Source of the DNA: a virus
DNA: 50,511 nt
Virus record (IMG/VR): IMGVR_UViG_3300044611_001332
Span: 1 to 50,511 of that record
Reading direction: 5' to 3' (one strand)
Shown here: one piece after another, positions 1 to 50,511 of the stretch
Position numbering within the stretch: the stretch's first letter is position 1
Layout: each line of letters opens with the position of its first letter
Program-made: the position numbers and the translations under genes
The notes under the pieces: generated by a model
The model's input: the letters and a program-made list of their open reading frames with translations, nothing else
Told to the model about the DNA's origin: nothing
The model's database searches: none

Positions 1-349
1 GCTCAGTTCCACCAAAGCCGGTTTCAACAGCGTCATCAGCGTGGTACTGGGTGTAATGCCGCCCCGTCAGGCTGTTATTGAGCTGACCTGCAACCTTTGG
101 GATGTTGTTATCAGGTGTAATTGGCGATTGAAGAAGTGAATTATCGTCGTTATAGCGAATTGAAGCGGGTTGATCATAAACAACATCACCTTGAAACCCT
201 TGAACTTCATCAAAACCGCGAAATTTACCAAATCCCCGGTTGAAATCATACACTTCAGGCGCTAAACGTGCCTTTTCTTGTGCAGTTTTAGGGTACGGAT
301 TGCCAGTTGCAGCTGCCCACAGTGCATAATCTTGCGGAGAAACGGGCAT
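1..349 (-). CDS. Virion-type protein, partial (C-terminus off window)
   Basis: A minus-strand frame opens with ATG at 349 (MPVSPQDYALWAAATGNPYP) and stays open to base 1, so only about 116 N-terminal residues are present. The sequence is rich in Gly, Asn, Pro and Asp with no membrane segment, like the other minus-strand proteins of this window that I class as virion-type. I do not recognise a family. The gene points away from the plus-strand cluster that begins near 527. Confidence 0.6.
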   Translation of the reverse strand, partial: MPVSPQDYALWAAATGNPYPKTAQEKARLAPEVYDFNRGFGKFRGFDEVQGFQGDVVYDQPASIRYNDDNSLLQSPITPDNNIPKVAGQLNNSLTGRHYTQYHADDAVETGFGGTE

Positions 350-526
350 TTTTATAGATATACCTAGATATAACGATTTTAGGCGCAATCAATACAGTAT
401 TAACGCCAGGAAAGATCCCCTAACGGCCTTAAAAACCTAGCTTTAAGGGTGAAAATCGGGGGAGACATCAAGCTCGCTCTGCTCGCAGGAGCGTGCGAGA
501 GGAAAAAAAGAAAGGGGTGGGAGTAT

Positions 527-811
527 ATGCTCCCTCCGGTCGCAGGAACAGCCGTAGAGAAAGTTCTATTCGGATGTGTCCTTTGTTTTATTACTGTGAG
601 CTACGCAGCAATGCTTCAGCAGGCGGCGAACAATGTCTACGCCAAAGATTCTATCGGCGGCGCACCAATCTGTGGCGTCCTGCCACAGTGGTTTGTTGAG
701 GAATTCGAGAAGTTCGTGGCACTTAAGCCCGAAGCAGCCAGCTGGAACCAGCGGCAAATCGAGAACACTATGGCCAACCTCTGGGTCCTCGATCCCGAAG
801 ACCTCATCTGA
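527..811 (+). CDS. Small membrane-anchored protein, unknown function
   Basis: 94 residues from ATG 527. Residues 1-30 hold a hydrophobic stretch around VLFGCVLCFITVSYAAML, a signal peptide or anchor. The rest is soluble and ends in an acidic LDPEDLI tail. An in-frame GTG at 449 would add 26 polar residues, but that extension puts Lys/Arg-rich sequence before the hydrophobic segment and looks less natural. No family recognised. A terminator follows directly. Confidence 0.55.
   Translation: MLPPVAGTAVEKVLFGCVLCFITVSYAAMLQQAANNVYAKDSIGGAPICGVLPQWFVEEFEKFVALKPEAASWNQRQIENTMANLWVLDPEDLI
529..543 (+). repeat. Dispersed repeat GCTCCCTNCGGTCGC, copy 1
   Basis: GCTCCCTCCGGTCGC occurs here inside the first codons of the gene starting at 527. 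Near-identical copies lie at 833-847, 1561-1575 and 2649-2663, where they form the 3' arms of hairpins behind small genes. Confidence 0.7.
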
Positions 812-812
812 A

Positions 813-852
813 CCGGAGAAGGGGGAGCAACCGCTCCCTCCGGTCGCTTTTT
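813..852 (+). terminator. Rho-independent terminator with repeat copy 2
   Basis: CCGGA (813-817) pairs with TCCGG (839-843), and GGGAGC (823-828) with GCTCCC (833-838) around an AACC loop. Five T follow from 848. The 3' arm is copy 2 of the GCTCCCTNCGGTCGC repeat. The hairpin starts two bases after the stop of the preceding gene. Confidence 0.75.
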
Positions 853-1133
853 GAGTTTTCCACAGGGTATTTATACCTACCTACACACCCTATTCTCCCT
901 TAAACCCCAGTCATACCAACGCTTCTTAGCTATTTTGTCAGGATATCTGTTACAAAATTGGTTGCACTTTTTCCACAGGCACTAAATCTTTTTACTGGGA
1001 TCTCAGCCACGATTTAGAGGCTGTTTGGCTGTTTGTCAGCCTCATCTTCAACCCTGATTTTTATATAACTAGAAATACTTTTAGCAAGATTGTTCAGAAG
1101 ATTGCCTCCAGGAGCTAGTTATTCCTCCTAGAT
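853..1133. other. Non-coding region with two DnaA-box-like sites and a hairpin
   Basis: No convincing gene lies between 812 and 1169. TTTTCCACA, the cyanobacterial-type DnaA box as I know it, occurs at 856-864 and again at 969-977, both followed by GG. A perfect 7-bp hairpin GAGGCTG/CAGCCTC spans 1017-1043. AT-rich sequence near 1060 contains TATAAC. This could be a replication or transcription control region, but two boxes are weak evidence for an origin. Confidence 0.4.
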
Positions 1134-1159
1134 GCAGTCCTCAGACTGCTGTTCTTTGC
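1134..1159 (+). promoter_or_regulatory. Leader element: hairpin plus CTTTGC
   Basis: GCAGTC (1134-1139) pairs with GACTGC (1144-1149); CTTTGC follows at 1154-1159, ten bases before the ATG at 1170. No purine-rich Shine-Dalgarno is visible. Member of the leader family described in the findings. Confidence 0.5.
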
Positions 1160-1169
1160 TTGTTTTCTC

Positions 1170-1346
1170 ATGGAGAAACTAGGCGCTGCAGTGTGCTGCG
1201 TTGCTATTGGCATAGCAGCCTTCACTCAGCTGACACTCCACTTGCTTGATCAGGCTACGGCTGAGCAATGCAAGAACCATGCGTGGCCTGCACACGCTGA
1301 CCAGGTGCACCGTGACTGGTGCATCGCCAACAACTACGAACTCTGA
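1170..1346 (+). CDS. Small exported Cys-containing protein
   Basis: 58 residues from ATG 1170. An N-terminal hydrophobic segment (VCCVAIGIAAFTQLTLHLL) is followed by a short soluble tail containing EQCKNHAWPAHADQVHRDWC. The C...W...H...WC pattern resembles small exported proteins I associate with picocyanobacteria; this is memory, not a search result. The leader hairpin plus CTTTGC supports the start. The next gene begins 7 bases after the stop. Confidence 0.65.
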   Translation: MEKLGAAVCCVAIGIAAFTQLTLHLLDQATAEQCKNHAWPAHADQVHRDWCIANNYEL

Positions 1347-1353
1347 TCTAACC

Positions 1354-1554
1354 ATGATCTTTATTACTACGGAGCACGGTCTCAAACTGTGCGACCAGCG
1401 AGGTACTTACCTCTATGACCAGCGCCAGGGGGAGGAGCCTACTCCGATCTGCTCGCCTGGTGCTGACTCTCCAATCCGCTGGTCACTCCAGCAGATGATT
1501 GAGAAGTGGGCGGATTACTCCGCCTACGGCAAGTATGAACTTCACCTGTGGTGA
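1354..1554 (+). CDS. Small hypothetical protein
   Basis: 66 residues (MIFITTEHGLKLCDQRG...). It reads as a compact soluble protein with a beta-like start and an amphipathic helix near the end (LQQMIEKWADYSAYGKYELHLW). No family recognised. It sits 7 bases behind the preceding gene, so the two are probably cotranscribed. The hairpin carrying repeat copy 3 follows. Confidence 0.6.
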   Translation: MIFITTEHGLKLCDQRGTYLYDQRQGEEPTPICSPGADSPIRWSLQQMIEKWADYSAYGKYELHLW

Positions 1555-1557
1555 GGT

Positions 1558-1575
1558 ACCGCTCCCTGCGGTCGC
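1558..1575 (+). repeat. Hairpin with GCTCCCTNCGGTCGC repeat, copy 3
   Basis: ACCGC (1558-1562) pairs with GCGGT (1568-1572) four bases after a stop codon, and a pyrimidine-rich run (TTTCTCTTCTT) follows. GCTCCCTGCGGTCGC differs from copies 1 and 2 at one position. Possibly a weak terminator. Confidence 0.55.
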
Positions 1576-1625
1576 TTTCTCTTCTTGCTTGATCAGGAAG
1601 AGAAAGTTCTTTCTTTTTTTGTTAT

Positions 1626-1674
1626 TAACTGATCCGTCAAAGCGGGTTCGGAGGTGCAAACCCTCCGGCAGTTA
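1626..1674 (+). ncRNA. Compact three-way-junction RNA element, copy A
   Basis: TAACTG (1626-1631) pairs with CAGTTA (1669-1674). Inside lie hairpin CCGT/GCGG (1634-1637/1642-1645, loop CAAA) and a T-arm-like hairpin CGGAGG/CCTCCG (1649-1654/1662-1667) with the 7-nt loop TGCAAAC. The second copy at 1983-2029 keeps both loops and replaces both outer stems with other complementary sequences. It precedes the ATG at 1690, so it may be a 5'-UTR element, or it may be a decayed tRNA-like RNA. Confidence 0.6.
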
Positions 1675-1689
1675 TTGCCCCCAGCGGAG

Positions 1690-1995
1690 ATGGGCACCGC
1701 ACAACAGGAGAATCCTGTGGCCATTACTGAAGAGCTTTGGTTTGAAATCCAAGGCGCTGCAGAAGACGCTGTCGCTGCTGTTCAAAGCCAGAGGCACAAC
1801 CCCACAGTCAAGGCAGTTGTTATATCTGCTGCGATTGTAGGTGGAGTTGCTGTGTATTGCAGCACTCCACATGGCCGCAAGACGGTGAAGACCCTGTTTA
1901 ACGCAGGTCGTAACCGCCTTGCCAAGTGGGTTGCTGTTGAGCAACCCCAGGTGGTTGAAGCAGAAGTTCTTTCTGCTGAACCAGCTAATCCGTGA
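1690..1995 (+). CDS. Small single-span membrane protein, paralogue 1
   Basis: 101 residues from ATG 1690. A hydrophobic segment (VVISAAIVGGVAVYC) near residues 43-57 is followed by a basic helix (HGRKTVKTLFNAGRNRLAKW). The same plan, with GG-rich span then Arg-rich helix, is seen in the next gene at 2070, and both follow a copy of the same RNA element. An in-frame GTG at 1654 lies inside the RNA hairpin and is a less likely start. Function unknown. Confidence 0.6.
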   Translation: MGTAQQENPVAITEELWFEIQGAAEDAVAAVQSQRHNPTVKAVVISAAIVGGVAVYCSTPHGRKTVKTLFNAGRNRLAKWVAVEQPQVVEAEVLSAEPANP

Positions 1996-2029
1996 AAGCG
2001 GGGGACCAGGTGCAAACCCTGGTCTAGCT
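1983..2029 (+). ncRNA. Compact three-way-junction RNA element, copy B
   Basis: AGCTA (1983-1987) pairs with TAGCT (2025-2029). Inside are CCGT/GCGG (1990-1993/1998-2001) closed by a GAAA tetraloop, and GACCAGG/CCTGGTC (2004-2010/2018-2024) with loop TGCAAAC. Relative to copy A, outer stem and T-arm-like stem have changed on both strands while the loops and the core ATCCGTnAAAGCGGG are kept. It overlaps the stop codon of the preceding gene. Confidence 0.6.
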
Positions 2030-2032
2030 TTT

Positions 2033-2068
2033 GCCACAATCCTGTGGCTTACCTTCACTTTGCTTTGC
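2033..2068 (+). promoter_or_regulatory. Leader element: hairpin plus CTTTGCTTTGC
   Basis: GCCACA (2033-2038) pairs with TGTGGC (2043-2048); CTTTGCTTTGC ends one base before the ATG at 2070. No Shine-Dalgarno is seen. Confidence 0.5.
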
Positions 2069-2069
2069 T

Positions 2070-2324
2070 ATGTCTTTTTTCAACAACCTTGTCAAAGCCA
2101 GCATTGCCGGTGGCGTTGTCATCGGTAGTGCTGTTGCCTACGCCCAGCTGAATGATGAGCAGCGTCAGAAGCTTCACTACGGTGTCAACAGACTGCGCCG
2201 CAAGGTAGCAGATCTGATTGCACCCAACGATGGTGCTTACACCATCCCCAAGGAAGTCGAGGCAGAGCTAGAGGCTCTGCTCAATAACGATGCCTTTGGT
2301 CGGGGACCCGACGACTGCAATTGA
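2070..2324 (+). CDS. Small single-span membrane protein, paralogue 2
   Basis: 84 residues (MSFFNNLVKASIAGGVVIGSAVAYAQ...). A hydrophobic span covers residues 10-25, then a basic amphipathic helix (DEQRQKLHYGVNRLRRKVADLI) and an acidic tail. The plan matches the gene at 1690 and suggests a duplicated unit of RNA element plus membrane protein. The start is set by the leader directly upstream. Function unknown. Confidence 0.65.
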   Translation: MSFFNNLVKASIAGGVVIGSAVAYAQLNDEQRQKLHYGVNRLRRKVADLIAPNDGAYTIPKEVEAELEALLNNDAFGRGPDDCN

Positions 2325-2362
2325 TGATCCCTCAGAGGGAAGACAAAGTTCTTCCTTCTCTG

Positions 2363-2391
2363 TGATCTTCATGATCACATTCTTTGCACAC
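2363..2391 (+). promoter_or_regulatory. Leader element: hairpin plus CTTTGCACAC
   Basis: TGATC/GATCA (2363-2367/2373-2377) forms a 5-bp hairpin; CTTTGCACAC is at 2382-2391, nine bases before ATG 2401. This is the fullest form of the leader motif. Confidence 0.55.
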
Positions 2392-2400
2392 TTCCTAACC

Positions 2401-2625
2401 ATGGAATCATTCATCTACGAGAAAGGCAACGACGGTTATCTCGTCACCATCCGTGGTGATTTTGCTGAGATGACCAAGGTTGACCTCGACCGCCAGGTAT
2501 CCAAGTACATTCGCTTGGAAGCTCCTATCGAGCACATCCGCTCCAGTGTGAAGAAGCTCGTCAACCAAGGCTACAAGCTGAGTAATCAGTTAGAACTTGG
2601 TTGGCAGCGTTTCATCGAAGCGTAG
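2401..2625 (+). CDS. Small soluble hypothetical protein
   Basis: 74 residues (MESFIYEKGNDGYLVTIRGDF...). A predicted beta-hairpin at the N-terminus is followed by charged helices. No family recognised. The start is supported by the leader motif; reading further upstream in frame gives low-quality sequence. A hairpin carrying repeat copy 4 follows at 2632. Confidence 0.65.
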   Translation: MESFIYEKGNDGYLVTIRGDFAEMTKVDLDRQVSKYIRLEAPIEHIRSSVKKLVNQGYKLSNQLELGWQRFIEA

Positions 2626-2631
2626 GACGAA

Positions 2632-2663
2632 ACCGGAGGGTGCTATCCGCTCCCTTCGGTCGC
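2632..2663 (+). terminator. Hairpin with GCTCCCTNCGGTCGC repeat, copy 4
   Basis: ACCGGAGGG (2632-2640) pairs with CCCTTCGGT (2652-2660) as nine pairs with one wobble, directly after a stop codon. GCTCCCTTCGGTCGC occupies 2649-2663. There is no long T run, so termination is uncertain. Confidence 0.5.
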
Positions 2664-2681
2664 TCCCTGCTATTAATTACT

Positions 2682-3182
2682 ATGTCTTTTGAATTGTTTT
2701 CAAAACGCTGGAAACGAGATGACAATTGTCCATCTTGTTTGTATTCTTTAACCAGAAATCGTTGTGTTGGTTGTTCTAAAAGACGGCCCCACCATTTAAC
2801 TAATTATTGGGTAATTGGTTATGAGGATAAGAAGAAACTCATGGTTCACAATGTTTTATGGGTTTTAGATACGAAACAACAAGTTCCGGATGGTTTAGAA
2901 GTAGATCATATTGATAGAAATGGAGAAAACAATTTACAGAGTAATCTTAGGCTCTTAACTTCTACTGAGCAGAAACTTAACACGCCTGCCAGGAAGAATT
3001 CAACTTCAGTATATAAAGGAGTTTCTTGGTCTAGGCATAAGCTTAAGTGGCGATCTCAGGTGCAACTTAACAAAGTTAAGATTTTTCTCGGATACTTTGA
3101 TACTGAAATTGAAGCTGCAATTGCTTATGACTTTTACATGAAGACGCATGGACCTGAATGTAGCTATTTAAATTTTCAGTAA
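2682..3182 (+). CDS. HNH homing endonuclease with zinc ribbon and AP2 domain
   Basis: 166 residues from ATG 2682. CPSC (16-19) and CVGC (28-31) form a zinc ribbon. The HNH region follows with H56 and the VDHIDRNGENN core around residues 74-84, then an AP2-like DNA-binding domain (about 108-155: SVYKGVSW...AYDFYMKTHG). This is the usual plan of free-standing phage HNH-AP2 homing endonucleases, which nick or cut DNA to spread their own gene. Base composition is AT-richer than the flanking small genes, in keeping with insertion as a selfish element. I see no intron around it. Confidence 0.88.
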   Translation: MSFELFSKRWKRDDNCPSCLYSLTRNRCVGCSKRRPHHLTNYWVIGYEDKKKLMVHNVLWVLDTKQQVPDGLEVDHIDRNGENNLQSNLRLLTSTEQKLNTPARKNSTSVYKGVSWSRHKLKWRSQVQLNKVKIFLGYFDTEIEAAIAYDFYMKTHGPECSYLNFQ

Positions 3183-3215
3183 ATGCTTTCACTTGGAGTT
3201 GTTTACAACTTCAAT

Positions 3216-3259
3216 TGAAGGCTTTTGCCTTCACTATGATGAGTCCCTGCTTTGCTCAC
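3216..3259 (+). promoter_or_regulatory. Leader element: hairpin plus CTTTGCTCAC
   Basis: TGAAGGC (3216-3222) pairs perfectly with GCCTTCA (3227-3233); CTTTGCTCAC lies at 3250-3259, one base before ATG 3261. Confidence 0.5.
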
Positions 3260-3260
3260 C

Positions 3261-3518
3261 ATGTCACTTTCTGCTTTCATTGTTAACTTCATGAACCGTC
3301 ATCGTGAAGAGCTACCTGCTTACATTGCGATGACGTTTGGAATAGGCATCGGAGGACTACTGTGCATTGGCTTGAACAAAGCGATCAACGCCAGGGTTCT
3401 TGAGCTTTGCGATAGAAATCTAAATCAAATTATCTACGTTAAGACAGCAGTAGGTGATAGCTACGGCTGTGTATCCAAGATGGTATTGAACGGGCCACCC
3501 GCTCCAATCAAACCATGA
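3261..3518 (+). CDS. Small membrane protein, unknown
   Basis: 85 residues. A single hydrophobic span (YIAMTFGIGIGGLLCIGL) near residues 19-36 is preceded by a basic N-terminal segment, predicting an inner-membrane protein with a soluble C-terminal half. The start is fixed by the adjacent leader. Its TGA overlaps the ATG of a tiny hydrophobic ORF at 3514. Confidence 0.6.
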   Translation: MSLSAFIVNFMNRHREELPAYIAMTFGIGIGGLLCIGLNKAINARVLELCDRNLNQIIYVKTAVGDSYGCVSKMVLNGPPAPIKP

Positions 3519-3576
3519 GAAAGATTTTATTCAATTCAATGATCTTAACGATCATTTTTTTGTTCTTGTGCCTTTA
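3514..3576 (+). CDS. Possible 20-residue hydrophobic micropeptide
   Basis: ATG at 3514 overlaps the preceding stop as ATGA and encodes MRKILFNSMILTIIFLFLCL, two basic residues followed by an almost wholly hydrophobic tail. The coupling and the membrane-peptide composition make translation plausible, but 20 codons can arise by chance. Confidence 0.3.
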
Positions 3577-3579
3577 GTC

Positions 3580-3873
3580 ATGACTCAACAAATGTATAGC
3601 CACGACACCATTTGGCTGCTGTTGCATAACATTCCTCTCATGGAATATGCACGGCACAATGAGCCAAAGTTGTGGCGGAAGTTCCTTGAGTTGGTTTCAG
3701 ATGAGACTGCTCAAGGTTATCCCGATACATGGAACACAACCTTCCTGATCAATAAGATTGCGGAAGACTTGGGTTCCTACAAGCTGCTCCTTGATATCTG
3801 GTTGCAGATCGAGGAGCCGCTGAACGATGTCCTTAATCCTATCCAGCGTGACTGGATTGATGCTCAACTATGA
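3580..3873 (+). CDS. Small helical hypothetical protein
   Basis: 97 residues from ATG 3580 (MTQQMYSHDTIWLLLHNIPL...). Predicted all-helical and acidic. No family recognised. A GTG at 3568 is an alternative start. The stop overlaps the next start in ATGA form at 3870, indicating translational coupling. Confidence 0.6.
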   Translation: MTQQMYSHDTIWLLLHNIPLMEYARHNEPKLWRKFLELVSDETAQGYPDTWNTTFLINKIAEDLGSYKLLLDIWLQIEEPLNDVLNPIQRDWIDAQL

Positions 3874-4112
3874 ACAACTACACCTTCTACATTCCTGGAG
3901 TCAACAAGCTGACTGGTCTTAGCCAGGAGGATTGGGACTTCTTGTGTGAGCGTGCGGAGGAGAACAACGTTCTACCTTGTACGCTTGCCGCCAGGATTAT
4001 CGCCAACGAGTTGGCTCAGTGGCGTGATGAAATTCATTACGCCGATCAACAGGAAGGGCTTCGTGCAAATGAAGCCATGATCCAAGAGAAAGTTATAGAA
4101 GAGATTGTTTAA
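3870..4112 (+). CDS. Small helical hypothetical protein
   Basis: 80 residues. It begins with a short strand (NYTFYIPGVNKLTGL), then helices, including LAARIIANELAQWRDEI, and a strongly acidic C-terminus. The fold resembles small ribbon-helix-helix-like or adaptor proteins, but I cannot assign it. Coupled to the preceding gene by a 4-base overlap. Confidence 0.6.
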   Translation: MNNYTFYIPGVNKLTGLSQEDWDFLCERAEENNVLPCTLAARIIANELAQWRDEIHYADQQEGLRANEAMIQEKVIEEIV

Positions 4113-4176
4113 TCTTTTCTTTATCTTTCCAGATGTCTGCACTTTGGGATTCCATGCTTTGCGTGGTTCCCTTTCT

Positions 4177-4203
4177 GCAGACTTCCAAGTCTGCTTTGCA
4201 CAA
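4177..4203 (+). promoter_or_regulatory. Leader element: hairpin plus CTTTGCACAA
   Basis: GCAGAC...GTCTGC (4177-4194) forms a perfect hairpin; CTTTGCACAA begins on its last base (4194-4203), 16 bases before ATG 4220. It decides between ATG 4133, ATG 4154 and ATG 4220 as the start of the SSB-like gene. Confidence 0.5.
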
Positions 4204-4219
4204 CTACCTAGACAACACC

Positions 4220-4669
4220 ATGTCTGCTGCTAACAACGGAAACCTGGTCGGTACCATCGTGTCCGACATTGTGACCAAGAATCCTAACGATTCTCTCTCG
4301 GTTACACAGTTCCGTGTTGCTCCGCTCGATGCCAGGGAAGAGGATTCTCCGCTGCCTGTCATCGCTTACAACGGTATCGGTGACAACATCACCAAGCGTT
4401 ACAACAAGGGTGACACTGTTGCCCTGACGACACGCTTGCGTTATGTCACCTGGATGACGCCAGAAGGTGAGCCCCGTGGTCGTATGGAGGTTATCGTTAC
4501 CTCTGTCAACACGGTTCGCCTTGGCCAGATCTCAACAGCTCAACGGGCTGCTGAAGCTGCTGGTGTCATTGAAGCGAGCACGATTGACAAGTCCGCTCGC
4601 TCTGCTGCCACCGCTACCACCAGGGTTCCTTATGCGCAGGAACCGACCGCTGAGGTTGTTCCTTTCTGA
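4220..4669 (+). CDS. SSB-like OB-fold protein with acidic-aromatic tail
   Basis: 149 residues from ATG 4220. The core (GNLVGTIVSDIVTKN...RYNKGDTVALTTRLRYVTW...GRMEVIVTSV) has the strand pattern of an OB fold: a GTI opening, a central basic stretch and a closing strand. The low-complexity Ala/Thr linker ends in EVVPF, like the D-D-x-P-F tips of SSB proteins that recruit partners. I infer single-stranded DNA binding during replication. A second SSB-like gene is at 27914, so this may be a specialised paralogue. Upstream in-frame ATGs at 4133 and 4154 exist. Confidence 0.65.
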   Translation: MSAANNGNLVGTIVSDIVTKNPNDSLSVTQFRVAPLDAREEDSPLPVIAYNGIGDNITKRYNKGDTVALTTRLRYVTWMTPEGEPRGRMEVIVTSVNTVRLGQISTAQRAAEAAGVIEASTIDKSARSAATATTRVPYAQEPTAEVVPF

Positions 4670-4704
4670 GCAGAAGGTTAGCCCGACTCTTGCACTTAAA
4701 CCTT

Positions 4705-4740
4705 CCGGGTTAGTACATCTGTATTAGCCCGGTGGTTTTT
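4705..4740 (+). terminator. Rho-independent terminator
   Basis: CCGGGTTAGTA (4705-4715) pairs with TATTAGCCCGG (4722-4732), 11 pairs with wobbles, followed by GG-TTTTT. The 5' arm and loop include TAGTACATC, also found in the hairpin at 7870. Confidence 0.75.
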
Positions 4741-4741
4741 C

Positions 4742-4776
4742 TGCAGGACTCATCTCCTGCATAATCCTTTGCACTC
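4742..4776 (+). promoter_or_regulatory. Leader element: hairpin plus CTTTGCACTC
   Basis: TGCAGGA (4742-4748) pairs perfectly with TCCTGCA (4755-4761); CTTTGCACTC is at 4767-4776, five bases before ATG 4782. It directly follows the terminator at 4705. Confidence 0.55.
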
Positions 4777-4781
4777 TGCCA

Positions 4782-5171
4782 ATGGGCCTCGACCAGTACG
4801 CCTACATCAAGTTCCAACCTGAGTATGAGAACTGGCTGTTCCTTATGGAATGGCGCAAACATCCCAACCTCCAGGGTTGGATGGAACGCCTCTGGCGCAA
4901 GAAGATGAACAGCAGTGAACCATATGAGAAAGATACTTCAATGAACGATGAGTTCAATGGAGTTGAAGTTGAACTCACCCTTGAAGACATCCTTCAGTTA
5001 CAGCAAGACATCAGAGATGACAATCTTGATGGTGGCTTTGGCACCACGACAGGATTCTTCTTCGGTAGTAATGCCGACGATGAATACAAGTGGAAAGATC
5101 TTAGCTTCTGTGATCGTGCCAAAGTTGCACTGAAGAATAACCATACTGTTTACTACTACAGTTCTTGGTAA
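4782..5171 (+). CDS. Conserved phage protein of the MGLDQYAY type
   Basis: 129 residues. The opening MGLDQYAY, the phrase WRKHPNLQGWME, the E-L-T-x-E-D-I segment and the TGFFFG motif match a family I recognise from many phages, especially cyanophages, with no established function (sometimes annotated, without good support, as a phosphoglycerate kinase). No catalytic motif is evident to me. It follows a terminator and leader, so it is probably the first gene of a unit that continues through 6050. Confidence 0.7.
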   Translation: MGLDQYAYIKFQPEYENWLFLMEWRKHPNLQGWMERLWRKKMNSSEPYEKDTSMNDEFNGVEVELTLEDILQLQQDIRDDNLDGGFGTTTGFFFGSNADDEYKWKDLSFCDRAKVALKNNHTVYYYSSW

Positions 5172-5209
5172 TTCCCTTTGCTTTTAAATCCACCTACTTT
5201 CTATGAACC

Positions 5210-5584
5210 ATGAACAAATCTCTACAAGATCTCCACCCGGTTGAGTTCATTTTTGTTTGCATCCTCTTCATTGCAGCAACAATCCTCAACCTATGCACAC
5301 CCTCCAACCCTACCGAAGCGAAACGCCCATCGAAAGAACCGAGCGGTTCAAAGAATGGTACGAACGCTACACCGAATACGAAGGTGAGCCGACCACGATC
5401 ACGGTCCACCAAGTCTGGCACCAGTACGGTGGACCAGAAGAAGGAGGATGGACCTTCCCTTGTGGTTACCCCGTCGAAACCGTCTGCATCTTCTCGCAAG
5501 CCCAAGCCCTCAGGGTTCTCCACGAACTCCACGAGAAGTACGACAGTGAAGACTACGAGGACGATCTCTACGACATCTGCTTAG
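5210..5584 (+). CDS. Possible overlapping gene: anchored Ser/Thr/Lys-rich protein
   Basis: ATG 5210 opens 124 codons that overlap the gene at 5293 in another frame. Residues 12-29 (EFIFVCILFIAATILNLC) form a clear membrane segment ending in Cys and lie before the overlap begins. The rest is Ser/Thr/Lys/Pro low-complexity, which is also what an out-of-frame reading of the other gene would give. The anchor plus unstructured tail recalls spanin-type proteins, but that is speculation. A shorter true product stopping elsewhere is not possible in this frame. Confidence 0.3.
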   Translation: MNKSLQDLHPVEFIFVCILFIAATILNLCTPSNPTEAKRPSKEPSGSKNGTNATPNTKVSRPRSRSTKSGTSTVDQKKEDGPSLVVTPSKPSASSRKPKPSGFSTNSTRSTTVKTTRTISTTSA

Positions 5585-5634
5585 CCCAGGGCTACGCTAA
5601 GTTCTACCCAGAGACTCGTCCTCACTACGAATGA
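5293..5634 (+). CDS. Small soluble hypothetical protein
   Basis: 113 residues from ATG 5293. Acidic and aromatic-rich (RFKEWYERYTEYEGEP...LHELHEKYDSEDYEDD), with a central GGPEEGGWTFPCGYP loop and a predicted C-terminal helix. Residue quality makes it the better of the two overlapping frames here. No family recognised. Its stop overlaps the next possible start (ATGA at 5631). Confidence 0.6.
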   Translation: MHTLQPYRSETPIERTERFKEWYERYTEYEGEPTTITVHQVWHQYGGPEEGGWTFPCGYPVETVCIFSQAQALRVLHELHEKYDSEDYEDDLYDICLAQGYAKFYPETRPHYE

Positions 5635-6050
5635 TCTGCTTACCTAATCCAACAATTACTCAACAAATGTTTCAAGTTATTTGCACGCCCAAACACTTCG
5701 CATTTAATGGAGGTGGTGATCTTTGGGCTTTTGATTATGACTTTGAAGGTGAATCAATTGTCGATGAACCTTTGATGCCTGAAGCAACGGAACTTGTTAA
5801 CCGTTTGCTCAAGTATAAATACCAAGAACCTACCTCCAAGATCTCCATCATCTTTTGTTCTTTTGGCGTTGTCAAAGAACCTGATATTGAACTTAAATAT
5901 GTAGGTCCAAAAGATGAAGGCAGTCTATATGAAGTTGTAAACCCTTCAGAACCTGATCTTGCAATGACGATCTGGTTGTGTCCAGTCTTTGATAGTTTCT
6001 ACAATGAAAGACCTGAACAACTCTTTGCAGTTGTTGAACGTTTAGATTAG
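5631..6050 (+). CDS. Hypothetical protein resembling DUF6717-like proteins
   Basis: 139 residues from the coupled ATG 5631; ATG 5667 (MFQVICTPKHFAFNGG) is the other candidate and starts where the conserved-looking part begins. The pattern of strand, G-G-D-L-W-A-F-D, then D-E-P-L-M-P and a helix resembles DUF6717-type proteins as I remember them. Function unknown. It converges with the minus-strand gene at 6047, the two stops overlapping by four bases. Confidence 0.5.
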   Translation: MICLPNPTITQQMFQVICTPKHFAFNGGGDLWAFDYDFEGESIVDEPLMPEATELVNRLLKYKYQEPTSKISIIFCSFGVVKEPDIELKYVGPKDEGSLYEVVNPSEPDLAMTIWLCPVFDSFYNERPEQLFAVVERLD

Positions 6051-6712
6051 TCTAGCAACCAGGATGGAATACCACCACCAAATAATTCAACAGGTTTGAT
6101 ATTTCCACTAGGAAGAATCAAACTGTGTTGCGATCCAAGTGGATCAAGAGAACCCATCATGCCTGCTCTCTGATAAAGAGAAGCTCTCCTTAATGATGTG
6201 GGTTCGTTAGCAAGAAGCAAAGCTTTACCAGGATTAAGTTCCATTAACCGTGGCACAACTTGGTTCTGGTAAACATCTTTAACTGCTCTCAATACTGAAC
6301 GGCTTTGTCCTGCACCTAAACCTTCTACTGGAGCTGCCATTGCTTTGCCAACTGCAGCGCCAGGCCACTCAAACGAAACACTTCCTATGCCTGCAATTTT
6401 ATCGCCAGCTGCATAGAGCTGTTGCAATGTTTGAGGATTGGCAGTCAGCATTGTCTGCCTATGAACTAATGTTTTAATCCGATCTGCTAAGTCTTTAACT
6501 CCACCAAGATCTGTTACGGTAACTTGCAATGGACCAAGACCTGTCTCTACCAATTCCTTCACGGCGCGACCGGCGCCAGGGAGATTAATCTCTCCCATTC
6601 TTCCAAAATATTTCAGAACATTTTCAACTGTCTGCGGTTTAGTAACAGGAACCATCTTGGCTCCAGTTGCTAATGACCTAGCAGCTGCCATTCTGATTGG
6701 AGTGGCAGACAT
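6047..6712 (-). CDS. Virion-type or accessory protein, unknown
   Basis: 221 residues. Ala/Gly/Leu-rich and mainly helical, with basic N-terminal residues (SATPIRMAAARSLATGAK) and no membrane span. No family recognised. It is a lone minus-strand gene between plus-strand early-type genes, similar in composition to the other minus-strand proteins at 24.3-27.2 and 41.4-50.5 kb that look virion-associated. Confidence 0.6.
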   Translation of the reverse strand: MSATPIRMAAARSLATGAKMVPVTKPQTVENVLKYFGRMGEINLPGAGRAVKELVETGLGPLQVTVTDLGGVKDLADRIKTLVHRQTMLTANPQTLQQLYAAGDKIAGIGSVSFEWPGAAVGKAMAAPVEGLGAGQSRSVLRAVKDVYQNQVVPRLMELNPGKALLLANEPTSLRRASLYQRAGMMGSLDPLGSQHSLILPSGNIKPVELFGGGIPSWLLD

Positions 6713-6726
6713 TAATTACCTATAAT
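6697..6726 (+). promoter_or_regulatory. Sigma70-like promoter for the gene at 6770
   Basis: TTGGAG (6697-6702), an 18-base spacer and TATAAT (6721-6726). The -35 element overlaps the first codons of the divergent minus-strand gene. The perfect -10 hexamer is the stronger half of the evidence. Confidence 0.5.
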
Positions 6727-6769
6727 TACTTTCCTTTATTTTAATTTCAACCCACTTACCACCAAAACC

Positions 6770-7030
6770 ATGACTGCACCTGAAAACGTTTTTGTTCTCA
6801 AGCATCTTTCAATGCCAACAGAGAAAGATGCTGATCCTTACGGTGATATTCTATTTTTCTCCAGGAAGAGCGGATGGATTATCACCAAGCTGGAGGATGC
6901 ACAGGAAATGATTGACGATTTTGATTGCACTCACTGGACATGGACTCCAGAAGTACCAACAACTGATGACTATGAACTGGACTCCACTAGGACTGAACAA
7001 CTCAGGAATACAGGTTGGCTCAAAGATTAA
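6770..7030 (+). CDS. Small acidic hypothetical protein
   Basis: 86 residues (MTAPENVFVLKHLSMPTEKDADPYGDILFFSRKSGW...). Two strands around DILFFSRKSGWIIT and an acidic C-terminal half. No family recognised. Transcribed from the promoter candidate at 6697, it is followed by a divergent small minus-strand gene. Confidence 0.6.
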   Translation: MTAPENVFVLKHLSMPTEKDADPYGDILFFSRKSGWIITKLEDAQEMIDDFDCTHWTWTPEVPTTDDYELDSTRTEQLRNTGWLKD

Positions 7031-7070
7031 TTAGACATAAAGAAACTACTCAAGATGGGGGTGATATCAC

Positions 7071-7220
7071 TCACTTCTTCAGTACATATGAACTAGCGGG
7101 CGTCATGTTTTCCTTCATGGCGTCCGCTTTATCTTGACGAATTGCATACCAAGTCTGCTTGTTGCTACGGATTGCGGTAGCCTTGGCTTTGTTCAAGTAG
7201 GTGATCAGTGCGCTTTGCAT
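7071..7220 (-). CDS. Small basic protein, 49 residues
   Basis: ATG at 7220 is preceded on its strand by AGGAAGTC, one of the few Shine-Dalgarno-like leaders in this window, and by a TATAAA-like box near 7240. The product (MQSALITYLNKAKATAIRSN...) is Lys/Ala-rich and helical. A 13-bp inverted repeat lies inside the coding sequence (7095-7128). No family recognised. A terminator reading for the plus strand is the competing explanation for this segment. Confidence 0.5.
   Translation of the reverse strand: MQSALITYLNKAKATAIRSNKQTWYAIRQDKADAMKENMTPASSYVLKK
7095..7128. repeat. 13-bp inverted repeat inside a small gene
   Basis: AGCGGGCGTCATG (7095-7107) pairs over its whole length with CATGGCGTCCGCT (7116-7128), with two G-T wobbles, around an 8-base loop. 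It could end plus-strand transcription from the gene ending at 7030, though only TTATCTT follows. Confidence 0.65.
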
Positions 7221-7318
7221 GACTTCCTCGTGGAATCTGTATTAATTTATACAATACCAAGAGGTCCAGGGTATGCGTAGTTCACATCGTTACACAATCA
7301 TCAGTTAACACCAAGATC

Positions 7319-7373
7319 TGGGCATCTATTCAGCAACGCCGCGTCCAGGACAAGCTGGAAGTGTAAGTCCCAG
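7319..7373 (+). promoter_or_regulatory. Hairpin element CTGGGCATC...TAAGTCCCAG, long form
   Basis: CTGGGCATC near 7319 and GTAAGTCCCAG near 7363-7373 form a CTGGG/CCCAG stem. The same two half-sites, closer together, lie at 19471-19497. Both precede gene starts (7393 and 19524). Confidence 0.4.
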
Positions 7374-7392
7374 ACCCTTCACCTTTCTAATC

Positions 7393-7527
7393 ATGCACGA
7401 ATCTCCGTACATGGGTTGGATTGTTCCTAACTCTTGGCAAGAACCAGAGTATGAGGACGATCAAACCGATCAAGTTCCAGAAGATGAAAGTGATTTTGAT
7501 GACGAAGGGTTATTCACTCTTCGTTAA
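7393..7527 (+). CDS. Small acidic protein, 44 residues
   Basis: ATG 7393 encodes MHESPYMGWIVPNSWQEPEY followed by a run dominated by Asp, Glu and Gln and a short GLFTLR end. Such very acidic small proteins are common early phage products and some mimic DNA, but nothing specific can be claimed. It lies between the hairpin element at 7319 and the leader of the next gene. Confidence 0.55.
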   Translation: MHESPYMGWIVPNSWQEPEYEDDQTDQVPEDESDFDDEGLFTLR

Positions 7528-7550
7528 TCACATCATCTTCATTGCCCCTC

Positions 7551-7557
7551 TGCACAC
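7551..7557 (+). promoter_or_regulatory. Leader motif TGCACAC without obvious hairpin
   Basis: CTCTGCACACTCACC leads straight into ATG 7563. The TGCACAC core matches the leader family; no stem precedes it. Confidence 0.45.
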
Positions 7558-7562
7558 TCACC

Positions 7563-7859
7563 ATGTCCCACAACATTACTGACATCAGAGACTTTCACAC
7601 TCTGATTTACGCCATGGAGAAGAAGGTCAAGCAACTTCTTCTTGAAGACCAGAAGAGGCATCAAATGGATGCAGAACCTTACTGGTCTCTGGAGATCATC
7701 GAAGATGAGATTCTCCCAGCACTGGAGAAGTTCTTGGAAGTCTGGGATGACGATCCAACTCCCCAATATCTATACGACAACACAGGTGGTGAGCCTCCTG
7801 TAACAGCTGCTGAGATGCACACCGCTGCATGGAAGCAGCACCAGGAGATGCACTCCTGA
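7563..7859 (+). CDS. Small helical acidic protein
   Basis: 98 residues from ATG 7563, placed by the leader motif six bases upstream. Long charged helices (HTLIYAMEKKVKQLLLEDQKR and the ILPALEKFLEVW segment) suggest a coiled or bundle fold. No family recognised. A strong hairpin follows the stop. Confidence 0.6.
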   Translation: MSHNITDIRDFHTLIYAMEKKVKQLLLEDQKRHQMDAEPYWSLEIIEDEILPALEKFLEVWDDDPTPQYLYDNTGGEPPVTAAEMHTAAWKQHQEMHS

Positions 7860-7869
7860 ATCGCAAACA

Positions 7870-7895
7870 GGGGCTAGTACATCGTTACTAGTCCC
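7870..7895 (+). terminator. Strong hairpin with TAGTACATC loop arm
   Basis: GGGGCTAGTA (7870-7879) pairs with TACTAGTCCC (7886-7895) with one wobble. Only GCTTCTTC follows, so termination would be imperfect. It shares TAGTACATC with the terminator at 4705. Confidence 0.6.
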
Positions 7896-7913
7896 GCTTC
7901 TTCATCAAAAGCC

Positions 7914-8126
7914 ATGCGTTGCGCTCAATGTGACCACCCCAGGCTGCGTGTTGATCGTACTTATGCAGATACTGCTGAAACAATTACACGCTGTCGCATT
8001 TGTCCTAACTGCGGTTATAAAGTTTTCACTGTTGAAGTTGAGCTTCCACCAGGCACAGCCCGTCACCAGCACGGTGCTGAAAGCTTGAAGCGATTGCCTG
8101 GCGGACTACGCGTTCACTTCTCTTGA
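7914..8126 (+). CDS. NrdR-like zinc-ribbon protein
   Basis: 70 residues. CAQC (3-6) and CPNC (31-34 region: RCRICPNCGYKVFTVEVEL) form a zinc ribbon of the kind that opens NrdR, the repressor of ribonucleotide reductase genes, but the ATP-cone domain of NrdR is absent. Stand-alone zinc ribbons of this type occur in phages and may bind nucleic acid. Function beyond zinc binding is not known. Confidence 0.65.
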   Translation: MRCAQCDHPRLRVDRTYADTAETITRCRICPNCGYKVFTVEVELPPGTARHQHGAESLKRLPGGLRVHFS

Positions 8127-8128
8127 CG

Positions 8129-8272
8129 ATGAAAACTACTTACATCAAGCTGGCTTACCGTAACAACGGTGACTGGCAGATTGTAACGTACAAAACAGAT
8201 GACCCTCAGTGGAGAGAAGCATTTCTGATTCTCCGCAACACCTTTCAATCTGTTCGTATCCTTTACACCTGA
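8129..8272 (+). CDS. Small basic hypothetical protein, 47 residues
   Basis: ATG 8129 lies two bases after the preceding stop and encodes MKTTYIKLAYRNNGDWQIVT... with alternating strand-like residues and a C-terminal helix. No family recognised. The tight spacing on both sides (next ATG at 8281) argues for translation. Confidence 0.5.
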   Translation: MKTTYIKLAYRNNGDWQIVTYKTDDPQWREAFLILRNTFQSVRILYT

Positions 8273-8280
8273 TCACCGCC

Positions 8281-8631
8281 ATGGGTAAGAAGAAAGACAA
8301 GAAGAAGCAGGATAAGGAACAGCTTCCTGTTTCTAATCATGCTCTCAAAATTAAATACATTCTGGATCACTTTAACTTTGACAAAGTTCAAGAGGCAATG
8401 ATTGCATTGAACTGGGTGTGGCAACACATGGATGATCCAGATGATCAAACCATGCGTGTTCCTACCATTGAACGCATGAAACAAACTGCTGCACATCTCC
8501 TTTATAACGCAGCTACAAGTAAGGAACGTTACTTTGCAACAGGTGGATTCCATGCTCAGCGTTATGAAGAAGGAGACATTGCTCTTCAATTCATAATTGC
8601 TGAGTACGATACATGTGATGACACCATGTAA
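8281..8631 (+). CDS. Hypothetical protein with Lys-rich N-terminus
   Basis: 116 residues from ATG 8281 (MGKKKDKKKQDKEQ...). The basic head precedes a helical body (IKYILDHFNFDKVQEAMIALNWVWQHM) and a mixed C-terminal half. The helical part resembles phage proteins of unknown function that I have seen with a W-x-W-x-x-x-D-D-P motif. The next gene starts 3 bases downstream. Confidence 0.6.
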   Translation: MGKKKDKKKQDKEQLPVSNHALKIKYILDHFNFDKVQEAMIALNWVWQHMDDPDDQTMRVPTIERMKQTAAHLLYNAATSKERYFATGGFHAQRYEEGDIALQFIIAEYDTCDDTM

Positions 8632-8633
8632 TC

Positions 8634-8963
8634 GTGACTACACATCCCAAGTTTTTTATCTACCGTAACTCCAACAAACAACTCGTTGCTAAAGCCATGA
8701 ACAACATTGATTGGGAACCCAACGACAGCACCAAGGATCTCAGCAAGACTGATGCTCCTACCATGCGTCAACTGGCTGGGATGCAGCTCGTCGCCAGGAT
8801 GAAAGAAGCTGCAGACAAAGTAGGTGCTGGTTTTGTTGGTGGCTTCATTGATGAGAATGGCAACCGCTTCATGATGTCCAACATGGGCGAAGACTGCATG
8901 AAGGAAGAAGAAATCATGAAGCAATTAGAACAATACAGACGTGAAATAGAGGGAGACTTCTAA
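8634..8963 (+). CDS. Hypothetical protein
   Basis: 109 residues from GTG 8634. Mixed alpha/beta with a GAGFVGGFIDENGNRFMMSNM hairpin and a charged C-terminal helix. No family recognised. Directly behind the preceding gene, probably cotranscribed. A sigma70-like promoter follows for the next gene. Confidence 0.55.
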   Translation: MTTHPKFFIYRNSNKQLVAKAMNNIDWEPNDSTKDLSKTDAPTMRQLAGMQLVARMKEAADKVGAGFVGGFIDENGNRFMMSNMGEDCMKEEEIMKQLEQYRREIEGDF

Positions 8964-8967
8964 ACTA

Positions 8968-8997
8968 TTGTCCAATAAAACTTTGGTAGAATATAAC
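8968..8997 (+). promoter_or_regulatory. Sigma70-like promoter
   Basis: TTGTCC (8968-8973), an 18-base spacer and TATAAC (8992-8997), about 20 bases before GTG 9017. A second TTGTCC-type promoter is at 45178. Confidence 0.5.
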
Positions 8998-9016
8998 ATA
9001 ACTACCAATTAATACA

Positions 9017-9718
9017 GTGCCTGCTAACCCTTACGAATCTGGTTTCTTTGCCCCAGTAACACTACCTTCTGGTGCTCAGCCAGTTCCAAGAGGCCAAGCA
9101 GGTCAGGTTATTCCAATGATGGGTGGTGCAACTGCATCACCCTTACAACTAAAAGGCGGATACCGGAACATCTACGGTACACGTGTAGGTGGTACTTACG
9201 ATCCACTTACACAACAAGCTGGCGTAGATGTTCAAGTTCCTATCGGTGATCACCAACGACAACTCTTCTTTGGTGTTAATGCACAAGGCAATCCTCAAAC
9301 TAAAGACTGGGGTGCAACTCTTTCTCTTACAAAGAAGATTGCCCCCAGGACTCCAACAGCAGGAGAAGCTATCAATGCAATCACTGGTGGAGCATTAAAC
9401 CGCGCTGTACCTGGTGCACCCGGCGTAGTTCAAGCTGATTTACGTAGCAACTTTATGAACAGCTTGACACCAGAGCAACTTCAACTGCTTGGCCAAAACG
9501 TAAAAGAGTATCAGCGCCAGGCTGTTGATGAAGCTTTAGGTATTCGTCAAGGTGCAGAAAAGTACGGCTTTCAATTAGGTTTTTCCGGTAGTGGTCCTCG
9601 TAATGATCAACAAGAACCAGCAACAGATTTAATTCCTGAAGGTTTGTATCCTGATCAAAAGACTCCAGGTAAAGATCAACTCGATTATTTTATCCAAGAA
9701 CGCAAACTTCTTGATTAA
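9017..9718 (+). CDS. Virion-type protein on the plus strand
   Basis: 233 residues from GTG 9017 (MPANPYESGFFAPVTLPSG...). Gly/Pro/Gln-rich beginning, a beta-rich middle (YRNIYGTRVGGTYDPLTQQAGVDVQVP) and a helical end. Composition is like that of the minus-strand proteins at 1-349 and 41678-42562. No family recognised. Its own promoter upstream suggests regulation separate from the early-type genes around it. Confidence 0.6.
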   Translation: MPANPYESGFFAPVTLPSGAQPVPRGQAGQVIPMMGGATASPLQLKGGYRNIYGTRVGGTYDPLTQQAGVDVQVPIGDHQRQLFFGVNAQGNPQTKDWGATLSLTKKIAPRTPTAGEAINAITGGALNRAVPGAPGVVQADLRSNFMNSLTPEQLQLLGQNVKEYQRQAVDEALGIRQGAEKYGFQLGFSGSGPRNDQQEPATDLIPEGLYPDQKTPGKDQLDYFIQERKLLD

Positions 9719-9723
9719 AGATC

Positions 9724-10047
9724 GTGTACAACATCTGGAATGCAGCACTCTATGAAATAACTAACATCCTCATTGATTACAACAGAAAATTAGAACTTAA
9801 CCCATGGATCAAAGCAATCCGTCTTCATTGCTTCCCAGACTGGGTAGCATGGAAGACCGAGCGCACCATGGGTCGAGTCGATCAACAAATTGAGCAGCTC
9901 CAAAAGGAGATGCAGATTGAACACGATAAGAAATATGTAACACCAATCATCAAAGAGCACAAGCCTGATCAGTCCAAGGCTCAGCAGCTTCTGGGTGGTA
10001 CCCTACAGATCACAGCTCCCTGGTACAAACCAGAGGACAAAAACTAA
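9724..10047 (+). CDS. Helical hypothetical protein
   Basis: 107 residues from GTG 9724, five bases after the preceding stop. Rich in Trp, Tyr and Ile in the N-terminal half, followed by a charged coiled segment (GRVDQQIEQLQKEMQIEHDK). No signal peptide or family recognised. Cotranscription with the virion-type gene upstream is likely. Confidence 0.5.
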   Translation: MYNIWNAALYEITNILIDYNRKLELNPWIKAIRLHCFPDWVAWKTERTMGRVDQQIEQLQKEMQIEHDKKYVTPIIKEHKPDQSKAQQLLGGTLQITAPWYKPEDKN

Positions 10048-10093
10048 TTGCGTGTACACTGCAGTGAACCTACACACTGTTTACGTTAGAACC

Positions 10094-10348
10094 ATGAAGA
10101 TGCGGCAGTCTCCAGCTGATCAGAAACAGAATCAATTCATTGAAGCATTACAGAGTGTTCATACAAAACTTACGAACCTTCTTGAGGATCCTCTCTTTAT
10201 TGATAGTATTCATGGCGAACAAGAAATGGGTCTCGACCTTGCTCTTGAACTTATTGATAACATCATCGCTCGGATTGACCCCAAAGACACCAGCTCTCAA
10301 GCCGAGCTGATGGATCGCCTAGAGCTGACTGCTGTAGATGCAGACTGA
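10094..10348 (+). CDS. Small helical acidic protein
   Basis: 84 residues from ATG 10094 (MKMRQSPADQKQNQF...). Two or three amphipathic helices with an acidic end. No family recognised. In-frame codons upstream to 9995 lack a good start. The following terminator-like hairpin suggests this is the last gene of its unit. Confidence 0.55.
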   Translation: MKMRQSPADQKQNQFIEALQSVHTKLTNLLEDPLFIDSIHGEQEMGLDLALELIDNIIARIDPKDTSSQAELMDRLELTAVDAD

Positions 10349-10418
10349 GATTCATCAGACTCATCACACTGTATAACAAGAGTCATCTGCTCCTAGCCAG
10401 TGCTCCTAACCTATTCAT

Positions 10419-10469
10419 GCCGTGGTCCACCTCCTATTGGTTGTTGGATCACGGCTTCTTTTTGCACAC
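10419..10469 (+). terminator. Terminator hairpin fused to leader motif
   Basis: GCCGTGGTCCA (10419-10429) pairs with TGGATCACGGC (10445-10455), followed by TTCTTTTTT. The T run merges into TTTGCACAC (10461-10469), seven bases... six intervening bases later ATG 10476 opens the next gene. Terminator and leader are one continuous element here. Confidence 0.65.
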
Positions 10470-10475
10470 CATCCA

Positions 10476-10865
10476 ATGTTCTCACCAGCAGAATACCTAA
10501 CAAACCTCAGACAGATCAGTCTGCTCAATGGTTTGGTTACCCCACAGGGACAACTCCCTTCCATTCCATCCATCCCTAAGATCCAATCGGCGCCAGCAGG
10601 AATTCCTGTTGTAGCAACTGTTCCAACAGCACCTGAATGTCACGACATCATCAGTGCTGTTGCATGTTCCCCTTTAGCAATCAATCTGGCAGGACTTTTT
10701 GCAGCTGGATTGATTATCACCGTATTCATCAAGAAGTACGGACCTTCTATCCTTGCTTGGTTTCGCGACAAGATGCCACGCTTTCTTGCTTCTATCCGTA
10801 GCAAGATCAGTAAGCAACGCACCGTCCTGCTACTCCCTGCATCTCAAGCCGTGGTGATGGGCTGA
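10476..10865 (+). CDS. Single-span membrane protein
   Basis: 129 residues from ATG 10476, chosen because the TTTGCACAC leader lies just before it; a GTG at 10422 sits inside the terminator stem. A Pro/Ile-rich first half is followed by a hydrophobic span (INLAGLFAAGLIITVFI) and a basic C-terminal region (AWFRDKMPRFLASIRSKISKQR). Holin or other envelope roles are possible but unproven. The stop overlaps the next start (TGATG). Confidence 0.6.
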   Translation: MFSPAEYLTNLRQISLLNGLVTPQGQLPSIPSIPKIQSAPAGIPVVATVPTAPECHDIISAVACSPLAINLAGLFAAGLIITVFIKKYGPSILAWFRDKMPRFLASIRSKISKQRTVLLLPASQAVVMG

Positions 10866-11131
10866 TGTATCGCACAAAAGCACATCACTTTTACAAAGGG
10901 AACCAGAAGTTCGCCAGAACAAAACAGTTCTGGACTGTTTGGCGCAAGATCAGGATGGTCATTGGCATCATCTACGACAGTTGCTCCGTCATCTTGGTAC
11001 TCATGAGTCTCGACAAGGTGTACAAATTCAAGAGCTGGCGGGTTGTTAAACCTTGGCAGGTCGCTACCCTTGTCGAACGCATTCCCAAGTTGTTCCGTAC
11101 CCTCAGACATCACTTCACTTATGGGATCTAG
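10865..11131 (+). CDS. Small basic membrane-associated protein
   Basis: 88 residues from ATG 10865, overlapping the preceding TGA by one base. Strongly basic with a hydrophobic centre (IRMVIGIIYDSCSVILVLMSL). No family recognised. Translational coupling to the preceding membrane protein suggests that the two act together. Confidence 0.6.
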   Translation: MYRTKAHHFYKGNQKFARTKQFWTVWRKIRMVIGIIYDSCSVILVLMSLDKVYKFKSWRVVKPWQVATLVERIPKLFRTLRHHFTYGI

Positions 11132-11193
11132 CCGACTCCAGTAGTCACAAAATAATAAGCAAAACTTAAGGTTCACTCAAGGTTTTCTTATCC

Positions 11194-11241
11194 ATCCATT
11201 GCTACGCTGGTTTGCCTACAAACCCTGTCGTAGCAATGGAT
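11194..11241 (+). terminator. Nested perfect hairpin (13 bp plus 6 bp)
   Basis: ATCCATTGCTACG (11194-11206) pairs perfectly with CGTAGCAATGGAT (11229-11241). Inside, GGTTTG (11209-11214) pairs with CAAACC (11219-11224). A short TTTC run follows. It could be a terminator or a processed RNA structure; it is unusually long and free of mismatches. Confidence 0.6.
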
Positions 11242-11316
11242 TTCAGTCTTACAAGACACTGCACTTGGATAGGTTTGTGCCCCTCATAATTAATTACCGG
11301 ATGGAAAATATCTCCC

Positions 11317-11484
11317 ATGGAATCCAATATGTCGCCAGCTGAAAAACTTGCCTGGGCAATCCTTGCTCAACGTCCTGACGGCAAGAGTGAAGTCATCAAA
11401 ATTACCAATCACATTGAAGCTGACCAAGCTGTGAAGGAGAACCCAACTCTCTACTTCAAGAGCGGCCCGTTCGTGCTACCTTAA
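11317..11484 (+). CDS. Small soluble protein, 55 residues
   Basis: ATG 11317 (or 11329) encodes MESNMSPAEKLAWAILAQRPDGKSE followed by a beta-like stretch and an end in SGPFVLP. No family recognised. The frame is isolated, with about 185 bases of hairpin-bearing sequence before it and a further inverted repeat behind it. Confidence 0.5.
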   Translation: MESNMSPAEKLAWAILAQRPDGKSEVIKITNHIEADQAVKENPTLYFKSGPFVLP

Positions 11485-11539
11485 GTTCACTCCAGGGCAC
11501 ATCCTCGTCACTGTGTCCTGGGGAACCTTCTTCATCTCA

Positions 11540-11749
11540 ATGAAACTTCCTGTGACTGCTTACATCGTCATGATCCATCATGCAGATGTAGGTACCTTTG
11601 CTCCAGCCTTTCCCAATCTTGATGATGCCATTGAGTTTTCCAACGCAATGCGTCTCATCAACGACAATCTTGCTGTAGCAGAACCAGTTCCTCTGGTTTC
11701 TACGGCGTCGCCAGGTGGAAGCAAAGTATTAGACTGGGTTGAGCACTGA
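11540..11749 (+). CDS. Small hypothetical protein
   Basis: 69 residues from ATG 11540 (MKLPVTAYIVMIHHADVGTF...). Alternating strand and helix, with ASPGGSKVLDWVEH at the end. No family recognised. An imperfect CCAGG...CCTGG inverted repeat near 11490-11516 precedes it. Confidence 0.55.
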   Translation: MKLPVTAYIVMIHHADVGTFAPAFPNLDDAIEFSNAMRLINDNLAVAEPVPLVSTASPGGSKVLDWVEH

Positions 11750-11775
11750 CCCTCATTAAATAGAACAATAAGAAC

Positions 11776-11811
11776 CTGTGTTATCTTGTATCGAGGTAAC
11801 ACAGATTTTTT
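11776..11811 (+). terminator. Terminator hairpin abutting a start codon
   Basis: CTGTGTTATC (11776-11785) pairs with GGTAACACAG (11795-11804), followed by six T ending at the ATG of the next gene (11812). The placement means the hairpin must be part of that gene's 5' region, or the inverted repeat may be an operator. Confidence 0.65.
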
Positions 11812-12060
11812 ATGGCCGTTGTTCTGTCCGTTAGCATCCCAGATGAGATGCACGCCAGGTGGAAATCATCTAACTTTGATATCAGTCCTAGTGCAATCTT
11901 TCAAAATGCATTGGAATCACAACTGACTGAAACAAATCAGCATCTAACCTACTGGAGCAATCGTGCTCTGTCTGCAGAAAAGAAACTGAAGACTATCGAG
12001 AAGTTACTCTCTGCCAGTGAGAAGGAGATTAAGAAATTCCTTTACTTTGAAGACATGTGA
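11812..12060 (+). CDS. Ribbon-helix-helix-like DNA-binding protein
   Basis: 82 residues. The N-terminal part (VVLSVSIPDEMHARWKSSNFDISPSAIFQNALES) fits a ribbon-helix-helix: one strand, then two helices with S-P-S-A-I-F-Q-N-A-L-E as the second. A coiled-coil tail follows (SAEKKLKTIEKLLSASEKEIKKF). Such proteins are repressors or antitoxins. No toxin-like partner is adjacent. The inverted repeat at 11776 is a candidate autoregulatory site. Confidence 0.6.
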   Translation: MAVVLSVSIPDEMHARWKSSNFDISPSAIFQNALESQLTETNQHLTYWSNRALSAEKKLKTIEKLLSASEKEIKKFLYFEDM

Positions 12061-12125
12061 TCTTCCTAACAATTAGTTAGTAACCTGTTCGGTAGACTAC
12101 AATTAACAAATGCATCTGCATTTCC

Positions 12126-12308
12126 ATGCCTGACAGAGGTTACCTTTTCTTAAGCGATGATCAACGTCTTGACATTGCCAGCTTACTAACAACGCTCAAA
12201 GGGCTTGGCATTGTACGAGATGAAACAGATTTTCAAAGATTTGTAGCTGGTTGTTTCTATCGTGGTCTCTATGATTACAAAAGAGATTTAACTCGCAGCG
12301 ACTGCTGA
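12126..12308 (+). CDS. Small hypothetical protein, 60 residues
   Basis: ATG 12126 (MPDRGYLFLSDDQRLDIASLLTTLKG...). Helical, with a D-E-T-D-F-Q-R-F helix and a Cys near the end. It resembles small accessory domains that pair with ribbon-helix-helix proteins, but this is only positional inference. A long AT-rich non-coding stretch follows. Confidence 0.5.
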   Translation: MPDRGYLFLSDDQRLDIASLLTTLKGLGIVRDETDFQRFVAGCFYRGLYDYKRDLTRSDC

Positions 12309-12532
12309 ACAACGAACCAAGAGAATCATTAAGACAATATAAATAACTTAATAAATAATTAAATCTATTTGAACAGGCTACCAGTACTGCTGCGTAGCTT
12401 CATTTTATTTTGCAGATAAATCAAGAAAAGGTTCTCTTGGAGAACGGCCCACCGCCACGTAAGAATATAGATATATACAACATAGAACTAAACCTAAATA
12501 GATACATATGTACCATCCCATAGATAAAAAAA

Positions 12533-12575
12533 TGGACCGGGCACCACCCCAGTCCACTCCCTTTGCTTTGCACAC
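12533..12575 (+). promoter_or_regulatory. Leader element without a following start codon
   Basis: TGGAC/GTCCA hairpin (12533-12556) and CTTTGCACAC (12566-12575) match the leader architecture, but the next ATG is at 12674, after a second copy of the motif. Confidence 0.4.
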
Positions 12576-12659
12576 ACAAACTTCAGATTCCCTTTCTGAA
12601 GCTGCATTGCCAGTCTAGACAACAGTCGCTAGTATTTGCAAGCAAACGGCGCAACCTCA

Positions 12660-12668
12660 TTTGCACAC
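12660..12668 (+). promoter_or_regulatory. Leader motif TTTGCACAC
   Basis: TTTGCACAC five bases before ATG 12674; it supports that start over in-frame codons further upstream. Confidence 0.5.
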
Positions 12669-12673
12669 CCGCC

Positions 12674-13114
12674 ATGCCTCCCTTTAATTTCCAACCTGTT
12701 CAACTGCTAGAGTTGTCCGATGCTGACTCTCCAAGCATTGATGTTCAAGACGGACAGATCATTCTGACTGCACAACGTGGTCAAGAACGGATCCGTATTA
12801 CTGCTCCCTTAAAGCAGGTTCTGCCTCAGGTCAAGGCAACAACTGTTACTAAGCCACAACGTAAGATCACTAGCCCTCTACGTGGTCGGCACCTTCCTGG
12901 TGGCGATAAGCGTGTTGGTGAGCTGAACGGGATGGCTAAGCTGACAGAAGATACTGTCCGTGAAATTCGGTTATTTCTGTCAGATAAGAAATTTATCAAT
13001 AGCTTTCACAGCACTCAAGCTATGTACGAAGAACTGTCCAAAGCTTATAACGTTCACTTCGCTACAATCCGTAGCGTTGCTCGTAACGAAAGCTGGAAGC
13101 ATGTAAAGATCTGA
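12674..13114 (+). CDS. DNA-binding protein with C-terminal helix-turn-helix
   Basis: 146 residues from ATG 12674. A strand-rich first half (PFNFQPVQLLELSDADSP...QRGQERIRITAPL) and a basic linker lead to a C-terminal module (GMAKLTEDTVREIRLFL...YNVHFATIRSVARNESWKHV) like the helix-turn-helix repeats attached to HNH endonucleases and phage regulators. No nuclease domain is present. It may be a transcription regulator or a derivative of a homing-endonuclease targeting domain. The stop overlaps the next ATG by one base. Confidence 0.65.
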   Translation: MPPFNFQPVQLLELSDADSPSIDVQDGQIILTAQRGQERIRITAPLKQVLPQVKATTVTKPQRKITSPLRGRHLPGGDKRVGELNGMAKLTEDTVREIRLFLSDKKFINSFHSTQAMYEELSKAYNVHFATIRSVARNESWKHVKI

Positions 13115-13506
13115 TGGAAAAGACTTACAGCATCTTGATCCAGTTTGGTGATGGAAAGCCTGTAGCTTCTAAGATCAGAGCAAAGGATGGAGTCGATGCT
13201 CAGGACAAAGCACTACGCTTAAACCCTGGTGCACGCTCCATCCGCATCACTGGTGTCTTAGAGGTTCATCTTCCAAAGCTGAAGCCTCTTCCTAAACCAA
13301 AACCAAAGGCAACTGTTCATCCACTCTTTACAGATGTTGATGATGCAGTTGTTAGTAATTACGTCAAGAACACTTCTCCTGACGTTCGATTACAAATCTG
13401 TCACCAGCTGCGAAAGGAAGGTCTAACTTATAGGGCCATTGCCAAACAGTTGGATATGGGTGAGACAACAGTTCGCACCTGGCTCAAAAACACACTGCCC
13501 TCCTAG
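13114..13506 (+). CDS. Helix-turn-helix protein
   Basis: 130 residues. Residues 1-60 form a small beta domain (TYSILIQFGDGKPVASKI...), residues 60-72 a Lys/Pro linker, and residues 100-130 a helix-turn-helix (LRKEGLTYRAIAKQLDMGETTVRTWL) like those of resolvases and sigma-70 region 4. It is coupled to another DNA-binding protein upstream, so the pair may act on the same sites. The terminator stem begins within its last codons. Confidence 0.7.
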   Translation: MEKTYSILIQFGDGKPVASKIRAKDGVDAQDKALRLNPGARSIRITGVLEVHLPKLKPLPKPKPKATVHPLFTDVDDAVVSNYVKNTSPDVRLQICHQLRKEGLTYRAIAKQLDMGETTVRTWLKNTLPS

Positions 13507-13535
13507 TGAGGGCTTTTTCTTTGCACGTTTTGCAC
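13497..13535 (+). terminator. Terminator fused to double leader motif
   Basis: GCCCTC (13497-13502) pairs with GAGGGC (13508-13513), followed by TTTTT and then CTTTGCAC (13519-13526) and TTTTGCACC (13528-13535), directly before ATG 13537. The stem overlaps the end of the preceding coding sequence. Confidence 0.7.
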
Positions 13536-13536
13536 C

Positions 13537-15096
13537 ATGGAATTCCGTCTTCCTGAACAACTGGCAAACAAACTGGTTGATTACGACCAGACTCTTAAAC
13601 AAATCAAACCCAAGAAAGAACCAAGGGAAGCTGGCGCCAGACTTAAGCGGAAAACAAAGTTAGCTTTCCCTTGCCCTGACATCTTTTTTGATCTGACAGT
13701 AGAAAAAATCCACGAGATCTATGAAGAGCTTTGTTTCCGATCAGCTTCTTCACGTTATTACGTAGTTGACGTTCGTTATTTGATTGCATGGGATAAATGT
13801 TTACAAAGTAAAACAGAACATTGGTATTGCTGGACGATTGGTAATAAAGAATGTCCAATCATTCTTAGACATTGGTACGAGTCTCTTGATGATACTGAGT
13901 ACAAAGAGTTTCGTGCAGATACATCTTTAAAAGATTTAAAGATTGCAAAAGGAAATCCATTCACTATACGCTACAAAGTAGAACGAGAACGTTTTGAAGC
14001 GTTTGATTCTTTCATCAGATCAGTTAATGCTCAACTTGAATTGCCACATCCTCCTGAGCGTTCTGGTATACGCACACAGCTAGGACTTTATGCTGCAAGT
14101 AAGTTCTTCTATCAACAACACTTTAATGTTAAGGATAAGGAATCTTTTTATCCTGCTGAATGGTTGGCTAATCAAAAGCTTTATACGCTAACAGAAGACT
14201 CTTTTAATCTCAAAACTAACAGCACCATTATCAATAGTAAATTTTATCAAAACGAAGTTAGAAAAGAAGCGGAAACTTTAAAGCAAAACATCTTAACTGA
14301 GCCTGTACATACTGAACGTATGTTGCACAAGCTTAGCTATATCTATCTTTTTCTTACTGTATTCCCTGATGAATACGATCGTTCTATTCATCTTTATAAT
14401 CAGTTTGCTGAGTATAAATTCTCTACTCACTGGTCAACATGGGGAGTATTCTACAAGCTTGAGTATGTAAGGCCAGGCTTTAAAGGAGAATTTATGGAGT
14501 GGTTACGCTCTAAAATTACTCCACAGATGTTTGCTAACTGGATTTTAGAAGAGATTGAAATTAAACAAAAGCGTGATTACGATACAACCATTCGTGACAC
14601 GATGGATATGTTAATGCAAGTCAGACGATATATTGATAATTGTGTAACTCCTAATCCTGAATACTTAAAAGAACCTAAGCGTTGGCGTCTTCAAGAAGTT
14701 CATGATCATTATGTTGGTATTACTCTTCAACTGGATAACCAACTGAAGAACTTACCTATGGATTTGATTCCGTCTCCAGTTACTTTTGAAACTGAAGTTG
14801 GAACCATTCATATGTTCCAGCCTTCTACCAACCACGAAGTCATCCGCTGGGGCAAGGCAGTCCGTAATTGCGTTGGTTCAGCTGGCTATGACGACCGTGT
14901 GCTTCAGCACAAAGCCTTCCTGGTCTTTGCTGAACGTAACGGGAAGCCCTGGCTGACCTCTCTGCTGACCCTGAACATGGGGATGCTCCACGTTGGTCAG
15001 ACTGTCTCACCGTTTAATGCCAACCTAGAACCTGGTGAGCGCCAGGTGTATGAGCGGTGTTTACAGCAAGCACTTGGTATTACTGATCAACAGTAA
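13537..15096 (+). CDS. PcfJ-like domain protein
   Basis: 519 residues. The C-terminal part (about 425-500) carries the PcfJ-type signature: EVIRWGKAVRNCVGSAGYDDR, then a strand with RNGKPWLTSLLTL and a GQTVSPFN end, comparable to the pattern C-V-G...Y...G-K-P...v-Q-x-x-g-x-x-N of that family. The N-terminal 400 residues are helical and aromatic-rich. PcfJ-like proteins occur on conjugative plasmids and in phages; their biochemical role is unclear. A RNA- or protein-binding role would be a guess. Confidence 0.65.
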   Translation: MEFRLPEQLANKLVDYDQTLKQIKPKKEPREAGARLKRKTKLAFPCPDIFFDLTVEKIHEIYEELCFRSASSRYYVVDVRYLIAWDKCLQSKTEHWYCWTIGNKECPIILRHWYESLDDTEYKEFRADTSLKDLKIAKGNPFTIRYKVERERFEAFDSFIRSVNAQLELPHPPERSGIRTQLGLYAASKFFYQQHFNVKDKESFYPAEWLANQKLYTLTEDSFNLKTNSTIINSKFYQNEVRKEAETLKQNILTEPVHTERMLHKLSYIYLFLTVFPDEYDRSIHLYNQFAEYKFSTHWSTWGVFYKLEYVRPGFKGEFMEWLRSKITPQMFANWILEEIEIKQKRDYDTTIRDTMDMLMQVRRYIDNCVTPNPEYLKEPKRWRLQEVHDHYVGITLQLDNQLKNLPMDLIPSPVTFETEVGTIHMFQPSTNHEVIRWGKAVRNCVGSAGYDDRVLQHKAFLVFAERNGKPWLTSLLTLNMGMLHVGQTVSPFNANLEPGERQVYERCLQQALGITDQQ

Positions 15097-15120
15097 GATA
15101 AAGCAACACTAGTTGTTGCT

Positions 15121-15342
15121 ATGGACATTTCATCTGATGCTGGTCTCACCGTTACCTTTGACGAGGAGACCAGCACCTTTTCTTTTGAGTGGGATGAAGA
15201 GACTCATCCTGAGTACAACTTTATTAAAGATTTCACCGACGAAACTTTTGCTACCATGATGCGCGAGTACATCGAGAGCTTGGATCTCTTTCCCAATGAC
15301 GAGGAAGCCAGCGACGATTCAACCGAAGTTCCAGCCAGGTGA
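15121..15342 (+). CDS. Small very acidic protein
   Basis: 73 residues (MDISSDAGLTVTFDEETSTFSFEWDEE...), with about one third Asp and Glu. The pattern of two strands then helix (LTVTFDEETSTFSFEW) is like small host-takeover or DNA-mimic proteins, but no family is recognised. It overlaps the next gene by 47 bases in another frame. Confidence 0.55.
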   Translation: MDISSDAGLTVTFDEETSTFSFEWDEETHPEYNFIKDFTDETFATMMREYIESLDLFPNDEEASDDSTEVPAR

Positions 15343-15616
15343 TCGGGTAGCAGAGCGCCCGAAAGCATCTCTAATCTCTGCTATCCGCAAGGAAGCACGA
15401 GAGATTGTTAAAAAGTACACAAGCCATCGCCGTGGTGTTGTGGTTGGCAACACCATCAAAGTACTGACTTCAAGCAATGGTCGCACCAGCAGGGTTTGCT
15501 ACGTCAGTATTCTTTGGGACGGATTAAAAACTCCTTCTCAACATTCACAAATGCGTATCTGTTTAGAAGAAGAATTTGATAAGATCCGTCAAGATCATTA
15601 CGCATTAACTGAGTAA
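15296..15616 (+). CDS. Basic SH3-like hypothetical protein
   Basis: 106 residues from ATG 15296. FQPGDRVAERPKAS and RRGVVVGNTIKVLTSSNGRTSRVCYVSILWDG look like the strands of an SH3-like or KOW-type barrel. The acidic gene upstream overlaps by 47 bases, which is long for this phage; a later start is possible but no good ATG is available. Confidence 0.55.
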   Translation: MTRKPATIQPKFQPGDRVAERPKASLISAIRKEAREIVKKYTSHRRGVVVGNTIKVLTSSNGRTSRVCYVSILWDGLKTPSQHSQMRICLEEEFDKIRQDHYALTE

Positions 15617-15676
15617 CGTTATCTGCTACTGGATTCAGCAGTCCCCGTTGTATAGTGGTAGAAAGACTGGTTGAAT

Positions 15677-15883
15677 ATGGCAGCTTTTAACAACATGCCA
15701 AACACAGTTAATGTAATCCAGGGACTTCTTGTTCCTGCACATGATTACGTTAGCTTGTCATATACAAGTGGCAACGTAACTGGTATTACCTATAAAGAGG
15801 GTGGCTCCAGTGGTATTACGGTTGCTACTTTGACTTTAACCTATGATGGTCTGAACAATCTTCTTACTATTACTAGGAGTTGA
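15677..15883 (+). CDS. Tail or fibre-associated small protein
   Basis: 68 residues from ATG 15677 (MAAFNNMPNTVNVIQGLLVP...). The pattern HDYVSLSYTSGNVTGITYKEGG...VATLTLTYD is one I recognise from small proteins heading tail-fibre clusters in tailed phages. It is followed by an AGGAG Shine-Dalgarno and the next virion gene. Secondary structure is all beta. Role probably structural. Confidence 0.65.
   Translation: MAAFNNMPNTVNVIQGLLVPAHDYVSLSYTSGNVTGITYKEGGSSGITVATLTLTYDGLNNLLTITRS
15875..15879 (+). promoter_or_regulatory. Shine-Dalgarno AGGAG deciding GTG 15886
   Basis: AGGAG six bases before GTG 15886; the TTG at 15880 is too close to be the start. Late-type genes here use classical Shine-Dalgarno sites, unlike the leader-motif genes. 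Confidence 0.6.
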
Positions 15884-15885
15884 TT

Positions 15886-16356
15886 GTGGCTTATCAGTAT
15901 AATCCTTTCACTGGTAACTTAGATATTGTTTCAACCGGAGGCGGTGGAGGAGGTAGCGTCACGATTGCTGCTTCTGCTGCTGATGTGCTTGATGCAAGCT
16001 CTAACATCATCGGTGCTGACGATGCAGGTTCTGACAAGATTGTCTTTTGGGATGATAGTGCCAGCAAACTAACTTATCTTACGGTAAGCACAGGTTTAAC
16101 TATCAGTGGCACTACCTTAACTTCTGAAGTAACATCTGCTGCTGTTTCAATTGCAGATATTATTTCTGTTAGCTCAGGTACTATCAGTGCTGACGATGCA
16201 GGCTCTGATAAAATAGTGTTTTGGGATGATAGTGATAGCAAGCTGACATACTTAACTGTTGGCTCTGGTCTATCAATTTCTGGCACCACAATCACAGCTA
16301 CTGGTGGCGGTGGTAGCGTTACTGTTGACCCTGTTATTGCTGGAATGATCTTCTAA
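15886..16356 (+). CDS. Tail-fibre-type protein with tandem repeat
   Basis: 156 residues from GTG 15886. MAYQYNPFTGNLDIV, a poly-Gly linker, then two near-identical units containing DDAGSDKIVFWDDS and KLTYLTV (about residues 45-70 and 103-128). Gly-linked beta repeats of this kind are typical of phage fibres, where they trimerise. The stop and the next ATG share a base (TAATG at 16354-16358). Confidence 0.75.
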   Translation: MAYQYNPFTGNLDIVSTGGGGGGSVTIAASAADVLDASSNIIGADDAGSDKIVFWDDSASKLTYLTVSTGLTISGTTLTSEVTSAAVSIADIISVSSGTISADDAGSDKIVFWDDSDSKLTYLTVGSGLSISGTTITATGGGGSVTVDPVIAGMIF

Positions 16357-16715
16357 TGGCTGCACCTAATTTAAAATCTCCTACAACAATCACAGGTAAG
16401 ACAGCTCGCTATGCTGTTACAACCACCTTAGCTGCAGCACTAAGTAACGCTGCTGCAAGCAATAAAGTATTAAAGATCAATAGTATTTTTTGCGCCAACG
16501 TAGATGGTGTAAATGCTGCTGATATTAGTCTTTCTATTTTTGATGGTACTACAGATCGTTATATTGCTTTTACAATTGCTGTAGCACCTGATAGTACACA
16601 AGTTCTCAGCACAAAAGAAACTTATTTCTATCTTGAAGAAGGAGATAGTCTTCGTGCACAAGCTAGTGCAAATAGTGATTTAGTTCTTGTTATCGGTTAC
16701 GAGGATATTAGCTGA
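16356..16715 (+). CDS. Conserved tail-cluster beta protein
   Basis: 119 residues (MAAPNLKSPTTITGKTARYAV...). The pattern from S-P-T-T-I-T-G-K-T to the final V-I-G-Y-E-D-I-S matches small structural proteins that I know from phage tail clusters, with a jelly-roll-like strand order and the D-S-L-R turn. It overlaps both neighbours by a single base, so the cassette 15677-18615 is one translational unit. Confidence 0.7.
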   Translation: MAAPNLKSPTTITGKTARYAVTTTLAAALSNAAASNKVLKINSIFCANVDGVNAADISLSIFDGTTDRYIAFTIAVAPDSTQVLSTKETYFYLEEGDSLRAQASANSDLVLVIGYEDIS

Positions 16716-18367
16716 TGAGACTCGGAGTTATTGGCGGCACAGACAGCAAACGAGCATCAGGAGTTTATCAAGCTGATGACATAGTAGCGTTGCAAGATGC
16801 CAAAAAGTACGTAAGCCGCTTTGGTTACGACAATGTGTTCAACGCGCTGGCAAGTTCTGGTATTGAAAACGGTTTCGATGTCAGTCGTGATGGCCGGTAT
16901 GTCTATGTATCCGTAACTGGAACTAGAACAACAGCCATCATATTTCAATACGAATGTTCGACGCCTTGGGATCTTTCAACCATCACCTATTCAGGTAAAA
17001 GCCTGGTAGTTGGTGATTGGGACCTTAACTGTAATGGACTTGCAATTAGCAACGATGGCACCCGTCTGTGGTTTACTGGACGGGCTGGTGCTACCGTCTG
17101 GTCGTGTACGTTATCTACGCCTTATGACCTTGCTACGGCCACGGTTGATGTAAAGAGGGTTTACATTGGCACGCAAGATCTATCGTCAGAGGGTTTCGTC
17201 TTTGGTGACAGTGGCACCAAGATGTACGTTTTAGGTAACACCAGTAGGATAGTGTATCAATACACACTGAGCACTGCGTGGGATGTCAGCACAGCTACTT
17301 ATTCCACTAAGAGCTTTAGTGTAAACACTCAAGATACCAACGCACAGGGCATTTTCTTCAAGAGTGATGGCTTGACTTTTTACATGGTCGGAGCAACTAC
17401 CGACACGGTGTATCAATACACGTTAAGTACCGCTTGGGACATTGCTACTGCAAGTTATGCCAGTAAAAGCAAAGCAGTTGGCACAGAAGAAATAAACCCT
17501 AGTGATGTGTTCTTTAAGCCTGACGGCCTCAAGATGTACGTCATAGGATCAACAGGTGACGATGTTAATGAGTATGACCTAAGCACGGCATGGGATGTCA
17601 GCACCGCTACATTCTTGCGTGTCTCTGCCACTGTAGGAGAGACTGCACCGAGTGGCTTGTGGTTCAAGGACGACGGCACCAAGATGTACGTTATAGGTCA
17701 AGCCAATGATGCCGTGCGTGAGTTCACGCTGTCTACTGCCTGGAACGTGTCAACAATTTCTTTTTCTAAGTCACTCTCGATTGGTTTTGAGACTGCTCCA
17801 ACGGGCGTCACGTTCAAAGACGATGGCACTGAGATTTATGTCCTAGGTCGCACCAATGACTGTGTTTATGAAATTCAGTTAGGTACAGCTTGGGATACTG
17901 GCACCGCAAAAGGTTTTACTTATGTTGGCGGTACTGAAACTACACCAAGAGGTCTTCATATTAACAGCGACGGCACACTTTTGTTTTTAACTGGCGGCAG
18001 TAATAGCGTCCGCAAATACACGTTATCAACCGCCTATGAATTAGGCACGGCAACGTTATCCCAAAGTTTTTCAGTTACTGGAAGTTATGGCATTCATGTA
18101 ACTGCAGATGGATTGCGGATTTATGTGACACTAGATAGCAATGCAGCAAACCCTGCGGGCGGCAGGCAAGTTCGACAAATTACGCTTACATCTCCGAACG
18201 ATTTAACGACAGCAACACTTAGTACAGTTGAGTTAATTCCTTTGCTTGGATTAACTGGAACAGCAAGCACTCCATGGGGCGTCCGCGTTTCTCCTGACGG
18301 CACTCGCATGTTTGTGTTATCTGACAGCACTCAAGGTATGTACCAATTCTCGTTGAGGTTTGCATGA
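16715..18367 (+). CDS. Tail-fibre beta-propeller-like repeat protein
   Basis: 550 residues built of about nine repeats of roughly 50 residues. Each contains Y-x-L-S-T-A-W-D-(V/I)-x-T-A, then a G-x-x-F-K-x-D-G-T-K-M-Y-V-x-G strand pair and a D-x-V-x-(Q/E) turn. NHL/YVTN-like propellers have such units. The size and place behind fibre genes suggest the host-recognition tip or an adhesin of the virion. The tail-tip role is inference; the repeats are directly visible. Confidence 0.75.
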   Translation: MRLGVIGGTDSKRASGVYQADDIVALQDAKKYVSRFGYDNVFNALASSGIENGFDVSRDGRYVYVSVTGTRTTAIIFQYECSTPWDLSTITYSGKSLVVGDWDLNCNGLAISNDGTRLWFTGRAGATVWSCTLSTPYDLATATVDVKRVYIGTQDLSSEGFVFGDSGTKMYVLGNTSRIVYQYTLSTAWDVSTATYSTKSFSVNTQDTNAQGIFFKSDGLTFYMVGATTDTVYQYTLSTAWDIATASYASKSKAVGTEEINPSDVFFKPDGLKMYVIGSTGDDVNEYDLSTAWDVSTATFLRVSATVGETAPSGLWFKDDGTKMYVIGQANDAVREFTLSTAWNVSTISFSKSLSIGFETAPTGVTFKDDGTEIYVLGRTNDCVYEIQLGTAWDTGTAKGFTYVGGTETTPRGLHINSDGTLLFLTGGSNSVRKYTLSTAYELGTATLSQSFSVTGSYGIHVTADGLRIYVTLDSNAANPAGGRQVRQITLTSPNDLTTATLSTVELIPLLGLTGTASTPWGVRVSPDGTRMFVLSDSTQGMYQFSLRFA

Positions 18368-18615
18368 TGCTCTACTCTTACCATACCTGTTGGCCCCAGG
18401 TTTTACCTTTTCGTATCCGTTTAAGCGATGGTTCTACACGTACAGATCCATCTACATTTACAGCAGAAGAAATTGCAGATGCTGGATACACTGGTCCGTA
18501 CGTTGAACCTGCTTACAACCCTGAAACAGAAGTTTTAAACTGGGATCCTTATACTCTTACTTTTTATATCACTCCGAAACCACCGGAACCACCTGTTGAT
18601 CCCATAAGTGAGTGA
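18364..18615 (+). CDS. Tail-fibre accessory or assembly protein
   Basis: 83 residues, starting ATGATG at 18364-18369 with a 4-base overlap. LPFRIRLSDGSTRTDPSTF, EEIADAGYTGP and the Pro-rich end resemble small proteins placed after fibre genes that act as assembly factors or tip components. It overlaps the next gene (18608) by 8 bases. Confidence 0.6.
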   Translation: MMLYSYHTCWPQVLPFRIRLSDGSTRTDPSTFTAEEIADAGYTGPYVEPAYNPETEVLNWDPYTLTFYITPKPPEPPVDPISE

Positions 18616-18784
18616 CAAGATTCAGGCTACAGGAGCTTTTGATCCTTTAGTAGATGAATACTCATTCTCTATCTGTAGTGGTTCTCTTGTCGTTACGTTT
18701 GATTTCTTAAAAAAGGATGACATTGAACATTTAGTTTCGTGTCTTTCTTGTATGCTGGTTGACGACGAATCAGCCAACCGATGA
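18608..18784 (+). CDS. Small protein coupled to thyX
   Basis: 58 residues from GTG 18608 (VSDKIQATGAFDPLVDEYSF...), ending in TGA inside the ATGA start of thyX. It contains two Cys (LVSCLSCML) and an acidic end. It joins the fibre cassette and the ThyX gene in one overlapping chain. No family recognised. Confidence 0.5.
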   Translation: MSDKIQATGAFDPLVDEYSFSICSGSLVVTFDFLKKDDIEHLVSCLSCMLVDDESANR

Positions 18785-19434
18785 GCATTGTTGAACTTGT
18801 TTGGGCAACGCCAGATGCCGAAGCACTGATCACAAAGATGGCTCGCGTTTCAGCGCCAGCCAATGAGAACAACATGGAGACTGCTCCTAAGTTGCTCCAT
18901 TATCTAATTAAACATGCTCACTGGTCGCCATTTGAAATGGCAAACATGTGCGTAGAGATTCACACAACGCGTGCAATCTCAGCGCAGATCATCCGTCACC
19001 GTTCGTTTTCCTTCCAGGAATTCAGTCAACGCTACGCAGACATCAACCTGTTAGGTTCAACTTATGTGCCGCACCTGCGTCGCCAGGATACAAAGAACAG
19101 ACAGAATTCTGTTGATGATCTTGATGCGGAGATGACCGGTCAGTATTACCGGCGCATCAGTACTCTTTTTGAAGAAGCTGAACATCTGTATAAAGAGATG
19201 GTGAGTTCAGGTGTCGCAAAAGAATGTGCACGTAACATTCTTCCGCTTGCTTCTCCAACCCGTATCTATATGAATGGGTCCTTGCGTTCATGGATTACTT
19301 ACATTGCTCTCCGTGAAAAGCACGGTACACAAATGGAACACATGCAGATTGCAAAGGACGCTAAGAAAATTTTCTGTGGTCAGTTTCCTACGATTGCAGA
19401 AGCTCTTGGCGGCACTGAAGAATGGACAATCTAA
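18781..19434 (+). CDS. thyX: FAD-dependent thymidylate synthase ThyX
   Basis: 217 residues. The ThyX signature RHR-x7-S is present as RHRSFSFQEFS (72-82) followed by QRY, with SPFEMANMCVEI before it and LREKHGTQMEHMQIA near residues 178-192. ThyX makes dTMP from dUMP with methylene-tetrahydrofolate, FAD and NAD(P)H, and is frequent in cyanophages. It pairs functionally with the dCMP deaminase at 27456, which supplies dUMP. The start overlaps the preceding stop (ATGA). Confidence 0.95.
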   Translation: MSIVELVWATPDAEALITKMARVSAPANENNMETAPKLLHYLIKHAHWSPFEMANMCVEIHTTRAISAQIIRHRSFSFQEFSQRYADINLLGSTYVPHLRRQDTKNRQNSVDDLDAEMTGQYYRRISTLFEEAEHLYKEMVSSGVAKECARNILPLASPTRIYMNGSLRSWITYIALREKHGTQMEHMQIAKDAKKIFCGQFPTIAEALGGTEEWTI

Positions 19435-19469
19435 AGAATAAAGTATAAACAATTAGTAACACTTAATTT

Positions 19470-19517
19470 CCTGGGCATCCTTTGGAGTAAGTCCCAGGCT
19501 TTGTTGTATTTGCACAC
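19470..19517 (+). promoter_or_regulatory. Hairpin plus TTTGCACAC leader
   Basis: CCTGGG (19470-19475) pairs with CCCAGG (19493-19498); TTTGCACAC lies at 19509-19517, six bases before ATG 19524. The loop holds CATC and TGGAGTAAGT, also found around 7319-7373. It may terminate thyX transcription as well. Confidence 0.5.
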
Positions 19518-19523
19518 ACCACG

Positions 19524-20471
19524 ATGGACAACAAACTACCTAAAGTTCCTGAAAAAGCGCTTGAAGCTTTGAAGGATGGCATTCAATCTGTTCTTGATTC
19601 TAAAGATTGGACTGGTTTTCTTTCTGCTATACGGTGCATACATGACTATAGTTTCAACAATAAGTTGTTGATCATGATGGCGCAGCACAAGCGTGGATGG
19701 GCGTTTAGTCCATTTGTTGCTGGTGCCAGGAAGTGGAACGATAAGTTCAATCGGCAACTTAAGAAAGGTGAGTTCACCAATCCCATCTGGATCCTTGCTC
19801 CAGTACTCATTAAGAAGACAGATGAGAATGGACAGGTCCTCTGTCGTGCGGATGGAACGCCAGAGCAAGTGCCGATTCGCTTTCGTGGGGTGAAGGTCTA
19901 TGACCATCATCAAACAGAGGGAGATCCAATCCCTGAACCAGACACCACTGGCATGATGGCACAGCTAGAGGGAGACATTTCCTCGCATGTCATGGATGGT
20001 ATGGTTGCTGTCGCAAAGCGCCGTAGCGTTGAGGTGCAGCGTTGTTCTGCAGCTGATCTTGGTTCTGCTTTAGGCCGCTGCTGGTTTGCCAATCAGGGCC
20101 GCGCCAGCAAGATTGAGATCAGCTCTGAAATCAATGAGATCACTGCTGTCAGTGTCATGGCTCATGAGCTAGGTCACGCCATCCTTCACAACCGTGATGA
20201 GTACCAGGAACATGACTCTTCCTCCATCAAAGAACTGGAAGCTGAGTCAGTTGCTTATCTGGTTTGTTCTCATTACGGCGTGGATCTTGGTCGTCGCAGC
20301 TTTCAGTACATTGTTCATCACAACACTGCATCTGATGATGTCGTTGCAGATCTCTTGAAGTCCGGTGATCGGATTTTCCGTGCCTACGAGGAAATCATTA
20401 AGACCACTGATGACTACCTCACGACAGAGCCAGCTCCAGTGGCTCGACAATTGTTTGTTAGTACTTTATAA
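19524..20471 (+). CDS. ArdC-like antirestriction protein with zinc metallopeptidase domain
   Basis: 315 residues. The N-terminal half contains SFNNKLLIMMAQ (43-54) and ARKWN, typical of the ArdC-type ssDNA-binding domain. The C-terminal half has the zinc motif HELGH (214-218) and a downstream ELEAESVAYLV segment (about 238-247) supplying the third ligand, as in IrrE/ArdC-type peptidases. ArdC proteins protect incoming DNA against restriction on conjugative plasmids; here a role in shielding phage DNA or cleaving a host regulator is inferred. Start set by the leader motif. Confidence 0.8.
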   Translation: MDNKLPKVPEKALEALKDGIQSVLDSKDWTGFLSAIRCIHDYSFNNKLLIMMAQHKRGWAFSPFVAGARKWNDKFNRQLKKGEFTNPIWILAPVLIKKTDENGQVLCRADGTPEQVPIRFRGVKVYDHHQTEGDPIPEPDTTGMMAQLEGDISSHVMDGMVAVAKRRSVEVQRCSAADLGSALGRCWFANQGRASKIEISSEINEITAVSVMAHELGHAILHNRDEYQEHDSSSIKELEAESVAYLVCSHYGVDLGRRSFQYIVHHNTASDDVVADLLKSGDRIFRAYEEIIKTTDDYLTTEPAPVARQLFVSTL

Positions 20472-20489
20472 TTTCTTTGGTTCTGATCA

Positions 20490-20735
20490 GACCCTCGTGG
20501 CCGCGAGAACGTCCGGTTACTTTCAGGCGTAACTGGATACCTGATATCACAGAGTGGAAGCTGTGATGTCAACGATGAAGCAGAAAGAGGAATGGGGGCC
20601 GACCCTCATTTAAAACCCGTGAACGGGATCCTCTTTTGTTAAAAATTTTTGCAGGGGCGCAACCCCACCGATAGCTACACGGCAGGGCTGTTCACTTACC
20701 AGCAGAAGGAAACCACAAAAACTTCTGCTCCCCAG
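20490..20735 (+). ncRNA. Multi-stem structured non-coding region
   Basis: At least six stems lie in a row: TCCGGTTAC/GTAACTGGA (20512-20520/20529-20537), GATATCACAG/CTGTGATGTC (20543-20552/20561-20570), AAAGAGG/CCTCTTT (20584-20590/20630-20636) enclosing AATGGGGG/CCCTCATT and CCCG/CGGG, then GGGG/CCCC near 20654 and AGCAGAAG/CTTCTGCT (20701-20708/20722-20729). No ORF is credible. It could be an independent RNA or the 3' and 5' regions of the flanking genes. No known family recognised. Confidence 0.5.
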
Positions 20736-20763
20736 GGCCTGACGTGGTTCTTCTACGGCCCCT

Positions 20764-20772
20764 TGGTATAAT
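20764..20772 (+). promoter_or_regulatory. Extended -10 promoter TGGTATAAT
   Basis: TG-G-TATAAT at 20764-20772 is a perfect extended -10 element about 30 bases before ATG 20803. No clear -35 box is seen, as is usual for extended -10 promoters. Confidence 0.5.
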
Positions 20773-20802
20773 AGGTTCTATGTGCTTTACAAAAACCTTA
20801 CC

Positions 20803-21033
20803 ATGGCCGTATTATGCAAACCCAAGATCATAGGAACAGTAGCCTGTGATTCCGGTTCAATCGCTCTTGTTGACCCGTCTCATCTTGAAGTATCGAACGC
20901 AGATACTGTTCAGCTTCCTCATTGGAATCTGTTTACTTCTGTTGATACTGAAATGGGGGATGGAGAATTTGTTGTTTACGCTCAACGTGACAACCGTGGT
21001 TGTTTGCGTCGAGTCATCATTGAAATTGAATGA
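20803..21033 (+). CDS. Small beta-rich hypothetical protein
   Basis: 76 residues from ATG 20803 (MAVLCKPKIIGTVACDSGSIALVDPSHL...). Alternating strands with an MGDGEFVVYAQRD hairpin. The G-T-V-x-C-D-S-G-x-(I/L) opening recalls DUF4241-like or carbohydrate-fold proteins, but too weakly to assign. Its stop overlaps the next start (ATGA at 21030). Confidence 0.55.
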   Translation: MAVLCKPKIIGTVACDSGSIALVDPSHLEVSNADTVQLPHWNLFTSVDTEMGDGEFVVYAQRDNRGCLRRVIIEIE

Positions 21034-21182
21034 TTTCTACTTACGTCTTTCTAGTCTGGGTTCTTATTAATATCATCTTTCTATTTAACTTTACGCTTCC
21101 GGTTGGTTACCTTGTTATTGTCAACCTGTCCTTTATAGTAGCCAGTATCCTTTCGGACACTGAACCTTCTAATCGGATATGA
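21030..21182 (+). CDS. Small two-span membrane peptide, 50 residues
   Basis: ATG 21030 encodes MISTYVFLVWVLINIIFLFN, a turn (TLPVGY), a second hydrophobic stretch (LVIVNLSFIVASIL) and a polar end. Both ends overlap neighbours in ATGA form, good evidence of translation. Two short spans suggest a holin-like or membrane-modulating peptide, which is inference. Confidence 0.6.
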   Translation: MISTYVFLVWVLINIIFLFNFTLPVGYLVIVNLSFIVASILSDTEPSNRI

Positions 21183-21457
21183 GCAACCTGCTTGACCCCA
21201 GGCGCGAGCCCAATCGCTGGCTTGCTGCTATGTTTGATCACCTTCTCCAGGTTGGCGATGCTGACTCTCTTGATTCTCTTCGTTCTGGTTATTATCAACT
21301 TTGTAATGTTGTTGAGCCTGGTTTGATTGACAGTCTATTTCAACCTTGGATTGAAGCATATCTTCAAGGACTCCAGGAAACGGATGAAACAGAAAACATT
21401 CAAAGTATCCAGCGTCCACCGCAGGGGCTAGAGGATCTGCCGGAACCACTCCAATAA
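21179..21457 (+). CDS. Acidic hypothetical protein
   Basis: 92 residues from ATG 21179 (MSNLLDPRREPNRWLAAMFDHLL...). Mostly helical with an acidic, Gln/Pro-rich end. It is coupled to the membrane peptide upstream. The whole 3' part lies opposite the C-terminal end of a minus-strand gene (21228-21911), so at least one of the two ends is constrained by the other. Confidence 0.55.
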   Translation: MSNLLDPRREPNRWLAAMFDHLLQVGDADSLDSLRSGYYQLCNVVEPGLIDSLFQPWIEAYLQGLQETDETENIQSIQRPPQGLEDLPEPLQ

Positions 21458-21911
21458 TTTCCCCTAACTCATACAACGGTTCAGAAGCGTACGGTGGTCT
21501 GTGCCACCAAAACTTTAAGGCTTCCCAATCTACTAACCAGTCCGGGTGGTATGCCAACCACCTGGACCATGCTTTAAATTGTTTTTCTGGATGCCTTGAA
21601 GTGCAATCTAAGTACAGACAGTCACCAGGTTCTATTTGCCAGCGTGCTAACAACAGGTGTTTAAAGCCTCGATTGATTGATTTGAAACCACCCTTGCCTG
21701 TTAGGTGGCTACGCATGTTGCTAGCACGTTTGTTTTTTTTATTTCGATACCAATCGTTAAGTTGTCGTTTTGATTTACTAATAGCATAAGCTACACGCCA
21801 CACCCAATGATTACCGGTAAAGCAAAACTCTGGTGTTAAAAAGAGTTTGCAATACTGATCATTGATTTTAAACGTAGTAGTGCTACGCTTTCGGGATACT
21901 CTATAGGTCAT
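21228..21911 (-). CDS. Basic Trp-rich protein, antisense to neighbour
   Basis: 227 residues from ATG 21911 (MTYRVSRKRSTTTFKINDQY...). Dense in Trp, Lys and Arg (KSKRQLNDWYRNKKNKRA, SRWLAYHPDWLVDWEALKFWWHRPPY), a composition typical of nucleic-acid-binding proteins. I associate a similar sequence with cyanophage and picocyanobacterial hypothetical proteins. The last 76 codons run antisense through the gene at 21179-21457 and become low-complexity, so only about residues 1-150 look conserved. Confidence 0.6.
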   Translation of the reverse strand: MTYRVSRKRSTTTFKINDQYCKLFLTPEFCFTGNHWVWRVAYAISKSKRQLNDWYRNKKNKRASNMRSHLTGKGGFKSINRGFKHLLLARWQIEPGDCLYLDCTSRHPEKQFKAWSRWLAYHPDWLVDWEALKFWWHRPPYASEPLYELGEIIGVVPADPLAPAVDAGYFECFLFHPFPGVLEDMLQSKVEIDCQSNQAQQHYKVDNNQNEENQESQHRQPGEGDQT

Positions 21912-21914
21912 GGC

Positions 21915-22193
21915 GTGGACGATCTTATCATTGCTATCCAACAAGATCCCGAATTATGGGAGATTGTTGAGAAGCTGAAAAGTCCTGATGAAGATCTAGA
22001 AGATTTCCTGCTCAGCATAGCTCATATGCTATCCATTGAGTTTCAGGAGCTTCATAAAACAGATCTTTCCGATAAACTTGCTTCTTTATTCGGTGGTCTT
22101 CCTAGTAAGTCACTGATCATGGCACCGATGCTCCTGCACATTGCACTGGACATCTTTTTGATGCGTGCCATTCCTCAACAAGAGGAGGGGTGA
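21915..22193 (+). CDS. Helical acidic protein
   Basis: 92 residues from GTG 21915, four bases from the divergent ATG at 21911. Acidic helices (DPELWEIVEKLKSPDEDLEDFLLSIAHML), then LFGGLPSKSLIMAPMLLHIALDIFLM, a possible membrane-associated helix. No family recognised. The divergent start sites are too close for separate conventional promoters, so at least one transcript starts inside the other gene. Confidence 0.55.
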   Translation: MDDLIIAIQQDPELWEIVEKLKSPDEDLEDFLLSIAHMLSIEFQELHKTDLSDKLASLFGGLPSKSLIMAPMLLHIALDIFLMRAIPQQEEG

Positions 22194-22194
22194 T

Positions 22195-22428
22195 ATGCAA
22201 CACGGTTATGTTCTTTGTAACTATGATCTGTCTCAGGTGTTGTGTCTGACGCCAGAGAAAGATGGCGTGGTCCTGCAAGATGTGAGCAGTACAAAAGTAC
22301 TCAATAAAGCGATATGCTTGTCAGACCTGACTGAAGCTAAGAATGTTTTACAAATGCTTCAGAATAAAGAGATGACAGGCGATCTTGAGATTGTTAATGT
22401 GGCACGACTGTACAAGAAATTCTTCTAA
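22195..22428 (+). CDS. Small hypothetical protein ahead of DNA polymerase
   Basis: 77 residues from ATG 22195, placed by GAGGAGG seven bases upstream, one of the best Shine-Dalgarno sites in the window. Mixed strands and helices, basic end (NVARLYKKFF). No family recognised. Only 12 bases separate it from the polymerase gene. Confidence 0.6.
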   Translation: MQHGYVLCNYDLSQVLCLTPEKDGVVLQDVSSTKVLNKAICLSDLTEAKNVLQMLQNKEMTGDLEIVNVARLYKKFF

Positions 22429-22440
22429 GGTGATCTCAGT

Positions 22441-24288
22441 ATGAGACTTGTTCTAGACCTTGAGAGTAATGGATTGTTGCCAGTGATGGACACGATCCAT
22501 TGTATTGTTCTGCGTGATCTAGATACAGGTAACATCATTAGCTGTGCTGATCAACCTGGTTATCACAGCCTTGAGATGGCCCTTGATTTTATAAGAGAAG
22601 CCACGTTAATTGTTGGGCACAACGTTATCAAGTTTGATATACCTGCCCTTAAAAAAATATATCCAAGCTTACAACTTAAACCTAATGTTGAATATTACGA
22701 TACGTTAGTTGTTAGTAGGGTTATGTGGCCCGAGTTAGAGCCTGTTGATGCTGCTAAGTTTTCACATATCCCACGTAAATACTTTGGTCGCCACAGCTTA
22801 GCAGCCTGGGGTGAGCGCCTTGGCGTAAGCAAGATTAACTTCAAAGAAGAAAGTAAAAAAGATAACGATGAAGTAGAAGATGTGTGGGAAAGATGGACTC
22901 CTACAATGCAAACATATTGTGAAGGTGACGTAGAAGTATCGACTAGACTATATGAATATCTTTCCTGCCAACAGCTTGACCCCAGGTGTCAGCAACTAGA
23001 GCATGAGTTTGCTCTGGTCATGATGCAGCAGGAAACATTTGGGTTTCCCTTCAATGAAAAGGCAGCCTATGCGTTGGTCAACACGCTCAAAGCTCGACGC
23101 TCTGAGCTTGAGGATGAACTGCAAACAACCTTCCCGCCAATCGAGGAAGAACGCTGGTCGGAAAAGACTGGCAAACAACTTAAAACAGAGATTACAGTAT
23201 TCAATCCTGCCTCCAGGACACAGATCTCGCAGCGGCTACGAGCTAAGTACCCTGAGATTACATTTGAATCCACGAAAAAGGGTAAGCCCAAGGTGGATGA
23301 TGACGTTCTGGAATCTCTTGGTCAGAAATATCCAGAAGCTAAGTTGTTGGCTGAGTACCAACTCTTTAACAAAAGGCTTGGTCAAATCGCAGAGGGGAAG
23401 GAAGCGTGGTTAAACCATTGCAGGATCTATAACGATGGCCGTATTCATGGCGAAGTTATTACTAACACTTGCATTAGCGGCAGATGTAGCCACAAACGGC
23501 CCAACATGGCCCAAGTCCCCAGTGTTGGTCACGCTTTTGGAGCTGAGTGCAGGGCTCTGTTTTATGCTCCTGATGGTTGGTTGTTGGTTGGTGCTGATGC
23601 TTCTGGACTCGAACTCAGGGCGCTAGGCTCCTGGCTTGCTTACTTTGATGATGGTGAGTACGCCAGGCTAGTCAGCACTGAGGGTTTTGATATCCACACA
23701 TACAATGCCAAACTCTTTGGGATCTACGATGGTGTAGGCGAGATCAGCAAGGCTACCCGTGATCTATCGAAGCGGCTTATTTATTGCATCTTGTATGGTG
23801 GCGGTGCAAAAAAGACTGGATCCATTATTTCTCCTGACGAAGGTGAAAATACCCAGTACCAGCAGGGTAAGAAAACCATTGATACGTTCTATCGGAATCT
23901 ACCTGCTATCAAGAAGCTTAAAGATCTCATCGAAGAACGCATTACGCAACGCGGTTATCTTACTGGTATTGACGGCAGACGGTTACAGATTCGCTCTAAA
24001 CATTCAGCCCTCAACCAACTCCTCCAATCGACGGGAGCGATTGCGGTAAAGAAAGCAACAACAATTCTTTATGATGATTTAACTAATGAAGGATTAGTCT
24101 TTGCAAAGGACTGGGGATTTGTTGCACACGTACACGATGAATATCAGGCTTTAGTTAAGCCTGAGTACGTTGATCTTTATACCAAGCTAGCTATTGATTC
24201 GTTCCGTAAATCTGGTGAGTACTTTCAGTTGAAGTGTCCACTTACTGGTGAAGCCAGGACAGGTAAGAACTGGCAAGAAACTCACTGA
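22441..24288 (+). CDS. Family A DNA polymerase with 3'-5' exonuclease, T7-like
   Basis: 615 residues. Exonuclease: Exo I DLES (5-8), Exo II GHNVIKFD (about 60-67) and Exo III YCEGD (about 160). Polymerase: motif A DASGLELR (386-393), motif B RDLSKRLIYCILYGGG (440-455) with Tyr at the position that governs dideoxynucleotide discrimination in T7, and motif C HDE (565-567). All catalytic carboxylates are visible. Size and order fit phage T7-type replicative polymerases. It is the replicative polymerase of this phage, acting with the primase-helicase at 38582 and SSBs. Confidence 0.95.
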   Translation: MRLVLDLESNGLLPVMDTIHCIVLRDLDTGNIISCADQPGYHSLEMALDFIREATLIVGHNVIKFDIPALKKIYPSLQLKPNVEYYDTLVVSRVMWPELEPVDAAKFSHIPRKYFGRHSLAAWGERLGVSKINFKEESKKDNDEVEDVWERWTPTMQTYCEGDVEVSTRLYEYLSCQQLDPRCQQLEHEFALVMMQQETFGFPFNEKAAYALVNTLKARRSELEDELQTTFPPIEEERWSEKTGKQLKTEITVFNPASRTQISQRLRAKYPEITFESTKKGKPKVDDDVLESLGQKYPEAKLLAEYQLFNKRLGQIAEGKEAWLNHCRIYNDGRIHGEVITNTCISGRCSHKRPNMAQVPSVGHAFGAECRALFYAPDGWLLVGADASGLELRALGSWLAYFDDGEYARLVSTEGFDIHTYNAKLFGIYDGVGEISKATRDLSKRLIYCILYGGGAKKTGSIISPDEGENTQYQQGKKTIDTFYRNLPAIKKLKDLIEERITQRGYLTGIDGRRLQIRSKHSALNQLLQSTGAIAVKKATTILYDDLTNEGLVFAKDWGFVAHVHDEYQALVKPEYVDLYTKLAIDSFRKSGEYFQLKCPLTGEARTGKNWQETH

Positions 24289-25422
24289 TTACTTAGATTC
24301 AACTTGGAAAGGACCACCATATCCTGTTCCTTTCAAGCGATGTTTAGATTCATCGTATCCATATTGACGCAAGCTTTGCTCTAGCCCACTGTAATCACTT
24401 CCTCTAAAGCGATCTACAACAGGATCAATCACATAATCTGTGACAACATCTGCAAGTTTTTCTGCGCCGCGACCAGCTAATTCTCCAATAACTCCTTCAG
24501 TAAAACCACGCGTTGCTGGTGGTCCTGCATAAGTTGCAAATGCGCCACCAAGTAAACGACGGCCTTTAGGTAAACCTAGCTCACCTGCTAATCTAAAAGC
24601 GTTACGAGTTGCCAATGCTTCTTCTGCAAGCGTGTGTCTTATGCCAGGAGAAGTTACATTGCTTAAAAGTCCTTCAAGTCCAGCTTGCCATAAACTTCTG
24701 TTTTCATCTTGAGAATTTCTGCCTGCACTTAAACCACTGATAGTTCCTGGTTCAATATACTGTTTTCCATATCGTAAGTTGCGTTCTTTTTGCGCAAGAC
24801 CTGGATCAGCAAAGTTAAGAGCGTGTCCAAACTCATGCAAAGTAACCGGTGCTGAATATCTAGCATAATTTTTTAGTTGTGGTTTTTCATCCATTAATTT
24901 ATTGAAACGTTCATCTAACTCAGGTTTGCTGCCCCAAGGTAGGCTTTGAAGATCCTGCATAATAGGTGATATTTTTTCATCGAATTTTCCAAGATCTTGC
25001 ATGTATTTTGCACGTGCTTCATCAGACAAAACTCCTTGAACATTGACACGATTTTCATTATCGAAAAAAGCATCAGGATGGTCTATAAAACCGGTAAAGT
25101 TTACAGGTGTTCTTAGTTTTGGATTAAGAAACTCTTGTACTTTTTCAATGGTTGATAAAGGAACTTGTGTTGCAGGATTTGCTCTTAATTTATTGAGTGT
25201 TTCACTTCCTAATGAAGCTGATTGATTTAGTAAAGACCGAGCTGCGTTAACTCCTGTAACTTCTCTTGCAAAATTCTGTGCTTCTTCTACTTTTCTACGG
25301 TTTACAGACTGTCCTACATAAGGACTATCAGCTCCACCAGGGAGCAGCCCTCCCGCTAAGTTTTTATCTACGGCTCCATAAACTTTTTGAAAGCCGCCGC
25401 TTAGCCAGTTAGGAAAAGGCAT
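24289..25422 (-). CDS. Virion-type protein with HExxH metallopeptidase motif
   Basis: 377 residues from ATG 25422 (MPFPNWLSGGFQKVYGAVDK...). Around residue 200 lies VTLHEFGHALNF, an HExxH zinc motif, and an EEALATRNAFRLA segment follows about 80 residues later that could supply a third ligand. The N-terminus is Gly/Asn-rich like the other minus-strand virion-type proteins. A virion-borne peptidase for prohead maturation or entry is possible. Its stop abuts the polymerase stop on the opposite strand. Confidence 0.6.
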   Translation of the reverse strand: MPFPNWLSGGFQKVYGAVDKNLAGGLLPGGADSPYVGQSVNRRKVEEAQNFAREVTGVNAARSLLNQSASLGSETLNKLRANPATQVPLSTIEKVQEFLNPKLRTPVNFTGFIDHPDAFFDNENRVNVQGVLSDEARAKYMQDLGKFDEKISPIMQDLQSLPWGSKPELDERFNKLMDEKPQLKNYARYSAPVTLHEFGHALNFADPGLAQKERNLRYGKQYIEPGTISGLSAGRNSQDENRSLWQAGLEGLLSNVTSPGIRHTLAEEALATRNAFRLAGELGLPKGRRLLGGAFATYAGPPATRGFTEGVIGELAGRGAEKLADVVTDYVIDPVVDRFRGSDYSGLEQSLRQYGYDESKHRLKGTGYGGPFQVESK

Positions 25423-25451
25423 TGTATTTTTTAACCTACTTTAATTTTAAA

Positions 25452-25562
25452 TTACTTTTTCTTTCCGCCGTTCTTAGCTTTACGAGCATTGGCATTACCG
25501 CTATTCTGCTTAGCATTTTGCTTAGCAGTTGCAGCGGATTTTTTGTTCTTTGGTTTAGACAT
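25452..25562 (-). CDS. Very basic 36-residue protein
   Basis: ATG at 25562 encodes MSKPKNKKSAATAKQNAKQN followed by more Asn/Ala/Lys and ends GGKKK. About one third of residues are Lys. The start overlaps the stop of the preceding minus-strand gene (TAATG), indicating coupling. Such peptides can be virion DNA-binding components; no specific role is known. Confidence 0.55.
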   Translation of the reverse strand: MSKPKNKKSAATAKQNAKQNSGNANARKAKNGGKKK

Positions 25563-26872
25563 TAGCGGCTAATTTCCTCCCAATCTAGAGAAGCATGGAT
25601 GTCTGCACCGCTAACATCAGATGCTGCAATTAAAGTCAGCTCGTAGGGTGTAGATGTAAAAGGTTCTCTTTCTAATTGGAAAGTAAAAAGAGCTTCCTTA
25701 AGAATGTCAACTGGAGTAGATCCTTGGTTAGCGCCAATGGTATAACCGCTGGCTAAGATTCGTCCAGTTCCTTGGGTAAATCCTGTACCCGTAATGTTAT
25801 ATTCTACTGCAGAATTAGTTCCTGCACTAACCCACGTTCCGCCTGTTGTTGTACCACTTGCAACAACTCTCCAGTTATATGTTGCATTGTTTGTAATCCC
25901 AATCAATGAAAGAGCTGTCAAAATAACAATGGCATCTAAACGATTAGGAGATGTTTTAAGCCGGATTGACGCCAGGGGGTAGTAGGTTCCTGCTGTTGTT
26001 AGGTCAACAGGAGTTGTAATTGGAGTACCAATTGCTTGTTGTACGCCCCTAAGTTCGTAGCCTCCTTCGGAAACAACAGAAGAACAAACTTGTTTTAATG
26101 TACTGTTACTTGCAGTTGTTCCTGTGTTTTCAATCTCATAGCGTAAAGGTAAAGATGCTGTTGTGATATAGGTTGAAGTAATTATATTGGCGTGATGGAA
26201 AGAATGGCAGTGAATAAATACACCATTGATAACAAAACCTAAGCGAACTGTTCCTAAACCAAGCCACTCAATATCCATCCAAAAGATCTGTGCTTTTGTA
26301 ATATCAAGAGTCAGTCCTGAAAGACCTTCACCATCTAATTTATCTACGTTCCAGTTACTCTGGGCTACACGTGTTTCTGTTACGGATCCAGTGACGCTGC
26401 TTCTTTCAACAAAAGATAAGGTTGAACCATTTAATTCAACGTAGATACCATTATCATTTCCAAAGTATCCAACACGTTGACGTAAATTTTGTTTTGCAGG
26501 ATTGAATACAAAAGTATTTAATACAAGAAGACTTTTACCTGGTTGGTATGAGAAAACCTTAGTAGTTTCTCGATATACTTTTGATCCTGACGTTGTTGTT
26601 ACGTTTAAATTAACTAAACCTTCGCTAGTACTGAACGATGTTGTCCCACCACTTGCTGTATTTATTGCCCACAAACCATTATCGTTATAGCGATGGCTAG
26701 AATCAAACAAAGTTAAGGGTTGTGACATCCTTAACCGTCCAAAAGCATCACTTGCTATTGAACTGCCTCCACCTGATGGAGCTGTTATCGCTACATTTAG
26801 TACCTGATCATCAGGATTTAGTACTTTGACAACCTCATAAAGATTGTCATCTCTTTCAATAACGGTTGCCAT
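25562..26872 (-). CDS. Virion structural protein, large beta-rich
   Basis: 436 residues. The phrase SSIASDAFGRLRMSQPLTLFDS followed by a long beta-rich body with W-M-D-I-E-W-L-G and C-H-S-F-H-H motifs and repeats of T-T-S-G/T-T-A-S is one I recognise from structural proteins of marine and freshwater phages. It is probably a tail or fibre component. It lies between the small basic gene and the gene at 26875, all in one overlapping minus-strand unit. Confidence 0.7.
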   Translation of the reverse strand: MATVIERDDNLYEVVKVLNPDDQVLNVAITAPSGGGSSIASDAFGRLRMSQPLTLFDSSHRYNDNGLWAINTASGGTTSFSTSEGLVNLNVTTTSGSKVYRETTKVFSYQPGKSLLVLNTFVFNPAKQNLRQRVGYFGNDNGIYVELNGSTLSFVERSSVTGSVTETRVAQSNWNVDKLDGEGLSGLTLDITKAQIFWMDIEWLGLGTVRLGFVINGVFIHCHSFHHANIITSTYITTASLPLRYEIENTGTTASNSTLKQVCSSVVSEGGYELRGVQQAIGTPITTPVDLTTAGTYYPLASIRLKTSPNRLDAIVILTALSLIGITNNATYNWRVVASGTTTGGTWVSAGTNSAVEYNITGTGFTQGTGRILASGYTIGANQGSTPVDILKEALFTFQLEREPFTSTPYELTLIAASDVSGADIHASLDWEEISR

Positions 26873-26874
26873 GA

Positions 26875-27213
26875 TTACTGCGCCGAGAAGCTAAGACGTA
26901 CAATAGCATTTGTTCCGCCAGTTTCTTTGTAGAAGTTAGCGCGAACAAATTTCACAGGGATGTTGCTGGCTTTATAAACAAAGGTTCCGTTCTCAGTTAT
27001 GGTATTTGAAATGATGGGTCCGTAGTGCGTTCCATCAATGCTGCCATCCAGTCGAACAACAACATTTGTATCAATATTGCTGACGGTAGCTACCAAAGAA
27101 TAATTCTTGGTGGAGAAGTAATTGTTTTCATACACAGACACAGGTGGCGTTGTTCCAGGCGCTGTTAGCTCTCCTGCGTTAAAGAACAACGTGTCCTGAA
27201 AATACGTAACCAC
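26875..27213 (-). CDS. Small virion-type beta protein
   Basis: 112 residues (MVTYFQDTLFFNAGELTAPGTTPP...). All-beta pattern with SLVATVSNIDTNVVVRLDGSIDG, similar to small conserved domains that accompany phage structural proteins. It is the first gene of the minus-strand unit 27213-24289, two bases ahead of the large structural gene. Confidence 0.65.
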   Translation of the reverse strand: MVTYFQDTLFFNAGELTAPGTTPPVSVYENNYFSTKNYSLVATVSNIDTNVVVRLDGSIDGTHYGPIISNTITENGTFVYKASNIPVKFVRANFYKETGGTNAIVRLSFSAQ

Positions 27214-27282
27214 TTCTTAAGACTCTTTTCTCCTTGCCATTCTAGAAGAAGTAAGTACAGTACACACGGTGCCCACCTTCTC

Positions 27283-27459
27283 ATGGAACCCCAACGCATC
27301 AGTGCTATTAAAGCCTCCCTGTACGACATGTCCATGGAGGAACTTCAAGATATGAGCGATGATCTCAGCGATCTCATCTCAGTCTTAATCACGCGCCAGG
27401 TAGCAATCGAAGATGCCATCTTGGATCGCCTTGAAGCAGCTTTTGCAAAACAGGCATGA
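27283..27459 (+). CDS. Small helical protein ahead of dCMP deaminase
   Basis: 58 residues from ATG 27283 (MEPQRISAIKASLYDMSMEE...), predicted as two acidic helices (MEELQDMSDDLSDLISVLITRQ and AIEDAILDRLEAAF). The TGA overlaps the deaminase ATG at 27456 in ATGA form. No family recognised; its short two-helix plan resembles small dimerising adaptors. Confidence 0.6.
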   Translation: MEPQRISAIKASLYDMSMEELQDMSDDLSDLISVLITRQVAIEDAILDRLEAAFAKQA

Positions 27460-27911
27460 ACCCTGAAGAGCATAAGTGGCACCAGCGTTTTACCTTGTTG
27501 GCTAGGCAAGTCGCCAGCTGGAGTAAAGATCCATCCACTCAAGTTGGTTGTGTACTAACCAACAACAAAAAAGTTTTAAGTGTTGGATATAACGGATTTC
27601 CTAAGAACATTAGTGATGACCTAAACCGACTCATTGATCGTGAGCAAAAGTATGAAATCACTGTTCATGCTGAAGTTAATGCAGTCACAACAGCTGCACT
27701 TCACGGTGTCAGTACTGAAGGCGCTAACGCTTACATTACTTTCAATCCATGCTCTCGCTGTGCTGCTGTACTTATCAACGCAGGTATTAATGCCATCTAT
27801 GTGGATGGCGGTTCCGAAATCCCTGAGCGTTGGTTAGAAAACTTCATACTGGCCAGCAAAATTCTTGCTGAAGCCGGGGTAGAGTACCACACCATTGATC
27901 CCACTTCCTAA
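27456..27911 (+). CDS. Deoxycytidylate (dCMP) deaminase
   Basis: 151 residues. The zinc site is complete: HAEVNA (71-76) with catalytic Glu73, and PCSRC (98-102). KDPSTQVGCVLT and GYNGFP are typical of phage and eukaryotic dCMP deaminases. It converts dCMP to dUMP, the substrate of ThyX at 18781, and may respond to dCTP/dTTP. Coupled to the small gene upstream and three bases from the SSB gene downstream. Confidence 0.93.
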   Translation: MNPEEHKWHQRFTLLARQVASWSKDPSTQVGCVLTNNKKVLSVGYNGFPKNISDDLNRLIDREQKYEITVHAEVNAVTTAALHGVSTEGANAYITFNPCSRCAAVLINAGINAIYVDGGSEIPERWLENFILASKILAEAGVEYHTIDPTS

Positions 27912-27913
27912 TC

Positions 27914-28663
27914 ATGAACAATCTGCTTGCCACTGGTATTTATGCCGGTGAGAAATTTATGGATAATGGTTTGCGTTTTGTGCAAATCAATCTTCCAAAG
28001 GTAGGTAATTCAGGTGCACAAGTTCCTCTACTTGTTGTACCTAATAAAGCTGCAGGTGAAACCTTTGATGTGTTTCAACCTGGTGCAACATTATTAGTTG
28101 GAGGTCGGTTGTATCCCAACCGTCAAGATTACAAGATGTACTTGGTTCCTAACCAGGTGTTTCAGATTGCTCCCCCTAACCTCGTAGTTAATCAGGTTAA
28201 TCTTGCTGGTGGTGTGGGATTTATTCCAGAACAAAACAAGGAAGATCTGTTTACTTTCTCGCTGATGTGCTCAGCTCCAGCGCAGCAGATCCTTGGCCAC
28301 ACTTGGGATGACAGCCTTGCGTTCCGCATGGAAGCATGGGGTGATGATGCTAAGCGCATGACTGCAAACCTCCATGTGGGACGGCAGATCGCTGTGTCTG
28401 GCGTGCTCCGCTACAACACCTGGACCACACAGGATGGTCAGCAGCGTGGTATGTATCAGGTCCGCGTGAAGAGTGGTACCTATGCCTTCTTTGGTAAGAA
28501 CAAGAAGAAGGAAGAACAGAATGAGCTGCGGGCTGTCAACACTGGCAATCGGTTTGAGTCGCCAGCAGCTGTAACAGCGGAGCCTTATCAGTCCTCTGTG
28601 CAACTGCCTCCTTTGCAGCAGGACGTACCAGCCGGTATCAACGGTGACGATGTTCCTTTCTGA
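27914..28663 (+). CDS. Single-stranded DNA-binding protein, two OB-like halves
   Basis: 249 residues. Two strand-rich halves of similar plan (residues about 1-85 and 110-195; the second with RQIAVSGVLRYNTWTTQDGQQRGMYQVRV) suggest two OB folds in one chain. A basic segment NKKKEEQNE and a flexible linker lead to GDDVPF, matching the acidic-aromatic tip of SSB. It should coat ssDNA at the fork. A smaller SSB-like protein lies at 4220. The G-(V/D)-L-R-Y-N-(T)-W element is shared with that gene. Confidence 0.8.
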   Translation: MNNLLATGIYAGEKFMDNGLRFVQINLPKVGNSGAQVPLLVVPNKAAGETFDVFQPGATLLVGGRLYPNRQDYKMYLVPNQVFQIAPPNLVVNQVNLAGGVGFIPEQNKEDLFTFSLMCSAPAQQILGHTWDDSLAFRMEAWGDDAKRMTANLHVGRQIAVSGVLRYNTWTTQDGQQRGMYQVRVKSGTYAFFGKNKKKEEQNELRAVNTGNRFESPAAVTAEPYQSSVQLPPLQQDVPAGINGDDVPF

Positions 28664-28733
28664 TAAGAAAAAGTAATACGTAACAATGAATTCAATCCAT
28701 CTGCCTTAGCTAAGGTAGGGGAGGCGAAGAACC

Positions 28734-28762
28734 AAGGGTTGCAGGTGCTACTGCAACCTTTT
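28734..28762 (+). terminator. Rho-independent terminator
   Basis: GGTTGCAG (28737-28744) pairs perfectly with CTGCAACC (28751-28758), extended by AAG/TTT, with four T after the stem. Located 70 bases after the SSB stop. Confidence 0.75.
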
Positions 28763-28846
28763 CATCCTCAGGTCAGCGCCAGTGGAGCCAACCCGTTGTG
28801 CAGGTGCAACTCCTGCTCTGAGGACCATCCAAACGCAACGAACGTA

Positions 28847-29770
28847 ATGTCTGTACTGGACCGCTACCTTAATATTGAGAAGTACCAGGGTGTCCTGCGT
28901 GACTTCTGCAACTGCCAGATCCTGAATGACAAGAGCCAGTGCGGTCTCTTTCTGAAGGACACTGTGCTGGCCCGTATTGGGTGGACTGGTACTCCCGATC
29001 AATTCCCTGATGCTGAGGAGTATGAGCACACCTACAACAACGGTGACAGCAACAAAGGAATCTTCTTTAAGACTCCCCGCATGGTAGTGCTGCACTGCGG
29101 TTTCAGGAAAGATGTCACCTTTATCGAGAACTCCGAGAAGGGTGGCATCGAAGGAATCTATCCTCGTGATTCGTTTCTTTATGACGATTGGCAAGAGAAG
29201 AATCCTAACAAGCCTTCGCCTTACAAGCGTCGTCGCCTTGTTCTGATCTTCCTTGTCAATGAGAAAGGCACTCCGGTTCACAAGAAACCGCTGCTCCTTT
29301 CCATCCACGGTGGTGCTTCCAACCTGTTTACCGATGCTTACGGCACTTTCATCGAGCAGCTGGAGTCTGCTTTTGCTGAATTTGCTGGGCTGAAAGGCGG
29401 TGCTGGCTTTGACCCCAAGCAAGCAGCTGCTGCAATCTTCACTCCCACCTTTGGTTCTCAGCTTTATGGTGAGAACAACAAGAGCTGGATTGCGTTCCCT
29501 AAGCAATGGGTTGTTCCCACGGTCAAGAACATCGAGTCCTTCTTCCCCAAGGGTGACGATGATATTGACTTCATTGAGGAAGTGTGGGAAACCTGCCCGC
29601 CTGAGGTGTATGCCAAGTCCTTCTTCCAGCAATGTGAAAAGGAGATTGGCTACCACGCCATCAAGCCTGGCCTGGATTTCTCCCTGCCTCCTGTTGAATC
29701 GTCTGGATCCAGTGCTCGTGTGCTGACCGGCGCACGGGATCCTGAGACCGGAGAGATCAGCCTGGATTGA
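28847..29770 (+). CDS. Conserved-looking hypothetical protein, 307 residues
   Basis: Start ATG 28847 (MSVLDRYLNIEKYQGVLRDF); frame-open codons back to 28739 run through the terminator and are rejected. Alpha/beta protein with KRRRLVLIFLVNEKG and a KKPLLLSIHGGASN core, then an acidic end. The plan of an L-x-I-(P)-x-x-x-L...G-L-F...strand set recalls DUF5895-type cyanobacterial proteins, but only weakly. Position between SSB and a Gp157-like gene suggests a DNA-metabolism role; that is inference. Confidence 0.6.
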   Translation: MSVLDRYLNIEKYQGVLRDFCNCQILNDKSQCGLFLKDTVLARIGWTGTPDQFPDAEEYEHTYNNGDSNKGIFFKTPRMVVLHCGFRKDVTFIENSEKGGIEGIYPRDSFLYDDWQEKNPNKPSPYKRRRLVLIFLVNEKGTPVHKKPLLLSIHGGASNLFTDAYGTFIEQLESAFAEFAGLKGGAGFDPKQAAAAIFTPTFGSQLYGENNKSWIAFPKQWVVPTVKNIESFFPKGDDDIDFIEEVWETCPPEVYAKSFFQQCEKEIGYHAIKPGLDFSLPPVESSGSSARVLTGARDPETGEISLD

Positions 29771-29794
29771 TCTAGACTGCTCCTGGAATGTTCA

Positions 29795-29819
29795 ACCGCT
29801 CCTTCGGGGGCGGTTTTTT
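29795..29819. terminator. Bidirectional-type terminator with TTCG tetraloop
   Basis: ACCGCTCC (29795-29802) pairs with GGGGCGGT (29807-29814) around TTCG, followed by TTTTT. It separates convergent genes ending at 29770 (+) and 29818 (-). Confidence 0.9.
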
Positions 29820-30063
29820 ATTCTTCGTAATAGGTCTTGATCACATCTGCCTCCAGGTTGGCAAGCCGTGCGATTAAATTTCTAATGATGGCCTGGCGTT
29901 GTACAGATAGCTGAAGAAGTTTCAGTGCTCCTGCTCTTAAAACATCTGGATCAGTAACAGCTTCTAATTCCTTTGCAATCTTTGCTTGAAGAAACTCATC
30001 TTCTAAAGAAAGATTAAAGTCATCAGGGCTGAACTTAAATTCAATTAATTCAAAGCCAGACAT
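29818..30063 (-). CDS. Small helical protein with NblA-like pattern
   Basis: 81 residues from ATG 30063 (ATG 30072 also possible). After a short strand, FNLSLEDEFLQAKIAKELEAV and ALKLLQLSVQRQAIIRNLIARL form a helical hairpin. L-S-L-E-x-E-F at the start of helix 1 and the helix lengths align without gaps to the NblA pattern, as does the protein at 49586. The match is weaker than for that gene. It is expressed from the divergent promoter at 30085. Confidence 0.5.
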   Translation of the reverse strand: MSGFELIEFKFSPDDFNLSLEDEFLQAKIAKELEAVTDPDVLRAGALKLLQLSVQRQAIIRNLIARLANLEADVIKTYYEE

Positions 30064-30084
30064 TATTGACATGGCATAATGTTC

Positions 30085-30112
30085 AGTCTAAACATTCAAC
30101 ATTTAATGTCAA
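30085..30112 (-). promoter_or_regulatory. Promoter TTGACA-N16-TAGACT (minus)
   Basis: On the minus strand TTGACA (30112-30107), 16 bases and TAGACT (30090-30085). Hexamers and spacing are identical to the plus-strand promoter at 30132. The TTGACAT/ATGTCAA inverted repeat (30066-30072/30106-30112) overlaps it. Confidence 0.65.
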
Positions 30113-30131
30113 GTAATCATTGTTACTGTGC

Positions 30132-30159
30132 TTGACACCACAGGCTAAGAACCTAGACT
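30132..30159 (+). promoter_or_regulatory. Promoter TTGACA-N16-TAGACT (plus)
   Basis: TTGACA (30132-30137), 16-base spacer, TAGACT (30154-30159), about 28 bases before ATG 30188. A consensus -35 with a good -10. Confidence 0.7.
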
Positions 30160-30187
30160 GCCACTGGCTTCTCAGCTCTCAGCTACA

Positions 30188-30319
30188 ATGGCAAAGAAAT
30201 CCTTAACAGGAACCATTCACAAAGAGTCCGTGCCCAAGCGGACCTCTATTGGTCATGGCCGACGCAAGCGTGGCTCATTTAAAAAATCTAAAGCCTATCG
30301 CGGGCAAGGAAAAGGTTGA
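30188..30319 (+). CDS. Small basic protein of the MAKKSLTGT type
   Basis: 43 residues from ATG 30188 (MAKKSLTGTIHKESVPKRTS...), with a basic second half GRRKRGSFKKSK ending in RGQGKG. I recall closely similar basic peptides in cyanophages, of unknown role; binding of nucleic acid is a reasonable guess. It has its own consensus promoter, so it is probably expressed early and strongly. Confidence 0.65.
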   Translation: MAKKSLTGTIHKESVPKRTSIGHGRRKRGSFKKSKAYRGQGKG

Positions 30320-30353
30320 TTTCTAGACCTGGAGTAAGTCTTAAAACTGCTCC

Positions 30354-30360
30354 TGCACAC
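30354..30360 (+). promoter_or_regulatory. Leader motif TGCACAC
   Basis: CTGCACACACCACC, 14 bases before ATG 30375. TGGAGTAAGTC at about 30330-30340 recalls the elements near 7363 and 19485. Confidence 0.45.
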
Positions 30361-30374
30361 ACCACCTGACCGTA

Positions 30375-31247
30375 ATGACCGTAACTGAAGCGCTACTTTC
30401 TGATGCTCAACGTCTTGTGTATGGACGTAGAAGAATTATTGATGCTCTTTATCAAGAAGATCCAGATAAATTCAAAGTTCTACAAGCCACTGATATTCAA
30501 TCTATTTCACTTGAAGATGATCTGGTTTGTTTACAGTTAACTGACACCCAACTCTATATAGAGAGGGCAAAAATCCTTAAAAATTTCTGGGAGCACCGCA
30601 CGCGCACCCCTTCCTACTTTGATTACAAGGTTTGGAGCCAGGCATTGAGCAGTCGTCCTTGGCAAGGAACACCTGTTGCAGCATTGGATTACGGTCCGTC
30701 CCAAGCCATTGATGCGCTGGAGCCTTTGCTGGGACGCCCGCCCCGGATTCAAACAGACCGTGATGGAGTACAGAAGTTGTACTTTGTCATGGAGAAAGAA
30801 GAGATGTGCAGCTGTGAATCATGGAATCAAATGCATGTCCACAGGCATGAACTTTCCGATGAGTTCTCTACTTATACCGACATAAAATTTAAGCCCATTT
30901 GTAAACATTTACAATGGTGTTCTGCCAACATGATGCTTCATGCAATTCGGTTTGAATCCAGGCAGAGCGATAAAGAATACAATCCAAGAATGTGTGTTTA
31001 CTATTTTGATCATCGTCGCGGTTTGTTACTGTATCGCGTTACTTATGACGGCGTAAAAACAGGTGGTCAATGGTTACCCGTTGGTGGTTGGAAAGAAAAA
31101 GCTGTCTATGACAGTAACCACATGCCAACCGGAGCTTGCTGGCAAACCTTTACGGATGCGCTGACCCAAGATCCACCTTTTAAACTTTCACTCTATTCTC
31201 ATAGCCTGGGTGCATTGATGAACAGCACCCGCGCTAAACAGTCCTGA
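30375..31247 (+). CDS. SWIM zinc-finger protein
   Basis: 290 residues. C145-S-C147 and C176-K-H178 form a CxC-n-CxH SWIM motif. Preceding residues are helical and following ones beta-rich (RMCVYYFDHRRGLLLYRVTYDG). SWIM domains mediate DNA or protein contacts in recombination mediators, transposases and chromatin factors. No catalytic domain is recognised. It lies directly ahead of the Gp157-like gene, both with TGCACAC leaders, which suggests a recombination or replication role. Confidence 0.65.
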   Translation: MTVTEALLSDAQRLVYGRRRIIDALYQEDPDKFKVLQATDIQSISLEDDLVCLQLTDTQLYIERAKILKNFWEHRTRTPSYFDYKVWSQALSSRPWQGTPVAALDYGPSQAIDALEPLLGRPPRIQTDRDGVQKLYFVMEKEEMCSCESWNQMHVHRHELSDEFSTYTDIKFKPICKHLQWCSANMMLHAIRFESRQSDKEYNPRMCVYYFDHRRGLLLYRVTYDGVKTGGQWLPVGGWKEKAVYDSNHMPTGACWQTFTDALTQDPPFKLSLYSHSLGALMNSTRAKQS

Positions 31248-31255
31248 TTGCACAC
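31248..31255 (+). promoter_or_regulatory. Leader motif TTGCACAC
   Basis: TTGCACACC begins one base after the preceding stop and lies 16 bases before ATG 31272, which it supports as the start. Confidence 0.45.
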
Positions 31256-31271
31256 CACGACATTACTCACC

Positions 31272-31868
31272 ATGGCTGACAAGCTTTCCCTGATCCAAAT
31301 TGCTGAATCCATCCAGCACATCAGCTTTTTGAAGGATATGCCTGACATCCCTGAGGATGAGCGGGCCATGCTGGAGCAGCACCTTCACGATCTGGCTTCT
31401 CGCCAGGAGTCCAAGTTTGATGCCATCATCGGCATGATTAAAAAGTGTGATGCTTATATTGAAGCATTACAAACAGAGATGGATGAGATCAAACAAAACC
31501 TAGATGCATGGAAAAAGAACCGGGAAAAGATGGTTTCTATTGTTAAGTTTGCTTATCAACAGAATCTGATTGATAACAAGCCAACTGGTACTAAATATCA
31601 AGCTACGATTCGTAGAGTTAAGCCACGTCTTGTAGATAACTTTGAACACTGGGAGGAGGAAGATAAGACTGAGTTTGGTTTGCGTAAGACCACGACAATA
31701 ACGCGCATTAAAGACAACACTGTTGTAGATGTAAAGCAAGAGGATTTACCTGATAAAGATCGGGTGCGTGATGCACTTGCTACAGATGACGGTTCAGCGC
31801 CAGCAGCAGCTCAACTTGTTCCTGGATTCTCCTTTGTTTATGAGCGTTGTAAAAGGTTAAGTACCTGA
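31272..31868 (+). CDS. Siphovirus Gp157-like protein
   Basis: 198 residues from ATG 31272. Helical, with a long coiled coil (MIKKCDAYIEALQTEMDEIKQNLDAWKKNREKM) followed by a basic strand segment with TKYQATIRRVKPRLV. That order, coiled coil then F/Y-K-x-x-(v)-R-(x)-(x)-P, fits the Gp157 family found next to SSB and recombination genes in phages. Gp157 proteins are thought to act in DNA metabolism or host resistance; exact role unsettled. Confidence 0.7.
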   Translation: MADKLSLIQIAESIQHISFLKDMPDIPEDERAMLEQHLHDLASRQESKFDAIIGMIKKCDAYIEALQTEMDEIKQNLDAWKKNREKMVSIVKFAYQQNLIDNKPTGTKYQATIRRVKPRLVDNFEHWEEEDKTEFGLRKTTTITRIKDNTVVDVKQEDLPDKDRVRDALATDDGSAPAAAQLVPGFSFVYERCKRLST

Positions 31869-31910
31869 TCACACTTTTAAGTTCCAACAACAACAACAAC
31901 AAATTCAACA

Positions 31911-32258
31911 ATGACTCAAGAACACCCGATTACACCGCCCCCTGAGCTGGTGGAAAAGTGGCTGGAGAACACTTGCTCGCATGACTGCATCGGAGCTTAC
32001 CCGGCGAACTACGAGCAGCTCATCTGCACCCAAGCCGCCCGCTGGGGCGCTGATCAGGAGCTGGAGGCGTGCTGTGAGTGGCTTAAAGCCAAAGAGTGGA
32101 TTCACCACGAATTCAGCGACGAACTCCGCGCCGCCCGTCGCCCCAAGCCGCCGAGCTTGAAGGAGCAAGCGCTTGCAGTTTTAGACGACGCCTCAGATCG
32201 TCTTGATGCTGCTCACGAAAACATCATCCGCCGCGCACTGGAGCAACTCGATGGCTGA
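31911..32258 (+). CDS. Tandem-family protein 1 (ITPPPEL...AARWGADQELEACC)
   Basis: 115 residues. HPITPPPELVEKW at the start, QAARWGADQELEACCEWL in the centre, RRPKPPSLKEQAL and a C-terminal helix ending RRALEQLDG. Two further copies of this plan lie at 33717 and 34078, with about 40 bases nearly identical at the GADQELEA stretch. The family is one I associate with freshwater picocyanobacteria; function unknown. Higher GC than neighbours. The stop overlaps the next start. Confidence 0.7.
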   Translation: MTQEHPITPPPELVEKWLENTCSHDCIGAYPANYEQLICTQAARWGADQELEACCEWLKAKEWIHHEFSDELRAARRPKPPSLKEQALAVLDDASDRLDAAHENIIRRALEQLDG

Positions 32259-32772
32259 TTACACAGCAACGCCCAAGCAATGGGCCGAAATAGCGCATTG
32301 GTCTGATGAATACGGCTACGCTCCTCAAACCTGCATCCTTGAACTCCGCGCCAGGGTCAAGACGCTAGAAGATACGGTTCAAAAGCACATTGTCGAAACG
32401 AATTCAAACATTGTGGCTTTATTTAGCCGGGTTGAATCGTTAGAAGCTGCTGAACGCCAAGCATCAAAAGTCCACCAGATCAGCAAACCTCTGAAACTTA
32501 CTGCAAAGCAACAGGCAGAGTTAAAGGCATTGCTGACGCCCGATTTTAGGGTTGGCATGACGCCAACTTCTACTTCAAACCAAGTTGGTAATTCGCTGGT
32601 GAATCAGGTAGCCCGTGCCATCGGTCGAGACGATGAACCCATCAACTGGGAGGAAGAAGCCCGCGCTGCGATCCGCACGGTGGCCTTGTGGCTTAACGAA
32701 ACTCCCTTTGATCTCTACCCCGGTGATCGCGGCATCATTGTCAATGCTCTTTATGACCAAGTAAATCAATGA
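32251..32772 (+). CDS. Hypothetical protein of the same cassette
   Basis: 173 residues from ATG 32251. Opens TATPKQWAEIAHWSDEYGYA then CILELRARVKTLEDTV, a coiled coil, and ends in a helical domain (EEEARAAIRTVALWLNE...). The opening resembles host-type small proteins I associate with picocyanobacteria. It overlaps the preceding gene by 8 bases and the next by 4, so the whole cassette is translationally coupled. Confidence 0.65.
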   Translation: MADYTATPKQWAEIAHWSDEYGYAPQTCILELRARVKTLEDTVQKHIVETNSNIVALFSRVESLEAAERQASKVHQISKPLKLTAKQQAELKALLTPDFRVGMTPTSTSNQVGNSLVNQVARAIGRDDEPINWEEEARAAIRTVALWLNETPFDLYPGDRGIIVNALYDQVNQ

Positions 32773-32951
32773 CTGACTTCAAATTTGTGCCACTAAACAG
32801 CCTTGAGAATCGCCTCGGTGATGCTCTTGGCCTTGCCATTGCCATGATCCGCGATCCAAGCGCCGTGGACAACAAAGCCATGGCTCAGATCGAGGCGCCA
32901 TTCAAGGAATGGTGTGATGCTCTCGTTGATGGAGGTCTACTCAATGACTGA
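32769..32951 (+). CDS. Small helical protein of the cassette
   Basis: 60 residues (MTDFKFVPLNSLENRLGDAL...), ATGA-coupled at both ends. Helix-rich with an EWCDALVDGGLLND end. No family recognised. Confidence 0.6.
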   Translation: MTDFKFVPLNSLENRLGDALGLAIAMIRDPSAVDNKAMAQIEAPFKEWCDALVDGGLLND

Positions 32952-33183
32952 CACCACCCCACTGAGCCCCGCCGCGCAGGCAGTGCTGGATGCCCTGCAC
33001 ACAGAAAACTCAACGGGTCCAGAGCGGTATTGGGCTCGTGCCAATGCCGTTGCCGCCCTGCGTGCTGCTGCGGATCAAGTAGTGCCAAAGTTTTGGCATG
33101 AGGACAACGACATTTACGGTGAAACAATGCAAGACGTGCGTCAAAACCTCCTCGCCATCGCCGCCGAGCTTGAAGCCCAGTAG
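32944..33183 (+). CDS. Small protein of the cassette
   Basis: 79 residues from ATG 32944, overlapping the previous stop. TTPLSPAAQAVLDALH...RYWARANAVAALRAAADQV is of a type I associate with phage and picocyanobacterial small proteins. The last 26 bases (33160-33185, covering the stop) recur at 34302-34327 inside another gene, marking a recombination point. Confidence 0.65.
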   Translation: MTDTTPLSPAAQAVLDALHTENSTGPERYWARANAVAALRAAADQVVPKFWHEDNDIYGETMQDVRQNLLAIAAELEAQ

Positions 33184-33195
33184 TCAACATCACTA

Positions 33196-33369
33196 ATGCT
33201 CAAAGACATCACACGCTGTCACGGCACAGGCTGCCCCGCAAAGCAACATTGCCTCAGACACACTGCACCAATCCCAGACAATGTTCTCCTGTCATGGGCG
33301 GCAAACCTCAACTACGAGCGAGCGCACATCTGCGCTTACTACATGCCCGCTACGCCCAAGACCCAGTAG
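33196..33369 (+). CDS. Cys-rich small protein,57 residues
   Basis: ATG 33196 (MLKDITRCHGTGCPAKQHCL...). Cys at positions 8, 13, 19 and 46 with His 9, 18 and 22, giving a probable zinc-binding site (C-H-x-x-x-C-P-x-x-x-x-C). The tail is AHICAYYMPATPKTQ. I associate close relatives with picocyanobacteria. It ends in CAG-TAG like the gene upstream. Confidence 0.65.
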   Translation: MLKDITRCHGTGCPAKQHCLRHTAPIPDNVLLSWAANLNYERAHICAYYMPATPKTQ

Positions 33370-33386
33370 TCCGATCAACTAACACC

Positions 33387-34085
33387 ATGACTGACCAATT
33401 TGTTAGCGCCAACAAAATGGTGCCGCCACGTGAGATTATTGAACAATGGGCTAATGAAAAGGATTACGACGAACGCGATTGGCTTTACGAGATCCACATA
33501 GCAAACTGTGCTGCTGCGTGGGGTGCTAACCAGCAACTAATTGCAGATGCAAAGTGGCTGGATCACAATGCCTTGAATGAACCTCACCTAAGGATCACCC
33601 CAGTGGGAGAATCATTGAAGGAAGCGATGCGTCCAAAAAGTATAAAGGAGCGGGCATTACACGATCTTCATACTGCTTATAACGCGGATCAAATTGATGA
33701 CCTTGGGAGAAATTCAATGACTAACCAACAACACCCGATCACCCCACCGCCGGAGCTGGTAGAGCAGTGGCGCGATTTGCCCGAGTTCACCGATGGGCGG
33801 CGAAAGATGATCATGGTCACTCTTTCAAGAGAAAAACTTCTAGACATCGCCACTCAAGCCGCCCGCTGGGGCGCTGATCAGGAGCTGGAGGCGTGTTGCC
33901 ATCTGCTGCGACAGCAGGGGTTTGACGTGGTTGACGACCTTCGCGCGACCCGCCGCCCAAAACTGCCATCATTGAAGGAGCAGGCCCTGAGCGAGTTGAA
34001 CCTGACTGCTGATCCCAACGGAGCCGAACTTTCACGAACCCAGGTTGAACTTATCCGCCGCGCATTAGAGCAACTCAATGACTGA
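33387..34085 (+). CDS. Fused tandem-family protein (two modules in one frame)
   Basis: 232 residues from ATG 33387. Residues 1-110 are a diverged member (PPREIIEQWANEKDY...NCAAAWGANQQLIADAKWL). Residue 111 is the Met of a second full member (HPITPPPELVEQW ... QAARWGADQELEACCHLL ... RRALEQLND). A TGA at 33718-33720 in the +1 frame overlaps that ATG exactly as in the other ATGA junctions, so a single-base shift has probably fused two genes. The second module may still start independently at 33717. Confidence 0.65.
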   Translation: MTDQFVSANKMVPPREIIEQWANEKDYDERDWLYEIHIANCAAAWGANQQLIADAKWLDHNALNEPHLRITPVGESLKEAMRPKSIKERALHDLHTAYNADQIDDLGRNSMTNQQHPITPPPELVEQWRDLPEFTDGRRKMIMVTLSREKLLDIATQAARWGADQELEACCHLLRQQGFDVVDDLRATRRPKLPSLKEQALSELNLTADPNGAELSRTQVELIRRALEQLND

Positions 34086-34419
34086 GAAACACCCGATCAC
34101 CCCACCGCCGGAGCTGCGTCGACTCTGGGCACAGCAAGCGCAACGCAAGAATCCACGCGATCCAGTGGCGTGGCAAGAGTACATCGCCGCCCAAGCCGCT
34201 CGCTGGGGCGCTGATCAGGAGCTGGAAGCGTGCTGTGAGTGGCTAGTAGTAGATGACTGGAAAAATGTAAGCGAGAACCTTCGCGCCTTCCGCCGCCCCA
34301 AGCCGCCGAGCTTGAAGCCCAGTAGTCCGACCCACTTCTATTTAAATTCTGTTATAGTAAACAAGTTCCCGCTCTTTTTGATCGGGCAGATAGAGCCCAA
34401 GCCTCTGTCCAGTCCCTGA
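34078..34419 (+). pseudogene. Tandem-family copy with replaced C-terminus
   Basis: Begins like its paralogues (HPITPPPELRRLW...QAARWGADQELEACCEWL...RRPKPPSLK) but after the last Lys diverges into PSSPTHFYLNSVIVN and runs through the promoter of the downstream RNA. The break coincides with the 26-base sequence shared with 33160-33185, whose TAG is out of frame here. The truncated N-terminal part may be translated; the tail is unlikely to be functional. Confidence 0.6.
34350..34358 (+). promoter_or_regulatory. Extended -10 promoter TGTTATAGT
   Basis: TG-T-TATAGT at 34350-34358, in an AT-rich stretch, with the first stem of the structured RNA beginning about 10 bases downstream. No clear -35 box. 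Confidence 0.55.
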
Positions 34420-34590
34420 GGCTGGTTACGCTTGGGCCATCAATTAAGGGGACAACCCTGGACTGAGGTTGTCTTAAACGAAGTTCACCCATCAAAGTGT
34501 GCTCGCCCTTTATTGGTTACGCGTCAGGCAGACAGCCTGGAGGGCGGCCACGGTTCTGGAGGCGTCCGATAACGTCTCCCCGTTTTTTCC
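34365..34590 (+). ncRNA. Structured RNA with kissing loops and own terminator
   Basis: Stems: CCCG/CGGG (34368-34371/34383-34386); GCCCAAGC/GCTTGGGC (34395-34402/34430-34437) enclosing CTC/GAG; GACAACC/GGTTGTC (34451-34457/34467-34473); CGCCCT/AGGGCG (34504-34509/34541-34546) enclosing CAGGC/GCCTG. Loop CAGTCC (34410-34415) is perfectly complementary to loop GGACTG (34460-34465). TGGTTACGC occurs twice. The RNA ends with GGAGGCGT/ACGTCTCC and TTTTTT. No coding potential and no family recognised. Confidence 0.7.
34558..34588 (+). terminator. Rho-independent terminator of the structured RNA
   Basis: GGAGGCGT (34558-34565) pairs with ACGTCTCC (34572-34579), one wobble, followed by CCG and six T. 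It ends seven bases before GTG 34595. Confidence 0.8.
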
Positions 34591-34594
34591 GCCA

Positions 34595-34765
34595 GTGAAC
34601 CGTCGTCAACTCTGGCACCTCTGGGCAAAAGCACTCGGAGAAAAAACAGGACGGACAACCTCAGAAGCTGATCGGGTTGCCCTTATTCGTTCCGTTATTT
34701 TCTTAACTTATTTCTTAACCAATTGTTTCATTGTGGCTGGTGTCATTCGCCACTGGAACAATTGA
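34595..34765 (+). CDS. Small single-span membrane protein, 56 residues
   Basis: GTG 34595 starts MNRRQLWHLWAKALGEKTGR; a hydrophobic span (SVIFLTYFLTNCFIVAGVI) fills the C-terminal half and the end is RHWNN. In-frame sequence back to 34499 lies in the structured RNA and is not used. The pattern WALGEK...EADRVA(L/I)IR...N-x-F-I-(V)-A...RHW is one I associate with cyanophage small membrane proteins. It probably requires its own or readthrough transcription from the RNA promoter. Confidence 0.65.
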   Translation: MNRRQLWHLWAKALGEKTGRTTSEADRVALIRSVIFLTYFLTNCFIVAGVIRHWNN

Positions 34766-34855
34766 GTCTTGTGTAAGACTTAACACTTTTTCCCTACTGT
34801 CCCTAGTAACCAAGAAGAACATCCGCTAATCTTGGTGCGCCCTTCCGTACCTTCT

Positions 34856-35182
34856 ATGGCTGGTGAGTTCTACTACAGGGACTACGACACCTACTTCCCT
34901 ACATTTAGCAATCATTCTAATAAGGTTGCTGAAATGATGTCTCATCTGAATTATCAGATTACCGAATTCGATTTGGCACCAGTGCCTAGTCAAGAGCTGT
35001 TTCGTATGACTTTAGATCTGATGTATTACGTTGATCAAAGTTACAAAGCAGACCACGGTATTTCTGATCAGTACGAAGTTCTTTCTTTCAGAACCAAAGA
35101 TGAAATGCTTGATTCAATGCGATCTCTCCTCAAGGAAGAACTTGATCGGTACTTGGGATCTAGCGATGCAGCCAACCAATGA
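34856..35182 (+). CDS. Hypothetical protein
   Basis: 108 residues from ATG 34856 (MAGEFYYRDYDTYFPTFSNH...). Aromatic and acidic, helical second half. No family recognised. Its 3' end overlaps the AbrB-like gene by 17 bases, starting a chain of overlapping genes to 36199. Confidence 0.55.
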   Translation: MAGEFYYRDYDTYFPTFSNHSNKVAEMMSHLNYQITEFDLAPVPSQELFRMTLDLMYYVDQSYKADHGISDQYEVLSFRTKDEMLDSMRSLLKEELDRYLGSSDAANQ

Positions 35183-35399
35183 AACAACTAAGTCCTGGAT
35201 CTGTGATGTTGATGAGGACGGTGTTCTCGTCTTCCCTGATGAACTCTGGAACCTCATGGGCTGGAAAGAAGGAGACACTATTGAATTCATTGATCAAAAA
35301 GATGGATCATTTCTTCTTAGGAAAGTAGACGAACTGCCTGACAGTCTTGATCATGTTTCAACTGTTGAAAAAGCAGTAAAAGATGATCAAACTTCTTAA
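35166..35399 (+). CDS. AbrB/MazE-type swapped-hairpin protein
   Basis: 77 residues from ATG 35166. DVDEDGVLVFPDELWNLMGWKEGDTIEFIDQKDGSFLLRKV is a clear AbrB/SpoVT-type beta-hairpin domain (strand, P-x-x-L helix, G-D-x-(I/L) strand). AbrB-like proteins are transition regulators or antitoxins. No toxin gene of the MazF, PIN or Doc type is recognisable next to it, so it is likely an orphan regulator or antitoxin. Confidence 0.75.
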   Translation: MQPTNETTKSWICDVDEDGVLVFPDELWNLMGWKEGDTIEFIDQKDGSFLLRKVDELPDSLDHVSTVEKAVKDDQTS

Positions 35400-35553
35400 A
35401 GATAAGTTAATTCGTCGGTTGAATGTTCATCTGGTGTCTCACATTGGGGCGCCAGAAACATCAACCGACTGGGTTAATGGCTATCAACAAGCCCTCAATG
35501 ATGCTGAAAAGTTTCTTGATCAGCTTGAAGTTTATGAACCTTACACAGAATGA
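35383..35553 (+). CDS. Small helical protein, 56 residues
   Basis: ATG 35383 overlaps the preceding gene by 17 bases and its TGA overlaps the next ATG at 35550. Encodes a basic helix (MIKLLKDKLIRRLNVHLVSH) and an acidic one (DWVNGYQQALNDAEKFLDQLE). No family recognised. Confidence 0.55.
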   Translation: MIKLLKDKLIRRLNVHLVSHIGAPETSTDWVNGYQQALNDAEKFLDQLEVYEPYTE

Positions 35554-35963
35554 AACTTTCTGAACTGATCAACAAGCTGCAACGTCTTCATGACTTGTAC
35601 CCACAGCTTGATCCTCAAATAACGCTAACGGAAGTAGCTTATTGCAGCTACGATAAGAATAAAACAGAGCCAGAGTTTTTCTGTCGTACTCTTGATAAGA
35701 TTGCTTGTTTTGAATTGCAAACTTTTTTGCATATTCCTTCTGAACAACTCTTCTCTGAACGCGGTCCTTATCTAAACATCTTCTATGAAGGAGATGTAAT
35801 TGATAAGCCAGAAGATTACTGGAAGAACAACTACTTTGCTCAACATGCAAACAAGCAAACTGGATCAACTCATTCAAGCAGCTGCTCAACACCAGACGCA
35901 GGAGTTGGAATGGATCAAAAATCTGTTTCAACAGAGGATGAAACTGATTACGGAACCAAATAA
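35550..35963 (+). CDS. Hypothetical protein
   Basis: 137 residues (MKLSELINKLQRLHDLYPQL...). The opening helix followed by DPQITLTEVAYCSYD and a strand-rich core resembles small phage domains beginning with LS-E-L-(I)-x-x-L-(x)-x-L. The last 40 residues are Ser/Thr-rich and overlap the gene at 35845 in another frame, so they may be unstructured. Confidence 0.55.
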   Translation: MKLSELINKLQRLHDLYPQLDPQITLTEVAYCSYDKNKTEPEFFCRTLDKIACFELQTFLHIPSEQLFSERGPYLNIFYEGDVIDKPEDYWKNNYFAQHANKQTGSTHSSSCSTPDAGVGMDQKSVSTEDETDYGTK

Positions 35964-35994
35964 ACTGTCTCATGAAAACACACAAACCGCTTGA
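35845..35994 (+). CDS. Small helical peptide, 49 residues
   Basis: ATG 35845 encodes MQTSKLDQLIQAAAQHQTQE and a second amphipathic segment (LEWIKNLFQQRMKLI), a likely coiled coil. It lies inside overlapping frames and ends inside the next gene. Translation is plausible from the chain of overlaps but not certain. Confidence 0.4.
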   Translation: MQTSKLDQLIQAAAQHQTQELEWIKNLFQQRMKLITEPNKLSHENTQTA

Positions 35995-36199
35995 TCTCCA
36001 GCAACCTGATTGGGTGTGCCGTGATTGTGGTGGACAATGGGGATTATGGTGGGATGGTGGTAAATACTCTGGACCACCACATCACTGTGCTACCTATCAC
36101 AAAGGAAGGTGTGGTGTTTGCGGTAAAACAACAGGCGTTACTGAAGCTCGTGATTATGGCGGCTTAAAAGAAGGTTGGCATAAACCTTTGATAGAGTAG
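35972..36199 (+). CDS. Zinc-ribbon protein
   Basis: 75 residues. C-R-D-C and C-G-V-C pairs, with a GPPHHCATYHKGRCGVCGKTTGVTEARDYG segment; the sequence from G-R-C to the R-D-Y/F-G pattern matches small phage proteins I recognise from many annotations. Zinc binding is likely; role unknown. Confidence 0.65.
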   Translation: MKTHKPLDLQQPDWVCRDCGGQWGLWWDGGKYSGPPHHCATYHKGRCGVCGKTTGVTEARDYGGLKEGWHKPLIE

Positions 36200-36224
36200 T
36201 TAAAAACAAGACTATCTTAAAGTC

Positions 36225-36383
36225 ATGCAGAACAAAGGAGAACTTAAAGAGCAGTTTCTTGCTAACACTCGTAAAAAAATGGGCATTAGCGAAGAAAAAC
36301 GTCAAGACTTTAAGCAACGTGCTCAGGAGGCTAAAGCAAGGCGTCAGAAAAAAGCAGCAGAAATGAAAACAAGACCTGCTTAA
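36225..36383 (+). CDS. Small very basic helical protein, 52 residues
   Basis: ATG 36225 (MQNKGELKEQFLANTRKKMG...). Lys/Arg/Ala-rich helix over most of its length (RQDFKQRAQEAKARRQKKAAEMK). The antisense frame over the same region is Phe/Leu-rich only because of this composition and is rejected. Possibly nucleic-acid binding. Confidence 0.55.
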   Translation: MQNKGELKEQFLANTRKKMGISEEKRQDFKQRAQEAKARRQKKAAEMKTRPA

Positions 36384-36385
36384 TA

Positions 36386-36413
36386 ATTGCAATAACTTAA
36401 AAAACTGCTAATT
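36386..36413 (+). promoter_or_regulatory. Weak sigma70-like promoter
   Basis: TTGCAA (36386-36391), 16 bases, TAATTT (36408-36413), about 24 bases before ATG 36437. Confidence 0.35.
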
Positions 36414-36436
36414 TAGTGCTGTAAGTTCCATTTCAT

Positions 36437-36673
36437 ATGGCCCGCAGCACTAAACAGGTACGCTTTAAAGGTAAGCCCTCGGAAATCCTGGACCCAATTG
36501 AGTTCGAGGGTTACACCATTCAGTCTTTACGCCACGGGGTAACCGGTCATGTGCTCTATCGCTATCCCAGCGAAGAGTATGACTGGGAACCCTGCTGGGG
36601 TATGGACCTTGAAACAGCTAAAAAATCGGTGTTGCGCTGCAAGGAAGCAGAACAACTACAATCAAAAGCATAA
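36437..36673 (+). CDS. Small beta-rich hypothetical protein
   Basis: 78 residues (MARSTKQVRFKGKPSEILDP...). Two to three strands with GVTGHVLYRYPSEEYDWEPCWGMDLETAK and a basic helix. The tail resembles small DNA-associated phage proteins, but no family is recognised. Confidence 0.55.
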   Translation: MARSTKQVRFKGKPSEILDPIEFEGYTIQSLRHGVTGHVLYRYPSEEYDWEPCWGMDLETAKKSVLRCKEAEQLQSKA

Positions 36674-36684
36674 ATAGTTTTGTC

Positions 36685-36945
36685 ATGGGACCAGCGAAGA
36701 ACGACCTGATGGATGACCTTGCATGGTCTATTTATGAGTACCTAGTTGGCGAATCAACTAAGTATGAGGGTTCTTTACTGGTCCTAATGCCAATTACTAA
36801 AATTGCTAAACAATTTGAACGTAATCATCGCACTGTTACTAGGCGATTAAGTGCACTAAAAAATGAAGGGTTGATTACTCCTATCATCAAAAAAGACTAT
36901 GTGACACTTTATAGTGTTGCCGATGCGGAGAGTCCTGATGAATGA
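36685..36945 (+). CDS. Winged-helix DNA-binding protein
   Basis: 86 residues. PITKIAKQFERNHRTVTRRLSALKNEGLI is a helix-turn-helix with the R-T-V-x-R-(R)-L-x-x-L-x-x-x-G-L-I signature, followed by a wing (KKDYVTLYSV). A replication initiator or transcription regulator role is possible. The stop overlaps the next start at 36938. Confidence 0.7.
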   Translation: MGPAKNDLMDDLAWSIYEYLVGESTKYEGSLLVLMPITKIAKQFERNHRTVTRRLSALKNEGLITPIIKKDYVTLYSVADAESPDE

Positions 36946-37231
36946 ACGAGACCACAACCCACTTACTGATCTCACCTTTTTGTTAGGCAGCTTTACTGAC
37001 AATGGCCGTTCGCTTCGATCTTTCGTGAATCACCCTCAAGAATTGGCTATCACCATCTTGGTTACCGGGTTACTGTCCAACTCCAGGTGGGCTATGGATC
37101 CAGAAGATGCCATCAAGACAGCCTTTGTCATTCACGAGCAGATTCAGAAGGAAGTGCAGAACTATCAGTCTTTGAAGTTTGTCAACAATGTTGAAAACTG
37201 CTTTAAGAGACCGGAGTTGACGGAGGAATGA
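36938..37231 (+). CDS. Helical hypothetical protein
   Basis: 97 residues from ATG 36938 (MNERDHNPLTDLTFLLGSFT...), helical with a Trp-Ala-Met-Asp-Pro turn. It overlaps the winged-helix gene by 8 bases and the next by 4. No family recognised; coupling suggests a partner of the DNA-binding protein. Confidence 0.55.
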   Translation: MNERDHNPLTDLTFLLGSFTDNGRSLRSFVNHPQELAITILVTGLLSNSRWAMDPEDAIKTAFVIHEQIQKEVQNYQSLKFVNNVENCFKRPELTEE

Positions 37232-37488
37232 AAAAGAAATCCCCCTATGCTCCGTTGTATTACTTCGATGTGGACATCGAGTGGGGCCACCTCCGTATTG
37301 GCAAGCTACTCATTCACTGGTTTAACTCCAGCACAGAGCATGACAGCTGGGGAAGTTGCGATATTACATGGGATCTTAAGCATTCTTTCCTTTTTTGTTT
37401 TAATGAGGCCCGCCAGCGGTTTGAGTTTAGTCACCGCATCATTGATCCCGACATTCGCCGGGTTATGCAGGGCGTCAAACACTTCTAA
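37228..37488 (+). CDS. Small beta-rich protein
   Basis: 86 residues from the coupled ATG 37228. Aromatic-rich strands (YYFDVDIEWGHLRIGKLLIHWF). No family recognised. It precedes the exonuclease gene by about 50 bases. Confidence 0.5.
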   Translation: MKKKSPYAPLYYFDVDIEWGHLRIGKLLIHWFNSSTEHDSWGSCDITWDLKHSFLFCFNEARQRFEFSHRIIDPDIRRVMQGVKHF

Positions 37489-37541
37489 TTGGTTGCAACC
37501 ACTCAGGTTTTTGCTACGTTACAGGGACTTGAGCCGCGCCT

Positions 37542-38462
37542 GTGCCTGCTGTACTGGATGAAATTTGTGCAGACGTTCGCTTAATAGAAGAACTAGAGCG
37601 CAAGATTTATACGCCGTACTCTAAAACTGCATCGTATGAGCAGTTCTTGGATTACCGTTCAGAAGGGGATACCCGTGTAGAAATTAACGGTAGTCGCCAC
37701 TACAAAACTCCTTACGGTGCGCTTCCCTCTGTTACCACAATCCTCTCAGCAACTGGTGGTAACAAGGCAGCATTAGAGCGGTGGGCAAAAAAGAATCCAG
37801 GTGGACGAGAAGCAGCAGCTGCACGTGGTACCCGTGTTCACTCTTTAATGGAGGAGTATCTTCTTGGTATCAACAAGAATCCGCAGATTGATGATGAAGA
37901 GATTTATGACTTCTGGAAAGAGCTTCCTGAGAAACTTGACAAGCTGGAACGGGTGGTCTGGGCTGAAAACCCTGCCAATCCTAATGATTTTGCTTGGACG
38001 ATGGGTGGTGATGGTATCTCCCGAGTCTGGCATCCAGGTGTTCACGAGAGCGAAACATGGGGTTGGGCTGGTGCTCCTGACATCGTGGCAGAGTACAAAG
38101 GAAAAGTGGTTCTTGGTGACCTTAAAACCAGTAATGGCCTGTATTTCAGTAAGTGGCCAGGACCTGAAACCTTGAAAAGCGAGTACGGAATGAAACGTGC
38201 TGGTTTCATGAAGTATCAGAAGTGCATGATGCAGATGGGTGCTTATGCCATGGCACTAGAGCACACCGTTGGAATTGTTCCTGAGATCATGATGATCTTT
38301 GTTGCAACACGGGAACGGTCCCAAGTGTTTGCTGTACAGGGCGGCACCATTGAAAAGTACAAGAACAAGTGGCTGGATGCTGTAAATAAGTATTATTCTG
38401 AGATTCTGCCGTCTCTTAATAAGACTGAGATTGATATGGATGTGGTGGACGGCGACGCCTAA
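37542..38462 (+). CDS. PD-(D/E)XK exonuclease, RecB/Cas4-like
   Basis: 306 residues from GTG 37542. Motif I RGTRVHSLMEEYL (about residue 98, the G-x-x-x-H of RecB-type nucleases), then GAPDIVAEYKGKVVLGDLKTSNG (about 177-199), giving the D...D-x-K catalytic core, and a motif with Y-Q-x-x-M-Q-M-G-A-Y-A. Enzymes of this type resect DNA ends in phage recombination or replication. Lies directly ahead of the primase-helicase, with 119 bases between. Confidence 0.8.
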   Translation: MPAVLDEICADVRLIEELERKIYTPYSKTASYEQFLDYRSEGDTRVEINGSRHYKTPYGALPSVTTILSATGGNKAALERWAKKNPGGREAAAARGTRVHSLMEEYLLGINKNPQIDDEEIYDFWKELPEKLDKLERVVWAENPANPNDFAWTMGGDGISRVWHPGVHESETWGWAGAPDIVAEYKGKVVLGDLKTSNGLYFSKWPGPETLKSEYGMKRAGFMKYQKCMMQMGAYAMALEHTVGIVPEIMMIFVATRERSQVFAVQGGTIEKYKNKWLDAVNKYYSEILPSLNKTEIDMDVVDGDA

Positions 38463-38581
38463 GTGCAGGTGTCTGCCCCGTAAATTAAAGATACGAAGAA
38501 AAACGGTGGACCTCTGGGCACTCCTGTCAAGTCCCGCTACGCTGGTTCCGTCGTCTTCTCCCTGATCCGCAATAAAACAAC

Positions 38582-41197
38582 GTGACGACCGCTACTCCAG
38601 AACCCAAGCCCCCTCATAAGCATCTGTCTCCAGGGCAGATCAATCTTGATCTGATTCCTGCGGATTTTCCCCTTACTCCGTTGCAAGGGAAGAAAGCTTA
38701 TCTTCCGGGCTGGACTAGCGATCCAAAAACAATTGGTGAAATCCGTAAAGAATTAGAAGAGGGACGTGCAACTGGGGTTGGTCTCCTTTGTGGACAATGG
38801 AGTAATGACCTTGCTCTGATCTTTGTTGATGTGGATGGGGAAGATGCAATCCCCGTCATCGAAGAGCTAGGTGGTGGTCCAATTAATGAGATTTTTCCTC
38901 CCACACTGACGATTACCAGTGGGAAACCGGGGAAGTTTCGTATGTTGTTCCGGGTACCGCCAGAGCGTATCCAACAACTACCCGATAAAGCCACTATCAA
39001 AGTTGATAAGGCGCCATGGGAAATCCTTTGGAGGTCTCGGCAAGGTGCATTGATGGGTGCACACCCTGATACTGCTGGTTATTCCACAACACCACACGGT
39101 GGTTTTGAGTATGCCAAGCGGTTACCAGAAATGCCAGAGTGGCTCTATGAAGCCATTGCTCGGGCTTATCCCAGCAGCCGCTACCGAAAACGTACTTCTC
39201 CTGTTGGTGCTGTTGTAACTCAGAGCATTACTCTTAATTACGACACAGATTCCAAATACCATCAGGAAACTGTTGTTGCAGAAGCACTTGAGTACCTCTC
39301 TGCACTATCAGAAGAACGGGCTGATGACTACGAAGAATGGCTTGCTGTTGGCATGTCTCTTCATCAGATTGATGAGTGCTTACTGGAAGCATGGATTGAA
39401 TGGTCTTCTCAGTCCGATCAATTTGAAGATGGTGCCTGTGAACGTAAGTGGTCTAGCTTTGAACGTCTTCCTGGTGGTCCAAACCCTGAGGGTGCCAGGG
39501 GTCTGAAGACGCTTCGGGCTAAAGCAAAAGAAGATGGTTACATTGATATGGGAGGATTTGTTGTTCCTTCCATTGATACCATCAAAAAACGTGCTGCCAT
39601 GGATAACGATGGCACCGTTGAACACGATGAAAGCAATCTATTTGCTGAGTTGTTTGGTGGCATTGAGCTGCCAGAAGACCTTTTTGGTGATGACGGTGAA
39701 CTAGAACTGGTACGGATTCCTGGTCAACCGTCTCTCCCCAGTGGTAAAAAGCAGAAGGGAGCAACGCGTAACCCACCTGCTTCTGAGATTGCCAATTTTA
39801 TCTCGCCAATGTTTAACAAAAATGGTTGGCGATACGACCCTAGATTTGATAGGTTTATGAAGTATGACCGCCAACGCGGTGTATGGAATGAGCAAGATCA
39901 TACGAAGGATTTTAAGCATGAGGTCCAGTTTGTCCTCGGAAACACTTCTCTCCCTGGCGGGTACACTTCTCATCTCGTTAATGATGTGTGTGCTCTGCTG
40001 GAGGGGCACCTCACCGAATACCAGTGGAATGACGATCCCTCCCGTCTTGCATTCCGTAACGGTGTCTACGATCTGGACACCAAAGAATTTTTAGAACACA
40101 CTCCAGATCACTTCATTATCTGGGGTCTTGATATTGATTACATCCCAGAAGCTGATCCCGGTCCCATTACCGAGTGGCTTTATCGCACTCAATATGGTGA
40201 TGAGGCCAGGGTTAATGTGCTGCGGGCATGGCTCCGTGCTTGTTTGGTGGGGCGCGGTAATGAAATTCAACGTTTCTTTGAAGTAATTGGTCCAGGTGGT
40301 CGAGGTAAATCCACCTTTGCCAACCTCTGCTGCGCTCTGGTTGGTAGTGGGAACTACGCTAGCACCACCCTCAACCAGTTGGAGCAAAGCCGCTTTGAGC
40401 TGTCCTCCATCAAGGGCAAGCGCCTGACACTGATCAATGACTCGGAGCGGTATGGTGGTTCTGCTCAGACCTTCAAGGCACTGACCGGTGGTGACTCCCT
40501 TCGTTATGAAGAAAAGCTCAAGCCCATCGGTGAACCGTTTGTGTACACCGGCATGGTCATGGTAGTAGCTAATGAACCTATTCAGACCACCGATAACACC
40601 AGTGGTTTAAGCCGCCGTCGCTTAACAATTGAGTTCAATAGGCCCTTATATGACCGCAATAGTGAAGCCAAAGACATGATCAAGATTGAACATGGTCGGG
40701 TTTCAGGTCTTTGGAAGGACTATCTGCCAGGTCTTGTGAACTGGGTGCTGGAGATGGATGAACAAACCATGCGTCAGTACCTGCTAGATACTAATGAAAT
40801 GGTGCCAGCACTGCGCCGTGTTCGTAATAACATCCTGCTTAACAGCAATAACCTAATTGAATGGCTGCAATCAGAAGTGGTTCAGGCTGATCACGTTACT
40901 GCTGTTGGTAAAAAAATTCCAAACGGCAATAAAGAAACCAATGAACGGTATGTCAACAGTAATTATCACCTGTATCCCAGTTACTGTGAATACTGTGATG
41001 CCACAGGATCTAAAGCTGTAGGTCAGAAACGATTTATTAACCTGCTGCTTGATTGCTGCAAAAACCAACTGGGATTGGATGACGTGCGGACCTTTAGCAA
41101 AGGTGGTAAACCCTTTGTCAAAGGACTTGCTATCCGTAACTCTGATCAGAAATTTAAAGATCTACCGACTATTCTTCCTGAAGGCAAAGAGGATTAA
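38582..41197 (+). CDS. Bifunctional primase-polymerase and SF3 helicase
   Basis: 871 residues from GTG 38582. N-terminal prim-pol domain with FVDVDGED (about 80-87), consistent with its catalytic acids; a PriCT-like middle (EALEYLSALSEERADDYEEWLAVGMSLHQ); D5-type region and an SF3 ATPase with Walker A GPGGRGKST (about 570-578) and NDSERY (Walker-B-like). It synthesises primers and unwinds DNA at the fork. GC-rich strong expression signals are not seen; a possible hairpin-rich leader of 119 bases precedes it. Confidence 0.9.
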   Translation: MTTATPEPKPPHKHLSPGQINLDLIPADFPLTPLQGKKAYLPGWTSDPKTIGEIRKELEEGRATGVGLLCGQWSNDLALIFVDVDGEDAIPVIEELGGGPINEIFPPTLTITSGKPGKFRMLFRVPPERIQQLPDKATIKVDKAPWEILWRSRQGALMGAHPDTAGYSTTPHGGFEYAKRLPEMPEWLYEAIARAYPSSRYRKRTSPVGAVVTQSITLNYDTDSKYHQETVVAEALEYLSALSEERADDYEEWLAVGMSLHQIDECLLEAWIEWSSQSDQFEDGACERKWSSFERLPGGPNPEGARGLKTLRAKAKEDGYIDMGGFVVPSIDTIKKRAAMDNDGTVEHDESNLFAELFGGIELPEDLFGDDGELELVRIPGQPSLPSGKKQKGATRNPPASEIANFISPMFNKNGWRYDPRFDRFMKYDRQRGVWNEQDHTKDFKHEVQFVLGNTSLPGGYTSHLVNDVCALLEGHLTEYQWNDDPSRLAFRNGVYDLDTKEFLEHTPDHFIIWGLDIDYIPEADPGPITEWLYRTQYGDEARVNVLRAWLRACLVGRGNEIQRFFEVIGPGGRGKSTFANLCCALVGSGNYASTTLNQLEQSRFELSSIKGKRLTLINDSERYGGSAQTFKALTGGDSLRYEEKLKPIGEPFVYTGMVMVVANEPIQTTDNTSGLSRRRLTIEFNRPLYDRNSEAKDMIKIEHGRVSGLWKDYLPGLVNWVLEMDEQTMRQYLLDTNEMVPALRRVRNNILLNSNNLIEWLQSEVVQADHVTAVGKKIPNGNKETNERYVNSNYHLYPSYCEYCDATGSKAVGQKRFINLLLDCCKNQLGLDDVRTFSKGGKPFVKGLAIRNSDQKFKDLPTILPEGKED

Positions 41198-41349
41198 TCC
41201 TTTTTGCACTTACAGGTGTCGCACTTCTTACACCAGGTTTTGTCGCCAGGAATGACTTCGGTTCCGTAATCGAAGTCATCATAATCTGGTTGGTTGCGGA
41301 GCCAACGTGCAAACTCCTCAATGTATTTCTTGATGAGTTGTGTTGGCAT
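41194..41349 (-). CDS. Small Cys-rich protein, 51 residues
   Basis: ATG at 41349 encodes MPTQLIKKYIEEFARWLRNQ, an acidic linker and a Cys-rich end (TWCKKCDTCKCKK), a probable metal-binding knuckle. Its stop overlaps the stop of the primase-helicase on the other strand. No family recognised. Confidence 0.55.
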   Translation of the reverse strand: MPTQLIKKYIEEFARWLRNQPDYDDFDYGTEVIPGDKTWCKKCDTCKCKKD

Positions 41350-41351
41350 GA

Positions 41352-41675
41352 TCAAAGAAAACTGGGTAGTTGAGGTCCTTTGGGACCGGTAGGTCTAGGA
41401 GGCATCAACGGTTTAAAACCACGCTCCATTAATTGATCCATGTAAGGAGAATCAATATGGGGAGTTTTAAGGATCGCATTAGGCGGAGAGTAGCGAATTG
41501 TACGAGACACTAAAGGACCACCTTGTTCTTGTTCATATTCCTGACGTACTCCTAAATCTGGAATACCTTCACCGGCTTGGCTGTAGTCTTGCATACCACT
41601 AACGTACTGCTGCAAAAAACCAATGGTGTTTTTGTCCCCACCTAATTTCGTGGGGAAATCACTGTCCATCATCAT
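41352..41675 (-). CDS. Virion-type small protein
   Basis: 107 residues from ATG 41675. Gly/Pro/Gln-rich and polar (QQYVSGMQDYSQAGEGIPDL, RPTGPKGPQLPSFL), unstructured-looking. It follows the larger gene at 41678 by two bases in the same direction. No family recognised; class inferred from composition. Confidence 0.5.
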   Translation of the reverse strand: MMMDSDFPTKLGGDKNTIGFLQQYVSGMQDYSQAGEGIPDLGVRQEYEQEQGGPLVSRTIRYSPPNAILKTPHIDSPYMDQLMERGFKPLMPPRPTGPKGPQLPSFL

Positions 41676-41677
41676 GA

Positions 41678-42562
41678 TTAGATCAGCCCCAGGCGGAAGG
41701 CACGGGTCAGGTTCTGTGCTCGCTCACTTGCACTAGCGCCTGCTGTCGTTGCTTTGTCAGCTTGAGCAGCAGTTGCTTCTTGCTGTGCTGCTTGAGCTGC
41801 TAACGGGTTCAAGGTTTCCATGGTTGGACCCATCTCACCTTGAGCACGGGTACCAAAATCACCCATCTGGTACTCCTCTACCGGAGCAAACGTAGCTGCA
41901 TAACCCTTGGTATCTGGGAATGTTGCAGCCAGTAACGGGTTAAAGGCACCAATAGCACCACCAGCTTGAGCCATTGGAGTCTTGCCGTACTTCTCCATCC
42001 AGATCTTCATGCCAAGATCTTCTGCTTCTTCTTGCTTCTTCTGATTGATCAGGTTTTGGTACTGCGCCATCTGCGACTTGTACTCATCACCTTGTGAATA
42101 ATCAACAGTACCAGCAGGAGTTAATCCTTTAACAATCGCAGTAGGTTGGACAGTTCCAGCTGGAATCGTTGTTGGCTTTTCAGGTACAACAAACGGTTCT
42201 GTTTTGCTGCCTGGAGGCATTACACGGCCAAGAAGAGATTGATCTGCTTCAATTGCGTCTAACTCTTGAGCATTTGCACCACGAGCAAGTTTGTTAAATA
42301 AATTTCCAGCCTGCTGTAAACCATATTGCAAACCAGTTTCAGGTCGCCCTGGAACACCAGCTAAACCTGCTAACTGTTTCATACCATATTCCAAACCACT
42401 TTGTTGATTGCGGTCAGGACGAACACCCAACAAACTCAATCCATATTCATAACCAGTCTGCGGCTGATTGGCTGCAGCAAGAGCAGCAGAATAATCTTTA
42501 TATAGTTTTCCATCATCACCTTTATAGTAAGTTTTACCACTGCGTTTAACGTACTGGCCCAC
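41678..42562 (-). CDS. Virion-type protein with Tyr-Gly repeats
   Basis: 294 residues from GTG 42562. QPQTGYEYGLSLLG, QSGLEYGMKQLAG and ETGLQYGLQQAG form three repeats of (T/S)-G-x-x-Y-G-x-x-x-x-(A/L)-G near the N-terminus. An Ala/Gln-rich helical end follows (LAAQAAQQEATAAQADKATT). No family recognised; a structural or internal virion role is inferred from the company and composition. Confidence 0.6.
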   Translation of the reverse strand: MGQYVKRSGKTYYKGDDGKLYKDYSAALAAANQPQTGYEYGLSLLGVRPDRNQQSGLEYGMKQLAGLAGVPGRPETGLQYGLQQAGNLFNKLARGANAQELDAIEADQSLLGRVMPPGSKTEPFVVPEKPTTIPAGTVQPTAIVKGLTPAGTVDYSQGDEYKSQMAQYQNLINQKKQEEAEDLGMKIWMEKYGKTPMAQAGGAIGAFNPLLAATFPDTKGYAATFAPVEEYQMGDFGTRAQGEMGPTMETLNPLAAQAAQQEATAAQADKATTAGASASERAQNLTRAFRLGLI

Positions 42563-42616
42563 GGCAATAAAGAAATCCTTTCTTACAATAGTAACACCGG
42601 GACACAGGATCTATCA

Positions 42617-42805
42617 ATGCAAATTATTCAAACCTTTCCAAAGGGTACGACTATTGAATTAGGTGAAGATTCTCATGGCAATCAAGTTCATCGTGTCTGT
42701 ACTGCTGGTGGCTCAATGTGTCGTTTTGTTGAACCTTATCATTGTGCGTTAGTCTATGCAGAACAATTTGAAGAGTGGTATTCACATAGGCCAGAACAAC
42801 CGTAA
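42617..42805 (+). CDS. Small hypothetical protein
   Basis: 62 residues from ATG 42617 (MQIIQTFPKGTTIELGEDSHGNQVHRVCTAGG...). Beta-rich, with two Cys in VCTAGGSMCRF. It opens toward the long non-coding region. No family recognised. Confidence 0.5.
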   Translation: MQIIQTFPKGTTIELGEDSHGNQVHRVCTAGGSMCRFVEPYHCALVYAEQFEEWYSHRPEQP

Positions 42806-43084
42806 TTTTTGCTGACATTGAAATTAGGGAGAACAACTGTACTGTTTCTAGATCCTCCAGATCCGCTGCCGCCAGGGGCTTCTCTGGAGCTGTTCTGCGA
42901 ACGGACGTTTTCATGTGTTATTTCCGGTATTTACTACGGGATGAGTTTTTAGCTGTTCTCAAGTGTCCGTCATAAGGACGCGTACTTGGAACGGACGCAT
43001 TAGAACAGCTAGCTACTACTCTCTAAGAATATTTAGGGTTTTAAGAGCAAAAGCATCCGTTCGTTTGGCAATCTTTAAAACCCC
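42806..43084. other. Non-coding control region with nested inverted repeats
   Basis: CTCCAGA/TCTGGAG (near 42854-42886) forms one hairpin. TAGCTGTTCT (near 42951) pairs with AGAACAGCTA (near 43004), and inside it GTCCGT/ACGGAC. The same half-sites recur: ACGGACG near 42901 and 42993, ATCCGTTCG near 43058, so the ACGGA core appears four times in both orientations. AGCTGTTCT occurs at 42886 and 42950. Together they look like repeated protein-binding sites of an operator or origin. Confidence 0.5.
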
Positions 43085-43113
43085 TTGACTCGCAAGGGAT
43101 CTGACCCTATCCT
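43085..43113 (+). promoter_or_regulatory. Sigma70 promoter TTGACT-N17-TATCCT
   Basis: TTGACT (43085-43090), 17 bases, TATCCT (43108-43113), 28 bases before GTG 43141. A CCCTTG/CAAGGG hairpin overlaps the -35 box (43082-43099). Confidence 0.65.
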
Positions 43114-43140
43114 AAAGGTGTCCCTAAAACCTCCCCTACT

Positions 43141-43647
43141 GTGGATTACCTGCAGTTTTTTAGAGATGAGTACCTAACAGAACAAGACCTCGTTGCTTTT
43201 GCTACTACTCTCAAGCTGTGTCAAGATGGAATCGGATTGAGTCCGTGTTGGTGCCTGAAAAAACTGGACCACCCTGGCCTGAAACACTTCTCTACGTCCC
43301 ACCGATTCAGGCCACAGTTCAAGGGACGGGATGCCCGAGTGCTGGCGATGGCCCTTGTGAATCAGTTCATGCCAGAGGAGGGAGCGGTCGTTGTGCGGCG
43401 GCACATCTGCAAATCACAGCACTGCATCAACCCGTCCCACTACTACTTCGGCACACTGAAGGATGTGAAGCTGGAGCACGCCAAAAGAAAAGGAGTTGAC
43501 ATCAGCCCAGTGGTGGTGACAGAAATACGGTCTAAGCGTGAGTCTGATAAGACCACGTGGACGTATCAGAAGCTGGGCAAGTTCTACAAACTCCCCTACC
43601 ATGTCATCAGACGCATCTGCACGGAGAACGCTTACGCCAATGGCTGA
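43141..43647 (+). CDS. HNH-type zinc-loop protein with helix-turn-helix end
   Basis: 168 residues from GTG 43141. RRHICKSQHCINPSHYYFGTLKDVKLEHAKRKG is the C-x-x-x-x-C-(I/V)-N-P-x-H core of phage HNH proteins, preceded by C-W-x-(x)-x-K-L. The C-terminus (VVTEIRSKRESDKTTWTYQKLGKFYKLPYHVIRRIC) is a helix-turn-helix as in HNH targeting domains. It could be a homing nuclease or a packaging nuclease relative. Expressed from the promoter at 43085. Confidence 0.7.
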   Translation: MDYLQFFRDEYLTEQDLVAFATTLKLCQDGIGLSPCWCLKKLDHPGLKHFSTSHRFRPQFKGRDARVLAMALVNQFMPEEGAVVVRRHICKSQHCINPSHYYFGTLKDVKLEHAKRKGVDISPVVVTEIRSKRESDKTTWTYQKLGKFYKLPYHVIRRICTENAYANG

Positions 43648-44251
43648 CCTTGATGGCATCCTTAGTCAAAACCTGGATTCAATCCTGAAGCCAGATAACA
43701 AGTTTGAAAACCAGGTCAAGAAGATCCATCAGGAGACCGCTAACAAGTACTGCCTATGGCACCGCAACGGAGAGCCCACCCATTGGAACAACTTTGGACT
43801 CATGGGAGAATGCCGAGATTGCTTAGCAGAGATCCAGAGGGGGCGCTGCACTGTTGATGTTTGTAACTTTGAACTGGATACCTACTGGACTGTTCGTAAC
43901 TTTTGGTTAAAGGTAGACATCAAAGGACCAGATGAGTGCTGGCCGTGGATGGGAGCAACGCGCCGTAACAACCAAGAGACCGTTGCATACATGCCAAGCC
44001 CTTTCCATTCCGCTAAAACACAGTCTGCCTCCAGGGTTGCATTCTGGTTATCCCGTGGCTACACAGGGAAATATCGTGTGTTCCACCAAGAAGGTTGTGA
44101 TGTTCTGTGCTGTAACCCCTTACATCTGCGTATAAAGGAGTTAGCATCAGTACCTGAACCAACTGAAATCACAACCATAAATCTGAGCTATGGCAACATC
44201 TTTGACCGAGCAAAAACCAATGCAGAAGCGGAGTCAAGTACTCCCGAGTAA
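43640..44251 (+). CDS. HNH-like Cys/His-rich protein
   Basis: 203 residues from ATG 43640 (MADLDGILSQNLDSILKPDN...). CRDCLAE and a later GCDVLCCNPLHLRI segment resemble the C-C-N-P-x-H loop of degenerate HNH proteins; DECWPWMGATRR resembles the start of the HNH fold. It overlaps the preceding HNH gene by 8 bases. Two adjacent HNH-like genes suggest duplication of a selfish element. Confidence 0.6.
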   Translation: MADLDGILSQNLDSILKPDNKFENQVKKIHQETANKYCLWHRNGEPTHWNNFGLMGECRDCLAEIQRGRCTVDVCNFELDTYWTVRNFWLKVDIKGPDECWPWMGATRRNNQETVAYMPSPFHSAKTQSASRVAFWLSRGYTGKYRVFHQEGCDVLCCNPLHLRIKELASVPEPTEITTINLSYGNIFDRAKTNAEAESSTPE

Positions 44252-44531
44252 TTTCCACCAAGAAGAAAAGCAGTACGCAGGCTTCATCACCATTGGTGGA
44301 GAAGCACATGTCACTGCTTGGTTTGAAACCAAGGAGGAAGCTGAGTTGGAGTTGCGTTGTCTGGAGAAATCCCTAAGCTATGAACTGATTGAAACAGTGG
44401 AGATGGAAGGGATGTATCCAGAACGCGCTAGAATCATTGAAGAATTGTATCAAGCCAGTGGCCGTACCAACGGTTTATACACAGGCTTAAACATGTCTGA
44501 TGTCAAGATTTCTAGCAACGCTGCCAGTTAA
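44190..44531 (+). CDS. Small hypothetical protein
   Basis: 113 residues from ATG 44190, or from ATG 44220 (MQKRSQVLPSNFHQEEKQYA), which reduces the 62-base overlap with the preceding gene. Beta-strand, then helix (YAGFITIGGEAHVTAWFETKEEAELELRCLEK), a common small alpha/beta plan. No family recognised. Confidence 0.55.
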   Translation: MATSLTEQKPMQKRSQVLPSNFHQEEKQYAGFITIGGEAHVTAWFETKEEAELELRCLEKSLSYELIETVEMEGMYPERARIIEELYQASGRTNGLYTGLNMSDVKISSNAAS

Positions 44532-45177
44532 CCTGGGTTTTGTTAACTTAGGAACAGTCGAATCCTATCCAACTGGAGGCACAGGTCCTACTGCTTATGG
44601 TCCTACATCGTACTACGGCAGTGATCCATTGCCTCCACGCTTGGGAGATTCTATTAATAACCCTGTTAATTTGGGGAATCTCACGGCTATATATCGCACG
44701 ATAAACATTTCTAATTCTCACGGTGGATTAAGTCGGCAACAAAGTACATTTTATTCTTTCAACTTAATTACATCACGATCTATTAAAGTTACTCAAAACT
44801 ATAGTCAGTTTGCTACTACACAGCAGACTAATCGTAATACTCTGATATCTTTTTATAAAGTAGAAGATGGCAATCATCGTCGTGAATTGCCTATTAATGA
44901 TCAGGGTTATGTTGTTGAAGAAGCATCAGTAGAAAATGGTGACCAAGAAAATCCAAATGTATGGTCAGACTATCCACCAGTACAACTTTCTAAAGGAACG
45001 TATATCTTTCTAATTACCAATGATATTCGTTATCTAGAAACAACTTACTCTATTTCTCTAGAAGCTTTTATTTCAGATTGGAGATTTGTTGCAGAATTTG
45101 TTGAAGAATCATTAGATTTTGGTACTGTAACACAACCTGTGCAAGCAACTTTGGACTTTGGATCGGTTACAAGTTGA
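44500..45177 (+). CDS. Virion-type beta protein with PPC-like domain
   Basis: 225 residues from ATG 44500. SRFLATLPVNLGFVNLGTVES then a beta sandwich (TFYSFNLITSRSIKVTQNYSQ...GTYIFLITNDIRYLETTYSISLE) similar to bacterial pre-peptidase C-terminal domains, common in surface and virion proteins. The end repeats the pattern SLDFGTVT and TLDFGSVTS. Probably a tail or capsid-decoration component; this is inference. Confidence 0.6.
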   Translation: MSRFLATLPVNLGFVNLGTVESYPTGGTGPTAYGPTSYYGSDPLPPRLGDSINNPVNLGNLTAIYRTINISNSHGGLSRQQSTFYSFNLITSRSIKVTQNYSQFATTQQTNRNTLISFYKVEDGNHRRELPINDQGYVVEEASVENGDQENPNVWSDYPPVQLSKGTYIFLITNDIRYLETTYSISLEAFISDWRFVAEFVEESLDFGTVTQPVQATLDFGSVTS

Positions 45178-45206
45178 TTGTCCTGAGGAATCTGCTAATC
45201 TAAATA
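45178..45206 (+). promoter_or_regulatory. Promoter TTGTCC-N17-TAAATA
   Basis: TTGTCC (45178-45183), 17 bases, TAAATA (45201-45206), 16 bases before ATG 45223. Confidence 0.5.
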
Positions 45207-45222
45207 CAGTTACCTAGGTATC

Positions 45223-45426
45223 ATGAAGACAGTTACCCTCAAAGAATTTGAGAATAACTTTGATGTTTTCATGGATGACATTATTGAAAATGGTCGTCAC
45301 TATAAAATTACCTATGGTGACAACAAAGCTGTCATGATGATTCCTTATGCTGAATATGAACTACTTCTAGATACTTATAAAGATTGGGTAGAAGAAACTA
45401 AAGATTCTATAGAAGAAACTTTTTAA
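45223..45426 (+). CDS. Phd/YefM-type antitoxin, apparently orphan
   Basis: 67 residues. TVTLKEFENNFDVFMDDIIENGRHYKITYGDNKAVMMIPYAEYELLLDT matches the Phd/YefM fold (strand, helix, helix, strand, A-V-x-(I/M)-P-x-x-x-Y-x-x-L), followed by a short acidic tail. No Doc, YoeB or RelE-like gene is adjacent; the neighbour is a minus-strand virion-type gene. It has its own promoter. It could neutralise a host toxin that aborts infection. Confidence 0.7.
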   Translation: MKTVTLKEFENNFDVFMDDIIENGRHYKITYGDNKAVMMIPYAEYELLLDTYKDWVEETKDSIEETF

Positions 45427-45869
45427 TTATCTCCTGTTCTATCGTAGTATGTAGGACTATTAAATTTATTGCTAATATATCTTGGCTCTGATCTCTTAAT
45501 AGCTTCATTATAAACTTCTCTACTATCCTCGTTTTTATTTTCTTCTTTCTCTTCGGAAGTTTTAAACATTCCGCTTGTTTTTGCAGCTTGAACCAAACCA
45601 GATAAATCGTAGGGCTCTTCAACTTTACCCGGTTGAATAGTCCTGCCAGCATTTGTTACCATCGGGCTATACGTTGGTGTACGTCCATAAGATGCCATTG
45701 TTCGATTAACCATATCTTGATATGTGCTTCTTTCTTGTAAAGCTCTTTGACCGTAGTACCCAGCTATATCTCCTAGTTTTGTCAAGTATTCAGGAGACGC
45801 CCACTCCCGGACTATGACTGGATCTGGATTTTTAATAGTCGTTGTGGTTGTAGGAGCACGTGAGCCCAT
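45423..45869 (-). CDS. Virion-type protein
   Basis: 148 residues from ATG 45869 (MGSRAPTTTTTIKNPDPVIV...). Polar, Thr/Tyr/Arg-rich, with a helical stretch (GYYGQRALQERSTYQDMVNRTM) and a strongly charged middle (KEENKNEDSREVYNE). No family recognised. It overlaps the stop of the Phd gene on the other strand by four bases. Confidence 0.55.
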   Translation of the reverse strand: MGSRAPTTTTTIKNPDPVIVREWASPEYLTKLGDIAGYYGQRALQERSTYQDMVNRTMASYGRTPTYSPMVTNAGRTIQPGKVEEPYDLSGLVQAAKTSGMFKTSEEKEENKNEDSREVYNEAIKRSEPRYISNKFNSPTYYDRTGDN

Positions 45870-45878
45870 TGCAAACTT

Positions 45879-46007
45879 TTACTTCAGCTTGACTTCTATA
45901 CTTACTCTATCGGCAATAAACCTGTAAGCATGGGGCACCAGCTGAAAACCTGCAATGACCAGGGCAAAGATCAAGATCAGCTCAGCGTAGGTAATGGGTC
46001 GTTTCAT
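45879..46007 (-). CDS. Small single-span membrane protein, 42 residues
   Basis: ATG at 46007 encodes MKRPITYAELILIFALVIAG then FQLVPHAYRFIADRV..., one clear transmembrane helix with a basic N-terminus and basic C-terminus. It lies 9 bases ahead of the virion-type gene at 45869 on the same strand. It might be a small virion or lysis-associated membrane protein. Confidence 0.6.
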   Translation of the reverse strand: MKRPITYAELILIFALVIAGFQLVPHAYRFIADRVSIEVKLK

Positions 46008-46052
46008 AGGTACAGTCCTTTTACTGAGGATTTTAAAGAGTTGCTCAAGGCA

Positions 46053-46268
46053 ATGTCCACTAAGACGATGTTATCACTAATGTCAACCCAACAGAAAAAC
46101 TTTGCAAACTCTTTATGGGAAGCTTCTAACTTTGGTGGTAGGCCCAAGCCAGGAGACCTAAAGCACGTGGAACCTAAACGAGATTACTATGAGTTAGTTC
46201 TGATGATGGAACATCAACGACAGTGGGAGGAGAAGCAGCGTTATTGCAGGCAGGCAAAAAGTTGTTAA
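46053..46268 (+). CDS. Small basic hypothetical protein
   Basis: 71 residues from ATG 46053 (MSTKTMLSLMSTQQKNFANSL...). A longer reading from 45930 would overlap the membrane protein on the other strand and is rejected. Basic C-terminus with Cys. The gene sits between divergent units and has no clear leader motif. Confidence 0.5.
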   Translation: MSTKTMLSLMSTQQKNFANSLWEASNFGGRPKPGDLKHVEPKRDYYELVLMMEHQRQWEEKQRYCRQAKSC

Positions 46269-46292
46269 GCTGTAGCAAAACAACCTTTATAA

Positions 46293-46865
46293 ATGAGCTA
46301 TCGCTTTGCCGACCTTGATATTGATCTTGTAACTACAGACAACTATAAAGAAATCTTGAAACCTTCTTTAGCGGAACAGGTAACACCTTTTATGCCGCCA
46401 GAAGGAAGTTTTGAAACAGCAGATCTTAAACGATATTTGGAACTGGTTAAGAGCTATGAGGTAAATACGACTGATCTAATTCACGGCTTATCACTGGCTG
46501 ATCAAATCAGGATTACATTCAGTGATATGAAACCGGCAACAATCTGTGAAAAGTTTCCCGACATTGACTTGGCAACAAAACGGCGATATCGTTGTGTAGC
46601 TGAATATCTTATACGCCAGCAGGAGTTAGCTAAACTCAAAGACGAGAATGGCAAACTCATTAAGAAACTAGGCAACATGGGAAAGATGGTTGTCATCTAT
46701 GAACCATTGCCTAAAATCTGCAAAACCCTACAACAAACCGGACTCGGACAATTTATTAAAGATGAGCGACAGGCGGCAAAGGTTAATCAACGGTCTCCTC
46801 TCAACAGCCAAAACTGGTGGGGAGAAGAAGATGGCACAACTTGTGATCGAGAGGATCTGTGCTGA
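46293..46865 (+). CDS. Helical hypothetical protein
   Basis: 190 residues from ATG 46293 (MSYRFADLDIDLVTTDNYKE...). Helical with a basic segment containing ATKRRYRCVAEYLIRQQELAK. The last third overlaps the next gene in another frame (46762-46865) and becomes polar. Comparison with restriction or DNA-binding families gave no clear match by eye. Confidence 0.55.
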   Translation: MSYRFADLDIDLVTTDNYKEILKPSLAEQVTPFMPPEGSFETADLKRYLELVKSYEVNTTDLIHGLSLADQIRITFSDMKPATICEKFPDIDLATKRRYRCVAEYLIRQQELAKLKDENGKLIKKLGNMGKMVVIYEPLPKICKTLQQTGLGQFIKDERQAAKVNQRSPLNSQNWWGEEDGTTCDREDLC

Positions 46866-47178
46866 TATGTGTGACTTCTATGAGAAGTTTTACGCTAATG
46901 AAGGTCCCGGCGCCATGGTGTATGTGCCTGGCACAAAAAACCCAGAGGACTCAATGTTCTATCTGACAGTTCCAGCATTGATTCAGGCTCAGTCTGATTT
47001 TCGCTCCAGAGAAATGGAAGGTCCTGCTGAAATCATGCAAAAAGCTATTGCCCGTGCAGAAGCTGTTGATCCAGCAAAAGAAGGTGTCTTCATTCTTCAA
47101 GATGCAAAACAAATGTCACTGATCTGTTACAAACGCGATCAACCATTGCCGTTTGCAGAGCTGCCAGAAGATGCATAG
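46762..47178 (+). CDS. Hypothetical protein upstream of methyltransferase-like gene
   Basis: 138 residues from ATG 46762 (MSDRRQRLINGLLSTAKTGG...). Basic N-terminal 25 residues then alpha/beta (LVIERICADMCDFYEKFYANEGPGAMVYVPG). It overlaps the previous gene by 104 bases in a different frame, unusually long for this phage, and the next by 8 bases. No family recognised. Confidence 0.5.
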   Translation: MSDRRQRLINGLLSTAKTGGEKKMAQLVIERICADMCDFYEKFYANEGPGAMVYVPGTKNPEDSMFYLTVPALIQAQSDFRSREMEGPAEIMQKAIARAEAVDPAKEGVFILQDAKQMSLICYKRDQPLPFAELPEDA

Positions 47179-47797
47179 GCAAAGAGCTACAACAAATAGC
47201 CATTTTGAAAAGCTCTATCGCATTTACAGATTAGAAGATGATTGGTGTACACCACCAGAATATCTTCCTCTGATCTATCACACGTTAGGAACAGTTGATC
47301 TTGATCCTGGATCAACAGAACATGCTAATAATGAGTTCTTAAAAGCAGATACCATCTTTACAAAAAAAGATGATGCATTAAACAGGACAGATCCATGGCG
47401 CGGAAACGTTTATTGTTTCCCACCTACCTACGGTCGGTGCTCGTTTAACAAGCACAGGGGCAGCTGGCGCTGGTCTCTACGTGGCGGCTTTGGTGCACAG
47501 AGCCCTTCAACGGCTTGGTTTCGTCGTTTAGAGAAGGACTGGAAGCTGGGTTACGTTAATGCTGCTTTGTTCTTTACGGTGACTCCAGAGGTGATGCGAA
47601 CAGCGCCACAGATTTGGGATTATCCAATCTGCATTCCTTCCAGGCGTCCCAAATTACTCCACGGCAAGACCTTTTATCAGATTGAAAACTTTCCTAAGTG
47701 GGGATTCTTTGTATTTCTTCCACCAAAAGAAGGTGGTTTTAATCGTCTTGATAAATTTGAAGAAGCTTTCTCAACGCTTGGGAAGGTTGTACTGTGA
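47171..47797 (+). CDS. DNA adenine methyltransferase-like protein, altered motif IV
   Basis: 208 residues from ATG 47171. DDWCTPPEYLPLIYHTLGTVDLDPGSTEHANNEF is the Dam-type (PF05869-like) opening with the DLDPGS acidic turn, and KKDDALNRTDPWRGNVYCFPPTYGR continues it. Where this family has N-P-P-Y-G the sequence reads F-P-P-T-Y-G, so the catalytic Asn is lost and one residue is inserted. The rest is basic and beta-rich. It may be an inactive or altered DNA-binding derivative, or use another nucleophile arrangement. Role in protection from restriction is inferred only. Confidence 0.65.
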   Translation: MHRQRATTNSHFEKLYRIYRLEDDWCTPPEYLPLIYHTLGTVDLDPGSTEHANNEFLKADTIFTKKDDALNRTDPWRGNVYCFPPTYGRCSFNKHRGSWRWSLRGGFGAQSPSTAWFRRLEKDWKLGYVNAALFFTVTPEVMRTAPQIWDYPICIPSRRPKLLHGKTFYQIENFPKWGFFVFLPPKEGGFNRLDKFEEAFSTLGKVVL

Positions 47798-47798
47798 A

Positions 47799-48095
47799 CT
47801 AAGACGGTGTAGCGCGAAAGGTATTACGGAAACCAATAGAGCTGTCAGTGTTACCGAGACTGGCAGCACCACGTGGCTCGTAAGGGAGCGCAACGATAGG
47901 AACAGTACCACCTTGTGCAGGGAAAATAAAGCGGTCATCCTGGCGGCGTTCTAATGTAATAGGAAGTTTACTTGCAGAACGTCTTGCGTCCAGGTAATTC
48001 TGCAGAAAATTTAAAGCCTGATTGTTATCAGGTATTTCTTTTGCTTCTTGATAGCGACTGTCAACCTTATAGGATTGACTCTTTTCAAATGCCAT
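47799..48095 (-). CDS. Virion-type small protein
   Basis: 98 residues from ATG 48095 (MAFEKSQSYKVDSRYQEAKE...). Polar, Arg/Ala/Gln-rich with an alpha start and Gly/Thr-rich end. No family recognised. It converges tail-to-tail with the methyltransferase-like gene. Confidence 0.55.
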   Translation of the reverse strand: MAFEKSQSYKVDSRYQEAKEIPDNNQALNFLQNYLDARRSASKLPITLERRQDDRFIFPAQGGTVPIVALPYEPRGAASLGNTDSSIGFRNTFRATPS

Positions 48096-48126
48096 TCTAT
48101 TATTCTGCCAGCACTAAACGTTAACC

Positions 48127-48534
48127 TTGTCAGATCCAGTCGATCATCCCAGTCATTACACCAAAGGTGGTGTGGAATGTATTGATGCTATTCAATCTTC
48201 CATGACGGAAGAAGCATTCCGTGGTTACTGCAAAGGTAACATTCAGAAATATATTTATCGCTACGAAGATAAACAGAATCCTAAACAGGATCTTCTTAAA
48301 GCTCGGTGGTATCTGGATCGTCTGCTTCAAACGTTTCCTCAAGAAACCCAGTCAGAGCCTCAACCTCTTCAATCATTAGTACCCGAGCAAACTCATCCAG
48401 CTCCTGTAAATATTTCTCTTTCTCCTCAGGAATTAGACTGCTTGCGTATCTTAGAGACTCTAGATCTTTTAGATCAGCTTCAAGAAAAGAAGATTGAGAA
48501 CCCGTTGCCAACGGTTTCTGATTCCACAATCTGA
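48127..48534 (+). CDS. DUF3310 protein with antisense-overlapped tail
   Basis: 135 residues from TTG 48127. The first 65 residues (MSDPVDHPSHYTKGGVECID ... GNIQKYIYRYEDK ... DLLKARWYLDRLLQ) are a textbook DUF3310, a small phage protein family of unknown role often near nucleotide metabolism genes. The remaining 70 residues are Gln/Pro/Leu-rich and lie opposite the C-terminal end of the lysozyme gene on the other strand. The conserved domain itself ends near 48330. Confidence 0.8.
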   Translation: MSDPVDHPSHYTKGGVECIDAIQSSMTEEAFRGYCKGNIQKYIYRYEDKQNPKQDLLKARWYLDRLLQTFPQETQSEPQPLQSLVPEQTHPAPVNISLSPQELDCLRILETLDLLDQLQEKKIENPLPTVSDSTI

Positions 48535-49171
48535 AAAATTCAGAAACAATTTCACCACCAGGGTTTAACCGCAGGAGTTCTGATTCTAAATACTCAATAG
48601 CCCTGACTTGTTCAATGGTTCCTTTGTAGTTTTCAGCAATATTTAACAAACACTGTTCAGTAATACAGTTATGTTCCACTAACAATGGAACTTGTATATC
48701 GCTTTGCAGATAAAGATCTAATTCAGATCTTCTTCTATCTCTCAGTACGGGATCTGATTGATAGTTTTTGCGCATAAAAGGAGACCACTCTTTAATGATC
48801 TCTTGTTTACTTGCATTGCCATTGATTAATTCAAGCAGTTTACATTGTTTGAAATAACTAAGTCCTACGCTTTCCGCATAACTTAGTACAGCACCACGCT
48901 TCTTTTCATTGAGTGGCATGTAAACCACGTCAGAAACATACTCAGAAAAAATTTCTAGATCTTCTCTGAGTTGTTCATCAATTTCACGCCGAGTAACTTT
49001 TGTAAATGGTGTTACTGTCTGGCGGCCAATTTTTTTGCTGCCATAGCCAATCAACCAAGGGCCATCTTCCTTGGTTGCTTTATACGATGTATATTCTTCA
49101 AAACCAACATGGATGCGACAGGGTGTGTACCGCCGCACCAGTTCAAACGCGTAGTCAGTATAAAAGGACAA
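48296..49171 (-). CDS. Lysozyme-like endolysin, GH24-type N-terminal domain
   Basis: 291 residues from ATG 49171. HVGFEEYTSYK (21-31) with a catalytic-site Glu (25 or 26), then DGPWLIGYGSK (36-46) equal to the T-I-G-Y-G motif of GH24 lysozymes, and a LSYAESVGLSYFKQCKLLELINGNAS stretch matching the helical half. The C-terminal 130 residues are acidic and helical and reach into the DUF3310 tail on the other strand. It should cut peptidoglycan for lysis or act in the virion. No signal peptide seen. Confidence 0.7.
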   Translation of the reverse strand: MSFYTDYAFELVRRYTPCRIHVGFEEYTSYKATKEDGPWLIGYGSKKIGRQTVTPFTKVTRREIDEQLREDLEIFSEYVSDVVYMPLNEKKRGAVLSYAESVGLSYFKQCKLLELINGNASKQEIIKEWSPFMRKNYQSDPVLRDRRRSELDLYLQSDIQVPLLVEHNCITEQCLLNIAENYKGTIEQVRAIEYLESELLRLNPGGEIVSEFFRLWNQKPLATGSQSSFLEADLKDLESLRYASSLIPEEKEKYLQELDEFARVLMIEEVEALTGFLEETFEADDPDTTEL

Positions 49172-49196
49172 GGGACCACTGGCCCCTTACCGGGGC

Positions 49197-49583
49197 TCAG
49201 GGAACAACAACAGAACCGTTATAGCTGATTTCGCTGTAATCGTCTGGAGTTGTCATCAGAACAATATAGTTCTTAGCAGCGTTCGTTACGGTAACAGCTA
49301 CTGCACCCTTGCCTTTACCTGCTTTAGCAATGTTGAAAAACTTCTGATAGCCGGTAGGTGCTGAACCTGCTGTGTAGTCATCATCTTGAAAGATCTCAAT
49401 GGTTTCAATACCAACACTGCGATCAATCTTGACGATGATGTCACCTGTAGAGCCTGGGTTAACCAGGAAAGCACGCTGGCTTAGATCACCAGTGGAACCA
49501 GGCAGAGCATCGCCTTTATAAACCAGCTCAGCACCGCTAGCGGTAAAGGTGTCTTGCGTTCCTTGAAAAGTGCGGGTAGCCAT
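49197..49583 (-). CDS. Small structural beta protein
   Basis: 128 residues from ATG 49583 (MATRTFQGTQDTFTASGAEL...). All-beta with IIVKIDRSVGIETIEIFQDDDYTAG and a Gly-rich end; the pattern of a short T-(F)-x-G-T-Q opening is common in phage decoration and tail proteins. It lies between the NblA-like and the lysozyme genes in one minus-strand unit. Confidence 0.65.
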   Translation of the reverse strand: MATRTFQGTQDTFTASGAELVYKGDALPGSTGDLSQRAFLVNPGSTGDIIVKIDRSVGIETIEIFQDDDYTAGSAPTGYQKFFNIAKAGKGKGAVAVTVTNAAKNYIVLMTTPDDYSEISYNGSVVVP

Positions 49584-49585
49584 TA

Positions 49586-49807
49586 TCAGTTAATTTGGTT
49601 TTGCGTTTGAAACTGGAAGGAGATGTCGGCATCAATACCGTGTTCTTTAAGAATGCTGAGGAACATTTGACGATCCATCATTTTCATGTGGAGCATATCA
49701 ACAAAAGCTTCCTCTAGCTCGTCACGGTCAAGATCCTTGATTGCCAGAGCTGCTGCATGGATAGCAAATTCGCTATCAATGGGCAGATCCAGGGCATTGG
49801 CATCCAT
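49586..49807 (-). CDS. nblA: NblA-like phycobilisome degradation protein
   Basis: 73 residues from ATG 49807. Residues 7-60 (LPIDSEFAIHAAALAIKDLD, then a second helix DELEEAFVDMLHMKMMDRQMF and an SILKEHGI end) align without gaps to the NblA pattern L-x-(L)-E-x-(E/Q)-F ... S-R-E-x-(x)-(x)-(x)-F-L-x-x-L-(x)-x-x-M-M-x-(R)-(x)-x-(x)-(x)-x-(x)-L-K. NblA binds phycobiliproteins and the ClpC chaperone and drives phycobilisome breakdown; cyanophages carry such genes. The family call is from pattern, not a search. Confidence 0.6.
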   Translation of the reverse strand: MDANALDLPIDSEFAIHAAALAIKDLDRDELEEAFVDMLHMKMMDRQMFLSILKEHGIDADISFQFQTQNQIN

Positions 49808-49860
49808 TAAAAATTTACCAATCCGTCACTACATCCTAACAGCTCTGCAATTTTTGGCTA

Positions 49861-50007
49861 CTAGGCCATTGCAGATTTGGTGCCAGGGGGAATGTACCGC
49901 TGGTCAACAGTAAAGTGAGGAATGTCAGGAGCACCTTCAAATGTTCCCTCTTCTGACTGAGGTAGCCGAGTAGAGACGTAGTTTTTTAAGAACTCTTTTG
50001 TGTTCAC
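49861..50007 (-). CDS. Small virion-type protein, 48 residues
   Basis: GTG at 50007 encodes VNTKEFLKNYVSTRLPQSEE ... DIPHFTVDQRYIPPGTKSAMA. Polar with a conserved-looking R-Y-I-P-P-G-T end. It lies between the Dps-like and the NblA-like genes on the same strand. No family recognised. Confidence 0.5.
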   Translation of the reverse strand: MNTKEFLKNYVSTRLPQSEEGTFEGAPDIPHFTVDQRYIPPGTKSAMA

Positions 50008-50081
50008 GATCTAAAAAAAATGAACTCAGAACGTAAGTTAAGCTGTAAACACTAGTAAAAATTAAAAGGAGCGTAGCCACT

Positions 50082-50511
50082 TTAACCTAAATTAGATTTC
50101 AGCAGCCATTGGAACTTTTTGTGAGCACGCCCACGTTCTACTGCTAAATCTAATGTTAACTGATCTTTCATAATTTCTGCTTCTTCTGCAAGCATATTAA
50201 AAGATTCAGCTAAGGTGTTATGGTTAATTGCTAAAGCACGAATCATTCCGTCTTGATCAAAACAACTATCGGGAATTGGAGGCAACATCGAGTTGTTAAG
50301 ATCATCCACACTCATTGGAGTGCTAATATCTAAAGAACGCAAGTGCTCTGCAATAACATCAAGACCATCTTGAAGTTCTTCATAAATTTCTTGAGTTAAT
50401 TTATGAATAGAGTAAAACTTACTACCCATCAGATTCCAATGGACAATGTAAGTTTGATTGAGAAGATGTGACGTATCCCTAAGCAACTGCACAAGATGGC
50501 AGTAACAGGTT
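50082..50511 (-). CDS. Dps-like ferritin, partial at window edge
   Basis: The frame is open to base 50511 (a GTG at 50492 is an internal alternative), so the N-terminus may be missing. TYIVHWNLMGSKFYSIHKLTQEIYEELQDGLDVIAEHLRSLDIST carries the Dps ferroxidase pattern: H of HWN, H twelve residues on, then D and E of D-x-I-A-E-H. Dps proteins bind iron, detoxify peroxide and coat DNA. A phage-borne version could protect DNA from photooxidative stress; that is inference. Confidence 0.75.
   Translation of the reverse strand, partial: TCYCHLVQLLRDTSHLLNQTYIVHWNLMGSKFYSIHKLTQEIYEELQDGLDVIAEHLRSLDISTPMSVDDLNNSMLPPIPDSCFDQDGMIRALAINHNTLAESFNMLAEEAEIMKDQLTLDLAVERGRAHKKFQWLLKSNLG

Follow-up and report, generated by a model that had tools for sequence, protein, structure and literature searches.

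The window analyzed here is a 50.5-kb cyanophage record (IMGVR_UViG_3300044611_001332; 50,511 nt). Its primase is closest, among the cultured phages listed, to that of the Synechococcus phage S-EIV1 (36% identity over 98%) and, judged from this likeness, S-EIV1 is the nearest cultured relative of the window virus. A near-identity search with 24 kb of the window against phage records gave no match. An RNA of ~225 nt is predicted on the plus strand at about 34365-34588, and the plasmids searched for this RNA gave no match. The next gene encodes a small membrane protein of 56 aa (34595-34765, plus strand, start probably GTG 34595) and is recognized by a match to phrog_1679 (E 1.8e-25, function unknown) and by comparison of the junction. 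On the other side, three small proteins that look like paralogues by eye are encoded in a row (31911-32258, 33717-34085 and 34078-34419) and read HPITPPPEL...WGADQELEACCEWL; the middle copy matches phrog_32006 and the last is truncated just upstream of the RNA's promoter. Members of this family also stand 3' of many RNA units in other phages. The earlier note had described the RNA as lacking an ORF, which holds insofar as none of the ORFs is convincing as one of its own, although mechanical ORFs do run across the region. ARAGORN reported no tRNA gene in the window.

Rfam 15 returned no match in the whole window at gathering cut-offs and, at E up to 10 in the interval 34000-35000, only a chance miRNA match on the minus strand. 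In the part of the relatives' loci that was scanned, only tRNA and abiF RNA rose above the cut-offs and the window's modules were unmatched. Since the window has no Rfam match, 6S RNA, RNase P, tmRNA, group I and II introns, ribozymes and GOLLD/ROOL were dropped as candidates. The -10 element, stems, presumed loops, repeat and end hairpin listed in the earlier note are all present at their positions, and its proposal of a structured phage RNA that is so far uncharacterised and has a promoter to itself is supported by the empty Rfam result, by the promoter register described below and by the wide distribution of the RNA's parts.

Sequence comparison gives good support to an anatomy in which the ~225-nt RNA is a mosaic of five folded modules in the order M1-M4-M5-M6-M3. 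Each of them recurs in other phages in other combinations, and the module boundaries used here are the limits of blocks that recur elsewhere in different orders. Occurrences were counted as exact pattern matches in the collections, where many viral contigs are fragments. The region as a whole has a better fold than shuffled versions of it (z -2.8; one shuffle in 200 did as well), and the same is true of the single modules, with z values of -2.3 (M1), -3.8 (M4), -2.4 (M5), -2.7 (M6) and -2.7 (M3). Compensatory base changes are present in M4, M5 and M6.

The predicted transcript would be driven by an extended -10 promoter, TGTTATAGT (34350-34358), with a TG at 34350-34351 and the -10 element TATAGT at 34353-34358 on the plus strand, followed by six bases and then G34365. 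No promoter was reported at this site by a simple scan for sigma-70, a method that depends on a -35. Independent support for the promoter first read from the window's letters comes from a fixed register common to 127 sequence-distinct M1 copies (the window's included), in which T-12 is kept in 69%, A-11 in 83% and T-7 in 85%, and the first G of the RNA falls at +1. Given this fixed distance, the transcript is expected to have the M1 hairpin as its extreme 5' terminus. M1 (34365-34388, plus strand) folds from +1 as one hairpin of ~22 nt, and its pattern occurs in at least 120 viral contig stretches of IMG/VR. Of 34 distinct sequences, 31 close this hairpin with a G-C pair and the other three with C-G. 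The M1 pattern was also found in a viral contig of 578 kb (L104).

M4 (34389-34442, plus strand) is a long stem, with the strands GCCCAAGC (34395-34402) and GCTTGGGC (34430-34437), capped by the hairpin CCAGUC/GGCUGG. Its pattern occurs in 43 viral contig stretches of IMG/VR, and the covariance model R1 gives the window copy 72.5 bits. In the alignment A1 of 31 sequences, which was re-gapped by one column so that hairpins of five and six pairs are in register, the capping hairpin keeps pairing in 152 of 162 cells with both-side changes in five of its six pairs, the outer stem in 353 of 372 cells with such changes in three of 12 pairs, and the inner hairpin GCCUC/GAGGC in 146 of 155 cells with none. 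Held-out matches of the model lie in the phages S-CREM1 (directly before tRNA-Ala) and S-EIV1 and in L185 and L149. The model found nothing in 388 Pseudomonadota and 388 Bacillota genomes, a set searched without a positive control. It also found no M4 in the bacterial abiF loci, which a scan of 349 Pseudomonadota genomes had located in nine (E <= 0.001), three of these lying over the cut-off. The repeat TGGTTACGC, which the earlier note had placed in two modules, does occur twice in the window RNA (34423-34431 and 34514-34522) but is not kept in relatives: most aligned M4 copies read CACGC at this site, and M6 copies read TGGTGCGC, TGGTCACGC or others.

M5 (34442-34515, plus strand) consists of an outer stem, the hairpin GACAACC/GGTTGTC (34451-34457/34467-34473), the linker TTAAACGAAG and a second arm, and is probably a three-way junction. 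The exact-pattern scan of IMG/VR places it in 34 viral contig stretches with 17 distinct contexts. When M5 is taken together with a longer form, M5L, four of six hairpin pairs and two of five outer-stem pairs are changed on both sides, a count that covers seven and eight sequences with hand-picked stems. The M5 pattern was met in four stretches of a collection of 84,980 species; since none of these has the M5 context, the idea that M5 is a copy of a host RNA was given up. M6 (34512-34552, plus strand) is a hairpin with an ANAYA pentaloop and an internal loop of the GU/GAAG type. It occurs in nine viral contig stretches by the same kind of IMG/VR scan and scores 55.5 bits in the window with the covariance model R2. 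In 13 of the 14 sequences aligned in A2, the GGC-ANAYA-GCC core is unvaried; four pairs around it vary, each of them with changes on both sides, and a single cell fails to pair.

The last module, M3 (34558-34579, plus strand), is the hairpin GGAGGCGU-CCGAUA-ACGUCUCC, found in 30 viral contig stretches of IMG/VR and showing both-side changes in one of eight pairs among five distinct sequences. In the window it is followed by CCG and a run of six T (34583-34588, plus strand), which had been read as a canonical terminator. The hairpin and the T-run are indeed there and may terminate transcription in this phage, as far as their letters tell. Among 25 distinct M3 contexts, however, the longest T-run within 10 nt is six only in the window, four in two contexts and at most three in 22, and terminator-like matches in the region (1) are about as many as in shuffles (mean 1.2). 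As M3 mostly lacks a T-run, possible termination is not why this otherwise conserved module is kept.

That these blocks are exchanged is seen from their combinations. The 110 distinct M1 units in promoter register comprise 65 with at least one recognized module, in 27 different orders, and 45 with none; the calls were made by text patterns, which miss diverged copies (such as M5L of L024 and L006) and whose 'T' pattern also fits true tRNAs. The turnover can be followed at one shared insertion site, the junction with the small membrane protein gene, which stands no more than 110 nt from M3 both in the window and in seven relatives (L013, L005, L007, L024, L048, L058 and L030). Three records that match the window in full (L002, L003 and L011) have an identical RNA. 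The window's species has M1-M4-M5-M6-M3 here, L005 and L013 have M1-M3 only, L007 has M1-M2-M6-M5L-M3 and a tRNA-like RNA, and L024 has the content of L007 plus a GACAA tRNA-like RNA. L009 and L010 have no RNA at all and their two protein genes abut, L015 and L016 have other sequence without recognized modules, and the more distant L030, L048 and L058 have M1-M3 and then a tRNA-like RNA, with or without sequence between. A gene about 6 kb upstream (27914-28663 in the window) is meanwhile shared at 97% identity with L005, 96% with L007, 88% with L009/L010, 82% with L013 and 80% with L024. Such turnover, with the structure of the modules conserved, resembles an arms race, which is one among the possible causes of fast exchange. 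No paper listed by searches of the open-licence literature describes these modules or their mosaic arrangement in its title or in the opening of its abstract.

The nearness of the membrane protein gene at 34595 invites the reading that the RNA is a cis-acting 5' leader, a long structured 5' UTR controlling how this gene is transcribed or translated, and the presence of M1 directly 5' of protein genes in other phages fits with it. We nevertheless consider it unlikely. An M1 unit precedes the gene by at most 900 nt in only eight of its 37 sequence-distinct occurrences (the other 29 lack one there, partly as the gene stands elsewhere), the gene does without any RNA in L009/L010, module content varies while the gene stays constant, and the same modules are found inside tRNA arrays and before unrelated genes.

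M1 itself has to be set apart from the modules behind it. Some of its copies sit directly 5' of protein genes or operons in other phages, so that M1 is a general leader of this promoter class rather than a part specific to RNA cassettes, and is no evidence for a role in trans. In six loci (L114, L109, L113, L072, L087 and L101) the genes downstream of M1 look by eye like capsid or structural genes, which suggests a leader element of late promoters. M1-like letters also stand between the tRNAs of the T4-like tRNA cluster of Klebsiella phage JD18 (L204 2501-2530); the likeness in such clusters of Klebsiella T4-like phages has E values of 0.07-4, may be due to chance and was not used. It could be argued that M1 is an antiterminator or stabilizer of late transcripts comparable to the put RNA of HK022, and that the modules behind it are passengers like the extra RNAs in phage tRNA clusters. 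According to the cited part of that work, put works in cis from a place close to where transcription starts (PMC9378689). Its antitermination involves the zinc-binding domain of RNA polymerase. The position of M1 at the predicted +1 of many coding and non-coding phage transcripts favours a function of this sort, and put and M1 have in common that each is a structured RNA close to the beginning of its phage transcript. The chances of this explanation are nonetheless low: put, as described there, has two stem-loops in ~70 nt and M1 a single hairpin of ~22 nt, modules without M1 are found in S-EIV1 and in tRNA arrays, and M4 to M6 are maintained by covariation, something that would not be required of passengers.

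The company that the modules keep in other phages includes an RNA known from a defence system. AbiF RNA (Rfam RF03085) exceeds the curated cut-off in seven of 35 phage records, with one weaker match in an eighth, and is also present in L149 (42.3 bits). A protein of the Abi_2 family, the only toxin family searched, was detected in none of the 35 records, the same search giving one sub-cut-off match in 14 control genomes; this list contains G001, a near-identical sister of the window's record, in place of that record itself. The window has no match to the 37-position abiF model. In the cultured phage S-SZBM1, the stretch from tRNA-Pro to tRNA-Ala contains M6, a GATAA tRNA-like RNA, M4 and abiF RNA; here a GATAA loop replaces the anticodon loop of the tRNA-like RNA, abiF RNA comes directly after M4, as it does in L146, and it ends four bases before the 5' end of a tRNA. 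The tRNA array of S-CREM1 contains a GACAA tRNA-like RNA, M5L and abiF RNA, and elsewhere in this phage M4 abuts the 5' end of tRNA-Ala. The region 16205-16545 of S-EIV1 (L246) shows in a row a relative of M4 (27.4 bits, E 3e-4), an abiF-like element, a GACAA tRNA-like RNA and a second tRNA-like RNA; no RNA is annotated in this stretch and only the end of the cassette touches an annotated CDS. The abiF-like element beside M4 in S-EIV1 and in L187 was recognized by eye and pattern and not counted, as Rfam reports no abiF RNA there: its ends are those of the Rfam-recognized copy in L146 but it has a long insert. S-CBS2 has M1, M3 and M4 between the genes for the large terminase and a sigma factor, and the T4-like phage DSL-LC03 has M5L.

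Three side observations can be added. The richest array seen is in L149 (1-784, minus strand), with M1, a variant of M4, abiF RNA, two tRNAs, M6 and a long M5L. An unclassified block, 'M8', with the core CTGAGGTCCACCGTTGGTTGTGG as judged by eye, stands behind M1 in L121, L202, L187 and L228. Finally, the mycobacteriophages Redno2, Minerva and Thibault (NC_022066, NC_026584 and JN201525) share a 29-base match with the abiF module of L060.

RNAs that resemble tRNAs without a normal anticodon loop are a recurrent part of this company, and their GAYAA loops return in S-SZBM1, S-EIV1 and several contigs; such RNAs accompany the modules in phages of several lineages. One of them, in S-CREM1 (L231 1942-2013, about 9968-10039 of the record), is called tRNA-His(atg) by ARAGORN; with an anticodon stem of three base pairs and a GACAA loop it is probably a non-decoding tRNA-like RNA. 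M6 occupies the position of the anticodon arm in the tRNA-like RNAs of L190, L193, L202 and L025; the window copy resembles that arm only, as neither a cloverleaf nor an anticodon loop of 7 nt was found. One might therefore see the modules as decoys or regulators of host tRNA biology, that is, of charging, modification or anticodon nucleases, rather than as ligands of proteins that bind RNA antitoxins, and the position of M6 and the repeated presence of GAYAA tRNA-like RNAs beside the modules speak in favour. With M4, M5 and M3 not being tRNA-like, and no conserved relation to one host tRNA having emerged, we regard this as distinctly improbable.

The earlier note had further proposed a kissing contact between CAGTCC (34410-34415) and GGACTG (34460-34465), taking both as loops. 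CAGTCC lies, however, inside CCAGUC, which is paired with GGCUGG in the predicted fold, and as this helix covaries in the 31 M4 sequences the segment is one strand of a stem. For CAGTCC to be a loop, the inner hairpin GCCUC/GAGGC would be needed, in which no pair has changes on both sides. Seven sequence-distinct units with M4 and M5 within 600 nt were compared, the loops being taken by position, and the complementarity that relatives were expected to keep is retained in only two: it spans six bases in the window and L034 and three in the other five units. Both partners have changed in L034 and still pair (CGAUCC/GGAUUG, with one G-U and one compensatory pair). M5 copies with the identical loop GGACTG occur in L076, L083 and L212, whose fragment records contain no M4. 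On these letters a kissing contact appears possible in the window RNA and is not a kept feature. That the RNA regulates through loop-loop contacts or assembles with itself like the large ornate phage RNAs is very improbable, since the six-base match and its one compensatory change in L034 stand against a covarying stem, the loss of complementarity in five of seven units and the want of a match to GOLLD, ROOL or any other Rfam family.

We propose instead, at a probability of about 0.42, that the phage carries here an exchangeable cassette whose RNAs act in trans and bind proteins, serving as decoys or in the manner of antitoxins. A host-type RNA polymerase would start at G34365, and the transcript would open with the M1 hairpin, to be followed in succession by M4, M5, M6 and M3. 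The modules would fold independently of one another, and at this hypervariable site each would enter, leave or change place as a whole. M1 would act in cis on transcription or stability and thereby on the fate of the transcript, and the other modules would act in trans by binding host proteins, whose RNA partners they may imitate or titrate. The targets would chiefly be RNases of the abortive-infection or toxin-antitoxin type, and the tRNAs and tRNA-like RNAs of sister cassettes would probably be processing marks for RNase P/Z, or decoys themselves.

The model for such an action is abiF RNA, which occurs beside the modules in phages where no AbiF gene was detected. According to the cited part of a recent study, the abiF RNA RCd22 of Clostridioides difficile binds the AbiF toxin directly and so neutralises it, both in cis and in trans, and abiF RNA comes as two motifs (PMC12373285). 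The same text describes Abi_2 as widespread in Bacillota and Pseudomonadota and in the part cited leaves cyanobacteria unmentioned (PMC12373285), so that this survey would not by itself place an AbiF target in the present hosts. An Abi2/SWT1-family fusion in Anabaena is listed in the cited section of a survey of HEPN proteins (PMC3710099); related toxins are thus not foreign to cyanobacteria, which is no evidence for these hosts. Two points argue against the cassette reading. The window RNA itself lacks an abiF module and is therefore linked to abiF by association only, and the collections searched contain no cellular counterpart of M5 or M4. Neither host originals of M1, M3, M4, M5 and M6 nor a host target of the modules were found.

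A wider form of the proposal is more tentative, and we hold it to be rather doubtful. At least three cyanophage lineages (S-EIV1-like, S-CBS2-like and T4-like) would share at least seven RNA modules, assembled as cassettes, often behind one promoter-leader, with each module neutralising a different RNA-dependent host defence protein; the result would be an RNA-only counter-defence island that tracks the defences of local hosts. Were this true, such loci would be the RNA counterpart of anti-defence gene islands, M4, M5 and M6 would point to new toxin or defence systems of picocyanobacteria, and a mosaic locus in the company of an antitoxin RNA could be read as a catalogue of RNA-binding defence proteins to seek. 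In cyanophage genomes, intergenic gaps without a label and unusual 'tRNA' calls become testable RNAs, and S-EIV1, S-SZBM1 and S-CREM1, which are described as isolates with named hosts, allow a direct test.

Several known systems can be compared with the cassettes. The plan of abiF RNA is by eye similar to that of M4, with an outer stem, an AAGC..GC step and a capped hairpin, but M4 conserves different letters, has no known toxin partner and forms a family of its own. In S-CREM1, wcaG, manA, glnA and abiF are annotated as ncRNAs; in the cited portion of the genome description abiF RNA is given without a role, and neither M4 nor M5L nor the tRNA-like RNA is named (PMC9964418). The annotated abiF RNA is part of a tRNA array, and M4, M5L and the GACAA tRNA-like RNA occur in the same phage. 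The tandem repeats of one RNA unit that are typical of ToxI are not seen, as the modules within a unit differ. Phage counter-defence is known mostly in the form of protein genes, and the RNA mimics among its means each copy one host RNA. Closest to the working principle proposed here are the pseudo-ToxI RNAs of phiTE, which counter ToxIN (PMC3475682), and the Racr RNAs, which inhibit CRISPR-Cas (PMC10651486), both being small phage RNAs that mimic a host defence RNA. As presented in the parts of these papers cited, each of them mimics one named host RNA, whereas in the cassettes several unrelated modules are strung together.
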